Part shown: positions 1 through 64,000 of the stretch, one piece after another | Numbering within the stretch: position 1 is the first letter of the stretch | How the letters are laid out: each line of letters opens with the position of its first letter | Assembly: GCA_937922945.1 (NCBI GenBank) | Contig: CAKZUP010000068.1 | Coordinates: 1-64,000 of the forward strand | Reading direction: 5' to 3' | From: an uncultured Granulosicoccaceae bacterium | Lineage (GTDB): Bacteria > Pseudomonadota > Gammaproteobacteria > Granulosicoccales > Granulosicoccaceae | Length of the DNA: 64,000 nucleotides | Notes under the pieces: generated by a model | Database searches by the model: none | Told to the model about the DNA's origin: nothing | The model's input: the letters and a program-made list of their open reading frames with translations, nothing else | Made by a program: the position numbers and the translations under genes

Positions 1-3000
1 TTGCGGCGCATCTGGGAAAAGCCGCTGGCAAAACACAAAAGAAAAAGGCCGCTGCAGCGTCCAAAAAGAAAACCGCCAGTCAGTCGACCAGTAAAGCCTT
101 AGCCAGAAAATCCGGCACAAGTGCAAAGAAAGTGCTTGGCAGGAAAAAAACGGCGGGCGGAACCGGTCATCAGCTATTTCTGTTTGACGAACCAACCACG
201 GGCTTACATTTTAACGACATTTCAAAACTGCTACTCGCGTTTGAAAAGCTGATAGAAAGCGGACACTCCCTGATCGTGATTGAGCACAATCTGGATGTTA
301 TTAACAATGCCGACCACATCATCGACCTTGGTCCAGCTGGTGGGGATGAAGGCGGCAAACTGGTTGCCCAGGGCACGCCAACCAAAGTTATGGCACATAA
401 GACCAGCGCTACAGCCAGAGCGCTGAGGGAATATCGCGACGCCACAGATAAACTCAAGCTGCCACAGGTGGCCGAAGCTAAAACACCGGCAAGCTCACGC
501 AAAAGAGCCACGGTGAGTAACGCCATACATGTGCAGCACGCACGTGAACATAACCTGAAAAATATCGACGTACAAATACCAAGAGACACATTTACTGTCA
601 TTACCGGCATGAGTGGTAGTGGTAAAAGTACACTTGCGTTCGACATTGTTTTCAACGAAGGACAAAGACGCTATCTGGAATCGCTGAACGCCTACGCTCG
701 ACAATTTGTACAACCCGCTTCCCGCCCAGATGTAGATGCCATTACCGGCATTCCGCCCACCGTTGCCATCGAACAGCGTACCAGTCGAGGTGGACGTAAA
801 AGCACAGTAGCCACCATGACCGAGATCTATCACTTCCTGCGTCTTATGTTTGTCAAACTAGGCGAACAGTATTGCCCCGATTGCGGTATACCCATTAGCG
901 CGCAATCGGTCGATGCGATAACCGCGCAAGTGATTAAAAAGCATCGCGGTAAAAAGGTTGAGCTGTTCGCCCCACTTATTGTTGATCGCAAAGGGTTTTA
1001 TACCGATCTGGCCAAATGGGCGCTGAACAAAGGCTTTATGCACCTAAGAGTAGATGGCGAATTACAGCCAACCGATCAATGGCCAAGACTGGACCGATTT
1101 CGCGAACACAGCATCGATCTGCCTTTGGGAAAATTCAGTTGCGATGTCAAACACGAAGCGACGCTTGTCGCAATGATCCAACGCGCAGTTGATTTTGGTA
1201 GCGGCGTGGTCAAGATCGGTACCAGTGCCAAGAACGAAGTGCTGTTTTCAACGCAACGCGCCTGCCCCAGTTGCCAGAACAGTTTTCCCGAACTCGATCC
1301 GCGCATGTTCTCCTATAACTCAAAACATGGCTGGTGCGAGGAATGCTACGGCACCGGAGAACTTATCGCAGGCTTCGATGAAGAACAAAGTGGTGAGGAA
1401 AAAGGTTGGCACAACAACGAAGAAGACAATGACACCTGCCCCGCCTGTGAAGGCCAGCGGCTTAAACCCGAATCGTTAAGCGTGTACTTTAATGATAAGA
1501 ATATCGCTGAATTTACCAGCCTTGCTATCGACAAAGCCATGCATGCGTTCGATAACATTAAATTGTCTGAGCGCGAAGCGCTCATTGCACGAGACAGTCT
1601 TGCAGAACTTCGCTCCCGGTTAGCTTTTTTAAACGAAGTGGGCCTGGCTTATCTATCACTCGACAGAGCTGCACCCACGCTCAGTGGCGGCGAGGCGCAA
1701 CGCATTCGTCTTGCTGCACAATTGGGTTCAAACCTGCGCGGTGTCTGCTACATCCTCGACGAACCTACCATCGGTTTGCACCCTCGCGATAATCGCATGC
1801 TCCTAAATACACTTGGCATGCTGCGACACAAAGGCAATACCATTGTTGTTGTCGAACACGATGAAGAAACCATTAGCAGCGCTGAACACATTATTGATAT
1901 CGGCCCTGGTGCAGGTGTTAGAGGTGGTGAAGTCGTTGCCACAGGGACGCTTAAACAGGTTAAAAACAATAAAGCATCGATTACCGGCCAAATGCTCGCC
2001 AAACCATTGCAACACCCGCTCTACAAACCGCGTGTAAAACCTGAGCACACGCTAAGCATTACCGGCGCCGACCTGCACAATCTGAAATCGGTGGATATCG
2101 ATATTCCGTTGGGGCAACTGGTTGGCATCTCCGGTGTATCCGGCTCAGGGAAAAGTACCTTGGTAAGGCGGGTGGTGAACGATAGCTTACGCGTTTTAAA
2201 TGCACAAAAGCGCAACCGTAAAATAGGCAAACCGACCGGATGCAAGAAAATCACCGGCTGGGAAAGTATCGATCGAGTGCTTGAGGTTGACCAAACGCCT
2301 ATTGGCAAAACACCCCGCTCCTGCCCGGCAACCTATATCGGTTTCTGGGATACCATTCGCCGCTTGTTTGCCGACACCACTGAAGCACGTATTCGGGGTT
2401 ACAGCGCCAGCCGCTTCTCGTTTAACGTATCAGGTGGCCGTTGTGCTGAATGCGATGGCCAAGGCATGCAGCGCATAGAAATGAATTTTCTGCCCGACGT
2501 TAAGGTGCCTTGTGAAGTGTGCTCAGGCGCTCGCTTCAATACAGAAACCTTGTCGGTTTTATATAAAGATAAATCCATTGGTGATGTGTTGAACATGAAC
2601 GTAGACGACGCCGTGGAATTTTTCGCCGCCCACAATGCATTGCACCACCCGTTGAAGTTACTGCAAGACGTCGGCTTAGGTTATCTGACTCTAGGCCAAC
2701 AAAGCCCCACCTTAAGCGGCGGTGAGGCGCAAAGAATAAAACTGGTTAGTGAGTTATCCAAAGCCAAGCCGGTACTCAAAGACAATAGTGGAAAAGCGGT
2801 GAGTCATACCCATACACTGTACATTCTCGATGAACCCACCGTTGGCCTGCACATGGCTGATGTGGAAAAACTCATCCATGTGCTGCACCGACTAGTGGAT
2901 GCGGGCAACTCTGTCATTGTTATCGAACACAACCTCGACATCATGGCAGAAGCCGACTGGCTAATCGACATGGGGCCTGAAGGCGGAGATGGCGGCGGTA

Positions 3001-3086
3001 AAGTGGTTGCTTGCGGAACACCGCAGAAAGTGGCCCGCTCCAAACGCTCTCGCACCGCCCCATTTTTGGCTGACATGCTCAAATGA
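1..3086 (+). CDS. uvrA: Tandem (double) UvrA-type excinuclease subunit A, 5' end outside window
   Basis: DNA-damage recognition ATPase of nucleotide excision repair. The reading frame is open from base 3, so the gene starts upstream of the window. What is visible begins with the end of one UvrA unit: a Lys/Ala-rich stretch (bases 3-170), then Walker B DEPTTGLH near base 186. A whole second UvrA unit follows, with Walker A GMSGSGKST (about 606-632), LSGGEAQR (about 1681), DEPTIGLH (about 1757), a second Walker A GVSGSGKST (about 2131), LSGGEAQR (about 2712) and DEPTVGLH (about 2829). Zinc-type CxxC pairs occur near 874, 1264, 1339, 1438, 2443 and 2509. The UvrB-binding-like segment seems present. 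Two fused UvrA units would make a protein of about twice the usual 940 residues; such fusions are known. A conventional uvrA may exist elsewhere. Confidence 0.9.
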   Translation, partial: AAHLGKAAGKTQKKKAAAASKKKTASQSTSKALARKSGTSAKKVLGRKKTAGGTGHQLFLFDEPTTGLHFNDISKLLLAFEKLIESGHSLIVIEHNLDVINNADHIIDLGPAGGDEGGKLVAQGTPTKVMAHKTSATARALREYRDATDKLKLPQVAEAKTPASSRKRATVSNAIHVQHAREHNLKNIDVQIPRDTFTVITGMSGSGKSTLAFDIVFNEGQRRYLESLNAYARQFVQPASRPDVDAITGIPPTVAIEQRTSRGGRKSTVATMTEIYHFLRLMFVKLGEQYCPDCGIPISAQSVDAITAQVIKKHRGKKVELFAPLIVDRKGFYTDLAKWALNKGFMHLRVDGELQPTDQWPRLDRFREHSIDLPLGKFSCDVKHEATLVAMIQRAVDFGSGVVKIGTSAKNEVLFSTQRACPSCQNSFPELDPRMFSYNSKHGWCEECYGTGELIAGFDEEQSGEEKGWHNNEEDNDTCPACEGQRLKPESLSVYFNDKNIAEFTSLAIDKAMHAFDNIKLSEREALIARDSLAELRSRLAFLNEVGLAYLSLDRAAPTLSGGEAQRIRLAAQLGSNLRGVCYILDEPTIGLHPRDNRMLLNTLGMLRHKGNTIVVVEHDEETISSAEHIIDIGPGAGVRGGEVVATGTLKQVKNNKASITGQMLAKPLQHPLYKPRVKPEHTLSITGADLHNLKSVDIDIPLGQLVGISGVSGSGKSTLVRRVVNDSLRVLNAQKRNRKIGKPTGCKKITGWESIDRVLEVDQTPIGKTPRSCPATYIGFWDTIRRLFADTTEARIRGYSASRFSFNVSGGRCAECDGQGMQRIEMNFLPDVKVPCEVCSGARFNTETLSVLYKDKSIGDVLNMNVDDAVEFFAAHNALHHPLKLLQDVGLGYLTLGQQSPTLSGGEAQRIKLVSELSKAKPVLKDNSGKAVSHTHTLYILDEPTVGLHMADVEKLIHVLHRLVDAGNSVIVIEHNLDIMAEADWLIDMGPEGGDGGGKVVACGTPQKVARSKRSRTAPFLADMLK

Positions 3087-3194
3087 CGGTGCATTATTCG
3101 GTTCCAGACCCACCGATGCGCCACTGACGCGTCGCTAAAGGGCATGTTATTTGCGTAGTCCATCACAGTTTCGTCAATCGACCAACTGTGGCTC

Positions 3195-4466
3195 ATGGAT
3201 ATATTAAGAACAATACAAACAGTAGCGAACGGCCCGCGAACCGCACTGACACAGCGCCCGCTCGGCGAGTTCGCCGTGCTCGGGGCGCTTATGCTGGCGC
3301 TTCAGCACGGTTACACAGGAGTCTCCGGCAATACACCGGCAGCAGGTCCGTTGGCGGCCGATGCACCATTTACGTTGCAGCAAGACGCTGCACAAACAGT
3401 TGCAGCTATCGGTGCAGGCGCTTCGTCCGATACAACACAGACATCTGAAGTTGTTGCGCGCAATATCGACAGCCTTGTTGATACAATAAACAACCCAACC
3501 GCATGGGTGCACCGAATTCTGAATGAAGCACCTGTATTAAGCTCGGCAAAGCCAAACACCTCCGAGACATCGCTGCGCTTCAACACGAACCTCGCTGAAC
3601 CTAACAGCGCGTATCTATTTGCGTCTAAACTGAAAAAGCCCCTGTTTAAAGCGATAAACACAAACCCGTTCGCAATCGAACGTGTTGAATCAGAAGCACT
3701 CTCTATCTGGCAAATCAATCAAGAGTTTGCGTTGGCAAGGAATTACAGCGAATCACCAAAAAGAAAATGGCCAGCCAGAACCGACGGTAAATTTGTCATT
3801 ATGCTCGACCCCGGCCATGGCGGTAGTGATCCGGGTTCGATCGGGCACAACGGCTTAAAAGAAAAACTACTCACTCTTGATATTGCAAAACGCGCAGAAC
3901 GTATTCTGGAGAAGCAAAGTAACATTACTGTATTGCTAACGCGCGATAGCGACACTGGCATGTCACGCAAAAGTCGCGTGCAACGTGTCAAAGACAGTCA
4001 GGCCGATATGGTGGTGTCTTTGCACTTGAACCACTTACCGCAAACCGATGTAAATCTTGTTGAAACGTTTTATGCAGCGCCACACAATATTCACGAAAGC
4101 ATTGAAAAGCAGCGTGCAAACCAAAATGGCTTTGTAAAAGCTGCAGCTGGCCATAATGTCGATCTGTCTTTTACACAGGGCTCTAAACAGCTTGCATCAC
4201 TGATGCAAAAAAACGTCTACCAGGCGGTGATAGAAAACAACCCGGACACCGATAACGCTGGCGTCAAGCAGGACACGCTATATATCCTGACCCGCAGTTT
4301 CACACCTGGCGTGCTGATTGAACTGAGTTGTTTGAGTAACGTGCAGGAGGCCGAACGCCTGAATGAACCTGCGTACAGGCAGACTCTTGCAGAAGCATTA
4401 GCCCGCGGTATCGGCGAATATTTGAAAACTCCCGCTGCGAAACAGCAATTTGGACCAGAAGTGTGA
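3195..4466 (+). CDS. N-acetylmuramoyl-L-alanine amidase (Amidase_3 family)
   Basis: Zinc amidase that cleaves the amide bond between MurNAc and the stem peptide, normally in the periplasm during cell separation. The catalytic domain fills the C-terminal half. DPGHGG carries the first zinc histidine (about H208), the Glu in GLKEK is the likely second ligand, and SLHLNH the third. IELSCLSN near the C-terminus corresponds to the usual VETGFLSN catalytic Glu motif. The first roughly 190 residues hold a short hydrophobic stretch near residues 28-37 and no recognisable AMIN domain. There is no clear cleavable signal peptide, so export is inferred. It lies 108 bp after uvrA and probably has its own promoter. 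AmiA/AmiC-like assignment at family level only. Confidence 0.88.
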   Translation: MDILRTIQTVANGPRTALTQRPLGEFAVLGALMLALQHGYTGVSGNTPAAGPLAADAPFTLQQDAAQTVAAIGAGASSDTTQTSEVVARNIDSLVDTINNPTAWVHRILNEAPVLSSAKPNTSETSLRFNTNLAEPNSAYLFASKLKKPLFKAINTNPFAIERVESEALSIWQINQEFALARNYSESPKRKWPARTDGKFVIMLDPGHGGSDPGSIGHNGLKEKLLTLDIAKRAERILEKQSNITVLLTRDSDTGMSRKSRVQRVKDSQADMVVSLHLNHLPQTDVNLVETFYAAPHNIHESIEKQRANQNGFVKAAAGHNVDLSFTQGSKQLASLMQKNVYQAVIENNPDTDNAGVKQDTLYILTRSFTPGVLIELSCLSNVQEAERLNEPAYRQTLAEALARGIGEYLKTPAAKQQFGPEV

Positions 4467-4749
4467 TTGATTCTGCGTTTCGCGTAGTAGAAATGAGATC
4501 CAGCCCCACGAATGGGCCGTAGCGAATAAGCATAATACTCCCACACAACGCAGCGATACCGCGGTAGTCAAGCCCCGCCACTACGCTGAACAGCAAACGC
4601 CCGAGCCAGTTACCAGAGACGCTGCCTTGGGCGTTTTGCTGTGTGCCATTCACACTTCGCCCCTAAGCCATAATCAGTCGATCAGCGTATTGCAAAGCGT
4701 CACCTTTAATGTAACGCTTCAAATTCAGGCTCTCGTCGGATTTATCATT

Positions 4750-5922
4750 ATGCATCAGCAAAAGCTCATCGATATACAACAACGATTAAAGCAACCGATT
4801 GCCAAAGCCCGAGGCTTGCCCAACGATCGCTATATAACCGACTCAGCATTTGACGATGATCGCCGTCATGTTGCTGGCGCTAGCTGGTCATGCATTGCTT
4901 TTGCTGAAGATTTGCCGCAAAAAAATTATGTGCTACCCATCGATTTTATGGGTATCCCACTGGTGATAACCCGCGACAGTGAAGACACACTGCGCGTATT
5001 TCATAACGTGTGCAGCCACCGAGGTATGCACTTGGCAGAACAGCCTTGCAAGACCAAAGGCTTGCTGGTCTGTCCGTATCATAGTTGGAGCTACAAGATG
5101 AGTGGAGAGCTTCGCGGCACACCACACATAGGTGGCTACGGTGAACACCAACACCCCGATTTCGATCGCGATGCAGGTGCACTTAAAGAAGTGCCTTCAG
5201 CCGTCTGGCTCAACGCTGTGTTTATTAATCTCTCCGCAGATGCTATCCCGTTCGACGATTATATTGCCCCGCTTACCCGCCAGTTCAATGAATTATGTAG
5301 CGCAGAAGACAGGCTCAAATTTATTTCAGGCGAGGCCGACTGTCGCACCAGCATGACCGTAAAATCCAACTGGAAACTACCGGTAGAAAATTATCTTGAG
5401 TCGTACCATCTACCTACCGTGCACCCAGAGTTAAATAGGATTTCGCCGCTCGATGTGCATTTTGATTTAGAACGATTTGCGAACGGCGGTGGGCAAGGCA
5501 GCGAAAACTATACGCGTACTCAAATTAACAATAGCCATTTACCTTCACTTGCCAGTTGGCCTCAACACAAACAGAATCTGGCCGTGTACCCGGTGCTATA
5601 CCCCAATACATTAATTGGTCTGCACTCAGATCATTTATTTATTATGTTCCTTCAACCCACGGCCACCAATGAAACGGTTGAGCATGTGCGAATCAGTTAT
5701 GTCGGTGAAGACTCTCTTACCGAACCATACAAAGCGCACCGTGAAAGCCTTCTCGATTCGTGGACCAATGTCTTCGGCGAAGATATTTTCGCAGTGGAAC
5801 GCATGCAAAAGGGACGCGCATCTCCGGGTTATGAAGGTGGCATATTCTCACCCGCTATGGACAAACCAACCGTGCACTTCCATGAATGGGTAGCTGACCA
5901 ACTGGTGAAGAACAGCAGCTGA
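4750..5922 (+). CDS. Rieske [2Fe-2S] aromatic-ring-hydroxylating type oxygenase, alpha subunit
   Basis: Non-heme iron oxygenase of the ring-hydroxylating/quaternary-ammonium monooxygenase superfamily. The Rieske motif is C88-x-H90 (CSHRG) and C108-xx-H111 (CPYH). The mononuclear iron motif follows around NYLESYHLPTVHPE, with two histidines spaced as in the family. The frame is open upstream to 4627. I chose the ATG at 4750 because the preceding 41 residues are not Rieske-like and the resulting 390 residues match the family length. The pattern recalls glycine-betaine or carnitine oxygenases as much as arene dioxygenases, so the substrate is unknown. No reductase gene lies nearby. A dimethylglycine-dehydrogenase-like gene at 51 kb would fit betaine breakdown, but the two are not linked. 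Confidence 0.85.
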   Translation: MHQQKLIDIQQRLKQPIAKARGLPNDRYITDSAFDDDRRHVAGASWSCIAFAEDLPQKNYVLPIDFMGIPLVITRDSEDTLRVFHNVCSHRGMHLAEQPCKTKGLLVCPYHSWSYKMSGELRGTPHIGGYGEHQHPDFDRDAGALKEVPSAVWLNAVFINLSADAIPFDDYIAPLTRQFNELCSAEDRLKFISGEADCRTSMTVKSNWKLPVENYLESYHLPTVHPELNRISPLDVHFDLERFANGGGQGSENYTRTQINNSHLPSLASWPQHKQNLAVYPVLYPNTLIGLHSDHLFIMFLQPTATNETVEHVRISYVGEDSLTEPYKAHRESLLDSWTNVFGEDIFAVERMQKGRASPGYEGGIFSPAMDKPTVHFHEWVADQLVKNSS

Positions 5923-6004
5923 AAAAAAGCGTAAGCTAAACGAACTCGGTTTCCAGGCAAGCTTGGCTTACCAGACAATCCCGGTTAAATGAGAATTCAC
6001 AAAT

Positions 6005-6223
6005 TTGCGATATAAAGACGGCGAAGTCCCTAACCCCTTGTACCCTCACAGTGAAAGCATGCACCACATGCTGACCCTGTCCATGCTCATGAGCATCGTG
6101 ATTGGAATCGTACTGTTTATTCTTGGCTGGCGGGGTAATGTACTGTGGCTGAAAGTGTGGAGCGTGATTCTGATCGTTCTAAGCATCGGATACTTGATTG
6201 CCGATGCGCTAAACATATTTTAA
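6005..6223 (+). CDS. Small two-helix membrane protein
   Basis: 72-residue protein with a polar N-terminus (about 20 residues) and two strongly hydrophobic segments, roughly residues 25-42 and 48-68, predicted as a membrane hairpin. I do not recognise a family. The start is uncertain: the frame opens after a stop at 5990, giving TTG at 6005, and an internal ATG at 6059 would still keep both helices. It lies 82 bp after the Rieske oxygenase on the same strand and could be co-transcribed with it, but nothing ties it functionally. Confidence 0.55.
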   Translation: MRYKDGEVPNPLYPHSESMHHMLTLSMLMSIVIGIVLFILGWRGNVLWLKVWSVILIVLSIGYLIADALNIF

Positions 6224-6243
6224 CCTGGGGATTTAAAAGACGT

Positions 6244-6732
6244 TTAGCGTTTCTGCTTTTGACGTCGTCGTCGAAGCCGCTCTACTTCCGCTTCAGTGGT
6301 AGTTCTACCCACACCCCATGTTAGTGTCACAGGTTTAGCATCGACCAGTTCACCTTTCAGGTTCAGCGCAGGTAATTCAAGTTGGTGCGCGTGAAATTGC
6401 ACCCGTAACAGGCTTGATATAAGCCCTTCAACAGAGCGGTGTCGAATGATGTACAAACGGCGATACCGATGAACGCGCAGTTTGCCGAACTCTTTATTCA
6501 ACAGGGAGCGCACCTGACTTACCGTAGAGGCTCTAACGGTTTCACCATAATCTGCGAGCAATCGTTCCAGATTATCGATTTCAACCGAAGCCTGATAGCT
6601 TAGGTGACGCCGCATGGACAGCATCTGCGCCTCATGCGAGCTTGATACCGTTTGCTTTGAGGTATCCGAGCTTCTAAAACCAGCAAGTTCAACAATAACT
6701 GCAGAAGACGAGCTCAGGCCAGATGTTGACAT
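6244..6732 (-). CDS. Hypothetical protein resembling a degenerate GGDEF domain
   Basis: 162 residues from ATG 6732, chosen because GGAA lies about 5 bases upstream; a GTG at 6750 is the alternative. I do not recognise a named family. The pattern resembles a GGDEF (diguanylate cyclase) fold: SVEIDNLERLLADYGETV where active enzymes have the DxDxFKxxNDxxGH region, RVHRYRRLYIIR where they have RYGGDEF, and VTLTWGVG near the C-terminus like the VTxSxGVA strand. The signature GG(D/E)EF itself is absent (RRLYI), so catalysis would be lost. The C-terminus is very basic (RRRRQKQKR). If the reading is right it is a receptor-like or vestigial domain. It converges with the small membrane protein gene, 20 bp apart. 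Confidence 0.6.
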   Translation of the reverse strand: MSTSGLSSSSAVIVELAGFRSSDTSKQTVSSSHEAQMLSMRRHLSYQASVEIDNLERLLADYGETVRASTVSQVRSLLNKEFGKLRVHRYRRLYIIRHRSVEGLISSLLRVQFHAHQLELPALNLKGELVDAKPVTLTWGVGRTTTEAEVERLRRRRQKQKR

Positions 6733-7094
6733 AGATTTTCCAGAAACCACTGTTATGTTTTTTAGAATCCGTGCGTGTGAATGCAGTCACAGTACTAAAG
6801 CAACCACACAATGAACAGCGTATTACAGGAACTCGGAATGAACCGTTCAACCTCTGCAAGCACAACTTATCTTGCGTTAGCACCTTTTATCACACATGTT
6901 TTTATCACCACATGCTGATGCAACACATCGACGCAATACTTTAGTATCAATCTGTATAGGATTCTGCGTTGAACACAAAACTAAAACACCCGAATTCGCG
7001 AAGGATTTTACCCTGATGCGTTGAATTGCGGCAACTTGTATCGGTCGTTTTGTGACGCCAATCTTTCGACATCAACTACGTGGTTAATTTATTG
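6733..7094. other. Intergenic stretch of about 360 bp
   Basis: AT-rich spacer upstream of the GGDEF-like gene and downstream of a phosphoribosyltransferase gene. It must hold the promoter of the GGDEF-like gene. A 35-codon ORF at 6811-6918 (+) has no ribosome binding site and no recognisable sequence. No terminator or repeat was found. Confidence 0.4.
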
Positions 7095-7667
7095 TCAGCT
7101 GTTTTGGGAATGCGCACCTTTTAAGATGGCATATAGTTCTGGTCTGTGTTGTTCTACTTCTGCGTCGGTTAAACCTTCTAGCGAATGTGGAAACTTTAAC
7201 CACTGATCGGTTTCGTGCAGAAAGTAATCAGGGACCCTATCGGTTTGGTTTCGATCTGGTTTGTAGTACGGCACAGCAATTCGAACATCCTTTGGAAAGT
7301 TGCGACGTAGCAGAACTTTTAACCGCGCAATAACTGCCTCAATACTGCGACCTGTGTCGAAAACATCGTCCACGATTAGCAACGAATCGTCAGCAGACAT
7401 TTTCTTTATCAGATAGCTCAAACTGAACACCTGCACTTCGCTGGCTTGCTGGTCGATACTGTGATAGGACGCCGTACGAATAGCGATATGATCGGTTTCA
7501 ATGCCACGGTAGGCGAGCAGCTCCTGCACCGCTATACCCATAGGAGCACCGCCACGCCAAATAGCCACAATGAACGTGGGACGGAACCCGCTGTTATAGA
7601 CCTTGGCCGCCAAGCGGAAGGAATCCTCTAACAACTGCTGTGCATCGAGATAAATCTTTTCCGACAT
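7095..7667 (-). CDS. Phosphoribosyltransferase family protein (copy 1)
   Basis: Type I phosphoribosyltransferase fold. The PRPP-binding loop is LLIVDDVFDTGRS, two acidic residues followed by DTG, and a WRGG loop lies near the N-terminus. The start is placed at ATG 7667 because the matching paralogue at 7752 begins at the equivalent residue (MSEK versus MSNK); the frame stays open upstream to 7781. 190 residues. It looks like a hypoxanthine/xanthine-type enzyme (COG2236-like), but the base substrate cannot be read from sequence. It is transcribed divergently from its paralogue, with 84 bp between start codons. Confidence 0.82.
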   Translation of the reverse strand: MSEKIYLDAQQLLEDSFRLAAKVYNSGFRPTFIVAIWRGGAPMGIAVQELLAYRGIETDHIAIRTASYHSIDQQASEVQVFSLSYLIKKMSADDSLLIVDDVFDTGRSIEAVIARLKVLLRRNFPKDVRIAVPYYKPDRNQTDRVPDYFLHETDQWLKFPHSLEGLTDAEVEQHRPELYAILKGAHSQNS

Positions 7668-7751
7668 TTTCAGGTTAGTTTTGTCTGCGTGAGCGCCCGA
7701 CGGGCAGGCGTTGGAGTACACTGACCATATTGCCATAACTTCACTGCGCAC

Positions 7752-8333
7752 GTGAGCAACAAGCGTTTTATAACCGAACAAGAGCTACTCGAAGATGCCT
7801 ACCGGCTGGGTGTAAAAATCTTCAATAGCGGATTTCATCCTACCTTTATCGTGGGCCTCTGGCGCGGTGGCAGCAGCGTAGGCATTGCAGTGCAGGAATG
7901 CCTGCAATACCTCGGCGTTGAAACCGATCATATCGCCATTAGAACCTCCTATCGTGGCATGACCAGCTACCAGCAAATGGTCGACAACCCACAACAGGAA
8001 ATTCGGGTACACGGCACGCAATATCTGCTCGAAACGTTAAATCAGGAAGATGCCCTGCTGATTGTCGACGATGTGTTTAGCTCCGGTCTTACCACCAACG
8101 CCGTGGTCGACCGATTGTCATCCCGGCTCAAGCTCAACACACCACAGCAGGTGCGGGTTGCAGCACCTTGGTTTAAACCGCAAAAGAACCGATCTGGCAA
8201 GAATCCTGATTTCTATTTGCACGAGACCGACGATTGGCTGGTTATGCCGTATGAAGTGGCAGGACTCAGCGATCAGGAAATAGACCAACACAAGGGCTTT
8301 TTGCGGCCCATTCTGGAATCACTGGATTCATGA
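7752..8333 (+). CDS. Phosphoribosyltransferase family protein (copy 2)
   Basis: 193-residue paralogue of the divergent neighbour. It has the same order of motifs: N-terminal LLEDAYRL, LWRGGSSVGIAVQE, TDHIAIRT, LLIVDDVFSSG and DFYLHETDDWL. In the PRPP loop the usual T of DTG is S (SSG), a difference from copy 1 that may alter activity or specificity. It also has a 10-15-residue insertion after the TDHIAIRT segment. The start is GTG 7752. The stop overlaps the ATG of the DUF368 gene by 4 bp (ATGA), so the two are translationally coupled. Confidence 0.82.
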   Translation: MSNKRFITEQELLEDAYRLGVKIFNSGFHPTFIVGLWRGGSSVGIAVQECLQYLGVETDHIAIRTSYRGMTSYQQMVDNPQQEIRVHGTQYLLETLNQEDALLIVDDVFSSGLTTNAVVDRLSSRLKLNTPQQVRVAAPWFKPQKNRSGKNPDFYLHETDDWLVMPYEVAGLSDQEIDQHKGFLRPILESLDS

Positions 8334-9238
8334 CACAAGATCTAAGCGTTTTTCTCAAAGGCGTTGCGATGGGTGCAGCCAATGTTATCCCCGGCGTATC
8401 CGGCGGAACCATTGCACTAATCACAGGCATTTATGAGCGGCTGATTAACGCGATTAAGGCGTGCGATATCACGGCCATAAAACTGTTGCTCGCCAGAGAC
8501 TTCAGCGGCGTGTGGAAACATGTTGATGGTCGTTTTTTAGCCGCTATTGGTCTGGGTGTTATTGTCAGTATTGTGACGCTGGCAAAGTTATTTGAGTATT
8601 TGCTGGCAACCCATGAGCGTTTTACCATGGCGTTTTTCTTCGGGCTTATATTGTTATCGCTGTATTACGTTGCCAAGCGCATCAGTCATTGGTCACCCGC
8701 CGTTATTGCAGCGCTTATTATTGGCTCGGCTATCGCAATTGGTATAGCCCTGCTCGCCCCTGCCTCAGAAAACAGTTCGTTCTTCTACGTTTTTCTATGC
8801 GGCGTGATTGCCATCAGCAGTATGATTTTACCTGGGCTGTCAGGTTCGTTTGTACTGATCATTATGGGTAACTACGCTTTAGTGTTGGGCGCTATTAGCT
8901 CTATGTCGATGGACATCCTTGTGCCACTTGCACTGGGCTGTGCAGTCGGCATTATTCTTTTCTCGCATGTGATCGCCTGGATATTCAAACATTTTGAAGA
9001 TCAAACACTTGCATTGATGACAGGCTTTGTACTCGGGTCTCTGGTGGTCATCTGGCCATGGAAAGACGCCTTAATGCAATTGGTGGAGCGTGAAGGCAAA
9101 GAACCAAAAGAAGTGGTTCAGGCGTATAACTGGTTCGTGCCTGAGATGGCCAGCTCTGATACATGGATATGCGTTGCGCTCATGATTGCTGGTGCAATAT
9201 CCATCTATCTGATGGAACGATTTGCTGCTAAACCGTAA
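8330..9238 (+). CDS. DUF368 polytopic membrane protein (polyprenyl-phosphate transporter family)
   Basis: 302 residues, about eight membrane segments. The N-terminal signature MGAANVIPGVSGGT and the internal partner MILPGLSGSF are the paired PGxSG repeats typical of DUF368. DUF368 proteins have been shown in other bacteria to recycle undecaprenyl phosphate across the inner membrane (PopT), alongside DedA proteins. That role is inferred here from the family. The start codon overlaps the stop of the phosphoribosyltransferase gene by 4 bp. Confidence 0.88.
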   Translation: MTQDLSVFLKGVAMGAANVIPGVSGGTIALITGIYERLINAIKACDITAIKLLLARDFSGVWKHVDGRFLAAIGLGVIVSIVTLAKLFEYLLATHERFTMAFFFGLILLSLYYVAKRISHWSPAVIAALIIGSAIAIGIALLAPASENSSFFYVFLCGVIAISSMILPGLSGSFVLIIMGNYALVLGAISSMSMDILVPLALGCAVGIILFSHVIAWIFKHFEDQTLALMTGFVLGSLVVIWPWKDALMQLVEREGKEPKEVVQAYNWFVPEMASSDTWICVALMIAGAISIYLMERFAAKP

Positions 9239-9249
9239 ACTTAGCGCCG

Positions 9250-9291
9250 CTATTATTGTTCACCTATTATTGCTCACCTATTATTGTTCAC
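9250..9291. repeat. Three tandem 14-bp repeats
   Basis: Unit CTATTATTGTTCAC at 9250-9263, 9264-9277 (one T to C change) and 9278-9291. The array sits just downstream of the DUF368 gene and runs into the stop codon and last codons of the beta-helix gene, read on the other strand. Confidence 0.95.
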
Positions 9292-11422
9292 TCACCGACA
9301 GCTTTAAATCATCAATAAGCATCCGGGCACCTGATTGTTGATGGTAAATTCGCAATTGCGCCGAACGGGCATCACCGGGTGCTCGCGCATCGATGGTTGG
9401 TAAACCCACAAACGACTGAACATCCGATGCACCACTGTTCGATAAGTTTTTGCATACATCGCTCAGACGATTCCCGGATGCATCACTGAATTCGATACAC
9501 CAACGACCTATCGGATTATTAACCCAACCATCTGCAACAACGCTTTGCGCATCATGCACACTCACTGAAGATCCGGTGAGTTCTGCTATGGCTCCGCCAC
9601 AGTCTGCACTGCCCAAGCGCAATTCTACTGCGCATTCACCAAAGCGCGAGCCATTTCCACACAAGCGTTGCACAGTACCGCCGGAAGAACACTGCACGGA
9701 ACCCCGATACGCATTGCCAAAAGCACTGCCTGATTCGAAGCTTTCAAACCTTTGGGTATCCACTATCCGGTTATTGGCTGTGTTCACACCACTTGCGTGC
9801 AAACCACTGGTGCTGTTCAGAATTTGATTGTTACTGATACTGACGTTTCTCAATGCGCTATTGCTGTTTTGCGAAATTCCAAATCCATCCAGATTCAGTA
9901 TCTGATTCCCACTGATTTCAACATTACTCACTGATGCATTATTCGGCAAACCGAGTTCAATACCACTCACACCGGTTCGCGCCTGACGCTGTATGTAACA
10001 GTTATCACAAAAACCATCTTTTATCACGTTGTTGCGTACCGTTACATTCGAGGCTTCAGCCACGTAAAGCTGTCCGCCGCCGGTGAACCCAGTGCCATAC
10101 CTTGGCAGCACCGCCCACTGACCTTTGCGGTGATTACGCACAAAAATGTTATCGGCCACCAGATTATCCGTTACGTTGTTTCCGGTAACACCAAGCAAGG
10201 CCAAACCGTTGGTTTGGTTATCACTAAAGGTAGAGCCGGTAATTCGCACATTGGTTGATGCATTGTTTCCATGCCCGATGTACATACCCAGAACGCCTGA
10301 ATTGTGCAGCGACCCATTTTCAAAACGGAACCCATTGGTGGCTTGAACATAGACCACGTAGCCTTTTCCATGGCTGATGTGCGTTTGGTCAAAAGCAATA
10401 TTGCTGGCGTTTTTAATATGAACCATGCGTGGGCAGTTTTCACTAACCTGACATCCGGGTACCGACTGGTCATCGTCGAGGAAAATGTTTCGAAACGCGA
10501 TATCCGATCCGCTTTGAATATCCAGCAAGCTACACTGCCGTTGGTTCGCTTTGCGGATTAACCGATGACCATGACCGTTAATCTGTAGTCCATGAACATT
10601 GCTTAACTTAATAATCGCATCACCATTGGGGCAACAGTTATCGGCACATTGAATATCATTGGCAATATCAATTTGTTGATACGCATTGGCGTTTCTTACG
10701 CAAGCGACAAGACCATTGGTATCTCGCGCAATGCAGTTATCGGGTCCTTGAGAAATGATAATTGGTTGCGCCTGTGGGTTGTTCTCGAGCGCGTTGCTGG
10801 GCAAGCCGTTGTTGTCGCTGGTAGATGAAAACGCCACGTCGTTTACGTTGGTATCGCTTTCATTTGTTATGGTGAGCTCGGCTGAGCTTTTATCGGCATT
10901 GCGGTAATTTGAATTTGCATTGGGATCATCGGCCTGCGCAGCTGTTACGCCGTTTCCACCTGCAACACCACTTGGATAAACGCGCTTTATCGGTGGGCTG
11001 AAATTCTGTGTACTCAGTAACAGCACCGTGTCATCGGAACGAATGCCCTCAGTACTCACCGAGCGCAGTGTGTAGGTGTAAGTTTCAGAGTCCTTTAATT
11101 CAGGTTGATACAAACTGCGCGAATCGAACACACCCAGTGTTTGACCATTGCGTAAAACCTCAAGCCGTGTACCAGCGGCTGGACTCCAGAACAGTTCTGC
11201 TGCACTGGACGAATACACCAAGGCATTCACTCCCCCGGGTTTATCCGGCTTGGTGTCAGCACCCTCGCTTGCCAAGGCGCTACCAGCAAGGCTTAGTGCG
11301 AAAAGAAACACGCCAGCAATGGCGCCTATAAGTCGAGCCCCGGTTTGCCACGTATATCGTGAATGAGACGGCAGAGTAACCCGGACAGTAAACGGTACAG
11401 AACAACGTTTTCGATCGAACAT
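9281..11422 (-). CDS. Secreted right-handed parallel beta-helix protein
   Basis: 713 residues. A basic N-terminus followed by a hydrophobic stretch ending in ALA (about residues 30-51) looks like a signal peptide. A fibronectin-III-like strand region (about 60-130) precedes a long run of Asn-rich beta-helix coils (about 220-560), for example repeats of the form NVTISGNxI and NNxIxD. The C-terminal roughly 130 residues with several Cys look like a separate beta-sandwich. Beta-helix proteins of this kind bind or cleave polysaccharides, but no catalytic motif can be assigned. Its last codons overlap a 14-bp tandem repeat. Confidence 0.8.
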   Translation of the reverse strand: MFDRKRCSVPFTVRVTLPSHSRYTWQTGARLIGAIAGVFLFALSLAGSALASEGADTKPDKPGGVNALVYSSSAAELFWSPAAGTRLEVLRNGQTLGVFDSRSLYQPELKDSETYTYTLRSVSTEGIRSDDTVLLLSTQNFSPPIKRVYPSGVAGGNGVTAAQADDPNANSNYRNADKSSAELTITNESDTNVNDVAFSSTSDNNGLPSNALENNPQAQPIIISQGPDNCIARDTNGLVACVRNANAYQQIDIANDIQCADNCCPNGDAIIKLSNVHGLQINGHGHRLIRKANQRQCSLLDIQSGSDIAFRNIFLDDDQSVPGCQVSENCPRMVHIKNASNIAFDQTHISHGKGYVVYVQATNGFRFENGSLHNSGVLGMYIGHGNNASTNVRITGSTFSDNQTNGLALLGVTGNNVTDNLVADNIFVRNHRKGQWAVLPRYGTGFTGGGQLYVAEASNVTVRNNVIKDGFCDNCYIQRQARTGVSGIELGLPNNASVSNVEISGNQILNLDGFGISQNSNSALRNVSISNNQILNSTSGLHASGVNTANNRIVDTQRFESFESGSAFGNAYRGSVQCSSGGTVQRLCGNGSRFGECAVELRLGSADCGGAIAELTGSSVSVHDAQSVVADGWVNNPIGRWCIEFSDASGNRLSDVCKNLSNSGASDVQSFVGLPTIDARAPGDARSAQLRIYHQQSGARMLIDDLKLSVSEQ

Positions 11423-11554
11423 GCTGAGGCATCAAAGCGAGAGTGCGCCAACAATGCCATTATTTTGACTGCCAATCAAGTTAACGGCTGAAAGGTGACA
11501 AACAAGTTTGATCACGCCAAGTATTTGAGCCAATTATGGGCAATAGGGACTGCA

Positions 11555-11642
11555 CAACAAATGAGCAACAAATGAGCAACACGTGCGCAACACGTGCGCA
11601 ACACGTGAGCAACCCATGCGCAATAAGTGCACAAAAAATGCA
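11555..11642. repeat. Eight tandem 11-bp repeats
   Basis: Unit of the form CAACACGTGCG, repeated head to tail at 11555, 11566, 11577, 11588, 11599, 11610, 11621 and 11632. TG at unit positions 8-9 is invariant, and the first five units are the best preserved. It lies between the start of the beta-helix gene and the stop of the MFS gene. One unit is close to one helical turn. Confidence 0.93.
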
Positions 11643-11648
11643 CACTGT

Positions 11649-12863
11649 TCAGCCGGTTAAAACAACACGTCGTTGTCTGCCAATCCAAATTAACAGACCC
11701 AACAACACCGTCGCCAGAACAAATGAAACCAGCGCCATCGGTTTTGCGGTGCCATCATGCAGCACACTGACCGCAACACCCGACAATGCCGCTATGCTCT
11801 GCTCCAAACCGCTCAACAAAGCCGATGCTGACCCTGCATTGGATTTAATCGAGCGCAACGCTCTGCTGGGCGCAACCGCAAACAAAGGCCCCATGCCGAA
11901 CGTCATAACCGAATACACCGCCACCAACGAAATGGCCGTCATTTGATTGGTCATAATCAGACCAATCAGCAACAAGCTGCCAAACAGAATAAACAACACA
12001 CCCCAGTGCAATAAGCGAACAGGCGACCATCGATCGGCCAACTGTGATGCCACCACACTACCAATGAAGAAGCTGACGACAATTGCTGCCTGATGGTAGC
12101 CAAACAACTCTACCGGCACACCCAGATAAGTGATGATCACGAACGGTGCTGCGGTAACAAAAACAAATATCAAACCCAACGCCACACCGAGCAGAAGTGT
12201 GTGGGATAAAAATTCAGCATGGCGCAACAAACGCAGATACTCTGTGCCAATGCGACGCGGTTGAAGCGCAAGCGGATTTGGCACCGTAGATTCAGGCAGA
12301 AAACGATAAATAACCACACCCGCAAACACGGCCATGCACGCAATAAAAACAAAGTTACTTTGCCAGCCAAAAGCCACGTGTAAATAGCCACCCAGGATAG
12401 GCGCCATCGCCGGAACAATGGCGATCACCATACCCAGAAACGCCAGCGCTTTTACTTGCTGTTTTTCGGTGTACAGATCTTTTATTATCGCCAAACCAAT
12501 AACCGCCTCAGCGGCAGCCACTAATCCTAAAAACACGCGAGCAACAATAAGCTGGTTAATTGTTTGCGCAAAAACACACAGCATGCACCCAAGCACAACC
12601 GCCGACAATGACCACAGCAATATCGGTCTTCTACCAAAGCGATCTGATAACGGGCCATGAATGAGTTGTGCGAGGCCAAATGCCAGCAGATTCAGGCTGA
12701 TCGTGAGCTTCACCTGCGTAGGTGTGGTATCAAATTCTTCTGCTAAATCAGGCAAGCTGGGTGCGTACATATCGGTAGACATGATGCTTACACTGGACGC
12801 CAGTACCAAGATGGATACCACTAGTCCAATGCGCGGAACGGGTGCTTGACTGGACTGTTGCAT
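11649..12863 (-). CDS. Bcr/CflA family MFS drug efflux transporter
   Basis: 404 residues with about 12 membrane helices. The typical N-terminal Bcr/CflA features are visible: DMYAPSLPDLAEEF in the first loop and GPLSDRFGRRP as the MFS loop 2-3 motif. Predicted inner-membrane proton antiporter exporting drugs or other small molecules. The start is placed at ATG 12863 (MQQSSQ), because the upstream extension to 12947 is basic and lies in the divergent glycosylase gene's leader. The stop is only a few bases from the 11-bp repeat array. Confidence 0.87.
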   Translation of the reverse strand: MQQSSQAPVPRIGLVVSILVLASSVSIMSTDMYAPSLPDLAEEFDTTPTQVKLTISLNLLAFGLAQLIHGPLSDRFGRRPILLWSLSAVVLGCMLCVFAQTINQLIVARVFLGLVAAAEAVIGLAIIKDLYTEKQQVKALAFLGMVIAIVPAMAPILGGYLHVAFGWQSNFVFIACMAVFAGVVIYRFLPESTVPNPLALQPRRIGTEYLRLLRHAEFLSHTLLLGVALGLIFVFVTAAPFVIITYLGVPVELFGYHQAAIVVSFFIGSVVASQLADRWSPVRLLHWGVLFILFGSLLLIGLIMTNQMTAISLVAVYSVMTFGMGPLFAVAPSRALRSIKSNAGSASALLSGLEQSIAALSGVAVSVLHDGTAKPMALVSFVLATVLLGLLIWIGRQRRVVLTG

Positions 12864-12920
12864 GTATCTGATTTTAATTCGCGCTATGCTGAACGCGAAT
12901 TGAAACATATACACCGGAAA

Positions 12921-13481
12921 ATGTCTGTGCAATCGTTTAGCGCGCATTGTGACGAGCTAACTCATACCCTGCTGCTGGGCAGCATGCCCGGTGTTGCCTC
13001 ACTGGAAGCGGTTCAGTACTACGCGCACAAACGCAACGCATTCTGGCCCATCATGCTGACCATCGTCAGCACACTGGAAAACCCTGAACCGGCAACGAAC
13101 GCACAACCAGACTACGCCCAATCGCATAACATAAATTATGCAGAACGACTGTCGACACTCACAGCGAACGGCTTTGGTTTGTGGGATGTTCTGGCTGAAT
13201 GTGAACGAAAAGGCAGCTTGGACTCAGCGATTATTAGCGACTCAATCGTTGTTAATGACTTTGTTGGTTTACTTGCACAATTTCCACAAATAAAGAAAAT
13301 CGCCTTCAATGGAAAAGCCGCGCAACGTCTGTTTGAGCGACATGCTGTGCCATTGCTGGATGAACACAACATTAACACTGACGGTATCCAATGGATTAGC
13401 TTGCCTTCTTCCAGTCCGGCGATGGCAAGTTTATCGCTAATACAAAAATACCATCAATGGCGAGCGCAACTGCTCGACTGA
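12921..13481 (+). CDS. DNA glycosylase of the uracil-DNA glycosylase superfamily (hypoxanthine-DNA glycosylase type)
   Basis: 186 residues. LLGSMPGVASL and YYAHKRNAFWPIM near the N-terminus, then GLWDVL, IAFNGKAA and the C-terminal LPSSSPA, are the ordered motifs of the family-6-like (HDG) branch of the UDG superfamily. That branch removes hypoxanthine from deaminated adenine. Activity is inferred from the family. The start is placed at ATG 12921 (MSVQSF); the frame is open back to 12846. Divergent from the MFS gene with under 60 bp between starts, and it ends 2 bp from the convergent MATE gene. Confidence 0.82.
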   Translation: MSVQSFSAHCDELTHTLLLGSMPGVASLEAVQYYAHKRNAFWPIMLTIVSTLENPEPATNAQPDYAQSHNINYAERLSTLTANGFGLWDVLAECERKGSLDSAIISDSIVVNDFVGLLAQFPQIKKIAFNGKAAQRLFERHAVPLLDEHNINTDGIQWISLPSSSPAMASLSLIQKYHQWRAQLLD

Positions 13482-13483
13482 TG

Positions 13484-14881
13484 TTAAATCTGTCCAGTAA
13501 TAGAAGCGGTAGGCTCGCCGTTGTTCTCACCAGATAGCAGCGTCGCCCTGACACGGCTCACTTTATATCGCAGTCGCAAGGCGAGCAACGAAGCTGAAAC
13601 GGTTAGCCCGATAATCAACCCAGTCCAAAGACCATACACCCCCCAACCGGCATGGTTGGCTAACCAATACCCGATTCCGAACGCCACCATCCAATAAGAA
13701 AATAAATTAATCAGCATTGGTATTTTTGTGTCTTGCAGCCCGCGCAACATACCGAGCAAGGTCGCCTGCATACCATCTGATAACTGAAACAGCACCGCCA
13801 CCAACAGCAACGTGGCCGCAAACTCTCTTAATTCCATATCGTTAGTATAAATAGCCGCAATCTGGTGTCTGAAAACGAGCAGTACCAACGCAGTAAACAC
13901 CGCCATACCAATGGTGAGAATAACGCCGACATAAACCCGTAGCTCCAGTGCCTGTATTTGCGATCGGCCATAAGCTCTGCCAATGCGAGCCGTCAGCGCA
14001 AACGACAAGCCTAAAGGCAGCATGTAACAAAACGCTGTTGCGCCAATGGCGATAAAATGTGCCCCTGCCGGCAAGGTACCCAAAATACCCGCCTGCACAG
14101 ACGTTGCAGCAAATAAACCAGCTTCAAACGCCAGTGCAAAGAAGATCGGAATCGATAAGGACAGCATTGGACCAATGTGTTTCCAGGCAGGTTTATCGAT
14201 ACTGGCAAATAGGTTGTAGCGAGAAAACGAGGGTTTGGTGAGCAACCAGAGTAACGCAACCGCCATACAAACCGTAACGGCAGAGGTGGCTAAGCCAATA
14301 CCGAACAACCCGAGTTTGGGAAAACCGAATAAACCCAGGCCAAGGGCCAGGTCGACAACAATGTTCACCAATAACCCAGCCAACTGCACAAACAAAACCG
14401 GTCGAGTTAAATTGGTTGCTTCACAGACATTTCGGGACGCCAGCACAATCGCCAATGCAGGCATAGTCCAGCAGGCAGCAATCAGATAATCGCGAATATG
14501 CGGAATAAGTTCGGGTTCCAGAGAAGTCGATGCAAGGTTTGCCCGAATGAGCAATATAACAATGCAACCAATAGAGCCTGCCAGTATGCCAAGCCATAAA
14601 CCTTGTCGGTAGAGTTCTCCAACGGCGTTTCGTCGCCCGTTACCAATAAGCTCGGATAACTTGGGTGATAAACCAGCCATTAAACCAACACACAGTAACG
14701 ACACCATGAACCAAATGGTCGCACCGATGCCACCCGCCGCCAGTTCCGCACGACCTAGACGGCCAGCGACAATAGCATCTACCAGGCCGTTGCCCATTTG
14801 CAACAGCTGAGCACCAATCAATGGCATTGCCATAAACAGGCAACGCTTGATTTCCATAAAAACGGTATGGCGTTGAAACAC
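13484..14881 (-). CDS. MATE family efflux transporter (NorM-like)
   Basis: 465 residues with about 12 membrane helices. The N-terminal pattern MPLIGAQLLQMGNGLVDAIVAGRLG is typical of NorM-type MATE proteins, with the pseudo-repeat in the second half. Predicted cation-coupled export of cationic drugs at the inner membrane. The start is GTG 14881, with GGA about 7 bases upstream; ATG 14857 is also possible. It begins 23 bp after the cobT stop on the same strand, so it is probably the third gene of a cobS-cobT-MATE operon. Confidence 0.86.
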   Translation of the reverse strand: MFQRHTVFMEIKRCLFMAMPLIGAQLLQMGNGLVDAIVAGRLGRAELAAGGIGATIWFMVSLLCVGLMAGLSPKLSELIGNGRRNAVGELYRQGLWLGILAGSIGCIVILLIRANLASTSLEPELIPHIRDYLIAACWTMPALAIVLASRNVCEATNLTRPVLFVQLAGLLVNIVVDLALGLGLFGFPKLGLFGIGLATSAVTVCMAVALLWLLTKPSFSRYNLFASIDKPAWKHIGPMLSLSIPIFFALAFEAGLFAATSVQAGILGTLPAGAHFIAIGATAFCYMLPLGLSFALTARIGRAYGRSQIQALELRVYVGVILTIGMAVFTALVLLVFRHQIAAIYTNDMELREFAATLLLVAVLFQLSDGMQATLLGMLRGLQDTKIPMLINLFSYWMVAFGIGYWLANHAGWGVYGLWTGLIIGLTVSASLLALRLRYKVSRVRATLLSGENNGEPTASITGQI

Positions 14882-14904
14882 GCGTTATCCGACAGGTTAA
14901 ACAG

Positions 14905-16815
14905 CTAGTGTTCGGCAAACAACTCGACAAGTTGTCTTGTCATTACATCTGCCAGTTGCGACACATCGTGGATAGTCGTCGCGCGCTTGTAGTACTTACT
15001 TACATCGTGAGCAATGCCAATAGCGACTAGCTCAACCTCTTCCTGACGCTCAATAATATTCACCACATGGCGTAAATGCTTTTCAAGAAAGCGGCCCGGA
15101 TTGGTCGATAAAGTAGAATCATCGATTGGCGCACCATCTGAAATCATCATCAAAATTTTACGATGCTCGGTACGCTGCAGTAAACGACCATAAGCCCACT
15201 GCAAGGCCTCACCGTCAATGTTTTCTTTTAGTAAGCCTTTTCGCATCATTAATCCAAGGCTGCGTTTGGATTGACGGTATGGCATATCGGCAGACTTATA
15301 AACGATGTGGCGAAGATCATTCAAACGCCCAGGATTAGCAGGGTAACCCGCACCCACCCAGCGCTCACGCGATTTGCCGCCTTTCCATGCAACCGTGGTA
15401 AAGCCGAGCACTTCAACTTTCACGCCGCAGCGCTCGAGCGTCGAGGCCAGTATATCGGCCGATACCGCCGCAACCCGTATTGAACGTCCATGCATGGAAC
15501 CAGAATTGTCCAACAGTATCGTGACCACGGTATCGCGGAATTCGGTATCGCGTTCTTGTTTAAACGATAACGGCGCAAGCGGCTCAGTCAGCACACGCGT
15601 TAGCCGTGAACAATCAAGCTGGCCTTCTTCCTGATCAAAATCCCAGCTTCGTTGTTGTTGTGCAAGCAACACACGCTGTAATCGATTGGCAAATCGACCC
15701 ACTAATTTTTGCAAATCACCCAAATGCTGATCGAGTTGTTCGCGCAGTCGAATGAGCTCTTCTACAGGACAAATATCGGCGGCTCTCACCACTTCATCGT
15801 AGTCGGTTGTGAACACGTGGTAGTCGTTTTTCTCACGCGCGTTATTCAACTGTTCTTTCAGGCGGCGTTGCGCACCGGGATTTTCCGATTGATCATCTGA
15901 TATTTCATCGGGTTCAGCAGCGTCTCCGGTGTCTTCTGCTTCGCCTTGCTGTTCTTCACCACTGTCGCTTTGATTGGCGTCATCCATGCCCATATCGGTT
16001 TCATCCGAATCGCTTGCAGCATCCTGATCGGATTGTTCCTTCTCATCACCGTCATCGCCCATTTCATCATCGGCGTTGGGTGATTCGCTGTCGCCATGAT
16101 CGATTTTCAGGCTACGCAACAACTCACTGAAGGCCTTGCCGTAATCTGCCTGACGCTCCAAATCGAACGCGTTCGCATCGAACTGTGGGTCGGCGTTATC
16201 ACCTAGCCACTCGCGCCACTCTTTTAATGCGTGATCGGCAGCGTCAGGCAAAGGCCCACCCATTTTCTCCCGTATGTACAACGCTAAGGCGTGTTCTATC
16301 CCAACTCGTTGAGGAGCGTCATCGAGCACATTGGCGTGTTGGTGGTTTAACGCATCGTTCAATGCCCGATAACGCTGATCGAGCGCGGCATTCAGGTTAT
16401 TTGCAACACCATCGTATTGTTGGGCACCCAGTAATTCGATGCGCGTTTGTTCCGCAAGTGCGAAACAGCGTTGCGACGTGTCGGTATTGGGCTGTACCCG
16501 CTGGTGTAATTTGGCATCGTGAAATTGGCGATGCAAGGCCAGTGCATCGCTTCTGCCACGGGTTTCATCGCGTTGCTGGGCGCTGGCGTTAACCGGGAAT
16601 GCCGGTAAGGTTGCAGAGCGCACATCAACATCGTCGGCTTGTTCATCGAATTCGATGTTAATACTGGGATCACTGGCGATTGCGCGCGCGCATGCCGTGG
16701 TGGACTGTTTGAAATCAGTGGCACCACGTTCTGCCTGCCGGCCTTTCGTTGGCGTTAGGGCAGAAGACGAGTTGTCAGCCTTTTCAGCTGGCATCTGCCG
16801 GCGGAAGCTCTTCAC
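14905..16815 (-). CDS. cobT: CobT-like cobaltochelatase subunit (VWA domain)
   Basis: 636 residues. The N-terminal alpha-helical region is followed by a long Asp/Glu/Ser-rich linker (roughly residues 240-310) and a C-terminal von Willebrand A domain with the MIDAS motif DNSGSM starting near D436. This is the standard CobT layout. CobT pairs with the AAA ATPase CobS to power cobalt insertion by CobN in aerobic cobalamin synthesis. The N-terminus overlaps the end of cobS by about 30 bp; a second Met (MPAEK, 16794) would reduce that to 11 bp. No cobN or other cobalamin gene is in the window. Confidence 0.85.
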
Positions 16816-17770
16816 CGAAAACGCGTTGATACAGCTCAGCTATAAGCGAACGTTCTGCCGGGTCGCATTTGTTTAAAAAGACCAATTCGAACGAAAGCGC
16901 TGGTTCTTTAAAAAACGTGAGGTTTTGCGTCCAGGTTATAACCGTACGTGGACTCATTACCGTCGCCAGATCGCCATTTTTAAATGCGTTACGCGTCAGG
17001 TTTGCAAGCGCAACCATGTTCTTTACAGTCTGTTCACCTTCGGGGTTTTGCAAGTGCGGGGCTTTGGCAAGTACCACGCGCTCTTCCAGTTCAGCGGGAA
17101 GATAGTTAAGCACCGTTGTGATGGACCAACGATCCATTTGCGCCTGATTGATTTGCTGAGTACCGTGATACAAACCTGTGGTGTCGCCCAAACCAACCGT
17201 GTTTGCGGTGGCAAAAAATCGAAACGCCGGATGCGGCGTAAGTACGCGGCTCTGATCGAGCAGGGTTAGCTTGCCGGTAGACTCCAATACTCGCTGGATA
17301 ACGAACATGACATCCGGTCGCCCGGCATCATACTCATCGAATACAAGCGCTACGTTGCGTTGGTACGCCCACGGCAGGATACCGTCTTGAAATTGGGTAA
17401 CCTGTTTGCCTTCCTGCAAAACGATTGCGTCTTTTCCAATTAAATCGATACGACTGACATGACTATCAAGATTGATGCGTAGACAAGGCCAGTTCAAACG
17501 CGCAGCCACCTGCTCCACATGGGTAGACTTGCCCGTGCCATGGTAGCCACTGATCAAGACCCGCCAATCGTTGGCAAAACCCGACAGAATGGCAAGGGTT
17601 GTGCGTTTGTCAAAAATATAGGTGGGGTCGAGCTCCGGCACACGTTCGGTGGTTTCGGCATAGCCTGGAACCGTGATGTCAACATCCAGTCCAAAAGTGT
17701 CGCGCACAGACACCGTGGTGTCTGGCATGGGTCCTAATGCAGCTGCGTTATTCTGATTCGTATCGAGCAT
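16784..17770 (-). CDS. cobS: CobS-like cobaltochelatase AAA+ ATPase
   Basis: 328 residues. Walker [10 protein letters not shown] is at about 75-83 and Walker [10 protein letters not shown] further on. The stretches around [17 protein letters not shown] and [21 protein letters not shown] are very close to what is known for true CobS proteins rather than general MoxR ATPases. It forms the motor with CobT. It is the first gene of a minus-strand operon with cobT and a MATE exporter, and is divergent from the primase-phosphatase gene across a region of about 160 bp that contains a perfect palindrome. Confidence 0.9.
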
Positions 17771-17861
17771 GGATAAAAGAGGCTCTGGTTTCCAACATAA
17801 AACACCATCCTACACGGAGCAGCGGGCGCTGTGGTTGATCAAATGCGATTCAGCGCAATTT

Positions 17862-17876
17862 TTGTGAAGTTCACAA
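17862..17876. promoter_or_regulatory. Perfect 15-bp palindrome in divergent promoter region
   Basis: TTGTGAA-G-TTCACAA: two 7-bp arms around a single central G. It lies between the starts of cobS (-) and the primase-phosphatase gene (+). The half-site TGTGA resembles a CRP half-site, but the spacing (3 instead of 6 bases between TGTGA and TCACA) does not fit CRP. An operator for some dimeric regulator is the likely reading. A looser inverted repeat GCGCTG/CAGCGC lies just upstream (about 17826-17856). Confidence 0.6.
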
Positions 17877-17929
17877 TTTTGGGCACTTAGGGGGTGCCGT
17901 TTTTTCGCGGCCTCACTTACACTCCTGTT

Positions 17930-19201
17930 ATGGCAAGCGCACACGAAATCATTGGTGAAGAATGGCGAGAACGCGCCACAGAACTTGCCGATTGGGCCGC
18001 CCTGCGACTGCTCAACAGAAAAGATGTTTGGGGACAATACTCGGTACCCACACCAAGCGAACGGCGTAAAACGGGCCGAACGTACAAGGCCATGACGTTA
18101 CCAGCAAAAGCGCAGCGTGGTGGCGACAAAGTCACTCTCGACAAACTCACCAGGCACTTTGCCAGCCGCCGGATGCGCAAACCCCAGTTAATCGGGCTGC
18201 ATGCTAAATCGATTGACATCACCAGTCGCTGGTTTGGCGTCGATATCGACTGCCACGACCCGGAGGCAGCGGATGCCCCTGATTTGGCGCGGCGGAATCT
18301 TAACGCCTGCGTCACGTGGTATCAAAAACTGCAAACCATGGGATACGACCCCATGCTGTTCGACTCCAACGGCGCAGGCGGTTTTCATTTGTGGGTTCTG
18401 TTTGCAGAGCCTGCGCCTACCGAGTTGGTATTCGATTTTGCGCAATGGTTAGTCTCAGATTGGGAGACCCTGAATCTGGAGAAACTCCCCGAAACCTTCC
18501 CCAAGGCCGTTAAAGAAGACAGTCTCGGTTCCTGGTTCCGTTTGCCGGGTTTACACCACACGCGCGATCATTATTCCACCGTGTGGGCCGGTGAAGAAAC
18601 GCTGGATGAACCGTGGCTAACGGGTCATGCAGCCATCGACGTTATGTTGAACAATGTACCCGGGCCAGCACCTGCAATACCCGACGACAAACAGAAAGGC
18701 TCAAAGCAAAGCAAGAAACGCGATGGTGATAGCGCCCCTTTTAAAAAACCGGTGAAGATAAAAGACGCAGAACCCGGCAGCGCCCCACCGCTTCGCTCAA
18801 ATCGCCACTATGCACGCAAAAACCGTCCCACTGTATGTGTCGATCTGGACGGCGTTTTGGCCAATCGTGTTGAAGGTAGCGCTATCGGCCCACCGATTGA
18901 TGGTGCGGTTGAATTTACGCGTAAGCTGGCCAATCGGGCCAATATCGTTATCTACACCGCCCGCTTTTCAACTCGATCTGGCAAAGCTCGCAGCGCCAAA
19001 GCAATTGATGAATTGCATAGGCGCATTCAACGCTGGCTCGATTCTCACGGATTCAGCTATGACTCTATAAACACAGCTCAGGCAAAGCCAATAGCATCAG
19101 CCTACGTTGATGACAGAGCAATCAGTTGTCAGCCATTAAAAGACGGCTCAGCCGCTTTTGAGGATGCAATACAAGGTATCGATTCACTTTGCCATTTATA
19201 A
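17930..19201 (+). CDS. Archaeo-eukaryotic-type primase/polymerase domain fused to a HAD phosphatase
   Basis: 423 residues from ATG 17930; the frame is open to a GTG at 17894. The first roughly 250 residues have the primase-polymerase (AEP) pattern: D105-x-D107 in VDIDCHD for metal binding, FDSNGAGGFHLW with H153 as the SxH-like motif, and FPK followed by WFRLPG near 202. These resemble TOTE-type and LigD-type primases. A Lys/Ser-rich linker (about 255-300) leads to a C-terminal HAD domain: D305-L-D307 in VDLDGVL, YTARF near 342, and VDDRA at 393-397, similar to polynucleotide 3'-phosphatase-like HAD domains. The domain calls are by motif only. It heads the plus-strand cluster and is divergent from cobS. 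Confidence 0.75.
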   Translation: MASAHEIIGEEWRERATELADWAALRLLNRKDVWGQYSVPTPSERRKTGRTYKAMTLPAKAQRGGDKVTLDKLTRHFASRRMRKPQLIGLHAKSIDITSRWFGVDIDCHDPEAADAPDLARRNLNACVTWYQKLQTMGYDPMLFDSNGAGGFHLWVLFAEPAPTELVFDFAQWLVSDWETLNLEKLPETFPKAVKEDSLGSWFRLPGLHHTRDHYSTVWAGEETLDEPWLTGHAAIDVMLNNVPGPAPAIPDDKQKGSKQSKKRDGDSAPFKKPVKIKDAEPGSAPPLRSNRHYARKNRPTVCVDLDGVLANRVEGSAIGPPIDGAVEFTRKLANRANIVIYTARFSTRSGKARSAKAIDELHRRIQRWLDSHGFSYDSINTAQAKPIASAYVDDRAISCQPLKDGSAAFEDAIQGIDSLCHL

Positions 19202-19301
19202 ATTGCTATCTTTAAACATCACCACGCTAACCTGACAACGGCAGCACAGTTGATTTATAACGTCCATGCACAACCGGATGGGTTAACCAGACAGAGACAC
19301 T

Positions 19302-19931
19302 ATGCCACGCACACTTAGTTTCAGCCTCGACAACACAGTATTCGACGCCAGCATTATTAAAGTTGATCGCTCGCATCTCTATGGCTCGGTGAGTATTGAT
19401 ACAACCGACATGGAAGGCCTGCGCTGCACTGTAGCGACACTTGCAGCCGATGGAAAAACACTGATACCAAAAGGTGGTACCGCCCTGGGCTATGTTAACC
19501 CCCAGGGTGAATGGGTCAATCGCGATGAACTTCAACCGGTCAACCTTGATGGTGAACCCGTTGAAGAAGTTGAATCAAGCTTCGATGCCCCTATCCTTCT
19601 AGACAAAAAATGCGACCCAGAAACTTATCTGAACCACAGTGTACGACTGGTGTATCGACTTGAACCTGAAGCCGGATTTCCAGACTCGCTCATGGACACA
19701 CTTAGAGTGGGTAGCATATTCCAGTTTGGTTTTAGCTATCGAGGCGGTGTTGGTTATGACCCGGCATTCGTGCTTAGCGATGAAGATGATAACGTCTGGA
19801 TGATGATCACGCGAGAGAATCGAATTGAATCGGTAGGACTGACTCAAGCCGCGGTTTGCAAGGGTGAGAACCTTGACGAAGACACAGACGATGCTGATCC
19901 CGCTGACAGTATCGACTTCAGCATGCTATAG
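19302..19931 (+). CDS. Unrecognised acidic protein, first of a pair
   Basis: 209 residues, soluble, strongly acidic, with no signal peptide or membrane segment. I do not recognise a family. The N-terminal 55 residues (RTLSFSLDNTVFDASIIKVDR...) look beta-rich, and the C-terminal 20 residues are almost all Asp/Glu/Ser. A GxxFxFGFSYRGGVGYDPAF segment lies in the middle. It begins 100 bp after the primase gene and ends 10 bp before the next gene on the same strand, so it is part of the same gene run. Function unknown; the position suggests an accessory or DNA-end partner of the primase-ligase genes, which is inference only. Confidence 0.72.
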   Translation: MPRTLSFSLDNTVFDASIIKVDRSHLYGSVSIDTTDMEGLRCTVATLAADGKTLIPKGGTALGYVNPQGEWVNRDELQPVNLDGEPVEEVESSFDAPILLDKKCDPETYLNHSVRLVYRLEPEAGFPDSLMDTLRVGSIFQFGFSYRGGVGYDPAFVLSDEDDNVWMMITRENRIESVGLTQAAVCKGENLDEDTDDADPADSIDFSML

Positions 19932-19941
19932 GAAATAACTC

Positions 19942-20667
19942 ATGCCCAATATTAATCTGTCAGATAAGCGTAACAGAGACGCCGTGGTCAAAGCGGAAAG
20001 CGTCGGTGTTGATGAACCTGTGAGGTACCTTGGCCCCAAAGGCGGACAAACATATACCCGGCGCGTCTTGAAGTCCACAACCGCCCATGACTACGAAACG
20101 CTGGCAGAAAACTTCGGGGAACCAGAATCTATCTCACAAGCACTCATAGACGGCGACCCTGAAATAGATATCGAGCGCTTTGGACAGTTCTTATGGAACA
20201 CCAGTAAAGTATTTGTCAGCCCGGATGAAGAACTGGTTTTTCGTGTAGAACAAACTGAAGTTGTACGCGATACCACCGGCAAGCTCATTACCAAGCGCAA
20301 TCGTGAAAGTGAAGAGCCCAATGTGGACACAGACATACCCTTGCGCTGGACTGGCAAACTCATACCGAAGTCGGATGCGATACGTCGCTTCGTGTTCACC
20401 GCGAAACTGCAGGTGGTGCATATAAACGGATTAACTTACGACTTCTTGTACGCCATGGCAGAAGAGCTTGCCAAGGAGAATAGCTTGATGTTGCTCGGTG
20501 CAGGCGAAGACGGCAAGCAGCCCTTGATCTTCCGGCGCGGCTCCATCCCCTACCGGGCCTTCCTTGAAGGAAGAGTTGAAGGCGATGCCAACAATCAACG
20601 TTACACCTTGTTGCTGCACCTGAGCAACATGGAACTCAAACGGCGCGTAGAAAACCGGGGTACTTAG
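19942..20667 (+). CDS. Unrecognised protein, second of a pair
   Basis: 241 residues, soluble. AGGA lies 8 bases before the ATG, a good ribosome binding site. I do not recognise a family. It has many charged residues, an N-terminal GPKGGQTYTRR segment, a central alternating-charge region, and a C-terminal part (about 150-235) with mixed helices and strands ending in LLLHLSNMELKRR. It is 10 bp downstream of the 209-residue gene and surely co-transcribed with it. Function unknown. Confidence 0.72.
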   Translation: MPNINLSDKRNRDAVVKAESVGVDEPVRYLGPKGGQTYTRRVLKSTTAHDYETLAENFGEPESISQALIDGDPEIDIERFGQFLWNTSKVFVSPDEELVFRVEQTEVVRDTTGKLITKRNRESEEPNVDTDIPLRWTGKLIPKSDAIRRFVFTAKLQVVHINGLTYDFLYAMAEELAKENSLMLLGAGEDGKQPLIFRRGSIPYRAFLEGRVEGDANNQRYTLLLHLSNMELKRRVENRGT

Positions 20668-20777
20668 CTTATAAAACCACGCTCATGAAACTGTATGCGT
20701 GCAATACTTAGCAGCACCGGACCCAGATTCGACTAGCTGGCTTGGCAAGCGACTCAACGAACACTATTTGAACGGCC

Positions 20778-21206
20778 TTAGAACGGTCTGACCACCACTA
20801 GAATCACAATAAGAATGAGAGCAATAAATGGCAGCTCATTGGTTAGCTTCAGGGTGCGAACGGCTATCGTTGACGTGCCATTATCGATTTGCTTGCCAGT
20901 TTTAACGTAAAAGCCATGCAAACCAGTAATCGCCACGACTAAGGCAAGCTTTGCCCACATCCAACCACCTTGGAATACCGAGGGGTTTTGCATTACAAGC
21001 GTTATGCCGAGCACCCAAACCAGTATCATACTTGGCAGAAGAATGACACGGCGCAAGCGAGCAGCTGCGTCTTTCATGGTCTCGAATAGCTGATCGCCGG
21101 GTTGACTGGCGAGCTGGTGAATTTTATATCGCGGATAGACGAGTAAGCCCGCCATCCACGCAACCACAAAAATGATGTGTGCCGCTTTTATCCACAGATA
21201 CAACAT
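20778..21206 (-). CDS. hemJ: HemJ-type protoporphyrinogen oxidase
   Basis: 142 residues from ATG 21206, preceded by AGGG 7 bases upstream; an in-frame GTG lies at 21212. Four membrane helices. The pattern LWIKAAHIIFVVAWMAGLLVYPR carries the invariant His and Trp, and KLALVV the invariant Lys, of HemJ, the oxygen-using enzyme that converts protoporphyrinogen IX to protoporphyrin IX. It lies on the opposite strand between the unknown pair and the ligase gene, and so interrupts the run of nucleic-acid genes. A CopD-like copper protein is the less likely alternative. Confidence 0.8.
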   Translation of the reverse strand: MLYLWIKAAHIIFVVAWMAGLLVYPRYKIHQLASQPGDQLFETMKDAAARLRRVILLPSMILVWVLGITLVMQNPSVFQGGWMWAKLALVVAITGLHGFYVKTGKQIDNGTSTIAVRTLKLTNELPFIALILIVILVVVRPF

Positions 21207-21301
21207 AGTCACGCCCTATTCGTTTACAGACAGTATCAAAGCACAAATAGTACACTGTTAGTCAATCAATTGAGCAAACATCCCTGCCAACGGAGCGTCT
21301 C

Positions 21302-22765
21302 ATGGCATTGCTGTCGAAGCCACTAACTCAAAAACTCGGGGATTACAGCACCGGCAACGCGGCAGAATCGTTGGCAGACCCTGCCATGTTGCAAGCAACC
21401 CGCATGCGCAGGCGTCAGCTAAGCCGCATGACCAAAGCCTACGACCGACCAACAGCAAAAGCACGATTGCCAGAAGCAGAATATGCGATCAGCCGCAAGG
21501 TCGATGGCGAATTCACGTGCTTGTTCTATCAGGATGGCGAGGTTATCACCCTGAATCCGGGTGGGACCTTGCGGGCCGGAGCCGCGTTTCACAAAGAAGC
21601 TGCGCAATTGTTGACAAACGCAGGCGTTAAGAGCGCCATGCTTGGTGGCGAACTACACGTTAAGCGCGCAGATGTGCAACGCGAACGCGTGCACGATGTA
21701 GTCCGTATTGCACGTGCTCCAGACAGTCAGGCCGATATCGATTGTTTGTGTTTTGCCGTGTTCAACATTTACGATTTGGACGGCGACGATCTGTCCATGA
21801 ACTACGCAGACGCAATCGAAAAGGCGCAGCAATTGTTTGGCGATGGCAGCACTATATTCCCCGTTGAAACACACACCGGCGATCGCACCAAAGCGCTGGA
21901 GCTGTTCGATGTGTATGTTAACGAACAAGGTGCCGAAGGCATTGTATTGCGCAGCGACAATGCCGGGGTTTTCAAAATCAAACCCCGCCATTCCATCGAT
22001 TTAGCCGTACTGGGTTATTCAGAAGGTGTTGATGATCGCGCAGGTATGCTGCATAGCATGCTTATTGGCATTGCCAGAGACAATCACCATGCACATATTG
22101 TGGGGCGCGTTGGTGGTGGTTTTTCTGATGATGATCGCGTTGCGTTGCTTGAACAACTTCGTAAGCTTGATGTTGAAAGCGATTACGCCGAAGTCAATTC
22201 CGACCGCGTTGCCTATAGAATGATCAAACCTGGCCTGGTTGCAGAAATATCCTGTTTAGACGTTATCTCCACCACATCACATGGCAGCCCTATTGATCGT
22301 ATGGTGGTTGAATGGTCGCAGGATAACAATGCATGGAAAGGCATACGGCGCTTACCGTTGTGCAGTATTATTTCGCCACAGTTTGTTCAACTGCGTGAAG
22401 ATAAAACCTTCAGCGAAGCTGATACCGGTGCCGATCAGCTCAGCGACATTGTTAATATTCCAACCAGCGAACACGGTAAAATCGATGCATTGAATTTACC
22501 GGAAAGCACCATTCTTAAACGATCAGTCGCAACGAAAACATTGAAAGGCAACACAATGGTTCGTAAGCTATTACTGTGGCAAACCAATAAACAAACTGCT
22601 GCCAGAGACTACCCGGCCTACGTGCTGCACCTAACCGATTTCAGCCCGAACCGAAAAGAGCCTCTGAACCATGAAATTTGTGTCAGCGATTCTGAAGAAC
22701 AAATACATGAACTCTTCGCCGATTGGAAAAAACAGTACTATAAGCGCGGCTGGAAAGAGCAGTAA
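21302..22765 (+). CDS. ATP-dependent DNA ligase-like protein with extra C-terminal region
   Basis: 487 residues; GGAG lies 7 bases before ATG 21302. The nucleotidyltransferase motifs are in order: KVDGEF at 66-71 with Lys66 the predicted AMP-accepting residue, GGELH with Glu117, EGIVLR with Glu212, and FKIKP with K225 and K227. These motifs fit an ATP-dependent polynucleotide ligase of the LigD/LigB kind rather than the NAD-dependent LigA. An OB-like region follows, then about 130 further residues ending in a strongly basic/aromatic tail (DWKKQYYKRGWKEQ) that I do not recognise. The stop is directly followed by the ATG of the EEP nuclease gene. Confidence 0.82.
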   Translation: MALLSKPLTQKLGDYSTGNAAESLADPAMLQATRMRRRQLSRMTKAYDRPTAKARLPEAEYAISRKVDGEFTCLFYQDGEVITLNPGGTLRAGAAFHKEAAQLLTNAGVKSAMLGGELHVKRADVQRERVHDVVRIARAPDSQADIDCLCFAVFNIYDLDGDDLSMNYADAIEKAQQLFGDGSTIFPVETHTGDRTKALELFDVYVNEQGAEGIVLRSDNAGVFKIKPRHSIDLAVLGYSEGVDDRAGMLHSMLIGIARDNHHAHIVGRVGGGFSDDDRVALLEQLRKLDVESDYAEVNSDRVAYRMIKPGLVAEISCLDVISTTSHGSPIDRMVVEWSQDNNAWKGIRRLPLCSIISPQFVQLREDKTFSEADTGADQLSDIVNIPTSEHGKIDALNLPESTILKRSVATKTLKGNTMVRKLLLWQTNKQTAARDYPAYVLHLTDFSPNRKEPLNHEICVSDSEEQIHELFADWKKQYYKRGWKEQ

Positions 22766-23473
22766 ATGCGCTTGTTAAGCTGGAATATTTTGCAAGGTGG
22801 TGGCAAACGCGCTAACCAAATTGCCGATGCAATCATTGAAACCAAACCAGATATCGCGGTATTGCAAGAATTTCGAAATGGCAAAAGCGCTGCGGTTATT
22901 CTTGACGCCTGCCAATCTCTTGGGCTTAGTCATGTACATAAGGCCTCCGCTGATGCACGGAAAAACACCGTTATGTTGGCAAGCCGATTTCCGTTCAGTG
23001 TCTCATCCTGGGATACAGAACTCGATGCCGATCTTGCCTTCTGCGCAAGCGTGACCTGTTCAGTAGCAGGATACGAGCAACTCGACGTGTTCGCCGGCCA
23101 CCTACCGCAAAAGAAAAAACAGATACCGTATCTGGATGCGTTATACCAACTGAATACATCGGACTACAACAATGCCGTGATCATTGGCGATTTGAACTGC
23201 GGTATCCCGTTCGAAGATTCCGACACCAAGAGCTTTGACAACACACACATTTTTCAGGCATTACTCAACAAAGGCTGGCTAGATAGCTGGCGAAGCCGCA
23301 ACCCCACCGTAAAAGAGTACAGCTGGGTTAGCTCGCGCGACAATGGCTACCGCTACGATCATTGTCTTTGCAGACCTGACACCGACAACGTAATTCAGTC
23401 GATTCACTATTTGCACGACTTGCGCAACAGTGGATTATCAGATCACAGTGGCTTGGTTGTGGACTTTGCCTAA
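22766..23473 (+). CDS. Endonuclease/exonuclease/phosphatase (EEP) family protein
   Basis: 235 residues. EEP (DNase I/AP-endonuclease fold) motifs: N7 in LSWNIL, E35 in LQEF, GHLPQKK, IIGDLNCG, and D226-H227 in SDHSGL. The metal-binding and catalytic set is complete. No signal peptide, so it is cytosolic. Substrate unknown: an abasic-site or 3'-end trimming nuclease is plausible given its coupling to the ligase. Its ATG starts on the base after the ligase TAA, so translation is coupled. Confidence 0.8.
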   Translation: MRLLSWNILQGGGKRANQIADAIIETKPDIAVLQEFRNGKSAAVILDACQSLGLSHVHKASADARKNTVMLASRFPFSVSSWDTELDADLAFCASVTCSVAGYEQLDVFAGHLPQKKKQIPYLDALYQLNTSDYNNAVIIGDLNCGIPFEDSDTKSFDNTHIFQALLNKGWLDSWRSRNPTVKEYSWVSSRDNGYRYDHCLCRPDTDNVIQSIHYLHDLRNSGLSDHSGLVVDFA

Positions 23474-23612
23474 AAACATAATTCATCACATTTCCAATAC
23501 TGTCGATCGACAATTTACGCTGTAAAACCATTAGAGTGGTCGTCAGTTACTAAGGAAGCGTCACTGAAAAGCCAGTTAAAGAACGGTCAATCTAAGGCGA
23601 AAAAACGAGCAA

Positions 23613-23643
23613 AAAAAACGCCTCCGAAAAGGAGGCGTTTTTT
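23613..23643. terminator. Bidirectional rho-independent terminator
   Basis: CGCCTCC (23619-23625), loop GAAAA, GGAGGCG (23631-23637), flanked by A-runs on the left and T-runs on the right, so it works on both strands. It serves the EEP gene (+) and fusA2 (-). Confidence 0.92.
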
Positions 23644-23699
23644 CTACAGCTGCATTGTCGGCTATTGCTAACCGACTGCTCGCAATCGTGATGAAGCTT

Positions 23700-25784
23700 T
23701 TAAGATGCTTTATTACGTTCCTGCGCTTCTTTTATAACAACCTCAGCCACATTCTTCGGACAAGGCATGTAGTGCGAGAACTCCATAGAGAACTGGCCTC
23801 GGCCAGAAGTCATGGTACGCAAGTCGCCGATGTAACCAAACATCTCCGACAGCGGCACGTCTGCCTTAATACGCACACCAGTAGGACCAGCTTGCTGATC
23901 TTTGATCATGCCGCGACGTCGGTTTAGATCACCGATAACATCACCCACGTGATCGTCTGGTGTGAAAACATCCACTTTCATCACAGGCTCAATAAGCTGA
24001 GGACCTGCTTTGGGTACCGATTGACGGTAAGCTGCTTTGGCCGCAATTTCAAACGCCATTGCAGATGAATCCACCGCGTGGAACGCACCGTCCATTAGCG
24101 TAACTTTAAAATCCAGACAAGGATAGCCAGCCAATACGCCCTCATCCATGCTGTTCTTGAAGCCTTTCTCAACCGCTGGCCAGTATTCACGTGGCACGTT
24201 ACCACCGGTAACCTTCGATTCAAATTCAAAGCCAGTACCAGGCTCGCCCGGAGTAATAACAAAGTCGATACGACCAAACTGACCTGACCCACCTGACTGC
24301 TTCTTGTGCGTGTAGGTGTCTTCAATTTCCTGCGTAATCGTTTCGCGGTAAGCAACCTGCGGCTTGCCCACTTCAACTTCAACACCGTGGGTACGACGGA
24401 GAATGTCGATTTTAATATCCAAGTGTAATTCACCCATTCCCATAAGAATGGTTTCACCACTATCTTCATCGGTTTCAACACGGAACGAAGGATCTTCTGC
24501 GATCATCTTACCCAGCGCGACACCCAGCTTCTCAGATGCACTCTTATCTTTCGGCGCAACCGCTATGGAGATAACCGGATCCGGGAATACCATGGGTTCA
24601 AGCGTTGCAGGGTTTTTCGCATCGGCCAGTGTATGACCGGTCTGAACATTCTTCATACCCAATACCGCAACGATATCGCCAGCGGTTGCCGAATCGAGTT
24701 CTACTCGTTCATCGGCGTTCATCTCAACGATACGGCCAATGCGCTCGTTTTTACCTGTATACGTGTTAACCACGGTATCGCCTTTATTCAATGTGCCTGA
24801 ATAAACACGGATAAAGGTCAGCGCGCCAAAACGGTCATCCATAATTTTGAATGCCAGTGCTCGCATTGGCTTCGTCGGGTCAACGATTGCGTATTCACCC
24901 GTTTCGTTACCTTCGAGATCCATTTCCGGCTGAGGCTTCACCTGTGTTGGATCGGGGAGAAAATCAACAACCCCATTCAACACATTTTGAACACCTTTGT
25001 TCTTGAACGCTGAGCCACAATACGTTGGGAAGAAATCGAGCGCGATAGTGCCTTTACGAATGCATCGCTTAAGCGTTGCCAAATCGGGCATTTCACCTTC
25101 GAAGTATTTTTCCATTGCCTCGTCGTCTTGCTCAAGCGCAATTTCAACCAGCTTTTCGCGCCATTCGGCTGCTTTGTCGACCATGTCGGCTGGAATGTCT
25201 TCAACTTTGAACGCTTCAGGATTACCCGAATCGTCCCAGATGTAGGCTTTCTCTTCGAGCAAATCGACCACACCAACAAAGTCATCTTCTGTGCCGATAG
25301 GCAAGGTGATAACAGCCGTACGAGCACCCAGCACGTTTTCGATCTGATCGACAACGCGATAAAAATCAGCGCCCATGCGATCGAGCTTGTTAACGAAAAT
25401 AACGCGAGCAACTTCCGACTCGTTTGCGTAACGCCAGTTAGTTTCTGACTGAGGTTCAACACCACCGGAGCCACAGAACACACCCACACCACCGTCTAGA
25501 ACTTTCAATGAGCGATACACTTCAATGGTGAAGTCAACGTGCCCCGGCGTATCAATGATATTCAGCCGGTGACCGTCCCACTCACAGCTGGTTGCCGCTG
25601 ACTGGATAGTGATACCACGCTCCTGCTCCTGCTCCATGAAGTCAGTGGTTGCTTCACCGTCATGCACTTCACCGGTTTTGTGAATTTTGCCTGTTAATTT
25701 GAGGATACGCTCTGTAGTAGTGGTCTTACCCGCATCTACGTGGGCGAATATCCCGATGTTGCGGTAGTTCGAAAGGTCAGTCAT
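23700..25784 (-). CDS. fusA2: Translation elongation factor G 2
   Basis: 694 residues from ATG 25784 (MTDLSNYRN); the frame is open far upstream but without EF-G homology. A GTPase that drives ribosomal translocation or recycling. G1 AHVDAGKT at about 14-21, G2 [11 protein letters not shown]3 [10 protein letters not shown]4 NKLDRMGAD. The sequence matches the second EF-G type of gammaproteobacteria, recognisable by [19 protein letters not shown] and the later CGSAFKNKG, rather than the fusA of the rpsL-rpsG-tuf operon. It stands alone, without ribosomal genes. Confidence 0.92.
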
Positions 25785-25797
25785 GTCGATACTCAAG

Positions 25798-25827
25798 AAA
25801 ATGTTTGAAAACAAAATGTTTGAAAAC
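25798..25827. repeat. Two tandem 15-bp repeats upstream of fusA2
   Basis: AAATGTTTGAAAACA occurs twice in direct succession, just upstream of the fusA2 start codon on the minus strand, in its presumed leader. Confidence 0.9.
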
Positions 25828-25961
25828 GAAAGTTTTACAATCGTCAGGCAATATGGCGACCAGCGACCCATAATTAAAGGCGTCGCTCGAAAAAGAAAGC
25901 CGTCGGCGGTAAACCCGCAATTGTATCCAAAAATAAGGCCATAGGGTGAGATCTGATACAT

Positions 25962-26495
25962 ATGAGTGATGAAGAATCTGGCAGTACCGAACAAACGGGC
26001 GCTGCCGCAGGCAAGTGGATGATCATCGGGCTTTGGGTTCTGCTCATTGCCGGAGGAACGTTTTTCGCTCAAAAGTGGATGGACAAGCGCAGCCGAGGCC
26101 AAATTCCGGCGAGTATTGCCATGCCAGAGGGTAAAAAAGGTGTGCTGCTGGAAGCGGACAGACTGGGGCACTACGTGGTTCAAGGCGACGTCAATGGCCA
26201 AACAGTCACGTTTTTAGTCGATACTGGCGCATCGGGTGTGAGTATTCCGGGGAAAATTGCCGAAGAACTGGAACTCACGCCGGGTGCGCGGTTTCCGGTA
26301 ACCACGGCAAATGGCACAATCATGGTCTACTCGACCACGCTGGAGAGCCTATCAATTGGCGAATTAACACGAGAAAACGTGCGCGCGAGCATAAATTCGT
26401 CTATGGATGGTGAGGTGGGTTTACTCGGAATGACCTTCTTGCGCCATTTCGAGCTAGTCCAGCAGGATGGATTTTTGGCTATTCGAGAGCCCTGA
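25962..26495 (+). CDS. Membrane-anchored retropepsin-like aspartic protease
   Basis: 177 residues. One transmembrane segment near residues 19-38, then a periplasmic domain with FLVDTGAS, the aspartyl protease active-site triad, and the family's second half ending in [12 protein letters not shown]. This is the single-domain clan AA protease family seen in many proteobacteria. It would act as a homodimer in the periplasm. Substrates unknown. It is divergent from fusA2, about 180 bp apart. Confidence 0.85.
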
Positions 26496-26666
26496 TCGCC
26501 CTAAAGCGGAACCAAATTGACTAAATAGGCTCTCACATGTTGTTGTTGTAACCGCGCAACGCACCTAATTAGGGTGCAGGTGTAGCGCAAGCCATTGTTG
26601 GCAATGTAAAATTGAAGGTGCGCATTACAGCGCTGTCGGTTAACGCGAGATCAAGAAGTCTTACAG

Positions 26667-27530
26667 ATGCACATCACTCTAATCATAATCGTGACCTATA
26701 TTGCGTGCTGTTTGCGAGTTGGTGCAGCCCCTTGGAAGTTTTTTCAGCTCAATGCGCGCTATTTTTCCAAAGAGGAAGGCATCTTTTCCAAGCTCTCCAT
26801 CGACACACTCATACCGGACCACTGGCGACTGCATCAATCACCTGACGATCCACTACTGGCGCCCGAGAAATACCCGGTTTTTCTAAAACCTGAATGGGGT
26901 CAGAACGCCCACGGAATACAACGCGCCGACAACTTTGAACAATTGCAAGCGATACGGGCAGACCTGAAAAGCCGCGATGGCGATCAGCGTTATATTCTGC
27001 AAGAGGGCGCGCCCGGTAAACGTGAATTCGAAATATTCAGTATCGACGTGAGCAAGGCAGATGGCGCGCACGACGTAGTCACAGTAACCGAAGCGGTTAA
27101 CAAGACAGAAGCTTATCCGATTAACAGCAAGTACAATAACAACACACGTTACGTCGATATATCTTCTCAATTCGAAAGTGAAGAGCTTAAGCAGCTCAGC
27201 GAATACCTTGACCAGGTTGGCCAGTTTGCCATTTCCCGAATGAGCGTGAGGGCCGATTCTATTGAAGCGCTATTGGCAGGTGAGTTTCACGTAATAGAAG
27301 TGAATCTGTTTTTACCCATGCCAATAAACTTGCTCGACAGCAGCTACAGCTGGACGCTGCGACTAAAATTTATCAAAAGATCAATGATGAGTCTCGCATT
27401 GGCGACAAAGGCCATCAAGCCAGTTGACCGACCACCCGCTATCTTCACTCGCATGATGCTTTACGGCAGAAAAACGAGCGCCCCAATACGCAGCATAAAC
27501 AAGCTTGCGGCAAGACGAACCTTATTGTGA
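26667..27530 (+). CDS. ATP-grasp domain protein (ligase-like), first of a pair
   Basis: 287 residues. VFLKPEWGQNAHGI is an ATP-grasp lysine/glycine loop, followed by YILQEG and near the C-terminus FHVIEVNLF...PMPINLLD, the metal-binding ExN motif of D-Ala-D-Ala-ligase-like enzymes. The N-terminus is hydrophobic and short, and the usual N-terminal substrate domain is small. Predicted to join a carboxylate to an amine with ATP; substrates unknown. It is followed by a second ATP-grasp gene and an MFS gene, all plus strand. Confidence 0.72.
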   Translation: MHITLIIIVTYIACCLRVGAAPWKFFQLNARYFSKEEGIFSKLSIDTLIPDHWRLHQSPDDPLLAPEKYPVFLKPEWGQNAHGIQRADNFEQLQAIRADLKSRDGDQRYILQEGAPGKREFEIFSIDVSKADGAHDVVTVTEAVNKTEAYPINSKYNNNTRYVDISSQFESEELKQLSEYLDQVGQFAISRMSVRADSIEALLAGEFHVIEVNLFLPMPINLLDSSYSWTLRLKFIKRSMMSLALATKAIKPVDRPPAIFTRMMLYGRKTSAPIRSINKLAARRTLL

Positions 27531-27585
27531 TTGTTCAAGCTTATAATATATAAAGCTGATGACTTACACCGTTATTGATTCTGCC

Positions 27586-27674
27586 CATGGTTATTTAGTC
27601 ACTGATCATCTAGCCGCCAGTTATTAGTCACCAGTTATTAGTCACCAGTTATTTTGCCACTAGTTATTTAGCCA
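27586..27674. repeat. Four to five tandem 14-15-bp repeats
   Basis: Units CCAGTTATTAGTCA at 27617-27630 and 27631-27644, then longer variants at 27645-27659 and 27660-27674, with a diverged copy near 27586-27601. The array fills the gap between the two ATP-grasp genes. Confidence 0.9.
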
Positions 27675-27718
27675 ATTTGTCGAAGACGTTATGAGGCCGT
27701 TGTTGTGAGAATGAAGCG

Positions 27719-28627
27719 TTGAAGAAAATCAAGCAACTGGTCTATCAGTGGATCAGCAAACGCTACATGGATGGTTGTAGTAACTATAACTCCCTTGAAG
27801 TTCGCAGAAGAAGTCGTTCGAAAGAACAAGCACGCGAGATGTTTGCCAAGCACAACGTTCCGCATGCGCGTGGGAAAATTTTTATTAATCCGTTCACCGC
27901 AAAACGCTTTGCCGAAGAGCACGGATACCCGTTAGTTATAAAACCGAATGTGAGCGGATTTTCAAGAGGAAGCCACTTCCCCATTAACAACGACAAAGAA
28001 CTCTGGAAGGCCGCGTTGATGGTTAAAGTTTGGTGGCCCAGCAGTGTGGTTGAACAGTATTTGTTGGGTGCTAACTACCGAGTGCTCGCAACCCAAGACG
28101 AGATTGTCTCCGTTATTCGACGATACCCCCCGTTCATAGACGGCGATGGCGAAAATACCATTGGGGACCTGATCGATCAGGAAAATGCCGTTCGCCAGGA
28201 AATGCAGCTACACCCCACTATTTATCCGATAAAGCAATCCCCGGCCATTGCTCGCTATCTGGCGAAGCAATCGTTATCGTTTTCCAGCGTGCCTGGAAAA
28301 AACGAGAGAGTGTACTTGTTTAATCGTGTGGCACTGGCACCTGGCGGAATCGTCGAAACCATCGACCAAAACAACATACCTGATGTTAACAAGGCACTAT
28401 TCAAATCGATTGTCAAGCAATTCGATGCTAGCCTGTTCGGTATCGATGTGATTTTCGAGCACGGTATCGAGCAAGCATACACTGACCAAAAATGCATTTT
28501 CCTTGAAGTGAATTCACGGCCATACACCCGAATGCATGAAAAACCACGACTCGGCGGTGTTGACGATCTAGCACCGTTTTACGAAAAAATGGATAGTCTG
28601 GCAGTCTCCGACACCAATACGTTCTAG
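27719..28627 (+). CDS. Cyanophycin-synthetase-like ATP-grasp protein, second of a pair
   Basis: 302 residues. VIKPNVSGFSRG is the ATP-binding loop, VVEQYLLGANYRVL and GDGENTIGDLID are the signatures shared with the ATP-grasp part of cyanophycin synthetase and GshAB, and FLEVNSRPYTRMHEKP gives the metal-binding ExN. It lacks the Mur-ligase-like half of cyanophycin synthetase. The start is TTG 27719, the only start-like codon before a stop at 27692. It likely makes an amide bond with amino-acid substrates. It follows the tandem repeat array and precedes the MFS gene by 17 bp. Confidence 0.75.
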   Translation: MKKIKQLVYQWISKRYMDGCSNYNSLEVRRRSRSKEQAREMFAKHNVPHARGKIFINPFTAKRFAEEHGYPLVIKPNVSGFSRGSHFPINNDKELWKAALMVKVWWPSSVVEQYLLGANYRVLATQDEIVSVIRRYPPFIDGDGENTIGDLIDQENAVRQEMQLHPTIYPIKQSPAIARYLAKQSLSFSSVPGKNERVYLFNRVALAPGGIVETIDQNNIPDVNKALFKSIVKQFDASLFGIDVIFEHGIEQAYTDQKCIFLEVNSRPYTRMHEKPRLGGVDDLAPFYEKMDSLAVSDTNTF

Positions 28628-28644
28628 TTCGCTGGGCTAGCACA

Positions 28645-29796
28645 GTGGACACAGCTAGTCAGCGTCTGGTGTTTTATCAGTTTCTTGGTAGCCACTCACT
28701 GCTTATTGGTTTGCTACCTTTCTACCTGCCTGTATTTCTATGGCAAAGTGGTATTGGCCTTGCCAATATCACTTTATTAATTGGCATATCGGGCCTGAGC
28801 TTTTGCGCAGCCCTTTCAGGATGGCAAAGCCTAAGCCGTCGACTGTCCACACGCCTGTTACTTTGCATCACATTCGCACTTGAATGTTTACTGGTTATCA
28901 GCGTGTTCTATACCAGCGATCATGTTGTTTCCATAGCCTTACTCGGTATTGCGAACGGCTTCTACAATGCCTTTTTCTGGACTACGCAGCGCACCCTATT
29001 CCTTCAGTTACTGGGGAAAAACGATGCGGGAAAGCGTTATGGTAATTTCCAGATTTTTGTCACCGTATTTTTAAAGGTTGGTATTCTGATTGGTGGCGTA
29101 TTGCTCGATGCTGGCGGATTGCCGTGGCTGCTGGCGTTATCGGCACTCGTTGGACTGATCTCGAGCGTCTGGTTCTATAAAAAGGCTGCGCCAGGGCAGT
29201 TACATGAAACCGAGCACATCGGTTTTACAACGGCATTGGCTTTTTCCGATAACAAGCGCTCTCGCCCTGTGTTCATGGTAGATGGTTTTTTCCTTTTTTT
29301 AGAGAGTCACTACTGGACGCTGTCGTTGTTCATGTTGGCAAACGAAAATTTTGCCCGACTCGGAGTGGTCGTTGTTGTTTTAGCCGTACTCTTCGCACTT
29401 ATGTTCTACTTGATCAAGAACACCATAGACACGCTGGCCATATCACTCGTGTATCGCTCGGCTGTCATACTCTACGCACTCTCGTGGCTACTCCGATGCC
29501 TTGTTGATGACGACGTTAACGCAAGTGTATTGCTGCTGTTATTACTGACGATTACTTTTTGTTCTTCGTTTTTCCGTTTGGCTTTTAACAAACGTTTTTT
29601 TGACATTGCACAATCGAGCGCCGGAATTGGTTACCTGATTATTAAGAGCTACCAATCTCAATTTTTTCTCGGCTGTGGCTTTGTGCTAACCGCGCTGGTG
29701 CTAAATTTAAGCGAACAAAGCAGTGCTGCTCCTTTGACGCTTTTTTACCTTGCCGGCAGCCTGGCTTCACTGGTTTACTGGTTGTATCGAAGATAG
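28645..29796 (+). CDS. MFS-type membrane transporter next to ATP-grasp genes
   Basis: 383 residues with about 10-12 hydrophobic segments. The N-terminal helices and the GNFQIFVTVF region suggest a small MFS transporter without clear drug-family motifs. The start is GTG 28645. Its position 17 bp after the second ATP-grasp gene suggests it exports the product of the two ligases. The substrate cannot be read from the sequence. Confidence 0.7.
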   Translation: MDTASQRLVFYQFLGSHSLLIGLLPFYLPVFLWQSGIGLANITLLIGISGLSFCAALSGWQSLSRRLSTRLLLCITFALECLLVISVFYTSDHVVSIALLGIANGFYNAFFWTTQRTLFLQLLGKNDAGKRYGNFQIFVTVFLKVGILIGGVLLDAGGLPWLLALSALVGLISSVWFYKKAAPGQLHETEHIGFTTALAFSDNKRSRPVFMVDGFFLFLESHYWTLSLFMLANENFARLGVVVVVLAVLFALMFYLIKNTIDTLAISLVYRSAVILYALSWLLRCLVDDDVNASVLLLLLLTITFCSSFFRLAFNKRFFDIAQSSAGIGYLIIKSYQSQFFLGCGFVLTALVLNLSEQSSAAPLTLFYLAGSLASLVYWLYRR

Positions 29797-29834
29797 GGGC
29801 TCATGCTATACTTCTTGCGAAAGCGAGAAACACA

Positions 29835-31310
29835 ATGGCAGAAACAAACACCACTCCTCCAGCTTTCACCACCCAACGTTTTACCGATCCAGCAGCCGCT
29901 GTCGATCGACTCATCGAAATATACGACCGAAACACGCGATTCCTGCGTGCCGCATTCGATCAATACTTAAAAGGCGAATTGCCAATCGGCCGACACCGCG
30001 CTTTCTATCCGGAAATACGTTTCCGAAGCGATACCTACACACGAGTAGATTCACGACTATCCTACGGCTTCGTTAATCAGCCGGGCCAATACGCCACCAC
30101 CATCACACAACCAGAGTTATTTAAAGGCTATCTGTGCCACCAGCTCGAATTGCTAATATCAAACCACGACCAACCAGTTGAAGTGGGCGAATCAGACATC
30201 CCTATTCCATTGCACTTTGCCTTGGTGGCAGGCCAACAAGTGGCTACCGACAACCCGGCAGAACTCAGCGTGCCTCTGCGAGATGCGTTCGATGTACCAG
30301 ATATAGCGCACGTTAACGACTACATTGTTAACGGCACCTATGAACCACTGGCTGGCGAAGCTGTGCCATTGGCCCCGTTTCCGGCGCAAAGGGTAGATTA
30401 TTCCTTGCACCGGTTAATGCACTACTCTGCGACCGACCCGACACACTTTCAAAACTACGTTTTATTCACCAACTATCAATTTTATATTGATGAATTCTGC
30501 CGCTTGGCCAAAGTCATGATGGCTGAAGGCAACTCGCAGTACAGTGCCTTTGTTGAACCGGGAAACGTCTTAACACAATCTGGTGAAACACACCCGTCCG
30601 GAAAAGCACCAACACAACTTCCACAAATGCCTGCTTATCATTTAATTGGAGCAAAGGGCCGGGGCATAACGTTGATTAATATCGGTGTTGGTCCGTCAAA
30701 CGCAAAAACCATTACCGACCACGTGGCAGTGTTGCGGCCACATGCGTGGCTAATGCTGGGTCATTGTGCAGGCCTGCGAAGTGCGCAAGCGCTCGGCGAT
30801 TACGTACTGGCACACGCATACGTTCGAGAAGACAAAGTGCTCGATAACGATATTCCAGTCTGGGTACCTATTCCCGCACTGGCCGAAATACAACAAGCGC
30901 TTGAAGCAGCCGTAGCCGAAGTGACTGGTCTTGATGGGTTTGATTTGAAGCGCGTTATGCGAACCGGCACGGTAGCCTCAGTGGACAACCGAAACTGGGA
31001 ATTGCAAGATCAACGGGAACCCGTACGCCGATTGTCGCAGTCACGAGCTATCGCGCTCGATATGGAATCAGCCACCATTGCGGCAAACGGTTTTCGACTG
31101 CGTGTACCCTATGGCACACTGCTCTGCGTATCCGATAAACCGCTACAAGGAGAACTGAAACTACCGGGCATGGCGTCGAAGTTCTATCAAGAGCAAGTTG
31201 CGCAACACCTGCAAATCGGTATGTTGGCGTTGGAAAAACTGGGCGCTATGGGACCAGAGCGATTGCACTCTCGAAAACTTCGAAGCTTTTTCGAAACCGC
31301 ATTTCAATAG
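29835..31310 (+). CDS. amn: AMP nucleosidase
   Basis: 491 residues, the length of E. coli Amn (484). It hydrolyses AMP to adenine and ribose 5-phosphate. The C-terminal nucleosidase half shows INIGVGPSNAKTITDHVAVL, LGHCAGLR and ALDMESATIAANGFR, the Glu-containing nucleoside phosphorylase-family motif; the N-terminal half is the Amn-specific regulatory domain. It begins 38 bp after the MFS gene, with a short inverted repeat (TTGCG/AGCGAG type) before the start. Confidence 0.9.
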   Translation: MAETNTTPPAFTTQRFTDPAAAVDRLIEIYDRNTRFLRAAFDQYLKGELPIGRHRAFYPEIRFRSDTYTRVDSRLSYGFVNQPGQYATTITQPELFKGYLCHQLELLISNHDQPVEVGESDIPIPLHFALVAGQQVATDNPAELSVPLRDAFDVPDIAHVNDYIVNGTYEPLAGEAVPLAPFPAQRVDYSLHRLMHYSATDPTHFQNYVLFTNYQFYIDEFCRLAKVMMAEGNSQYSAFVEPGNVLTQSGETHPSGKAPTQLPQMPAYHLIGAKGRGITLINIGVGPSNAKTITDHVAVLRPHAWLMLGHCAGLRSAQALGDYVLAHAYVREDKVLDNDIPVWVPIPALAEIQQALEAAVAEVTGLDGFDLKRVMRTGTVASVDNRNWELQDQREPVRRLSQSRAIALDMESATIAANGFRLRVPYGTLLCVSDKPLQGELKLPGMASKFYQEQVAQHLQIGMLALEKLGAMGPERLHSRKLRSFFETAFQ

Positions 31311-31372
31311 CAGTTTAAATACGTCGCAGTTTAAAAAACAGATGGTTTAATTTCAGTGAGCTGAGTCAACCG

Positions 31373-32527
31373 TTATGCTATGAGTTGGTCGCTCATCGCC
31401 AGGTAAACAGCATCGACAAACGAGCTGCCCAGCGCCATAGATCGCTCTGGCGACCAGCCCACATCCGGCATAGGCCTATTGGCTGCGTCTTTAAACGGCA
31501 TTTCCAGTGTGTAAGCTGGACAGCCATACGTGTTCGCTACGCTGTTACTACAGAAACGCAAGTTCGCACTGTTGGGTTGATTCCGTGGATACCCGTAGTC
31601 GAATTGAAAATCAGGGTTAAGCGCCGCTAGCGTGCGTTTGAATGCAATCAATTGTCTATCCCTATCATCGTTCCAGTTGGCCACCCCTTCTGTTCCGGCA
31701 ATAAAGTTGTACGGCAACGCCTCATCACCATGCACATCAATACACAAATCAACACCGGTCTGACGCATACGTTGCTGCACCAGATACACTTCAGGGCTTT
31801 TCTCCAGGCTGGGTTCTGCCCATTCGCGATTCAAATTAACACCTGCCGCATTGGTACGCAGATGACCGCGAAAAGAACCATCGGGATTCATATTAGGCAC
31901 GACGTTTATATCGGCAAGGTCACGCAGCGCTCTAGCGGCTGCATTGTTTTTATCGAGCAATCTCAGTAACCAACCCTCCATCCACCAGGACGCCATGCTC
32001 TCGCCTGGGTGCTGCCGAGCAACGCACCACACTTGAGGTTTGGCGTGTCTCGGTTCAGTCGGTTGCTGCGACGTTATGCGTAAGTAATCCAGCTCCCGCC
32101 CATCCAGTGTCTGGCCGAGAGACTCAACATAGACCCCATTACTACAGCCGCATCGGGCTAACAAATTAGCAAGGCGATCTAATGAGTAAGGCGCAAAATA
32201 GGCAAAGTAGATAACGTCAGTTTTGGGCGTAACAGACCAACTTAATGTTTTATTGTCATAGCTTGTTGGAGTTCGGTACCAGTACTCGAGATTGTTCGAC
32301 GTGGCAACATGGTAGTTCTCCCAACCCGCCGGGTAAGTGGTCTCCGATGCATTTTCGATAATAAATCGGCATTGCCTGTCGCGCACACCACTCACGCGAA
32401 AGAAAAACCACTGCAGAAAATCACTTTGATGATCCTTGCGTATTCTAAGTCGAATATTGTCTGAATCTATCGCACTCACTGCATCAATGTTACCTGCGTC
32501 GAATGCAGAATTTACAACAATACCCAT
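31373..32527 (-). CDS. M14-type zinc carboxypeptidase, cytosolic carboxypeptidase-like
   Basis: 384 residues from ATG 32527; AAGG lies 9 bases upstream. Zinc ligands are H and E in RQHPGES and the H of DVHGDE, and the catalytic Glu is in TLEMPFKD. NPDG...GHLRTNAAGVNLNREW gives the substrate-binding NR pair. The N-terminal roughly 120 residues form the beta domain typical of cytosolic carboxypeptidase-like bacterial M14 members. No signal peptide. Related eukaryotic enzymes remove C-terminal glutamates, but the bacterial substrate is unknown. Confidence 0.87.
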   Translation of the reverse strand: MGIVVNSAFDAGNIDAVSAIDSDNIRLRIRKDHQSDFLQWFFFRVSGVRDRQCRFIIENASETTYPAGWENYHVATSNNLEYWYRTPTSYDNKTLSWSVTPKTDVIYFAYFAPYSLDRLANLLARCGCSNGVYVESLGQTLDGRELDYLRITSQQPTEPRHAKPQVWCVARQHPGESMASWWMEGWLLRLLDKNNAAARALRDLADINVVPNMNPDGSFRGHLRTNAAGVNLNREWAEPSLEKSPEVYLVQQRMRQTGVDLCIDVHGDEALPYNFIAGTEGVANWNDDRDRQLIAFKRTLAALNPDFQFDYGYPRNQPNSANLRFCSNSVANTYGCPAYTLEMPFKDAANRPMPDVGWSPERSMALGSSFVDAVYLAMSDQLIA

Positions 32528-32578
32528 GATCAAAACCCTTAGTTAACCAATCCTACTTCATTTTTTTTGCAAAAAAAA

Positions 32579-32602
32579 ACCGCCCCATTGGGACGGTTTT
32601 TC
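32579..32602. terminator. Rho-independent terminator, likely bidirectional
   Basis: ACCGCCCC (32579-32586), loop ATT, GGGACGGT (32590-32597) with one mismatch, flanked by an A-run and a T-run. It sits downstream of the fasciclin lipoprotein gene (-), close to the start of the carboxypeptidase gene. Confidence 0.85.
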
Positions 32603-32648
32603 TGTCTGGCCATTGAACACATGACCATAAAGTCAGTGCATTGCTGAA

Positions 32649-33260
32649 TTAGTTTCCAGCAGGAATGACACCGTCAATGATGTGGATAATTGAATTGACA
32701 TTATCGTTAGTCAAATCAGCTGTCACCACTTCATGACCAGCAATAATCAGTGCTTCAGTACCACCACCTTCAATGGTGATAACTGGAGAGCCACCGTTTG
32801 AGTTATTGATGATAGTTGAACCTACCAAGCCGTCCAAATCAGATGCAGTGTAGAAAGCAGCATCGTGAACGTGTGCGAATACGTTAACGTCACCTGTGAA
32901 ACCAGCCAATGCATCATCGCTTGGCAAGAAGATAGTCCAGCTGTTGTTTTCCAGAGCTTCAGCAAGACCTTCAGACTGGATAGCAGCTAGCGCAGAACTT
33001 GCACCGTTAGCGTTAAGTAAGTCTGCGACAAAACTTCCAGCTACACCACCACCAGTGGTATCGCCAGTAGTCTCACCTGTAGTTTCGCCAGTAGTCTCAC
33101 CTGTGGTTTCGCCGGTAGTCTCACCAGTTGTTTCGCCGGTGGTCTCACCAGTGGTTTCGCCGGTGGTGCCCATGTCGTCGTCGTCGTCGTCACTTGAGCA
33201 CGCGGAAAAAGTCATAACGCTGAGAGACAGTAGCGCCACACCGATAAGCTTTTTATTCAT
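32649..33260 (-). CDS. Fasciclin-domain lipoprotein with TTGE repeats
   Basis: 203 residues. Signal peptide with lipobox FSAC (Cys21), then six Asp, then eight TTGE repeats followed by TTGD and TTGG (about residues 32-71), then one fasciclin (FAS1) domain ending in INSIIHIIDGVIP-like residues (VNSIIHIIDGVI). The FAS1 domain suggests adhesion or polymer binding at the cell surface. The repeat codes a flexible acidic stalk. A terminator follows at 32579. No gene on its 5' side for about 1 kb. Confidence 0.88.
   Translation of the reverse strand: MNKKLIGVALLSLSVMTFSACSSDDDDDDMGTTGETTGETTGETTGETTGETTGETTGETTGETTGDTTGGGVAGSFVADLLNANGASSALAAIQSEGLAEALENNSWTIFLPSDDALAGFTGDVNVFAHVHDAAFYTASDLDGLVGSTIINNSNGGSPVITIEGGGTEALIIAGHEVVTADLTNDNVNSIIHIIDGVIPAGN
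33048..33167. repeat. 12-bp coding tandem repeat (TTGE stalk)
   Basis: Ten head-to-tail 12-bp units coding TTG(E/D/G). Synonymous codons alternate between GGC-GAA and GGT-GAG in successive units, showing a 24-bp higher-order unit. Changes of unit number would stay in frame. Confidence 0.92.
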
Positions 33261-33714
33261 TCAGATATCCTCTTCGAGTAAAAAATTCAAACTTTAAAGT
33301 TATAGCCAGTTAACCACCGCGAGTGATGCTGATACGCATTTCGTTAGTAGAATCACCGAGCCATGGTTTAACTTGCCTGTCAATCAGGCTTCCAATCCGG
33401 ACCGCCGTTAATCTGTAAACCGTCAGCCTTAATACTGACGTTGAACGAGAATACCCTTGGACCGACAACGGATGTCACAGCAGCATATGTTACAGCAGCA
33501 CACGTCACTGTTGCACGAATGTTACTGCACCACACAAATAATTCAATGCAGCTGCTAATTATTTTACCTATTACATCCAAGCAAAAATAGAACAATACAT
33601 TTAAATCTTTGTTTCAACTGAGAATTATAGCATTGCAACGGTCTATTGCAATCGCGAAAACCAGCCAATATCAAGGAAAATTGCGGCGAACATGAACGCT
33701 AAAAAGCTAAAATT

Positions 33715-33992
33715 GTGATCGACATAACTCTACAACAGCCATTTCGAGTTGCCGAATTTAAGCCAGGCAAGGCGACTGGAAACACCGCCGAAATTTTGTC
33801 GGTTTACAAGACTGAGTTTGGCACCCGCTTTTGGTTGTAAAGACAAACCAAATTAAAGGCTACACGCTTGCAAATCCATTGGAAACTGCTCCAGTTGAAT
33901 GGGGTTCAGTAACTTTTAGACTCTACGAGCCTCATGAAACAAGCTCTCGGTCGGCAATCTCTGCATATCACCACTCAACTGGTGCAGTTTGA
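33715..33992 (+). pseudogene. Possible frameshifted gene remnant
   Basis: Two overlapping open stretches in different frames (33715-33840 and 33816-33992) read as ordinary protein sequence, for example LQQPFRVAEFKPGK and then YTLANPLETAPVEWGSVTFRLYEP. A single -1 frameshift near 33816-33840 would join them. There is no ATG at the start and no recognised family. Chance open frames are a real alternative. Confidence 0.2.
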
Positions 33993-34018
33993 ATCCGTGG
34001 AGCGAAATACACAGAAGG

Positions 34019-34051
34019 CGATAATAAACCGATAATACACCGATAATAAAC
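34019..34051. repeat. Three tandem 11-bp repeats
   Basis: CGATAATAAAC at 34019-34029, one mismatch at 34030-34040, perfect again at 34041-34051. Upstream of tmcA. Confidence 0.92.
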
Positions 34052-34249
34052 AGGGATTGAACTCGAAGGACAATAGAAAGCGAAGTACAATGGACAAAAA
34101 AGTCAGCCGTCCTTGGCTAAGTCAGCTCCTTGCTTCAATACCACTTGGAGGAGGTTTGGTTAGCGACGCTCAATTTGTGTCGCTGATGAACTAATTATAA
34201 CTATTTAGCCCGATTCATGTGTGAAATTATCGCAATTCACTAGCGCCTG

Positions 34250-36523
34250 ATGTTCAGCAATCAAAGTCAACTACTTTCTTACTTAAAAGATAGTCTGAAA
34301 ACGACACATTCAAAGCAATTTCGCTTGTTGCTTGTGTTAGCTGGTGATGCAGCATCTCAATTGGACCCGGTTCTGGACACCTTTTCCAATTGCCTGAACG
34401 GCAATCTGGACCAAAATCTGGCCCGAACTCCGGCTCCAAATAGCCGAGCAACAGAAGAAGCGTACAGGCAAGACAGCGCCAGCGACCAAACTGTGACAAC
34501 GCTCACAAACACCATAATGCACGTACCCGAACTGCATGGCAACAGTGACGTGTCAGATCAAATCAACAACCTGCTTGGAACCGAAAACAGCTGTATCGTT
34601 TTTGACGCTAATGGCGTGTTTGATCCTCGCCAGTTGGCAGCCAGTGCCGGTACGATTATCGCCGGTGGCGTCATCATCGTTATCACCCCACCCCTTCAAC
34701 ATTGGGATTTCTGCGAGAACTGCGTAGCGGATTCACGCAGTAACCAGCATTCGGCGTTTCTAGAGCGTTTCAAACGAAAACTTATCGCACACCAAACCCA
34801 CGTTGTTTCAGCAACGGCTACGTCAGAAAGCATAGATTTAGACACGATGAATCATGTCGCGTTGTTTATCGGTGCAAGCGAAATTCGAACAAGAAGCGCA
34901 GCCGTTCAACAGACCCACAACCGATACACGCACTTACGCTCCACCGGTGTGCCTCGTCACGCGCCCAATCCGATAAATGATTCGCCTGCAAACTGGAAAA
35001 TAGAACAGAACGCAATGGTCGAGCAACTGCTGAGCAGGCTGAGATCGCCAGTCTCCATGCCTGTCTCGCCTAATGTGGTCGTGGTTCAAGGCGATCGCGG
35101 GCGCGGCAAGTCTGCGCTTATTGGCAGAGCAATAAAGCAACTAAACAGTTTATCGCTTGATCATGGGCAAACCATTGCTCTGTGCTCCACACGCCGTTCG
35201 AGTTGCGGGGTACTGCTGGCACACGCTCAACAGACGATTGATTTTTTCACTATCCAGCAAGCTTTGAATAGCAAGCACGAGATACTAATTGTGGAGGAAG
35301 CCGGAAGTATTCCAATCGCGATTCTGGAAAAACTACTCTTGTTAACCCAGACCATCATATTCGCCACCACAGTGGAAGGCTACGAAGGTGCTGGACGGGG
35401 CTTCGCACTGCGATTTGCCAAACGTCTGGATACACTTGCGCCGAACTGGTTACTGCTCAAACCCGAGCTACCTGTTCGATGGTCGCTCGGCGATCCTGTG
35501 GAAGCATTTATCAACGATGCGTTTTTGCTTGGACAACGCGTGTCAACATTGCCGCAGCAGCCACTGTCTGTACAGAATGCGACGGTCGATTTTGTTGATA
35601 AAAACACATTGCTGAATAACGACCAGTGGCTAGAAGATATTTTCGGTTTATTGGTTCAGGCTCACTATCAAACCACACCAGCCGATCTTCGCAACATTCT
35701 GGATAAAGACTCACTACAGGTTTACGCGCAACGTTGTGATGGCGTACTAACAGGTGCAGCCCTAGTCGCTCTGGAAGGTGACATACCCGACGAATTGCAC
35801 CGACCGATTATTGAAAAAAAACGTCGCCTTAAAGATCAGATACTGCCTCAGTTGCTGGCGCAAAGTGCTGGACAAACAAATGGCCTTGCGGCCAGCTACG
35901 CTCGCATTGTCAGAATTGCTGTTCACCCGGCTATTCAACAACAAGGCTTCGGCACGCATTTATTCTCACAAATCAATCGACAACTGGCATCGCAAATAGA
36001 TGTCATAGGCGCAAGCTTTGGCGCGGACACATTAACTCTAGCCTTCTGGCTCAAGCAAGGTCTTTCACCTGTGCACTACGGATATAAAGCCAATCCGAGA
36101 AGTGGTTTGCGCTCAGCATGCCTCATGAGCACAACTAACCAGAAACTGAGCACACTGATTAAACGGGCAGAACAGATACTGCGCGCCAATACCCTTGCGT
36201 TTGTTGAACACGGGCAAGATACCGATCCAGTTGCACGTGCGCTAACCAACGGATTCAGCGAACACAATTTCAATCTTTGCCAGAACAGCAGCAGCGCTGA
36301 CACGCTCTGCCAGATAACGATTGATTCTCTTGTGGACGCGTTCGCCGAAGATAAACGAAATTTTATTGACACAGCGGGACTGCTACTGCGCTATTCAGCA
36401 CTGCAAGCCAATTCAGACTACCGAGCAAGCGTGTCCAATGCACTCAAAGTGTATCCACAGCTTACCCCGGCTAAGCGGCGTAAGTTGGAAGCGCACCTTC
36501 GCCTGCTGCTGCGCCGATGCTGA
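34250..36523 (+). CDS. tmcA: tRNA(Met) cytidine acetyltransferase TmcA
   Basis: 757 residues, a little longer than E. coli TmcA (671). It makes N4-acetylcytidine at the wobble position of elongator tRNA-Met using acetyl-CoA and ATP/GTP. A helicase-like ATPase domain has Walker A GDRGRGKS (about 281-288) and VEEAGSIP in the Walker B position, followed by TTVEGYEGAGRGF. The GNAT acetyltransferase domain shows RIAVHPAIQQQGFGT. The C-terminal tail ends in helical RNA-binding-type sequence. It starts at ATG 34250 after a long spacer. Confidence 0.9.
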   Translation: MFSNQSQLLSYLKDSLKTTHSKQFRLLLVLAGDAASQLDPVLDTFSNCLNGNLDQNLARTPAPNSRATEEAYRQDSASDQTVTTLTNTIMHVPELHGNSDVSDQINNLLGTENSCIVFDANGVFDPRQLAASAGTIIAGGVIIVITPPLQHWDFCENCVADSRSNQHSAFLERFKRKLIAHQTHVVSATATSESIDLDTMNHVALFIGASEIRTRSAAVQQTHNRYTHLRSTGVPRHAPNPINDSPANWKIEQNAMVEQLLSRLRSPVSMPVSPNVVVVQGDRGRGKSALIGRAIKQLNSLSLDHGQTIALCSTRRSSCGVLLAHAQQTIDFFTIQQALNSKHEILIVEEAGSIPIAILEKLLLLTQTIIFATTVEGYEGAGRGFALRFAKRLDTLAPNWLLLKPELPVRWSLGDPVEAFINDAFLLGQRVSTLPQQPLSVQNATVDFVDKNTLLNNDQWLEDIFGLLVQAHYQTTPADLRNILDKDSLQVYAQRCDGVLTGAALVALEGDIPDELHRPIIEKKRRLKDQILPQLLAQSAGQTNGLAASYARIVRIAVHPAIQQQGFGTHLFSQINRQLASQIDVIGASFGADTLTLAFWLKQGLSPVHYGYKANPRSGLRSACLMSTTNQKLSTLIKRAEQILRANTLAFVEHGQDTDPVARALTNGFSEHNFNLCQNSSSADTLCQITIDSLVDAFAEDKRNFIDTAGLLLRYSALQANSDYRASVSNALKVYPQLTPAKRRKLEAHLRLLLRRC

Positions 36524-36751
36524 AAAGCGAATTGGCTGGCAAATGTTCAACTTGACAATACACACACGATAAACGGCGCTTGCAACCGGCCCGTTTAAAG
36601 CGTACTTTCGGTTTTCATTCGAACCGTTTATCCATTATCAGCACCATGCAGCATTCTGACATCCGTACTGATTGATCAATAATCGGGAAAGTAAATAATG
36701 TCAGGCTGAGCCCAGCCCATAAGAGAGACTCTGTTATTAATCGCGCAATAG

Positions 36752-36781
36752 TTCAACATATAAAAGTTCAACGCATAAAAG
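36752..36781. repeat. Two tandem 15-bp repeats at desaturase start
   Basis: TTCAACATATAAAAG (36752-36766) followed by TTCAACGCATAAAAG (36767-36781). They lie just before the desaturase start, and in the desaturase frame they would code the duplicated five-residue blocks VQHIK/VQRIK. Confidence 0.88.
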
Positions 36782-36786
36782 CTTTT

Positions 36787-37659
36787 TTGCAAGAGTGGCC
36801 AACCCTGTTGATTTTTTTGCTCGTCTATTCGGCGTGGCTTTTACTCACCGCCTTTCATGCGCATGTGCCAACGGTGATTCTTCTACCTTTAATGTGGTTC
36901 ATCGTTGCATTGCATTCTTCACTTCAACATGAAGTCATACACGGGCACCCAACGAGTTCAACCTGGTTCAACGCTGCACTCGCGTTTCCGGCCATCGGAT
37001 TAATCGTACCCTTCCAGCGTTACGAGCTGTTGCATTTACAACACCACCGTAATTGGTTGATCACCGACCCCTTCGACGATTCAGAATCTTATTTTCTCGC
37101 TCGTGGTCAATGGAAAAGATGCAACACACTTATTCAAAAAACGTTGCAATTTAATAACACGCTGTTTGGTCGACTGCTGATCGGGCCAGGCGTTATGATC
37201 GTGCGAATGTTAATGAGTGAGGTACCGTTAATGAAAAACAACTCCGCAGTGGCGATCAGCTGGTTGTGGCACAGCCTTGGTATTGCAATCGTTCTCGTCT
37301 GGCTGTCGGTGTTTGATTTTCCAATTCTCTTCTACGCCTTAGCTATCGCCTACCCTGCGGCATCACTACTAATGCTAAGGGCATATGGCGAACATTTACC
37401 TGAGGAGAACCTTGAACATCGTTCCGCCATAATAAAGTCCAACGCAGTTATGCAGTTGCTCTATCTGAACAATAACTTTCATAGGGTCCATCATGATCAC
37501 CCTGAGGTGCCTTGGTATCGCATTCCTCAATTGTATAGAGCGCATTACCAGCACCATAACGTCCATGTGTATCCCGGTTATTTACATTTGGCGAAACAAT
37601 TTACTTTTAAACAACGCTTTCCGGTTGAACACCCGTTTCTGGCAAAAAATACTACCTGA
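36787..37659 (+). CDS. Membrane fatty acid desaturase family protein
   Basis: 290 residues from TTG 36787. Three histidine clusters bind the di-iron centre: HEVIHGH, HLQHH and NNFHRVHHDHP, between four or so membrane segments. The enzyme inserts a double bond or hydroxyl in a lipid chain; the exact substrate is unknown. The frame is open well upstream without ATG or GTG codons. An AAGAGAG sequence near 36721 precedes GTT-ATT codons, so a rare start there cannot be excluded. It is 12 bp upstream of the PhnD-like gene, in the same run as lipid and stress genes. Confidence 0.82.
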   Translation: MQEWPTLLIFLLVYSAWLLLTAFHAHVPTVILLPLMWFIVALHSSLQHEVIHGHPTSSTWFNAALAFPAIGLIVPFQRYELLHLQHHRNWLITDPFDDSESYFLARGQWKRCNTLIQKTLQFNNTLFGRLLIGPGVMIVRMLMSEVPLMKNNSAVAISWLWHSLGIAIVLVWLSVFDFPILFYALAIAYPAASLLMLRAYGEHLPEENLEHRSAIIKSNAVMQLLYLNNNFHRVHHDHPEVPWYRIPQLYRAHYQHHNVHVYPGYLHLAKQFTFKQRFPVEHPFLAKNTT

Positions 37660-37671
37660 TACAACACGACA

Positions 37672-38481
37672 ATGATCGCTTCACTCCCCATGTATGATTG
37701 GCCTGAGCTGACTAATCTAACCAATGCGTTTTGGTCAGAGCTGAGTGCAGGCTTTCGAGCGCTCGGTGTAAATGCACCGGAGCAGTTAACTCGCGGTGAC
37801 GAGCATCGGCACTGGCACCGCAACGATCTACTGTTATCTCAAACCTGTATCTATCCTTTGGCCACTGAATTACCCGAGACCACCATCGTACTTGGCACAC
37901 CGGAATACGCTGTACCTCATTGTGCTGGCGGGCAATACGCGAGTGTACTGCTGGTTAAACGCACTGACACCAGACACACACTGGGTGATTATCAAGATAC
38001 CAGGCTTGCTTTTAACGCGGAGAATTCACAGTCTGGATTTAATTCGCTTAGAAACCTGCTGATTAATGAACGGCTTATCGGACCACAAAAAACCAAGTTC
38101 TTCGCGCACGCGATACGCACAGGTTCACATCGTTTGTCCTTACACCGAGTTGCAAACGGCGATGCCGATCTTTGCGCTCTCGACCCTGTCAGTTGGGCAT
38201 TGGCACAACGCTACGAGCCTAGGGCAAGCTCAATTTTGCGCGTGCTACAAATCACCCAGCACTCACCGGCACTTCCCTTGATTTGCAGCAGTTCCTCTAT
38301 TCCCGACAAATTCAATGAGGAACAGTGGCGCAATGAAGTTACTCACATTTTCAAACACGCGATAAAACGCATCAATGCCCCTGAATTGCTGCCGTCAAAT
38401 ATGAGCTACATCGCTAAAGACGACTACCTAAAATTGCAGATTAGTAATTTTGGCATGATTCCTCCAGTGAGTATCGTCTAG
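37672..38481 (+). CDS. PhnD-type substrate-binding domain protein without signal peptide
   Basis: 269 residues. The start IASLPMYDWPE, a central LAFNAENSQSGFNSLRNLL and GDADLCALDPVSW are the pattern of phosphonate/phosphite-type periplasmic binding proteins. There is no signal peptide and no ABC ATPase or permease gene nearby, so it is probably a cytosolic sensor or accessory protein rather than a transporter part. It begins 12 bp after the desaturase. Role unknown. Confidence 0.75.
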   Translation: MIASLPMYDWPELTNLTNAFWSELSAGFRALGVNAPEQLTRGDEHRHWHRNDLLLSQTCIYPLATELPETTIVLGTPEYAVPHCAGGQYASVLLVKRTDTRHTLGDYQDTRLAFNAENSQSGFNSLRNLLINERLIGPQKTKFFAHAIRTGSHRLSLHRVANGDADLCALDPVSWALAQRYEPRASSILRVLQITQHSPALPLICSSSSIPDKFNEEQWRNEVTHIFKHAIKRINAPELLPSNMSYIAKDDYLKLQISNFGMIPPVSIV

Positions 38482-38491
38482 CACGTTTTTC

Positions 38492-38517
38492 TGATCTGTT
38501 ACATTGACAGGGACGTA
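38492..38517 (+). promoter_or_regulatory. ECF11/RpoE-type promoter upstream of DUF6134-SDR
   Basis: TGATCT (38492-38497), 16 bases, CGTA (38514-38517). The start codon of the DUF6134 gene is 36 bp downstream. The same element and the same 16-base spacing occur before rpoE and DUF3833. It likely drives a DUF6134-SDR operon. Confidence 0.7.
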
Positions 38518-38552
38518 TCGCTAGGTGCAACCACTTCTCCTGGAAAAACGCT

Positions 38553-39257
38553 GTGAAACAACGGATTATTGCTCTTCTGGCCGGTACTTACCTGCTCCAC
38601 ATTTTGTTAGCCGTCAGCTCCACGGCAGCAGCCGATAGCACAGAGCAGCGCGACAGCATCACTGCCTCAGCAGCGGCGTCTCTGTACCAGCCAACAACCA
38701 CGTATTCCATTTTCCGAAAAGGGAAAAACATTGGCACGCACACGCTCCGCCTCGAGAAAAATGAAAACGCGTTAACCGTCGATATTGAGTCGAACATTAC
38801 GGTAAGAGTATTAAAAATACCGGTATTCAAATTTAAATACCAATCCACAGAAAAGTGGCAAGACGATCAGCTTGTTTCAGTCGCCTCAAAAACGACAACC
38901 AATAACAAGACCGAAACAGCATCCTTAACCAACAAGGAAAATGAGAGCCTGCTTGAAAGCAACACAGAAAAAAAGACAGCACCTTTACTGAGTTTTGCGA
39001 CTAACCATTGGCACATCGGCGCGCTATCACAATCGCAGCTGTTCAACACCATTACCGGAAAGAGCAGTAATGTATCGATTGAAGCTGTGGGCGAGGATAG
39101 TTTAACGATTAATGGTGTAGCTATAAACACTACCCACTATCGGTATACTGGAGACATTATTACCGACAGCTGGTACGACGATAATAATCGCTGGGTGAAA
39201 CTTGAATTTCTCGGTTCTGACGACAGCACAATCACCTACATAATTAACAACCCCTAA
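38553..39257 (+). CDS. DUF6134-family exported protein
   Basis: 234 residues. A signal peptide is visible: KQR, then a hydrophobic run, then a cleavage region around STAAA. The mature part is beta-rich with repeated strands (YSIFRKGKNIGTHTLRL, VKLEFLGSDDS), the pattern of DUF6134, whose function is not known. The start is GTG 38553, with TCCTGGA about 9 bases upstream. It lies behind an RpoE-type promoter and 16 bp before the SDR gene, suggesting a role in the envelope response to photooxidative stress. Confidence 0.75.
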   Translation: MKQRIIALLAGTYLLHILLAVSSTAAADSTEQRDSITASAAASLYQPTTTYSIFRKGKNIGTHTLRLEKNENALTVDIESNITVRVLKIPVFKFKYQSTEKWQDDQLVSVASKTTTNNKTETASLTNKENESLLESNTEKKTAPLLSFATNHWHIGALSQSQLFNTITGKSSNVSIEAVGEDSLTINGVAINTTHYRYTGDIITDSWYDDNNRWVKLEFLGSDDSTITYIINNP

Positions 39258-39273
39258 TAGCGAGTAAGAGTGG

Positions 39274-40017
39274 ATGAATATTTGGATTACTGGCGCCAGT
39301 AGTGGTATCGGTGAATCGGTTGCACGACTCTACGCCGAAGCCGGACACACGGTATTCGCCAGCGCAAGAAATCAGGACGCGCTAAAAGCCATGGAAAGCG
39401 CGTCTAATGAGTATGCTGGGCGTATCGTGGCTGCACCGCTTGATGTAACAGACAACAATTCAGTTATCGATGCATTTGAAAAAATCAAGCACGACAAGAA
39501 TCCACTCGACTTGGTAATTTTGAACGCAGGTTATTACGAGCCAGTGGAGTTTGCCGATCTGACTCTGGAGCATTTCGAGAAAACGTACGATGTAAACTTG
39601 CGCGGTGTAGTCCGGTGTCTGATACCGGTGCTCAAGTACTTTACCGAACAACAGCATGGCCATATCGCCATTGTATCGTCCGTGTCTGGTTTTCGAGGTT
39701 TACCAAGGGCTGCAGCTTATGGTTCCTCGAAAGCCGCTCTTATCAACATGGCCGAATCGTTGAAGCCCGAATGCAACGCCAACTCAATTCAATTGAGCTT
39801 GATCAATCCTGGATTTGTAAAATCCAAGCTCACCGAACAAAACAAATTCAATATGCCCTTTATCATGGAAACAGAAGATGCGGCAAAGCGCATAGTAGAC
39901 GGTCTGGAAAGCACGGCCTTCGAACTGACATTTCCAAAACGATTCACTTACTGGTTGAAGCTATTCAGAATACTGCCGTACTGGCTGTACTTTGTCGTCA
40001 CCAAAAAGCTACTGTAG
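39274..40017 (+). CDS. Short-chain dehydrogenase/reductase
   Basis: 247 residues, classical SDR. TGASSGIG for cofactor binding, NAG in VILNAGYY, catalytic S-YxxxK (Ser in VSSVSG, YGSSK). The C-terminus has an aromatic, membrane-seeking segment. Cofactor and substrate are unknown. It forms a probable operon with the DUF6134 gene. Similar SDRs accompany RpoE-ChrR regulon lipid genes in other bacteria. Confidence 0.87.
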   Translation: MNIWITGASSGIGESVARLYAEAGHTVFASARNQDALKAMESASNEYAGRIVAAPLDVTDNNSVIDAFEKIKHDKNPLDLVILNAGYYEPVEFADLTLEHFEKTYDVNLRGVVRCLIPVLKYFTEQQHGHIAIVSSVSGFRGLPRAAAYGSSKAALINMAESLKPECNANSIQLSLINPGFVKSKLTEQNKFNMPFIMETEDAAKRIVDGLESTAFELTFPKRFTYWLKLFRILPYWLYFVVTKKLL

Positions 40018-40065
40018 GAGTGGTAGTGTACGCCCGCGAAATCTAACAACGGGCGCAAATGCCGG

Positions 40066-40683
40066 CTAGGATGCGACCGAAAAACGGTTTATAGCGCTGG
40101 CTGTCTTGTCTTGAATGGCCATGCAGGTTTGAGACCCATCGTGCTTGTAATATTGGGTCGACACGTTGCCTATACGAAGGCCCCATTTTTTAACTTCTGT
40201 GCTGTTGTGCAAGCTAAGATCTGGTTGATAAAACATGTAGTCGTTCATTCGTAAACTCCAGAACTTGTTTTCTGCGATCATGACATTCATCGTGTAATGA
40301 ATTTTTAACCCGCTACCTCTCTGCACACCAGTAGCAGCACCAACGAGGGAATTGGATTCCGCCCTAAACGCACCGTCTTCAGCAACGATAACATCCCATA
40401 CGCGTTTTTCAATGACTCCATCTGAATAATAAAGTACTTCATCAAGGCTAAACACATCGCCTTTTTGTTCACCGAAGAAGTCTCCGCAAAAGTGGCGCTT
40501 CACGTTTCCAAACCGATCGGCGAACCAGCCCGATGCGCGGGTATGGCCGTCGAAGTAATCAACAAACTTAAAGTCTGGCCCCTGTGAGCTTAGCTGTGTG
40601 AAATTCACGCTACTGCACCCCGACGTTACACAGGCGGTAATAACCATTACAATCGCCGCAGATTGCAGCCTGATGTTGAACAT
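40066..40683 (-). CDS. DUF3833-family lipoprotein
   Basis: 205 residues. Lipobox TSGC with the lipid-attached Cys near residue 23. The mature part resembles DUF3833 (FDGHTRASGWFADRFGNVKR and W-R-MNDYMF regions), a family known from ChrR-linked gene sets and without a known biochemical role. It has its own RpoE-type promoter 97 bp upstream of its start. It converges with the SDR gene. Confidence 0.83.
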   Translation of the reverse strand: MFNIRLQSAAIVMVITACVTSGCSSVNFTQLSSQGPDFKFVDYFDGHTRASGWFADRFGNVKRHFCGDFFGEQKGDVFSLDEVLYYSDGVIEKRVWDVIVAEDGAFRAESNSLVGAATGVQRGSGLKIHYTMNVMIAENKFWSLRMNDYMFYQPDLSLHNSTEVKKWGLRIGNVSTQYYKHDGSQTCMAIQDKTASAINRFSVAS

Positions 40684-40779
40684 GAAGTCTCTCCTTCATT
40701 AAATCGATAATTGCGCGTTGCGGGGCTGAATTTGCGGATACCATTAGCTGTCCAAGACCGGCGTGTTATTAAAAAGTGG

Positions 40780-40805
40780 TACGGTTCAATTTATCTGCCG
40801 GATCA
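40780..40805 (-). promoter_or_regulatory. ECF11/RpoE-type promoter upstream of DUF3833
   Basis: Read on the minus strand: TGATCC (40805-40800), 16 bases, CGTA (40783-40780). It lies in the 150-bp gap between the cyclopropane synthase gene and DUF3833. The transcription start would be about 90 bp before the ATG at 40683. Confidence 0.72.
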
Positions 40806-40834
40806 ATGCAAGAACAACAATAGTTCACATCGCC

Positions 40835-42124
40835 TCACACTTTCCGGATCTTTAGCAAGCCCACATCCGTATGGCCTATGCTGAAGCCGGTTTCGCAATA
40901 CACCAGATAATAGCGCCACATGCGGATAAATCGTTCGTCGAAATCCATATTCACGACATCCTGTGATGCCCGTTCGAAACGCTCACGCCATGCGGCCAGG
41001 GTTCGCGCATAGCTATCCCCGAACCATTGATCGTGCTCTAACACAAATCCAGCTCGATCTATTTGCTTTTGGAGTGACGTTTTTGTGGGTAACATACCGC
41101 CGGGAAAAATGTAGCGTTGAATGAAGTCAGGACGCGAGCGATAAGCGTTGAATCGATCTTCCATTATCGTGATGGTTTGAATAACTGCGGTTCCACCTGA
41201 TTCCAATAATTCGTTTAGCTTGTTGAAATAGGTATTCCAGTATTTCTCACCAACCGCTTCGAACATCTCTATTGAGACTATATGATCAAACTTACCTTTA
41301 ACGTCGCGGTAATCGGTATGTTCGAACTGTGTCATACCAGTTTGCTCTTTCGGCTTGCCAGAGTGGGATGCGCTGACTGCCGGCTCACTTCTATCAGCCT
41401 GTTTGTGAGCTCTGGCGTAATCGAGCTGCTCGGCTGACAATGACACGCCGGTAACATTGGCGTTGGACGATCGGGCTAATCTTTTCGCCAAGCTACCCCA
41501 ACCACATCCAATCTCCAACACCTTGGCACCGTCCTTCGCTTCAAGAAGCTGCTCTATCAGATCGAGTTTGTTTTGCTGGGCCTGCTCCAACGTTTCATCT
41601 GCAGAATGGTAAATCGCTGACGAGTAACTCATGCTCTTATCCAACCAAAGCTGATAAAAATCATTGCCCAGATCGTAGTGGTAAGCGATGTTGCGCTGAC
41701 TGCCGCGGTAAGAATTTCGGTTTGTCCAGTGCTGCCATAAGTTACCCAACCGTGCGAACCGCCCGCCTCGAGTCGCAGGCCCGATGCGCGCTTCATTACG
41801 CATAATCAATGAAAACAAATTCGGTAGGCTTTCTGTACTCCATTCACCGCGCATATAGCTTTCGGCGAACCCAATTTGGCCATCTGTTATCAAACGACGC
41901 AATGGTTGATAGCTGTGCAAAACCACGTCGGCGTTCTGCTCGACCAACGAACTGCGTTCACCATAGACGTTCGTCGTACCGTCCGGCCAGACCAACGATA
42001 ACTGCCCTTCCTGGAAACCGTGGAGTACTTGCTCAAAGCGGTGTTTTATTCTTTTTGTAACCGCTGCACCAACACCGGTTACGCCACTGCTGGTTATCAG
42101 CGATTGATTTTCTACTTCAGCCAT
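40835..42124 (-). CDS. Cyclopropane-fatty-acyl-phospholipid synthase family methyltransferase
   Basis: 429 residues. SAM-binding motif VLEIGCGWGSLA, preceded by the family hallmark YHYDLGNDFYQLWLD, then MFEAVGEKYW and FIQRYIFPGGMLP. It methylates double bonds of membrane lipids. A roughly 20-residue Ser/Lys-rich insertion (ADRSEPAVSASHSGKPKEQT) sits between beta strands after SLSAEQLDYARAHK and is not usual. Operon with DUF1365 and an FAD oxidase, a known RpoE-ChrR combination. In Rhodobacter, related methyltransferases make furan fatty acids, so this could be cfa or ufaM-like. Confidence 0.87.
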   Translation of the reverse strand: MAEVENQSLITSSGVTGVGAAVTKRIKHRFEQVLHGFQEGQLSLVWPDGTTNVYGERSSLVEQNADVVLHSYQPLRRLITDGQIGFAESYMRGEWSTESLPNLFSLIMRNEARIGPATRGGRFARLGNLWQHWTNRNSYRGSQRNIAYHYDLGNDFYQLWLDKSMSYSSAIYHSADETLEQAQQNKLDLIEQLLEAKDGAKVLEIGCGWGSLAKRLARSSNANVTGVSLSAEQLDYARAHKQADRSEPAVSASHSGKPKEQTGMTQFEHTDYRDVKGKFDHIVSIEMFEAVGEKYWNTYFNKLNELLESGGTAVIQTITIMEDRFNAYRSRPDFIQRYIFPGGMLPTKTSLQKQIDRAGFVLEHDQWFGDSYARTLAAWRERFERASQDVVNMDFDERFIRMWRYYLVYCETGFSIGHTDVGLLKIRKV

Positions 42125-42130
42125 GATTGC

Positions 42131-43138
42131 TTAAGAATTGTTTAGATTGTTGCGTGTAAGTGTATTTTTCGCCTGATGTGAAAACCAGGGAACTCTTTTA
42201 AGCCAAAGCCGGAGTGCTTCCCAATGAATACCGCCCACGACCTTAAAGGTCATAAATGGAATTGAGAAAAAACACCGCAGCAGACTCCCGTTGTTTAAAG
42301 CGTACCTATCAGCCGTATAGCTTGCCGTAAGCAGGTGTCCTTTCTCATCGTTCGCTTTGATAACAATAATTTGCTTTGCCGCTGGTACGTTCAATCGAAA
42401 TTCATAGTTCATATTCATGTGGGCGAACGGCGACACAAACAACTTTTTGTCAGTGGCCTGTGTGATCCAATTGGCTTTTTCAAGCTCGGCGCTGACCGAC
42501 TCTGTATGATCTTCAGCGCAGTGGCCACCACCTGCGCTCTCTGGCGGGGTCTCGCGGTGATCATCATTATCACCGGAAACGCTTTTTTCGGCCTGCAAAG
42601 GTTGATCAACCGGCAGAACATACACATGTCGTTCACCGAAGGTGTTGTGCACCTCATGCAATACCGCAAATACCTCACCCTGATCGTCCAGACAGTAGAA
42701 CAGACTCAACGGATTAAATGTAAAACCACATACCCGGGGGTAGCAGCTGAGCAGTATGGTATGCGGCGGTTGCGTCATACCATTGGCCAGAAGCTCTCTG
42801 CTCACATATTCGCTGAGAGACTCGTTAGCAACCCCGGTTGCGTTTTTCACATTCTTACCCGAACCGTGAATTTCTAACCGACTAACATGGGTTAGCTCAT
42901 TATCCTCCTGATCGACAGCCGGGTCACTGGCGAGCGTCTGCGAGGCTTTTTCGCCGAAATCCTTGTCATAAAAACTGAACAGATTCCAACGGTTGCGAGA
43001 AAATAACCACAATCGCTTCTGCAACTCATCGATTTCACTCAAGTTCAGCAAAAGAGAAAACACACGATAATTGAGTACATGATTGGCAGGCCGACGACGC
43101 TTGTGAAACACCTTGCCGATGTACAGCGCTGAATTCAC
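42131..43138 (-). CDS. DUF1365-family protein
   Basis: 335 residues. The start MNSALYIGKVFHKRRRPANHVLNYRVF and the core FNPLSLFYC, HEVHNTFGERH, SPFAHMNMNYEF are typical of DUF1365, which is always found with cyclopropane synthases and FAD oxidases, function unknown. Two insertions rich in polar residues (about 75-115 and 188-220) are longer than usual. The start overlaps the preceding FAD gene stop by 4 bp; 6 bp separate it from the methyltransferase gene. Confidence 0.85.
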   Translation of the reverse strand: MNSALYIGKVFHKRRRPANHVLNYRVFSLLLNLSEIDELQKRLWLFSRNRWNLFSFYDKDFGEKASQTLASDPAVDQEDNELTHVSRLEIHGSGKNVKNATGVANESLSEYVSRELLANGMTQPPHTILLSCYPRVCGFTFNPLSLFYCLDDQGEVFAVLHEVHNTFGERHVYVLPVDQPLQAEKSVSGDNDDHRETPPESAGGGHCAEDHTESVSAELEKANWITQATDKKLFVSPFAHMNMNYEFRLNVPAAKQIIVIKANDEKGHLLTASYTADRYALNNGSLLRCFFSIPFMTFKVVGGIHWEALRLWLKRVPWFSHQAKNTLTRNNLNNS

Positions 43139-44478
43139 GATAGAGCAACCCTGCTACCTGCTGCAGCCGCAGGCTCTGATACAACGATGCGGTTCGACGG
43201 GTTATCCAAAACCCAAGGCCGTTGCACCGCGCCAAGCTGTTCCGCTACCGCTAAACCCGACTGCACCGCATCTTCATGGAAACCGGAGCCAAAGTAACTC
43301 CCACAAAACCAGGTACGTTGAGCCCCTTGCAATGACCATAGGCTTTGCTGTGAAGCCATTGCTTTAGCGTTGAACATTGGGTGCCTGTAAGTTGTGTGAT
43401 AAATCTGTTTTGCACTCTCGGGCATGCTCGACGGGTTGAGCGTGACGATATAATTTTTATCAGATTGCAAATTCTGCAATCGGTTCATCCAGTAGCTGAC
43501 ACACACTTTTTCCGGTATCGACTTGGACTCAACATAATTCCAGCTGCACCAAGCCCGTTTTCGTATTGGCATAAATGATTCATCGACATGCAAAACGGCC
43601 GTGTTGGCTTCGTACTGAAACGCCCCCAGATGCTGCGATTCCGTTTGGCTCGGGTTAATCAGCATCGACAGTGCCTGATCTGCATGCGTGGCAAGAACGA
43701 CGTGATCCACTTTTAGAATATCCCCAGATGCGGACCGAATTTCAACGCAATCGGTCTCTCGTTTCACGCTGGACACGTGAAAATCTGTTTGTATGTTTTG
43801 TGCTCCAATACTCGCGGCAACCCGTTCAACATAATTGCCACTACCGCCGGTTACGGTTCGCCACTGGGGCCGATTGGTCAGCTGCAGTAAGCCGTGGTTA
43901 TCACAAAACCGAATGAATGCAGCGGCCGGATAATCCATCAACGCATCGGTGGAGGCAGACCAGATCGCAGCCGCGAACGGCATCAGGTGGTCATTAACGA
44001 ACGCATCGGAATACTGGCCAGCTGCCAAAAATTCACCCAGACTAAGATTGCCATCAGCCGGAATGGCGTTCGGCGCTTCCCGATAAAATCGCAGCAAATC
44101 TCGCAGCATCCGATAGTACCGGGGGCGCAACAATAGCGAAGGTTGAGCGAGCAGACCCAAGGGTGGTCCGCCAGCGTACTCGAATTGCCCGTTATCGCGC
44201 GACACCGAGAATGACATATTGCTGGGCTCAGTGGACACCCCAAGCGCATCAAACCAGCGGATCAGATTAGGGTAACAACGCTCGTTGTAGACGATAAAGC
44301 CGGTGTCGATGCCGGGTGCTCTGGCGTCGCCCGTGGCCTGAGTATTGGCGTGTCCGCCCAATTTGCCTGACTGCTCGAGCAACGTAACGTCGTGCTGCTT
44401 TGACAGCAGCCAGCTCGCAGCCAAACCCGCGGCACCACTGCCAATAACAGCGATTTTCATTTTTCCCAATGAATTCAT
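43135..44478 (-). CDS. FAD-dependent amine-oxidase-like oxidoreductase
   Basis: 447 residues. FAD-binding GSGAAGLAASWLL near the N-terminus, IDTGFIVYNERCYPNL, and the C-terminal FCGSYFGSGFHEDAVQSG. This is the monoamine oxidase/phytoene desaturase-like partner of DUF1365 and the methyltransferase. In RpoE-ChrR regulons such genes take part in modified fatty acid synthesis. It is the first gene of the minus-strand operon and is divergent from rpoE; I found no RpoE-type motif directly before it. Confidence 0.85.
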   Translation of the reverse strand: MNSLGKMKIAVIGSGAAGLAASWLLSKQHDVTLLEQSGKLGGHANTQATGDARAPGIDTGFIVYNERCYPNLIRWFDALGVSTEPSNMSFSVSRDNGQFEYAGGPPLGLLAQPSLLLRPRYYRMLRDLLRFYREAPNAIPADGNLSLGEFLAAGQYSDAFVNDHLMPFAAAIWSASTDALMDYPAAAFIRFCDNHGLLQLTNRPQWRTVTGGSGNYVERVAASIGAQNIQTDFHVSSVKRETDCVEIRSASGDILKVDHVVLATHADQALSMLINPSQTESQHLGAFQYEANTAVLHVDESFMPIRKRAWCSWNYVESKSIPEKVCVSYWMNRLQNLQSDKNYIVTLNPSSMPESAKQIYHTTYRHPMFNAKAMASQQSLWSLQGAQRTWFCGSYFGSGFHEDAVQSGLAVAEQLGAVQRPWVLDNPSNRIVVSEPAAAAGSRVALS

Positions 44479-44546
44479 AAACCTATCTTACACAACGAAA
44501 AGATTCCGCGATAGACGGCATAAGTCACATCGGGGTAAATAAAGTA

Positions 44547-44572
44547 TGATCCATATACGCCCCAGGAACGTA
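44547..44572 (+). promoter_or_regulatory. ECF11/RpoE-type autoregulatory promoter
   Basis: TGATCC (44547-44552), 16 bases, CGTA (44569-44572), followed within 20 bp by the ATG (44591) of rpoE. It overlaps the longer upstream reading frame, which supports the later start. Confidence 0.75.
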
Positions 44573-44590
44573 ACCGGATTCAAACTGTTG

Positions 44591-45199
44591 ATGGACGCAG
44601 AGTTGCTCCAAAAAACCAAAGAAGCTGAAGAAGCCAGTAAGGCGCTAACCAAGCGCATGCGCGAAAACCTGATCGCAATCGGCAAAAACCGCGATGAAGC
44701 GGCTTTTCAGGATCTCTACGAGCATTTTGCGGGTCGGATAAAGTCCTTCCTGCTCGGCAAAGGCATGCAGGAAGCCATTGCCGAAGAGCTCACACAAGAG
44801 ATCATGCTGATAGTCTGGCGACGCGCAGAGAGCTATGACGCTGCCAAGGCCGCGCCCAGTACGTGGCTGTTCACTATTGCGCGAAACAGAAGAATAGATT
44901 ACCTGCGGGGAAATTCTCGCATCGAAGTCGAACTGGATGACGAATTGCTTGAAGTGGATGACAGTGCCCCCACTCAGGCTGAGCAGGTAAATTTGGCTCA
45001 ACAGTCAGCAGTTCTGGAAACGGCATTGAATAAGTTGCCTCAGGAGCAAAGGCAAGTGCTGCACTTGTCTTACTTCAGGGGCCAATCACACGGCGCTATA
45101 GCAAAGTGGCTGGACTTACCGATAGGAACGGTCAAATCACGCATCCGTTTGGCTATGCAGTCAATACGGGCGGAACTGGTAGCCGAGGAGATAGAATGA
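44591..45199 (+). CDS. rpoE: ECF sigma factor, RpoE of the RpoE-ChrR type
   Basis: 202 residues from ATG 44591. Region 2: AFQDLYEHFAGRIKSFLLG and AEELTQEIMLIVWRRA, with WLFTIARNRRIDYLR as region 2.4. Region 4: LPQEQRQVLHLSYFRGQSHGAIAKWLDLPIGTVKSRIRLA as helix-turn-helix. This is an ECF11-type factor that answers singlet oxygen. The frame is open to 44546, but the promoter motif lies inside that extension. The stop overlaps the anti-sigma start (ATGA), typical of the rpoE-chrR pair. Confidence 0.9.
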   Translation: MDAELLQKTKEAEEASKALTKRMRENLIAIGKNRDEAAFQDLYEHFAGRIKSFLLGKGMQEAIAEELTQEIMLIVWRRAESYDAAKAAPSTWLFTIARNRRIDYLRGNSRIEVELDDELLEVDDSAPTQAEQVNLAQQSAVLETALNKLPQEQRQVLHLSYFRGQSHGAIAKWLDLPIGTVKSRIRLAMQSIRAELVAEEIE

Positions 45200-45852
45200 A
45201 TACAATATCGCATCACCTGACAGACGAAACATTGCAGGAGTATGCTGCAGGTGTGTTAAGCGTTTCAATGGAAACACTTATCGCGTGCCACCTGACGCTT
45301 TGCCCAGTTTGTAGAGCTCGCGCCGACATGGCAGACGCAATTGGCGGTGCTTCGTTAGACTCAGAGCAAACTGCAGCGCTTACGGGTTCTGCTAGCGATA
45401 TCCTGGCTATGGACAAAACACTTCCGACCATCAAACCGGCTGAATTGCCGCCGGTTGCAGCAGGGTTGGGCGTACCAAAGCCGCTTGCCCGTCTGCTACC
45501 CGGTCCACTTGCCGAGTTACCGTGGAAATCATTCGGTCCGGGCATGAAGCAGTACAATCTAAGCCCACAACCACGAAAGGAAGGCGCATTCAAACTCCTC
45601 TCTCTCGACCCTGGGTCCCGCATGAGCAAACACACCCACGAGCATCGTGAACTTACGTTTATTGTTAGCGGTGCTTATTCAGATGAGCTTGGGCAATTCA
45701 ATGCGGGCGATATCTCTGATCTTTCTGGAGATCACCACCACATGCCGCATGTCGTATCGGATGTGCCGTGCATATCGCTGATTGCGACAGATGCGCCGGT
45801 GAAGTTCGATGGGTTGTTTGGAAAAATCGTTCAGCCATTTGTTGGCATATAG
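45196..45852 (+). CDS. chrR: ChrR-type zinc anti-sigma factor
   Basis: 218 residues from ATG 45196, with GAGGAG upstream and ATGA overlap with rpoE. The N-terminal zinc anti-sigma domain has H6/H7, H32, C36, C39, matching the spacing of R. sphaeroides ChrR (H6, H31, C35, C38). The C-terminal cupin shows KHTHEHRELTFIVSG, with the metal-binding His-x-His-x3-Glu pattern, and later HHHMPH. It holds RpoE inactive until singlet oxygen or peroxides act on the cupin. A strong hairpin follows at 45912. Confidence 0.9.
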   Translation: MNTISHHLTDETLQEYAAGVLSVSMETLIACHLTLCPVCRARADMADAIGGASLDSEQTAALTGSASDILAMDKTLPTIKPAELPPVAAGLGVPKPLARLLPGPLAELPWKSFGPGMKQYNLSPQPRKEGAFKLLSLDPGSRMSKHTHEHRELTFIVSGAYSDELGQFNAGDISDLSGDHHHMPHVVSDVPCISLIATDAPVKFDGLFGKIVQPFVGI

Positions 45853-45911
45853 TCGGCATATCAGTTACTGGTGCACAACAGTAACGTAACGCTTAGTTTA
45901 TACGACGTGCC

Positions 45912-45958
45912 TGGCTGCTTGACACTTTCCGAGGGTCAAGCAGCCAAGATTATTTTTA
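45912..45958 (+). terminator. Terminator of rpoE-chrR
   Basis: A 12-bp perfect stem, TGGCTGCTTGAC (45912-45923) and GTCAAGCAGCCA (45935-45946), with an 11-base loop, followed by a T-rich tail ATTATTTTTA. It also lies just after the convergent rfbB stop. Confidence 0.88.
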
Positions 45959-47068
45959 CGCCACCTTCTTGACCAGTGAATCGGTTTCCACGCCGGCTCG
46001 GTAACTGCCATCAAGTACGGCTTCCCACCACTCGCTGTTATCAAGATACCAATCCAGCGTTTTCTCGATACCCATTTCAAACGTTACCTTAGGCTCATAG
46101 CCCAACTCGGATTGAATTTTCTGTGTATCGATCGCATATCGGAAATCGTGTCCGGCGCGATCAGCAACGTACTCAATAAGCGAATTGCTGGCCTCTCCCT
46201 GGGTCGCGGGACAGTGAGGATACTTATCACGCAATTCCTGACTTGACTCAAATCGTTTATCGATTAATGAGCAAACCAAGTTGACAATATCAATGTTAGT
46301 CCACTCGTTACAACCGCCGATGTTATAAGTCTCGCCTAAACGGCCGTTCTTCAATACCAGATCGATACCTAAAGCATGATCTTCTACATACAGCCAGTCG
46401 CGAATATTTTTACCGTCACCATAAATAGGCAGTGCTTTGCCATGCAACACATTCAATATCATCAGCGGGATAAGCTTTTCCGGAAAATGATAAGGACCAT
46501 AATTGTTGGAGCAATTGCTGGTTGTGACCTGCAAGCCATACGTGTGGTGATACGAACGAACGAGAAAATCTGATGATGCCTTACTGGCCGAATACGGCGA
46601 ATTAGGCGCATAAGCCGTTTCTTCTGTGAAAGCCGGGTCTTGCATGTTCAGCGTGCCATACACTTCATCGGTTGAAACATGATGAAAACGATGATTATCC
46701 GCTGCCTGCTCTTCTATTTGCCAAACCTGTCTGGCGGCTTTTAACAAGCTGTAGGTACCCATAATATTGGCTTCGATAAAAGCATCAGGGCCTGTGATTG
46801 AACGATCAACATGACTTTCAGCAGCAAAATGAACAATCGTGTTTATCTGATGCAAGCGTAACAGCTGCATCATTTTTTCGGTATCGTTAATATCCGACTG
46901 AACCAGCTGGCATTGCTCATCGAGCACACCGTCCAGATTGTGTGGGTTGCCTGCATACGTTAACGCATCAACAATAACGATTTTATCGTCCGGATTGTGT
47001 TCACGACAATAACGTACAAAATTGGCACCTATAAATCCTGCAGCGCCTGTAACCAGCATGCTTCTCAT
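45956..47068 (-). CDS. rfbB: dTDP-glucose 4,6-dehydratase
   Basis: 370 residues. Rossmann TGAAGFIGANFVRY, the catalytic Asp-Glu pair in STDEVYG, and YSASKASSDF with the YxxxK. It converts dTDP-glucose to dTDP-4-keto-6-deoxyglucose, step two of dTDP-L-rhamnose synthesis. Its start overlaps rfbD by 4 bp. The glucose-1-phosphate thymidylyltransferase rfbA is not in the window. Confidence 0.93.
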   Translation of the reverse strand: MRSMLVTGAAGFIGANFVRYCREHNPDDKIVIVDALTYAGNPHNLDGVLDEQCQLVQSDINDTEKMMQLLRLHQINTIVHFAAESHVDRSITGPDAFIEANIMGTYSLLKAARQVWQIEEQAADNHRFHHVSTDEVYGTLNMQDPAFTEETAYAPNSPYSASKASSDFLVRSYHHTYGLQVTTSNCSNNYGPYHFPEKLIPLMILNVLHGKALPIYGDGKNIRDWLYVEDHALGIDLVLKNGRLGETYNIGGCNEWTNIDIVNLVCSLIDKRFESSQELRDKYPHCPATQGEASNSLIEYVADRAGHDFRYAIDTQKIQSELGYEPKVTFEMGIEKTLDWYLDNSEWWEAVLDGSYRAGVETDSLVKKVA

Positions 47069-47925
47069 GTTAATTCTCTCATCATATTACGCAGTTCCAC
47101 ACGCCAATGTGCGGCCTGCAAATCCAGGGTTTCCCAAGTGCTGGTGAGTTCCAGAACGCTATAGTTTGGTCTCGCAGCTGGTGTGGGATATTGGTCAGTC
47201 CGTAACGGTTTCACGATTGCTGGCTTATCAAGCAAGCCAAGTGCCAGTGCCTCTTCCATGATCGCTTGTGCAAAGTCGTACCAGCTCGCTGCACCCGCGT
47301 CGGTCCAATGCATGACGCCGGTGGCCCCTTGTTCGGCGGCATGCCAAAGCGCTCGGGCCAATGAGTTTGCCCAGGTCGGCGTACCGATCTGATCAGCAAT
47401 CACACCCACTTCTCCGCGCTCCTGCATCAGCCGCAGCATGGTTTTTACAAAATTATTACCGTGTGATGAATAGACCCATGCAGTGCGCACAATCAAACTG
47501 GAATCGGGCAAGATGGATTGTAATTTTTGTTCACCCGCCAACTTACTTTTGCCATAGACACTCACCGGACCAACGGCCGCATCAGTTTTAAATGGCATAG
47601 GCTTCGCCTCACCGAACACAAAATCGGTAGAAACATGAATAAGGCGTGCTTCAACTAATTGCGCGGCGTTAGCAAGATTGGCAACACCCGTGTCATTTAC
47701 CGCATGCGCAATTTCAGGCTCTGTTTCAGCTTTATCGACGGCCGTATAGGCGGCTGCATTGATTATGACGTCTGGCTTGTAGTCCACAACGCATTGCTTA
47801 ACGAACGCAGCATCGGTTATATCAAGACGGGGTTCGGGAGTATGAAGTGAAACTCCGTTTGGCTTGGTTCGTTGCAGCTCCCAAAAGAGTTGTCCACGCT
47901 CACTACCTGTTATCAATACCTGCAT
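47065..47925 (-). CDS. rfbD: dTDP-4-dehydrorhamnose reductase
   Basis: 286 residues. GSERGQLFWELQ at the N-terminus, INAAAYTAVDKAE, HVSTDFVF and VYGKSKLAGE with the catalytic YxxxK: the RmlD set. It reduces dTDP-4-keto-rhamnose to dTDP-L-rhamnose with NAD(P)H. It overlaps rfbB by 4 bp. A 370-bp gap separates it from rfbC. Confidence 0.92.
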   Translation of the reverse strand: MQVLITGSERGQLFWELQRTKPNGVSLHTPEPRLDITDAAFVKQCVVDYKPDVIINAAAYTAVDKAETEPEIAHAVNDTGVANLANAAQLVEARLIHVSTDFVFGEAKPMPFKTDAAVGPVSVYGKSKLAGEQKLQSILPDSSLIVRTAWVYSSHGNNFVKTMLRLMQERGEVGVIADQIGTPTWANSLARALWHAAEQGATGVMHWTDAGAASWYDFAQAIMEEALALGLLDKPAIVKPLRTDQYPTPAARPNYSVLELTSTWETLDLQAAHWRVELRNMMRELT

Positions 47926-48298
47926 AAGAAATATTTAATCGGATGTATTCGAAGTGGTTACGGACGGTGCCATCGTTAAAATGCATTATCAGGTTGAACT
48001 TAGTGCATTTTTTGCGCCGATTAATGCGATTTCTGTTGATTTGAATCAACTAAACAGATCAGCGTGACATTTATTTGACTGACATTGCGCGTACAGCCGC
48101 GCACTAAATTACCGAGAAACAGTACAGACAAACAATACCGAGAAAACAAGTCTGAATAAGGATGTCTGAACTGCCCAAACAATGCAGTGTTCAGACACTG
48201 TGCAATCCCGACACAACCGTTAATGGTGCACGGGTAATAGTGCATGGGTAATCGTGCATGGGTAATCGTGTATGGGTAATCGTGTATGGGACAGACAG
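47926..48298. other. Intergenic stretch between rfbD and rfbC
   Basis: 373 bp with no gene. It contains the tandem 14-bp array at 48226-48290 and a duplicated TACCGAGAAA near 48108 and 48138. rfbD likely has its own promoter here. Confidence 0.5.
48226..48290. repeat. 14-bp tandem repeat, four and a half copies
   Basis: Units of the form GTGCATGGGTAATC at 48226-48239, 48240-48253, 48254-48267, 48268-48281 and a partial 48282-48290. Later units change GTGC to GTGT. Placed just after the rfbC stop. Confidence 0.95.
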
Positions 48299-48847
48299 CT
48301 AAGGGAACGCGTCTGCCTCAGATAGTGGCTTGCCAGCCTGATCTTTAGCTGCCAGCTGCGTTTCAACGCCGGCCACTAATGGCCACTCTATACCCACGCT
48401 GGCATCATTCCACAGTAAGCTGCGCTCGTATTCGGGTGCATAAATATCGGAACACTTGTATTGGAAGTCTGCAGAGGCTGACATGACATAGAAACCATGC
48501 GCAAAACCGGGCGGAATCCACAGTTGGCGCTTGTTCTCTTCCGATAAAATCACCCCGACCCATTGGCCGAACTGGTGAGAGAGTCTGCGCATATCCACGG
48601 CGACATCGAACACCTCACCTGCAGTGCAGCGCACGAGTTTTCCCTGAGGGTGCTTAATCTGATAGTGCAAGCCGCGCAGAACGCCCTGTGATGAGCGACT
48701 GTGATTGTCTTGAACAAATTGAATATTCATTCCGGCTTTCTGGAAAGCAGCGTCGCTCCAGGTTTCGAGAAAAAAGCCCCGATCATCTCCAAACACACTT
48801 GGCTCGATGATCTTAACGTCATCTAATTCGGTATCGATTACATTCAT
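48299..48847 (-). CDS. rfbC: dTDP-4-dehydrorhamnose 3,5-epimerase
   Basis: 182 residues from ATG 48847; the frame opens at 48892 but the extension is not RmlC-like. Cupin-like core: FGDDRGFFLETW, FVQDNHSRSSQGVLRGLHYQ with the catalytic His, and LWIPPGFAHGF. It epimerises dTDP-4-keto-6-deoxyglucose. It is separated from rfbD by 373 bp containing a repeat array, which is unusual for this gene set. Confidence 0.92.
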   Translation of the reverse strand: MNVIDTELDDVKIIEPSVFGDDRGFFLETWSDAAFQKAGMNIQFVQDNHSRSSQGVLRGLHYQIKHPQGKLVRCTAGEVFDVAVDMRRLSHQFGQWVGVILSEENKRQLWIPPGFAHGFYVMSASADFQYKCSDIYAPEYERSLLWNDASVGIEWPLVAGVETQLAAKDQAGKPLSEADAFP

Positions 48848-48912
48848 GGTCGCAAAGCGTCTTAAGCAATTATCTGACACAGAGAAGCACAAGCTGTTCC
48901 AGCCAACGATTT

Positions 48913-49377
48913 TCAGCCCTCAGCCATGGCTAAAATGGCGTTCCATTCAGCTTTGGTCACCGGCATGATAGAGAGTCGGTTACCTTTTTTTAACAGAGTC
49001 ATGGTGCTGATTTTCTTGTTTTGCTTTAAATCAGTGAGCGGAATAATTTCTTTGAACTTCTTTTTGAATTTCACATCGACCATGCACCAACGAGGATTCT
49101 CTGGTGTGGCCTTTGGGTCGTAATACCCAGATTCCGGGTCGAGCGCCGTATGATCGTCGTAGGCCTCTTTCACAATTTCCACTGTGCCAACAATTCCGGG
49201 CACTGCGCAACTCGAATGATAAAAAAAGGCCATATCACCTTTTTTCATGTCATCGCGCATCATGTTGCGGGCCTGATAGTTCCTGATGCCATCCCAATGA
49301 TCTTTTTTTCCAGGCATCTTGCGTAGATCGTCGATGCTAAAAGCGTCTGGTTCTGATTTTAACAACCAATAGTTCAT
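48913..49377 (-). CDS. EVE domain protein
   Basis: 154 residues. MNYWLLKSEPDAFSIDDL, WDGIRNYQARN, GDMAFFYHSS and NPRWCMVDVKF are the signature of the EVE/Thy28 family, a PUA-like fold that binds modified bases in DNA or RNA. Such genes occur widely, sometimes near ribosome or repair functions. Precise role unknown. Start ATG 49377; its neighbour rfbC begins 66 bp downstream. Confidence 0.9.
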   Translation of the reverse strand: MNYWLLKSEPDAFSIDDLRKMPGKKDHWDGIRNYQARNMMRDDMKKGDMAFFYHSSCAVPGIVGTVEIVKEAYDDHTALDPESGYYDPKATPENPRWCMVDVKFKKKFKEIIPLTDLKQNKKISTMTLLKKGNRLSIMPVTKAEWNAILAMAEG

Positions 49378-49478
49378 ATCACTCTCTTGCTAATGAGCAA
49401 CTCCGTCACGTTCAATAAAAAAGATCTTACAGCCCAAAGCCAGGCTCGACATTGTAAACACAACTTCGTACGCACAAA

Positions 49479-49503
49479 AAAGGGTGCGACCAGCGCACCC
49501 TTT
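49479..49503 (-). terminator. Terminator of the Gly-rich protein gene
   Basis: AAAGGGTGCG (49479-49488), loop ACCAG, CGCACCCTTT (49494-49503), with an A-run on the left that reads as a T-run on the minus strand. It lies about 75 bp after the stop of the 100-residue gene. Confidence 0.85.
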
Positions 49504-49515
49504 CACTTCTACTTG

Positions 49516-49560
49516 AATGTGTAACTCAAGCATGTAACTCAAGCTAAACAACTCAAGCTA
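49516..49560. repeat. 13-14-bp tandem repeat, about three copies
   Basis: The block TGTAACTCAAGC recurs, with the last copy degenerate (AAACAACTCAAGC). It lies between the terminator and the stop codon of the Gly-rich gene. Confidence 0.85.
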
Positions 49561-49580
49561 GCTATATCGTATGGCGGCTG

Positions 49581-49883
49581 TTAACCTCCGATCATACCAA
49601 CGATCGCCTGAACAATACCACCGGCACCTGCACCAGCCGCCAGTCCACCAACCATTTGGCCGATATTCAACTTACCAGATGCAGCTGCATCACCAGCAGC
49701 TGCAGCGTCACCACCGCGGCCCATGAGACCACCAACAGCACCACCACCTAACAAACCACCTATCGGTCCGGCCAATTGGCTCAGCATACCGCCTGCACCA
49801 CCGCCCATCAGACTTTGAACGACTTCACCACCAAGGAAACCGCCACCGCCACCTAGCAGTGCTGAAATAATTGTACCCAACAT
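49581..49883 (-). CDS. Small glycine-rich protein, membrane-active looking
   Basis: 100 residues, almost half Gly/Ala, with GGxxGG and GxxxG glycine-zipper runs, no charged stretch longer than three residues and no classical signal peptide. I do not recognise a family. It has its own terminator and stands alone with 450 bp upstream. Such Gly/Ala zipper proteins include membrane-interacting peptides and toxins or bacteriocin-like polypeptides, but nothing here proves it. Start ATG 49883. Confidence 0.65.
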   Translation of the reverse strand: MLGTIISALLGGGGGFLGGEVVQSLMGGGAGGMLSQLAGPIGGLLGGGAVGGLMGRGGDAAAAGDAAASGKLNIGQMVGGLAAGAGAGGIVQAIVGMIGG

Positions 49884-50338
49884 ATCGAAAACCCTCGTTT
49901 ACATTAATAACCCGCTCTTAAATGAATAAAAGCGCTGAGCATGCAGGGACCAAAATAACGCATGCAACGATTCGATACGTACCTTGTATGTTCTTTCACT
50001 GTACGAAGCGAAAAAACAAACCGCTCTTACGAATCAATAAACAAACTATGCGTCAACAAATTTTCCGGAGTATTCACATGCAAACAGTTAAGCGAATTTA
50101 ATCGTCCCTCGCCACTCCTGCCCAATATGATAAGCGCTAACACTGCCTGATCAATAGAGCTGCGCACGTTAAAGATAGTGAATTGCACCAGAATGAAGCT
50201 CTGACGCCGTTTAAGTGTATTAAATCACCGAATATGGCACTGTTGTTTACAAAAAAAACAGGCCTGTTACCATGAAGTCGCCTGTTTATTGACTGATTTG
50301 TTCGACCCGTCTATTAAATTTTTAAAGTTAAAAAGTGC
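49884..50338. other. Intergenic stretch of about 455 bp
   Basis: Upstream regions of the Gly-rich gene (-) and the Fe-S protein gene (+). A hairpin at 50256-50287 (AAACAGGC and GCCTGTTT, 16-base loop, A-run before, T-rich after) may be a weak bidirectional terminator. A 62-codon ORF at 49962-50150 (+) has no family and no ribosome binding site; not accepted as a gene. Confidence 0.4.
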
Positions 50339-51094
50339 ATGTCTATAAATTTGATTCTCGATACCCATGGTTTAATCGTCCATACGTTTGCGTATAACAC
50401 GCTGCCCAACACAATCAAACAACGGTTTAATAAAACTCAACAAACCGATTACAACAACCGCTTCCTCAATCTTATGGCTAACGTTGGTGGAAAACTCTGG
50501 ACACAGATGAACGCCTGCGAATGGGTTGACGTTCAAACCACTGCAGATAGTAGCAATACACACAAGAATAAAAACTGGTTCGATGAACGCAGTTCGAACA
50601 TCGTTCACGAATTATTGGAGTCAAGCGGCTTACAAGACAATGCAACGATTATTTATCCGGGCGCATTACCTGCTCCACTGATTTTGCTGGGCGAATTAGC
50701 CGGTTGGAGTTCCCCATCACCACTTGGATTAGGTGTAAACCACAGCTATGGTCCTTGGTTCGCCTACCGGGCCCTATTTGTAACCGATGAGCCACTCGGG
50801 CCAGTATCAAATCAGGAAGCCATGGCGATAGCAGCACAAACCCCCTCACCGTGCGTCAATTGTGCGGCACCTTGCGTAAGCGCATGTCCGGCAAAAGCGG
50901 TAAAAAAGGATGACTCATTTGATATTCATCGATGTGCAGCTTATCGCATTAGCGATACAACCACTTGCGCAACACTGTGTCATGCAAGAAATGCTTGTCC
51001 GATTGGCAGCGACTACCGATATTCAAACGACCAGCATAGTTATCACATGACACGTGCACTGGATGCATTACAACAGTGGGCAAACCGGGGCTAA
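50339..51094 (+). CDS. 4Fe-4S protein with QueG-like ferredoxin part
   Basis: 251 residues. Near the C-terminus lie eight cysteines in the ferredoxin pattern CVNCAAPCVSACPAKAV and CATLCHARNACPIG, with RCAAYR, resembling epoxyqueuosine reductase QueG or reductive-dehalogenase-like proteins. The N-terminal cobalamin-binding part of QueG is not recognisable. Predicted cytosolic redox enzyme or electron-transfer partner. It converges with the dehydrogenase gene, overlapping by 4 bp. Confidence 0.72.
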   Translation: MSINLILDTHGLIVHTFAYNTLPNTIKQRFNKTQQTDYNNRFLNLMANVGGKLWTQMNACEWVDVQTTADSSNTHKNKNWFDERSSNIVHELLESSGLQDNATIIYPGALPAPLILLGELAGWSSPSPLGLGVNHSYGPWFAYRALFVTDEPLGPVSNQEAMAIAAQTPSPCVNCAAPCVSACPAKAVKKDDSFDIHRCAAYRISDTTTCATLCHARNACPIGSDYRYSNDQHSYHMTRALDALQQWANRG

Positions 51095-53562
51095 GCGTCG
51101 CCGTCACCACGCATACGGGCCCCGGCAGGATCGTACATGGCGCGCAAACTGGCTTTGGCAGAATACACAGTGCCGCCCACATCAATTCCCCACTCCCTTC
51201 CATCAAGCCAGGCCTGGTCTATAGCATCAGAATGCTTTACGTATCCGAGGCCGACAGAGGCACCAAGTGTATGACCGTAGTTACCAGATGTAAGGTAGCC
51301 AACGCAGTCACCGTTACTCAAGATAGGCTCATTGTGATAGAAGATCGGCTCTGGGTCGTCTAACAGAAACTGCACCAGTCGTTTGTGCATATGCGACCTG
51401 GACTCTTTTTGAGCCGCTATTGCATCGTAGCCTTTAAATTTTACGCCTTTGTCCATCGCACAAACGAATCCAATGCCGGCTTCCAATGGCGTATCCTCGC
51501 CAGCAATGTCATGGCCATAGTGTAGAAACTTTTTTTCAGTCCGGCAGCTGTCCAGTGCATGTAATCCGGCAAGCACCAAACCATGCCCTTTACCCGCTTC
51601 CCAAAGGGCATCAAACACGGTTGTCGCCATCTCTACTGGTGCCAGTATTTCCCATCCCATTTCACCGACGAACGAAACTCGCGAGATACGCACAGGTGCA
51701 TAACCGACTTCTGCGCTCACCGTTTTGCCAAAGGGAAACGCACCACTGGAAAGATCCATGTTGACCAAGGGCTCGAGCATGGCACGACTGTTTGGCCCCA
51801 TGACTCCAAGCATGGTCCACTGATTCGTCACATCACTAACAAAGCAGTGGCTGTTGCTATCGATGTGCTGCTTCAACCAATCCAGATCTTTGTGCGCATT
51901 GGCCGCCGCACCAATTGCCATAAATTCGGTTTCACCAAGGCGCAGAACGGTCAGGTCGGCTTCAATACCACCTCGACCGTTCAACCACGTTGTGTAAACC
52001 ATACGATCGATAGCAATATCGATATTGGCAGAACATATATGTTGCAACGACGCTAGTGCATCATTACCTTGGATAAGAAACTTGGTGAAAGTAGATTGAT
52101 CGAAAAGCGCAACCTGTTCCCTTGCGGCTTTATGCTCGGCGGCAGAGTAGTCGAACCAGTTTTGCCGGCCAAAACTGTATTCATATTCTGGTTTGACGCC
52201 AACAGGTGCGAACCAATTCGGTCTTTCCCAACCCGCCACCTGACCAAAACAGGCGTTGTGTTCGCTCAGTCGTTGATGTATCGGGGATAACCGAACTTCT
52301 CTGGCTGTTTCAAATTGACGAAACGGAAAATGATTCTCGTACAACAATCCAAGTGACTCTTCAACGCGTTCTTCGATAAATTTTTGCGTTCCCATAAAAG
52401 GAAACATGCGTCGAATATCGTTACTCCACATATCAAGTGGTGACAAACCATCGTTCATCCACTCAGCACAAACTTTTCCTAAACCACCAGCGCTTTGAAT
52501 ACCAACTGAATTTAATCCTGCTGCAACGAAATAACCCTGCACATCGGGTACCTGACCAACGTGAAACTGATCGTCTGGTGTAAACGACTCTGGTCCACAA
52601 AAAAAGCTTCGCCATCCCATATCGGCAAGCATGGGTACGCGCACCATGGCGTCTTCGAGCACTGGCATCAACTGCTCTTCCATGTGCCCAGGTAGTTCGT
52701 CGAAACAAAAATCATCGGGGATTCCTGCCTGCCCCCAACTTCTGGCGTTCTTCTCAAAAGCCCCGACCAGCAAACCACCGGCATCCTCTTTTATGTAAAC
52801 GCATTTATCATGGTCGCGCAGCACGGGCAAATCGGCTTTGATATCAGCATGCTTTTCGGTAACCGCGTAATAGTGTTCGCACGCATGCAATGGCACGTTA
52901 ATGTTGTTCCGACGGCCTAACTCTCTTGCCCACATACCGCCACAGTTCACCACGAAGTCGGTTTTGATTAACCCTTTTTCGGTCTCCACACCAGTTACTT
53001 TGCCGTTTTCAATCATGACATCGTTAACCAGCACATTCTCTAGGCACTGTGCACCACGCAGGCGCGCACCTTTTATAAACGCAGTGGTTACTTCTATCGG
53101 GTTAGCTTTGCCATCATGTGCAACGAAAGTTCCACCTATAAGATCGTCGGTTTTAACAAAAGGGAAAAGGCTGGCGATTTCTTCTGGCGTAACCAGATCG
53201 ACTTTTGTGACACCGAAAGCATTGTTCATTGAAGCAATCCGACGAAGCTCTTCCCAACGATTATTCGAGTGGGCGATGCTGAGACTGCCAACCTGACGAA
53301 AGCCGGTTGACTGGCCTGTTTCTGCTTCGAGTTCATGCAGCAGATTCATGGAATACTCACTTAATCGAGCATGGCTTTCATGGGCGCGAACGGTACCAAT
53401 AAGTCCGGCCGCATGCCACGTGGTGCCACAAGCAAATTGCTTGCGCTCAAGCAGCACTACATCTTGCCAACCCAGTTTTGCCAAATGATACGCAACACTG
53501 GCGCCCGTTACACCGCCACCAATGATGACCGCGCTAGCGCGAGTCGGAAAAGCATCTGACAT
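51091..53562 (-). CDS. FAD-dependent dehydrogenase of the dimethylglycine/sarcosine family
   Basis: 823 residues. Rossmann GGGVTGASVAYHLAKLGW, then CGTTWHAAG with His50 at the position where mammalian dimethylglycine dehydrogenase carries covalently bound FAD, then a GcvT-like folate domain in the C-terminal half (MDKGVKFKG...). It oxidises N-methylated glycine, passing the one-carbon unit to tetrahydrofolate. Possible role in betaine breakdown, which would fit the Rieske oxygenase at 4.7 kb, but they are far apart. Confidence 0.88.
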   Translation of the reverse strand: MSDAFPTRASAVIIGGGVTGASVAYHLAKLGWQDVVLLERKQFACGTTWHAAGLIGTVRAHESHARLSEYSMNLLHELEAETGQSTGFRQVGSLSIAHSNNRWEELRRIASMNNAFGVTKVDLVTPEEIASLFPFVKTDDLIGGTFVAHDGKANPIEVTTAFIKGARLRGAQCLENVLVNDVMIENGKVTGVETEKGLIKTDFVVNCGGMWARELGRRNNINVPLHACEHYYAVTEKHADIKADLPVLRDHDKCVYIKEDAGGLLVGAFEKNARSWGQAGIPDDFCFDELPGHMEEQLMPVLEDAMVRVPMLADMGWRSFFCGPESFTPDDQFHVGQVPDVQGYFVAAGLNSVGIQSAGGLGKVCAEWMNDGLSPLDMWSNDIRRMFPFMGTQKFIEERVEESLGLLYENHFPFRQFETAREVRLSPIHQRLSEHNACFGQVAGWERPNWFAPVGVKPEYEYSFGRQNWFDYSAAEHKAAREQVALFDQSTFTKFLIQGNDALASLQHICSANIDIAIDRMVYTTWLNGRGGIEADLTVLRLGETEFMAIGAAANAHKDLDWLKQHIDSNSHCFVSDVTNQWTMLGVMGPNSRAMLEPLVNMDLSSGAFPFGKTVSAEVGYAPVRISRVSFVGEMGWEILAPVEMATTVFDALWEAGKGHGLVLAGLHALDSCRTEKKFLHYGHDIAGEDTPLEAGIGFVCAMDKGVKFKGYDAIAAQKESRSHMHKRLVQFLLDDPEPIFYHNEPILSNGDCVGYLTSGNYGHTLGASVGLGYVKHSDAIDQAWLDGREWGIDVGGTVYSAKASLRAMYDPAGARMRGDGDA

Positions 53563-53811
53563 GTCTCAAAACTCCCAATAATATGTCTGAAAATCGCCAG
53601 CTATGGAACGTCGCCATTTTGGCCCAACCGGACTAAACTGCTACCACACTTGTTGTACCAAAATCCGGGGTTGTAGCGCTGGTCAGTATTATAGGGCGCA
53701 TGGTGCCAGCGTCGGTGCGGGAACACGTTTTCCCAAGCAATCCTGTGCATTCGAAGGTACAGACTGCATTCACACGATTGACGATCAAGCTAACCAAGCA
53801 TGTCTGCAGTG

Positions 53812-54318
53812 TCAGTGCTGATGCTCGCGATAGAGTTGCCATATAGAGGAAAACGTCATCGCGAACGCGCTTTGATCTGATTTAAGCCACGCATCAAGCG
53901 CAGATTCGCTAACCCATTTCCCATCTTCAACTTCATCCAGACAAAGCGTGATAGGAGCATCGGAAACAGCTCGATACACCCGAACGAATTCAAAACCGTT
54001 TTCCGAGGATGGGGGAATCCGACCAATCTCGTGCAGATCGTTGGCTGATACAGCCACACCCAGCTCCTCATGCAATTCTCGCACGGCACAATTAAGGTAA
54101 GTCTCCCCAGCATCGACATGACCTGCTGCGCTGGTATCCCAAAGCCCCGGATTTGTGTCCTTGATTTTGGAGCGCAATTGCATAAATACTTGCTCGGCAG
54201 AATTGAACAATAATATGTGTGTGGCGCGATGCCTCAGATTGTCGCTGTGAACACGGCTACGCGTCGCCTGCCCAATCACTTCATCTTGCTCGTTCACAAC
54301 ATCTAGCATCTCTTCCAT
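53812..54318 (-). CDS. Nudix hydrolase
   Basis: 168 residues from ATG 54318 (MEEMLDVV); the frame opens at 54432 but the extension is hydrophobic and not Nudix-like. The Nudix box GHVDAGETYLNCAVRELHEELGV matches GX5EX7REUXEEXGU. The N-terminus MLDVVNEQDEVIGQA and following HILLFN resemble the YfcD-like group. Substrate unknown; a nucleoside diphosphate derivative. Confidence 0.87.
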   Translation of the reverse strand: MEEMLDVVNEQDEVIGQATRSRVHSDNLRHRATHILLFNSAEQVFMQLRSKIKDTNPGLWDTSAAGHVDAGETYLNCAVRELHEELGVAVSANDLHEIGRIPPSSENGFEFVRVYRAVSDAPITLCLDEVEDGKWVSESALDAWLKSDQSAFAMTFSSIWQLYREHQH

Positions 54319-54456
54319 ACCGACAGGGTAACTGGCACCACCGCCGTACTGCAAGCCCCGCAAAACTGACTTGTGTGAAAAGACAACCAAGCCATAAATC
54401 AGACTACAATAGGCGAGCACCAACAAGGTCACCCAACTACCTAAGGAGCCTTTATT

Positions 54457-55788
54457 GTGAGCGTCTGGCTCGAACGACGATCATCTCGACACACCGACAA
54501 CGCGCGAGGATTTAACAGCACTCGTGAAGACAGTCAGTTTCAGCGCGACCGTGCCAGAATTATCCATAGCGCCTCGTTTCGCTCGTTACAATCCAAAACA
54601 CAGGTTCTCGGGTTGGGCGAGAGTGATTTTTATCGAACACGCCTCACCCATTCGCTTGAAGTAGCGCAAATCGGATCGGGCATTTGTGAGTGGTTAAGAG
54701 ATCAACCATCCAACGCTGAACATGAAAAGCGTATCCCTTCTTTCAGCCTGATAGAAGCAATCTGCCTTGCTCACGACATTGGCCACTCGCCTTTCGGGCA
54801 CGGCGGGGAAGTAGCCATGAATACCATGATGCGCGATCACGGTGGGTTTGAAGCAAATGGTCAAACGCTTCGCATCATCGCAAGACTCGGGGAATTTTCC
54901 GCTGACTGTGGCCTCGACCTTACGCGCAGAACCATGCTCGGCACCATCAAGTACCCCGCATTCTATTCAGATACGGTGCGTTACAGCCAACCCGCTGACG
55001 ATGACAAAAGCGGTGCGGACAACCAGTACCTGAACATTGATCACTGGGCTCCTCCCAAGTGTATCTACGACAATGAAGCAGACGTTCTCGAATGGTTACT
55101 TGAGCCGTTTTCTCAGGCTGACAAAGACTTGTTTTTGTCTTTACGCACACCCGATAAAGGCCATCTGCGCACACGTTTCAAACCGTTTGATACCAGCATC
55201 ATGGAATTAGCCGATGACATTGCCTACGGCGTGCATGATCTTGAGGATGCGCTGGCATTGGGTCTGGTAGACCGGGATACCTGGTTAAGCAAGGTATCGG
55301 ATGTCATCGCACAAATGGACGACAACCCCGTTAAAGAGAAACTCGAACAGTACAATACTGATTTATTCAGCCAGTCGGCAAAGGATCGTAAACACGCGAT
55401 TAGCCGTCTGGTCGGTTATTTCATTTTGCACATACATCTAATTGAGCTCGACGAATTTCAGGATCCTATGTTGCGCCTCCAAGTACAGATGGAGCCCGAG
55501 GCTTACAAGATTCTGTTACTGATTAAAGATTTTGTTATGCAGCACGTCATCTTGCGGCCGGAATTGCAAATGCTGCAATACAAAGGGCAACAGGTCATGG
55601 TCAAACTATTTGATATATTTGCCTCGAACCCCAACCGACTGTTGCCAACCACGGTACTGGAGGCGTATGAACAGGAAGGTTATCGTGCCATTGCTGATTA
55701 TCTTGCGCACATGACCGATGTATCAGCCGGCAAGCTCTATCACAAGCTACTCAGCCCAACTTCAGGCTCTATATTTGACAGAACCTGA
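54457..55788 (+). CDS. dgt: Deoxyguanosinetriphosphate triphosphohydrolase family protein
   Basis: 443 residues. HD-domain motifs: TRLTHSLEVAQIG, LAHDIGHSPFGHGGE and MELADDIAYGVHDLEDA. It splits dNTPs into nucleoside and triphosphate. The start is GTG 54457 with a strong AAGGAG 9 bases upstream. This branch may act on several dNTPs. It could also help restrict phage, as dGTPases do in other bacteria. Confidence 0.9.
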   Translation: MSVWLERRSSRHTDNARGFNSTREDSQFQRDRARIIHSASFRSLQSKTQVLGLGESDFYRTRLTHSLEVAQIGSGICEWLRDQPSNAEHEKRIPSFSLIEAICLAHDIGHSPFGHGGEVAMNTMMRDHGGFEANGQTLRIIARLGEFSADCGLDLTRRTMLGTIKYPAFYSDTVRYSQPADDDKSGADNQYLNIDHWAPPKCIYDNEADVLEWLLEPFSQADKDLFLSLRTPDKGHLRTRFKPFDTSIMELADDIAYGVHDLEDALALGLVDRDTWLSKVSDVIAQMDDNPVKEKLEQYNTDLFSQSAKDRKHAISRLVGYFILHIHLIELDEFQDPMLRLQVQMEPEAYKILLLIKDFVMQHVILRPELQMLQYKGQQVMVKLFDIFASNPNRLLPTTVLEAYEQEGYRAIADYLAHMTDVSAGKLYHKLLSPTSGSIFDRT

Positions 55789-55944
55789 ACCGGTTCCAAC
55801 AGTGTGTAGTGGTTAGCCAGTCAGGCTTACAAATCGTTTGAATCGGGCAGCAGCCGCTTTTTACCCAATAACAGCCCATGACAGACGGTGTGTTAATAGA
55901 ACCTGAAAAGAGCGTCGAGATGTTTCGCGCAATTAGGACGCTGG

Positions 55945-55980
55945 GATTTTGCAAATCGAACTGATTTTGCAAATCGAAAT
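55945..55980. repeat. 18-bp tandem duplication
   Basis: GATTTTGCAAATCGAACT (55945-55962) followed by the same block ending in AT (55963-55980). It lies between dgt and rpsI. Confidence 0.95.
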
Positions 55981-55993
55981 AGAGAAACGACAT

Positions 55994-56017
55994 CTGCCCG
56001 GCCAAGTGGCCAGGCAG
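55994..56017 (-). terminator. Terminator-like hairpin after rpsI
   Basis: CTGCCCGGCC, loop AAGT, GGCCAGGCAG with a single mismatch, 16 bp after the rpsI stop. The minus-strand tail is moderately T-rich (GTCGTTTCTC). Confidence 0.7.
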
Positions 56018-56032
56018 AGTGTTGGAATAGAT

Positions 56033-56425
56033 TTAACGCTTGGAGTATTGCGTTGCTTTACGTGCTTTTCTCAAACCCACTTTCTTACGTTCAACTTCAC
56101 GCGCATCACGCGTAAGGAAGCCAGCGCCGCGAAGCGTTGGTCTTAGCGCTTCGTCGTATGATAGCAGAGCGCGGGAGATGCCCAACCGGATAGCACCCGC
56201 CTGGCCACTGCCACCACCACCTTTAACGGTGATGTTGAAATCAAAGTTCGATACCATGTCTGAACGTTCAAGCGGCTGACGAATAATCATGTGAGCAGTC
56301 TTTCGACCGAAGTATTCGTCAAGAGGCTTGTTATTGACAACAATATTGCCGCTACCGTTCTTCATGAAAACGCGAGCAGTTGAAGATTTGCGACGGCCAG
56401 TGCCGTAGTAATGCGAAGCTGCCAT
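56033..56425 (-). CDS. rpsI: 30S ribosomal protein S9
   Basis: 130 residues. [15 protein letters not shown] at the N-terminus and the basic C-terminus [17 protein letters not shown] are typical. It follows rplM by 5 bp in the classic rplM-rpsI operon. Confidence 0.97.
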
Positions 56426-56430
56426 ATTGG

Positions 56431-56865
56431 CTAGATCTCCAGAAGCGTGGGTTGCTGAGCTGTGTGCGCGTGATCTTTATTCGCAAACACACGAAGCTTT
56501 CGATACATTTCCCGACCTAACGCATTCTTCGGAAGCATGCCTTTAACGGCCAACTCGATAATGCGCTCAGGGTGGGTTTGTTGCAGCTTTTCAAAGTTTG
56601 TGGTTTTCAGGTTGCCAATGTACCCAGTATGGTGATGGTACATTTTGTTCTTGGCCTTATTACCCGTTACTTCAACCTTCGATGCATTGATGACAACGAT
56701 ATAGTCGCCGGTGTCAACATGCGGTGTATAAATGGGCTTGTGCTTGCCGCGCAAACGACGAGCGGCCTCGGTGGCAACATTGCCGAGCGTCTTGCCTTCT
56801 GCATCGATGACAAACCATTGTCTCTTAACTTCGGCAGGCTTTGCGCTTATGGTGGTCTTGTTCAC
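56431..56865 (-). CDS. rplM: 50S ribosomal protein L13
   Basis: 144 residues from GTG 56865 ([10 protein letters not shown]), chosen because GAGG lies about 8 bases upstream and the length fits. The frame also opens with ATG 56904, giving a Ser-rich extension that is not expected. Motifs [13 protein letters not shown] and [20 protein letters not shown]. Co-transcribed with rpsI. Confidence 0.95.
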
Positions 56866-57094
56866 TACTTTGCCTCGGGCATGGTTACTCGAACTTGAAC
56901 TCATTACTGAGCCTAGCCCGCCATTGTAGAGGACATTGATTCGGGACTCAAGTAGTTAGGGCGAGTTATTCCCAACAATCTTTGCGGCTATTAGCCCTGA
57001 TGAAGACGTGGTGTTGTGCTGCTGAAGACCAGTATGACAATGCATTGGCCAGACTACACGTGGCCGCCTGCATTATAAGTAAGAGAAAAAGAAC

Positions 57095-57118
57095 CAGCGT
57101 GGCTCGAAAGCCACGCTG
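57095..57118 (-). terminator. Perfect 10-bp hairpin
   Basis: CAGCGTGGCT, loop CGAA, AGCCACGCTG. On the minus strand it is followed by TTCTTTTTCTC, a terminator-like tail. It could end OsmC transcripts before rplM. Confidence 0.75.
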
Positions 57119-57151
57119 CAAACCACCTTAATAGGAGGGAGGAGAAAAACT

Positions 57152-57229
57152 ATGCTTTCGCCCCCTGAGTGTTGCAATGGACGGGCCAGTAAACGACGTC
57201 AAATAAAAAAAGAGTTTCGTCGCTGCTGA
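57152..57229 (+). CDS. Possible 25-residue small protein with strong ribosome binding site
   Basis: ATG 57152 to TGA 57227-57229. The sequence AGGAGGGAGGAG ends about 7 bases before ATG, a much better site than most genes here. The product is short, Cys- and Arg/Lys-rich (MLSPPECCNG... KRRQIKKEFRRC). No family recognised. It converges on the OsmC gene. The purine run alone can arise by chance. Confidence 0.35.
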   Translation: MLSPPECCNGRASKRRQIKKEFRRC

Positions 57230-57348
57230 CTCAGTAGCCCTGATGGTGTCGATTAGTTCACGCGGCCAGCAGGCCGGTGTTGAGTAAACCGACAGAAACC
57301 CGGTAATAAATCAACACAATTCGCAAAGTCCAAACGCGCTGGAGAACA

Positions 57349-57798
57349 CTAATTGTCCGTTTTTTGAACTGGCTCACCTTTCAAAGCCGGCAAAATTTCA
57401 AAGGTAACCGTTATTTTGGCGGTTTTTTCCAGCATTTTACTGGCGGAACAATATTTATCGGAAGACAAAGAAACCGCTCGGGCAACCTTTTTCTCATTTA
57501 AATCGTGCCCGTACACCTTGAAATGCGCATTTATATCGGTAAAAACCGCTGGAATCTCCTCTGCGCGCACCGCATTCAGCTCAATTTCGCAATCTGTCAC
57601 AAGCTGGCGAGACTTTTGCAACATCAACATCACATCGAATGCAGTGCAACCGCCGAGACCCATGAGCAACATTTCCATAGGTCGAACGCCAAGGTTACGC
57701 CCTCCATTTTCTGGAGAGCCATCCATGACGACGGAGTGCCCACTGCCGGATTCAGCGACAAAGGTCATATGATCCAACCATTTAACTCGAGATTGCAC
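57349..57798 (-). CDS. OsmC-family protein
   Basis: 149 residues from GTG 57798, preceded by AAGGGA 9 bases upstream; the frame is open to 57879. Cys in LGGCTAFDVM and KYCSASKM are the two catalytic cysteines of OsmC/Ohr proteins, which reduce organic hydroperoxides, though some members have other roles. It lies divergent from crp, 154 bp apart. Confidence 0.87.
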   Translation of the reverse strand: MQSRVKWLDHMTFVAESGSGHSVVMDGSPENGGRNLGVRPMEMLLMGLGGCTAFDVMLMLQKSRQLVTDCEIELNAVRAEEIPAVFTDINAHFKVYGHDLNEKKVARAVSLSSDKYCSASKMLEKTAKITVTFEILPALKGEPVQKTDN

Positions 57799-57952
57799 AG
57801 TAAAATTTCCCTTCGTTGGCAGCAATGCTTGCGAAATACTACTTATTTTACTGAAGTTCTCAAAAAAGCGGCCGATCAATGTTTGACGGTATACAAATTT
57901 GCTTGGTCTTTATTGACCCAGCACAAACATTGAGTACGGAGAGAGACTGGAT

Positions 57953-58591
57953 ATGCTAGCGCCTCGTATAGCTCCACCACCTGTTGAGTGGATGGATATT
58001 TTTCTACGGAGTAGTCATCGACGACAGTATCCGGCCAAAACCACGATTATTCATCATGGTGATGTGCCAGAGACACTGTATTACATCGTAGACGGCTCTG
58101 TCAGTGTAGTAATCGAAGACGACGATGGTCGAGAGATTGTCCTTGCGTATTTAAGCGCAGGTGACTTCTTTGGTGAAATGGGTTTGTTCGAAGAGGACAG
58201 TCAGCGTAGCGCATGGGTTGTAGCCCGCGTTAAGTGCGAGCTAGCCGAGATGAACTACGACCAATTTCGTCGCCTCGCCACTGAACAGCCTGAATTGCTT
58301 TATACACTAACCACACAAATGGCTGCTCGTCTGCGCAAGACCAGCGTCAAGGTTCGTGATCTGGCATTCCTGGATGTCACTGGACGCGTAGCTTCAACGC
58401 TAATTGATTTGGCGAAGATGCCAGACGCCATCACCCACCCGGACGGTATGCAGATTCGTATTACCCGTCAGGAAATTGCCAGAATCGTGGGTTGTTCGCG
58501 TGAGATGGTTGGAAGAGTCCTGAAAGAATTGGAAGATCGCGGCCTCATCCACGCACGCGGCAAAACAATGGTTATCTACGGCACGCGCTAG
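57953..58591 (+). CDS. crp: Crp/Vfr-type cAMP-binding transcription regulator
   Basis: 212 residues. The cyclic-nucleotide domain has [19 protein letters not shown], the phosphate-binding cassette with RSA, and the C-terminal helix-turn-helix is [24 protein letters not shown], the Crp recognition helix. The closest known type is Crp/Vfr. The gene order OsmC, crp, trpC, trpD matches pseudomonad-type genomes. Probable autonomous promoter in the 154-bp gap. Confidence 0.93.
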
Positions 58592-58604
58592 CGTCGTATT
58601 TACT

Positions 58605-58628
58605 AACCCGAGGTATCAACCTCGGGTT
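58605..58628. terminator. Shared crp/trpC terminator
   Basis: AACCCGAGGT, loop ATCA, ACCTCGGGTT, a perfect 10-bp stem between the convergent crp and trpC genes. The tail toward the right is T-rich (CATTTATTTG). Confidence 0.85.
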
Positions 58629-58631
58629 CAT

Positions 58632-59438
58632 TTATTTGAACAGAGCTGCCAACGCTGCGCCCGGATCCGGAGCGCGCATAAACGCTTCGCCTACCAGAAA
58701 CGAATTCACGTTATTTTCTCGCATTAGCTCAACATGCGACTTCTCTAAAATGCCACTTTCGGTGACGACTTGAGTTTGTTCCGGGATGGATGCCAATAAT
58801 TCGATGGTGGTGTTAAGTGACACATCGAAGTTACGCAGGTCGCGATTGTTAATACCAAGCAGCATGGGGGATAAACCCAGCGCCCTATCCAGCTCTTTTT
58901 TATCGTGCACTTCAACCAGCACATCCATACCCAACTCAACCGATTGATCGTAAAGATCGCGTATTTGTACATCATCGAGCGCTGCAACAATCAGCAATAT
59001 GCAATCGGCGTCGATGGTTCTGGCTTCACTCACCTGATACGAATCGATGATGAAATCTTTACGTATCACCGGTAAATCACACGCAGCGCGAGCCGCTTGC
59101 AGGTAGGCTTCACTGCCTTGAAAAAAATCGGCATCGGTCAGTACCGACAAACAGGTTGCCCCGCCTGCCTGATAACTCCTGGCAATATCATCTGGTTGGA
59201 AATCTTCACGAATAACACCCTTGCTCGGGCTGGCTTTCTTTATTTCAGCAATAACAGCTGACTCACCGTGCTCCAACGCACGTTGCATTGCTGCGCAAAA
59301 GCCGCGAGGCTTGCTTGCATTTGCAGCCTGTGAGAGTAACTCCTGCTCACTCACCATTGTGCGTCGAGCTTGGATTTCCTCGGTTTTTCGGTGAAGAATT
59401 TTTTTTAATACATCTGGAACATCTTGCGCGTTACTCAT
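58632..59438 (-). CDS. trpC: Indole-3-glycerol phosphate synthase
   Basis: 268 residues, monofunctional. [44 protein letters not shown] and VTESGI follow the catalytic order of TrpC. It closes the indole ring from CdRP in tryptophan synthesis. It overlaps trpD by 4 bp (ATGA). Confidence 0.95.
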
Positions 59439-60454
59439 GCTTTTAACCCTTGAGTAAATGCCGCTAACTCAGAAAGTTTGCTGGCTGCTGCACCACTTGC
59501 CAACACTTGCTGCGCCGCAACAACACCCTCTTCTATTGAACCGGCAACACCACCAACATAAAGTGCAGCCCCGGCATTCAACGCAACGATATCGTTCGCG
59601 GCACCAGGTTCGTTGGCCAACACGGATTGAATCATGGCTAAGCTTTGCTCCGGACCGTCGACACGAATAGCATCGATAGGTTGTGGCTCAATGCCGAACA
59701 TGTCAGGGCTGATTTCATACTCGCGCACTGCGCCGTTTTGCAGTTCAGCAACTTGAGTCGGTCCACTTAAACTGATTTCATCCATACCACCGTCGCCATG
59801 CACGACCAGCACATGCTCGCTGCCAAGCTTATTTAATACGTCAGCAATCGGCTTTACCCATTGTGCATCAAACACACCCAGCAACTGCCGTTTTGTTCCA
59901 GCCGGATTCGTTAACGGCCCCAATATATTAAACAGTGTGCGCACGCCCATTTCTTTTCGAGGCCCAATGGCATGCTTCATCGCACTGTGATGTCGTGGCG
60001 CAAACATAAAACCAACACCCACCTCTGTAACACAGCGAGCAACGTCGGCCGAATCGAGTTCGATATTCACACCGGCGGCTTCGAGTAAATCTGCAGCACC
60101 TGATTTACTGGATACAGATCGATTACCGTGCTTTGCGACTTTGACGCCTGCAGCGGCAGCCACCAGTGCACAGCATGTTGAAATGTTGAAGGTGCTGGTG
60201 GAATCGCCACCCGTGCCAACAATATCGATGGCTGAGGCATCAACGACGACCGCAGACGCAAGCTCTCGCATCACTTTCGCCGCCCCTGCAACCTCATCCA
60301 CACTTTCACCTTTCATCCGCAGCGCTGCGAGCAAAGCGCCAATTTGAGCAGGCGTTGCATCCCCTGTCATGACCTGTTGCATGACATCGCCCATATCGGC
60401 CATGGATAGGTCGCGCTTTTCAAATAGTTGCGCCAGTGCTTCCTGAATTTTCAT
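59435..60454 (-). CDS. trpD: Anthranilate phosphoribosyltransferase
   Basis: 339 residues from ATG 60454 (MKIQEALAQ); the frame opens at 60571. [17 protein letters not shown] is the PRPP-binding loop, followed by [19 protein letters not shown] and [12 protein letters not shown]. It attaches PRPP to anthranilate. trpG and trpE are not next to it in this window. Confidence 0.95.
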
Positions 60455-60818
60455 CGACTGAGTCCTGCTCTTCGTAGATCGTTTTTTATCATGCTTTCCG
60501 ACTTCACACGGGTGAGTCGCCAGATTATAAGGGAATGAATCATCTCTATGACTGAGGCCTAAGCGACACATGCGACCAGCTCTGTATCGCCATTTAAGAT
60601 TGACTCGTGAAACAGCGGGGTTCGGTTAAGCCAAGGCGCTGAGACGCGCCCAGAGCACACTACTATCCCAATATGCTTCTGCCTCGTCAAGCCTAAAACG
60701 GCCACAAAGTCGATTCAAAGCAAATTTTGCGGATTTGGTAAAGTCGGGGTTCCCAACCGGTATCATTGATGCATGAGCGCATAGCCAGTGGTATGCCGAT
60801 AACTTCTAAGGTTCTAAC
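60455..60818. other. Intergenic stretch between trpD and fumarase
   Basis: About 364 bp holding the two divergent promoters. No gene, hairpin of note or repeat was found. Confidence 0.4.
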
Positions 60819-62351
60819 ATGACCATTATCAAACAAGACGATCTGATTGACAGCGTTACCGACGCACTGCAATTCATCTCCTACTATCACCCCAAAGACT
60901 ACATTGATGCGGTGCACGCCGCTTGGGAGCGCGAAGAGTCTCAGGCCGCAAAAGATGCCATGTCACAGATTCTGATTAACTCGCGTATGTGTGCCGAAGG
61001 CAAACGCCCGATTTGTCAGGACACAGGCATTGTCACGGTATTTATGCGTGTGGGTATGCAAGTGCAATGGGAGGGTGATATGGATTTGCACAGCATGGTT
61101 AATGAAGGCGTACGCCGCGCCTATCACCTGCCCGACAACAAACTCCGCGCATCTATTCTTAACGACCCGGCAGGCGAGCGCAAAAACTCGGGCGACAACA
61201 CGCCTGCGGTCATACACATCGACATTGTTGAAGGCAACGAAGTGCATGTGGATATCGCGGCCAAAGGCGGTGGCTCAGAAAACAAATCAAAACTGGCTAT
61301 GCTCAACCCCAGCGACAGTATTGCCGACTGGGTGGTTAAAACAGTACCCACCATGGGTGCGGGATGGTGTCCTCCCGGCATGCTGGGTATCGGTATTGGC
61401 GGCACCGCTGAAAAAGCGTGTGTGTTAGCCAAAGAGTCGTTAATGGACGCCGTTGACATTCAAGAACTCAAAGATCGCGGCCCGGCGAGCAAAATTGAAG
61501 AACTGCGACTGGAGATTTTTGAACGAGTCAATGCACTGGGCATTGGCGCACAGGGACTGGGCGGCTTAACCACGGTTGTGGATGTAAAAATTAAAGACTA
61601 CCCCACGCACGCAGCTTCGTTACCCGTGGCGATGATTCCAAACTGTGCAGCCACACGCCACACGCACTTCGTGCTTGATGGCAGCGGCGCTTATGAACAA
61701 ACACCACCAAAACTGGAAGACTGGCCGGATATAACCTGGGATGCCGGCGCTGGTGCGAAACGCGTTAATCTGGATACCATAACACCCGAAGAAGTGGCCA
61801 CATGGAAAACCGGCGAAACACTGTTATTGAACGGGCGTATGTTAACCGGGCGCGATGCCGCGCATAAACGCATCCAATCTTTGCTCGCCAGTGGCGAAGG
61901 TTTACCCGACGGCGTGGATTTCAAAAACAAATTTATTTATTACGTCGGGCCTGTCGATGCCGTTCGTGACGAAGCCGTAGGCCCTGCGGGTCCGACCACA
62001 TCAACACGGATGGATAAATTTACCGAAATGATGCTGGCCGAAACTGGCTTGCTCGGCATGATCGGCAAAGCAGAGCGAGGCCCAACCGGAATTGATGCCA
62101 TCAAGAAGCATTCAGCAGTCTATCTGATGGCGGTTGGTGGAGCAGCATACCTTGTGTCAAAAGCAATTAAAAAATCACGCATTATTGCGTTTGAAGAACT
62201 CGGCATGGAAGCTATCCATGAATTTATCGTTGAAGACATGCCCGTTACGGTGGCCGTTGATTCTGCCGGTGAATCTGTGCATCAAACCGGGCCGGCAATC
62301 TGGCGTGGCAAGATTGAAAGCGGTGAAGTCAAACCTGTTTACTTTGTATAG
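60819..62351 (+). CDS. Class I (iron-sulfur) fumarate hydratase
   Basis: 510 residues. Cluster cysteines are in ICQDTGI, GWCPPGM and NCAATRHTH, and GIGGTAEKACVLAKE and KAERGPTGIDAI are FumA/B-type motifs. It hydrates fumarate to malate in the TCA cycle; its [4Fe-4S] cluster is oxygen sensitive. Start ATG 60819. Confidence 0.93.
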   Translation: MTIIKQDDLIDSVTDALQFISYYHPKDYIDAVHAAWEREESQAAKDAMSQILINSRMCAEGKRPICQDTGIVTVFMRVGMQVQWEGDMDLHSMVNEGVRRAYHLPDNKLRASILNDPAGERKNSGDNTPAVIHIDIVEGNEVHVDIAAKGGGSENKSKLAMLNPSDSIADWVVKTVPTMGAGWCPPGMLGIGIGGTAEKACVLAKESLMDAVDIQELKDRGPASKIEELRLEIFERVNALGIGAQGLGGLTTVVDVKIKDYPTHAASLPVAMIPNCAATRHTHFVLDGSGAYEQTPPKLEDWPDITWDAGAGAKRVNLDTITPEEVATWKTGETLLLNGRMLTGRDAAHKRIQSLLASGEGLPDGVDFKNKFIYYVGPVDAVRDEAVGPAGPTTSTRMDKFTEMMLAETGLLGMIGKAERGPTGIDAIKKHSAVYLMAVGGAAYLVSKAIKKSRIIAFEELGMEAIHEFIVEDMPVTVAVDSAGESVHQTGPAIWRGKIESGEVKPVYFV

Positions 62352-62450
62352 CAAGCTTCGATTTTCGTTTTCGCGGATTTGACCTAAACTTGTGTGGGGG
62401 CGTCTGGAATTAGCGCCCGCACAAGAACACAACACACAGGACTCTCCGGC

Positions 62451-62810
62451 ATGCAGACTTTCATGCAATTCGCTCAACGAATAGTACTCAGCGCAATGGT
62501 GCTTGGCGTCGTGGCATTAAGCGGCTGCGCCAGTACCGGCTCCAGTGGTAGTTACGGAGCTGATCAACGCGCGGCGGGCAGCAAAATTCAAGTGTGCAAG
62601 CGAGGCGATGAATTGATTCAATCCTCCAGACAATGTTTACAAGATGATGCCGCCTGCTACGAATTGTCGAACGGGCAATGGTGTACTGGTGAACGCGGCA
62701 ACACCTGCCCCGCTGGCTCTGCTGAAATACCCGTTGGGGCTGCATGCCCGCGCGGTACGCGTTGTATTGCGTTTGGTGAGAGTTTGAACTGCGCCATTCA
62801 GATTCGTTGA
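62451..62810 (+). CDS. Small Cys-rich lipoprotein
   Basis: 119 residues from ATG 62451. Signal peptide with lipobox LSGC (Cys about 26). The mature part has eight further Cys in a pattern suggesting disulfides. No family recognised. It lies 99 bp after the fumarase gene. Function unknown. Confidence 0.78.
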   Translation: MQTFMQFAQRIVLSAMVLGVVALSGCASTGSSGSYGADQRAAGSKIQVCKRGDELIQSSRQCLQDDAACYELSNGQWCTGERGNTCPAGSAEIPVGAACPRGTRCIAFGESLNCAIQIR

Positions 62811-62847
62811 AGCGAACCGTTCAATAAAAACGGTTCAATACACAAAG

Positions 62848-63489
62848 CTATTGAAGTTGGGATTCTGTTGGCTCAAAATCTTTGATTGCGAGCAGCCCCG
62901 CGGCAGCGACCATCAACACGCCACACACTTTATTCACGAGCGCAAACCGTAATCGCTTTATGCGCTTCAACGCGTAAATTCCCGTGAAACCCCACGCCAG
63001 TAAAATCAGTCCGTCGACAAGAAGATAGGTGGAACCCAGCACGAGTAACTGGGGCAGTATCGCGACGCTCGTATCGATAAATTGAGGAAACAGCGCAGCG
63101 AAAAACGCTACCGCAAATGGGTTAGCTAACGACGTAAAAAAACCTTGTTTATAGAGTCTGAAGCGTTCTCCGGAGCGGCTATGCTGAACATCGTTATCAT
63201 TATCGCCGGCACTGAACAGCTTTATACCAATCCAAGCCAGGTACACCACTCCACACCACTTAATGACGGTAAACGCGGTTGCAGAACTTGCAATTATCGC
63301 AGCTAAGCCAAATGCTGCAGCAGTCATTTGTATACAGTTGGCACTCAGATCACCGGCTATTGTCCATTTACTGCGCTTCAAGCCATGGCGAATGCTGTTG
63401 GAGATAATCAAAAGCTGGCTGGTGTCTGGCGGTGTTGCGAAAAAAACCGCGACCGCTAGCAGATAAATCAGATAAGTATCAACGCTCAT
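62848..63489 (-). CDS. LysE/RhtB-family amino acid exporter
   Basis: 213 residues with about five to six helices. TPPDTSQLLIISNSIRHGLKRS near the start is the LysE/RhtB signature, and the WCGVVYLAWIGIKLF helix follows. It exports amino acids or similar compounds. Substrate not deducible. Confidence 0.88.
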   Translation of the reverse strand: MSVDTYLIYLLAVAVFFATPPDTSQLLIISNSIRHGLKRSKWTIAGDLSANCIQMTAAAFGLAAIIASSATAFTVIKWCGVVYLAWIGIKLFSAGDNDNDVQHSRSGERFRLYKQGFFTSLANPFAVAFFAALFPQFIDTSVAILPQLLVLGSTYLLVDGLILLAWGFTGIYALKRIKRLRFALVNKVCGVLMVAAAGLLAIKDFEPTESQLQ

Positions 63490-63641
63490 GAAGTATCAAC
63501 GCTCCTTAAGTGGCAAAGCTCATAGTGTTAACGGCTTGCGCATTTTTTGCGTTAATTCGCAAAGCGCTTTATTTGTATAACGCTCTATATAACGTCTTAT
63601 ACCATGCGGAGCTGTCTGCAAAGGTGAGTCGAGCCCGTTCA

Positions 63642-64000
63642 TCATTGTCCGGCCATCGATTCTCGAAACTCACGTATCACTGAATCGTAGCGGTTTGGAT
63701 CGGTCTCGCTTGCAGCACCGAAAATTGCGGAACCGGCAACGAACGTATCTGCCCCGGCTGCGGCTATCTCCCCTACGTTGTTAACCTTCACACCACCATC
63801 GACTTCTAACCTTATTGCACGACCAGATGCATCGATGCGCTTTCGCGCGTCACGCAGTTTGTCGAGCGTGTGGGGAATAAACGATTGCCCGCCAAAACCC
63901 GGATTGACCGACATTAATAGCACCATATCAATTTTATCCATCACATGGTCGAGCAGGTTCAATGGCGTTGCCGGATTAAAGACCAGACCGCATTGTAAGC
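63642..64000 (-). CDS. rpe: Ribulose-phosphate 3-epimerase, 5' end outside window
   Basis: The C-terminal half of Rpe. [38 protein letters not shown] and VAGSAIF are the family motifs. The frame remains open to the window edge at 64000, so the start lies outside. Interconverts ribulose 5-phosphate and xylulose 5-phosphate. Confidence 0.93.

Follow-up and report, generated by a model that had tools for sequence, protein, structure and literature searches.

The locus occupies positions 17930-23473 of the window, the 64,000-nucleotide stretch of DNA from an uncultured Granulosicoccaceae bacterium that was analysed here. The open reading frame list and domain scans confirm five genes: a primase-HAD fusion, two proteins designated U1 and U2, an ATP-dependent ligase and an EEP nuclease (Table 1). 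This bears out the arrangement described in an earlier note on this DNA, namely a primase-phosphatase fusion, two unrecognised proteins and a ligase that abuts the nuclease, the gap between ligase stop and EEP start being 0 bp. The primase-HAD open frame spans 17894-19201 on the forward strand; its start was set at the ATG at 17930, where the sequence corresponds to the MA(S/T)xHEIIGEEW opening of most homologues. HemJ, recognised by a UPF0093 match (E 2e-39), lies reversed between U2 and the ligase.

Table 1. Features of the locus and its chromosomal neighbours, in window positions.
Feature	Positions	Strand	Basis
CobT and CobS, chromosomal genes that adjoin the insertion site, outside the module	14905-17770	-	Profiles, neighbourhood comparison
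AEP (TOTE-type) primase-polymerase with C-terminal HAD phosphatase-like domain	17930-19201	+	ORF, profiles, motifs
U1, first Ku-like candidate subunit, 209 aa, acidic C-terminal tip	19302-19931	+	ORF, alignment, model
U2, second Ku-like candidate subunit, 241 aa	19942-20667	+	ORF, alignment, model
HemJ (UPF0093), intruder outside the module	20778-21212	-	Pfam, neighbourhood comparison
ATP-dependent DNA ligase, conserved C-terminal region of ~90 aa	21302-22765	+	Domains, motifs
EEP nuclease, ExoIII/AP-endonuclease type	22766-23473	+	Domains, motifs

Enzymatic domains of the locus

The AEP half of the primase-HAD protein matches the Pfam AEP-TOTE family (PF22548) at 26.9 bits (E 4.5e-6), 0.1 bit short of the cut-off of 27, and four homologues score 36.5, 37.5 and 33.3 bits, above the cut-off, and 24.4 bits, below it. 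DxD and (S/G)xH motifs are present within the profile match, and D117-x-D119, H165 and R216 are invariant among 10 aligned primase-HAD sequences, a set that omits L016, interrupted by an in-frame stop, and L017, which is truncated. The acidic residue usual for AEP motif III was not identified. A search for TOTE literature found no paper, preprints and most subscription papers lying outside its range. The HAD half gives a Pfam match to NT5C that falls below the cut-off (13 bits), and profile searches link it to phrog_1238 (8.6e-15) and to PDB entry 1xpj (3.4e-8). It carries the DxDG, Thr, Lys and DD motifs, with D317-x-D319, K398 and D406-D407 invariant in the same 10 sequences and the threonine replaced by serine in one of them (L022).

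The ligase contains nucleotidyltransferase motifs and an OB domain. Its residues K66-x-D68-G69, E212-G213 and K225-x-K227 are invariant across 23 sequences, and it scores 54 bits against the NHEJ ligase model TIGR02779, below the cut-off of 227.75. A WGR domain suspected by eye at the C-terminus gained no support from profile searches. The Pfam matches of the ligase to both DNA_ligase_A_C (5.4e-10) and RNA_ligase (1.1e-7) raise the question of substrate, and RNA repair in place of DNA repair would also agree with two of four primase-HAD homologues matching, below cut-off, the Swiss-Army-Knife RNA repair HAD domain. We nevertheless regard an RNA role as highly unlikely: at E up to 10, DNA_ligase_A_C is matched by every one of the 23 ligases and DNA_ligase_A_M by 20, against 10 of 23 for RNA_ligase, and the ligase-family profile, with a limit of E 0.01, matches 35 PDB sequences, each of them named as a DNA ligase.

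The EEP protein matches Exo_endo_phos (Pfam, 3e-12) and resembles ExoIII and AP endonucleases, with a score that falls short of the ExoIII equivalog cut-off. N7, E35, D142-x-N144 and D226-H227 are invariant among nine sequences, the partial L016 being excluded. Judged from these alignments, motif conservation across phyla far exceeds chance. The earlier note would have been refuted had the primase and ligase failed to fold as such domains; this was addressed with sequence profiles, and these recognise both.

Linkage, spread and mobility of the cassette

One and the same set of 9 genomes, out of 57 related ones and including that of the window, carries U1, the primase-HAD gene and the ligase gene. 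The earlier note had treated the genes as one unit while allowing that HemJ interrupts the run; their shared distribution upholds that unit and answers the objection that such genes might rarely co-occur. A U2 search recovered 24 loci; in all of them U1 precedes U2 in the same orientation, and in 22 the ligase follows the pair. The exceptions are L030, which stops soon after U2, and L012, whose contig ends before the ligase; that genome has its ligase, together with HemJ and EEP, on a separate contig.

In wider surveys the system is rare, at 7 of 294 Planctomycetota genomes, all with U2, and 1 of 398 Pseudomonadota genomes. All seven Planctomycetota have U1, U2 and ligase matches within loci of at most 3.7 kb. 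Primase-HAD proteins matched over both domains occur in 3 of the 294, all among the seven with U2, although two of the three lie on other contigs; the association gives a Fisher value of 8e-6, with relatedness ignored and the criterion picked post hoc. Counting any primase-HAD match, the figures are 4 of 7 with U2 and 7 of 287 others. The primase-HAD was not detected in 9 of 18 distant genomes bearing the U1-U2-ligase trio, comprising all three Micrococcales, G064 and five genomes whose titles are myxobacterial or unassigned proteobacterial, and the trio can therefore work without it. The U1-U2-ligase trio is a conserved core that occurs across several phyla and in one case on a mobile element, and both EEP and primase-HAD are missing from many of its loci.

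The cassette is rare and is gained and lost as a unit. An empty site, with CobS no more than 1.6 kb from EF-G where the cassette otherwise sits, was found in four of six trio-less relatives examined, and neighbourhood comparison places whole cassettes at other sites in relatives. CobS and CobT were rejected as members of the system, CobT occurring in 35 of the 57 related genomes, 26 of them lacking the trio. In two genomes (G030 and G033) the sole CobT match is on a different contig from the trio; in G032, from another genus, a primase-HAD fragment lies on the CobT contig, and this cassette may occupy the same insertion site. A supposed linkage to tellurium resistance (Ter) genes found no support in a literature search.

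On one contig from a viral collection (L034), U1-U2-ligase is flanked by ParA and a RepB primase, and the contig also encodes a tyrosine integrase as well as a replication initiator. This context, along with movement of the cassette as a unit, could indicate a partly domesticated aid to mobile-element replication or maintenance, in which U1-U2 would shield the ends of incoming linear genomes, a role like that proposed for Gam of phage Mu, before the ligase circularised them. We judge this improbable. L034 was the only such contig in scans of viral collections, protein searches of phage and plasmid records and a near-identity plasmid search gave no match, and most copies lie on genome contigs where no mobile-element genes were recognised nearby, few neighbours having been profile-scanned. 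Patchy presence (9/57) and cassette movement would also suit an anti-phage defence system, a role raised in the earlier note that was not borne out and that we consider very doubtful: U1, U2, ligase and EEP have no PADLOC match, the primase-HAD has weak DRT and PrimPol matches (best E 0.0053), and the flanking genes look ordinarily chromosomal, none being recognised as defence genes (mostly judged by eye).

The Ku-like prediction for U1 and U2

AlphaFold2 models of U1 (pLDDT 73.9, pTM 0.60) and U2 (pLDDT 64.2, pTM 0.55) are of moderate confidence, and low over long stretches. Searched with Foldseek against the PDB, whose listing titles the whole entry and not the individual chain, each model returned Ku or Ku-containing entries in all 50 matches listed, the latter being end-joining or DNA-PK complexes. 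The best match of U1 is 9vnq, Bacillus subtilis Ku on DNA (E 1.9e-4, probability 1.00), and that of U2 is 8v53 (E 1.5e-5); among the 50 listed, 6 and 39, respectively, reach E 0.001. Against a viral structure library, the top two U1 matches are phage Ku proteins (5.9e-5, probability 1.00; 1.6e-2, 0.99), and the third drops to a probability of 0.38. TM-scores of the Ku matches, by query length, are 0.29-0.45, all below 0.5, with high rmsd. The Ku core fold, a beta-barrel whose bridge encircles DNA, is a candidate assignment for both models.

Sequence methods give no such link. In Pfam, NCBIfam, PADLOC and PHROGs, no match of either protein falls below E 0.02; the best, of U1 to phrog_24393 of unknown function, is at 0.026. 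The Pfam Ku family (PF02735) was not seen in 25 U1 and 25 U2 family members, and the U1 and U2 profiles showed no link to Ku among PDB sequences. In hhalign comparisons with 30 Ku proteins, from 36 available less six with long fused frames, neither U1 (12.8; shuffled mean 14.0, reversed 17.6) nor U2 (16.0; shuffled mean 14.7, maximum 20.4, reversed 14.9) did better than controls. The attempt to prove Ku homology from sequence, by Pfam, PDB-profile and hhalign searches, failed. The resemblance of U1 to U2 (score 20.1; shuffled mean 14.9, sd 2.3, maximum 22.2) is suggestive at best. U1 ends in an acidic tip, with the pattern DF.M(L/I/M/F) in 27 of 32 sequences; the protein of the window has a pI of 4.1, or 4.4 without its final 30 residues, and such strong acidity is odd for half of a DNA-binding ring. 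The proposal that the pair stands in place of an end-binding protein thus gains support from the predicted structures, since both models match Ku best, and none from sequence methods.

The pair does not simply replace canonical Ku. The system had been proposed to be Ku-less, which holds for the Pfam Ku family in all nine related trio genomes and fails in 2 of 18 distant ones; because those two carry both, the trio and canonical Ku are not mutually exclusive. Canonical Ku was found in 0 of 16 trio genomes and in 42 of 335 in a pooled comparison (p 0.23), which is no significant depletion, and simple replacement was rejected for want of significant exclusion.

A candidate end-joining module

The reading we favour, and consider moderately probable, is that the locus encodes a repair module for end joining, in which a cryptic Ku-like pair works with its own ligase and which falls outside the Ku/LigD families known so far. 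A Ku-type ring, one half from U1 and the other from U2, would load onto a double-strand DNA end; this clamp would probably be heterodimeric. The pair would then bring in the dedicated ligase encoded beside it, perhaps by way of the conserved acidic tip on U1, and the ligase would close the break. In loci that have the accessory enzymes, their families and conserved motifs suggest that the AEP domain may fill gaps, the HAD domain may clear 3' phosphates or phosphates blocked in other ways, and the EEP protein may trim damaged 3' ends or abasic sites.

The same enzymes could be arranged differently. In Ku-independent excision or single-strand gap repair, parallel to mycobacterial LigC and Prim-PolC, EEP would incise abasic sites or clean 3' ends, AEP would fill short gaps, HAD would clean phosphates, the ligase would seal nicks and U1-U2 would act as a scaffold. 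The likeness of EEP to ExoIII and AP endonucleases agrees with this, as does the description of LigC and Prim-PolC acting with base excision enzymes (PMC5663958). We hold it to be unlikely, though the least so of the alternatives, since core loci often do without EEP and primase-HAD and the Ku-like fold predicted for both U1 and U2 points to double-strand ends.

Returning to end joining on a Ku-like pair, the models suggest that bacteria have a second type of break-repair machine that has gone unnoticed. Ku and LigD sequence profiles were the basis of a large survey of end joining in bacteria (PMC7719229), and such profiles would score most trio genomes as lacking end joining. No description of the U1-U2-ligase trio was found in the titles and abstracts searched, which excluded preprints and most subscription papers. 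If the reading is correct, a Ku-like pair with a dedicated ligase would extend the known range of break repair, would offer an independent view on the origin of heterodimeric Ku and might provide a compact DNA-end-joining tool.

Several known systems share parts of this design. Adjacent canonical bacterial ku genes have been suggested to form heterodimers (PMC1378119), and adjacent canonical Ku matches occur in two genomes here (G223 and G252); these are likewise paired Ku-type genes, but they are recognisable as Ku, whereas U1 and U2 are not. Gam of phage Mu, which has been described as related to Ku and as binding the ends of DNA (PMC1378119), differs in being a homodimer and is set beside U1-U2 by its description. 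Mycobacterial LigC and Prim-PolC resemble the locus as an operon of an ATP-dependent ligase and an AEP enzyme, but serve base excision repair, and the accessible part of the report mentions no Ku-like pair (PMC5663958).

Bacterial NHEJ by Ku (PF02735) and LigD is similar in its patchy distribution, in the putative Ku-like fold suggested by structure search, and in uniting an ATP-dependent ligase, an AEP polymerase and phosphate processing in one set. Here, in contrast, two dissimilar Ku-like candidates stand side by side and are missed by Ku profiles. Unlike in LigD, the ligase, polymerase and processing activities belong to separate proteins, HAD and EEP take the place of the LigD phosphoesterase domain, and the AEP is of TOTE type rather than LigD type.

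Eukaryotes join ends with the Ku70/Ku80 heterodimer, separate enzymes in DNA ligase IV and the Pol X polymerases, and end cleaning by the HAD domain of PNKP. The module is alike in its two different candidate subunits, separate ligase and polymerase and HAD phosphatase; it is unlike in that U1 (209 aa) and U2 (241 aa) are too short for the von Willebrand domain of Ku70/80 and show no detected sequence similarity. We regard as evenly balanced the larger proposal that U1 and U2 represent a second Ku lineage in bacteria, an obligate heterodimer with its own ligase that is invisible to Ku profiles and spread over several phyla and a mobile element. Such a lineage would be, alongside that of eukaryotes, a separate instance in which a heterodimeric Ku goes with a ligase, a polymerase and a phosphatase that are distinct proteins.

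Cassette composition and linkage

All five genes named in the earlier note were confirmed in the window in coordinates, order and strand: an AEP primase fused to a HAD phosphatase domain (primase-HAD), the unrecognised proteins U1 and U2, a ligase and an ExoIII-like nuclease (EEP). Every catalytic motif looked for in the ligase, HAD and EEP domains is conserved, as are motifs one and two of the AEP domain. HemJ sits in the opposite orientation between U2 and the ligase, and the earlier note had doubted the linkage on that account. Among 57 related genomes, including the window's own (G000), the same nine carry U1, primase-HAD and ligase, each searched for separately; one extra weak ligase match (E 7.7e-5) lies ~1.5 kb from the canonical Ku (Pfam PF02735) of genome G054. 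In loci from two other genera (L112 and L113), the complete set of primase-HAD, U1, U2, ligase and EEP occupies a different neighbourhood, without HemJ. The U2-ligase interval is occupied by HemJ in the window and in locus L010, spans 6.9 kb with HemJ included in L011, carries a 173-aa gene, named ACT-like by eye, in L013 and L014, and measures 55 bp in L015. Given this variable interval and the relocated HemJ-free sets, HemJ is therefore an intruder and all five genes travel together; the co-occurrence and the sets in L112 and L113 support one unit.

The CobST region was also compared in six relatives lacking U1, U2 and ligase (the trio). CobS lies 0.3-1.6 kb from EF-G in four (L106, L109, L110 and L111), which have the same flanking genes beyond EF-G, and EF-G is ~10 kb away in two (L107 and L108). 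The window's two ATP-grasp-type genes adjoin EF-G in cassette-less relatives too. G000 has three CobT matches, one being the divergent neighbour of the cassette.

Coordinates of the window genes and of related features in other loci
Feature	Position	Strand
Primase-HAD	window 17930-19201	+
U1	window 19302-19931	+
U2	window 19942-20667	+
HemJ	window 20778-21212	-
Ligase	window 21302-22765	+
EEP	window 22766-23473	+
Two ATP-grasp-type genes	window 26667-28627	
U2 homologue, Lys/Ala-rich linker and C-terminal SAM	L112:9614-10858	-
U2 homologue, Lys/Ala-rich linker and C-terminal SAM	L113:8046-9371	-
Mobile element with trio	L034:1-8980	

The U1-U2-ligase core across bacteria

Scanning one genome per species (84,980 species) with short peptide patterns, which makes the counts lower bounds, recovered at least 24 U2 loci, which fall by record title as follows: six in Granulosicoccaceae, three in Hellea, one in Caulobacterales, three in Pirellulaceae, one each in Planctomycetales, Anaerolineae and Verrucomicrobiia, three in Micrococcales, and five in Polyangia, Myxococcales, Deltaproteobacteria or unassigned Proteobacteria. 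U1 lies upstream of U2 in all 24. Contig ends included, the same stretch holds a ligase in 22/24, primase-HAD in 11/24 and EEP in 9/24; the conserved core is U1-U2-ligase. Counting the window, 20 of 25 loci have a U1-U2 gap of at most 30 bp, the largest gap being 1035 bp; the U2-ligase gap is at most 32 bp in 16 of 23, 11 of them overlapping. Pairwise distances of these three linked genes alone correlate at 0.90-0.92 (23 sequences), as joint inheritance would predict.

The system is rare. The trio occurs in 1/398 Pseudomonadota genomes, the window's own, and in 7/294 Planctomycetota. Primase-HAD is matched over both domains in three of the 294, each among the seven (Fisher 8e-6, relatedness ignored), two of these matches lying on a contig other than the trio's; eight more genomes give weaker matches to the AEP region only, one of which (G218) has the trio. 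Primase-HAD was found in 9/18 distant trio genomes; in G062 it is split into two fragments on two contigs. At locus L119 (G245), trio and primase-HAD adjoin in divergent orientation; U2 and primase-HAD both seem to have broken reading frames there, either as pseudogenes or through errors of assembly. In a mobile element from a viral collection (L034), the trio sits between ParA and a RepB-type primase, and the element also encodes an integrase and a replication initiator.

Predicted Ku-like folds and a possible role in end joining

No family library names U1 or U2. Structures were predicted from alignments of 25 members each, and the best 50 of 446 Foldseek PDB matches for U1 and of 691 for U2 (E up to 10) are all Ku or Ku-containing complex entries (best E-values 1.9e-4 and 1.5e-5). 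Against a viral library, two phage Ku proteins top the U1 matches, with a clear drop below. That two neighbouring, mutually dissimilar proteins both point to Ku in predicted structures is hard to explain by chance. Sequence comparison of U1 and U2 with Ku yielded no link, the models are of moderate confidence with TM-scores below 0.5, and U1 is acidic, all of which counts against the Ku reading; the putative pair is therefore called Ku-like and kept outside PF02735.

DNA end joining is the most likely job of the module. On the predicted fold, U1 and U2 would pair, clamp DNA ends and bring in the ligase, while the AEP, HAD and EEP enzymes would turn the ends ligatable. The same enzymes may instead serve excision or gap repair, the main rival, by analogy with LigC and Prim-PolC.

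Comparison with canonical Ku

The earlier note's proposal of a Ku-less system held in part: canonical Ku was not found in the nine related trio genomes or the seven trio-bearing Planctomycetota, but is present in 2/18 distant trio genomes (G061 counts in both of the latter sets), and its frequency in trio genomes does not differ significantly from background. Two canonical Ku matches are adjacent in each of two Planctomycetota (G223:C223 and G252:C2); two canonical ku genes per operon and heterodimers have already been proposed (PMC1378119 and PMC5124664). The literature searched, with most subscription papers and preprints outside its scope, held no description of the trio, and there is a real chance that U1-U2 forms a separate Ku lineage.

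U1 has an acidic C-terminus, whose tip reads DF.M(L/I/M/F) in 27/32 sequences and resembles the end of SSB that recruits proteins. In G030 and G033, the U2 homologues extend through a Lys/Ala-rich linker into a SAM domain (E 1.7e-13 and 1.3e-13), and that of L050 has a basic tail rich in Pro/Ala/Lys. A variable C-terminal extension is also present in bacterial Ku (PMC9638933).
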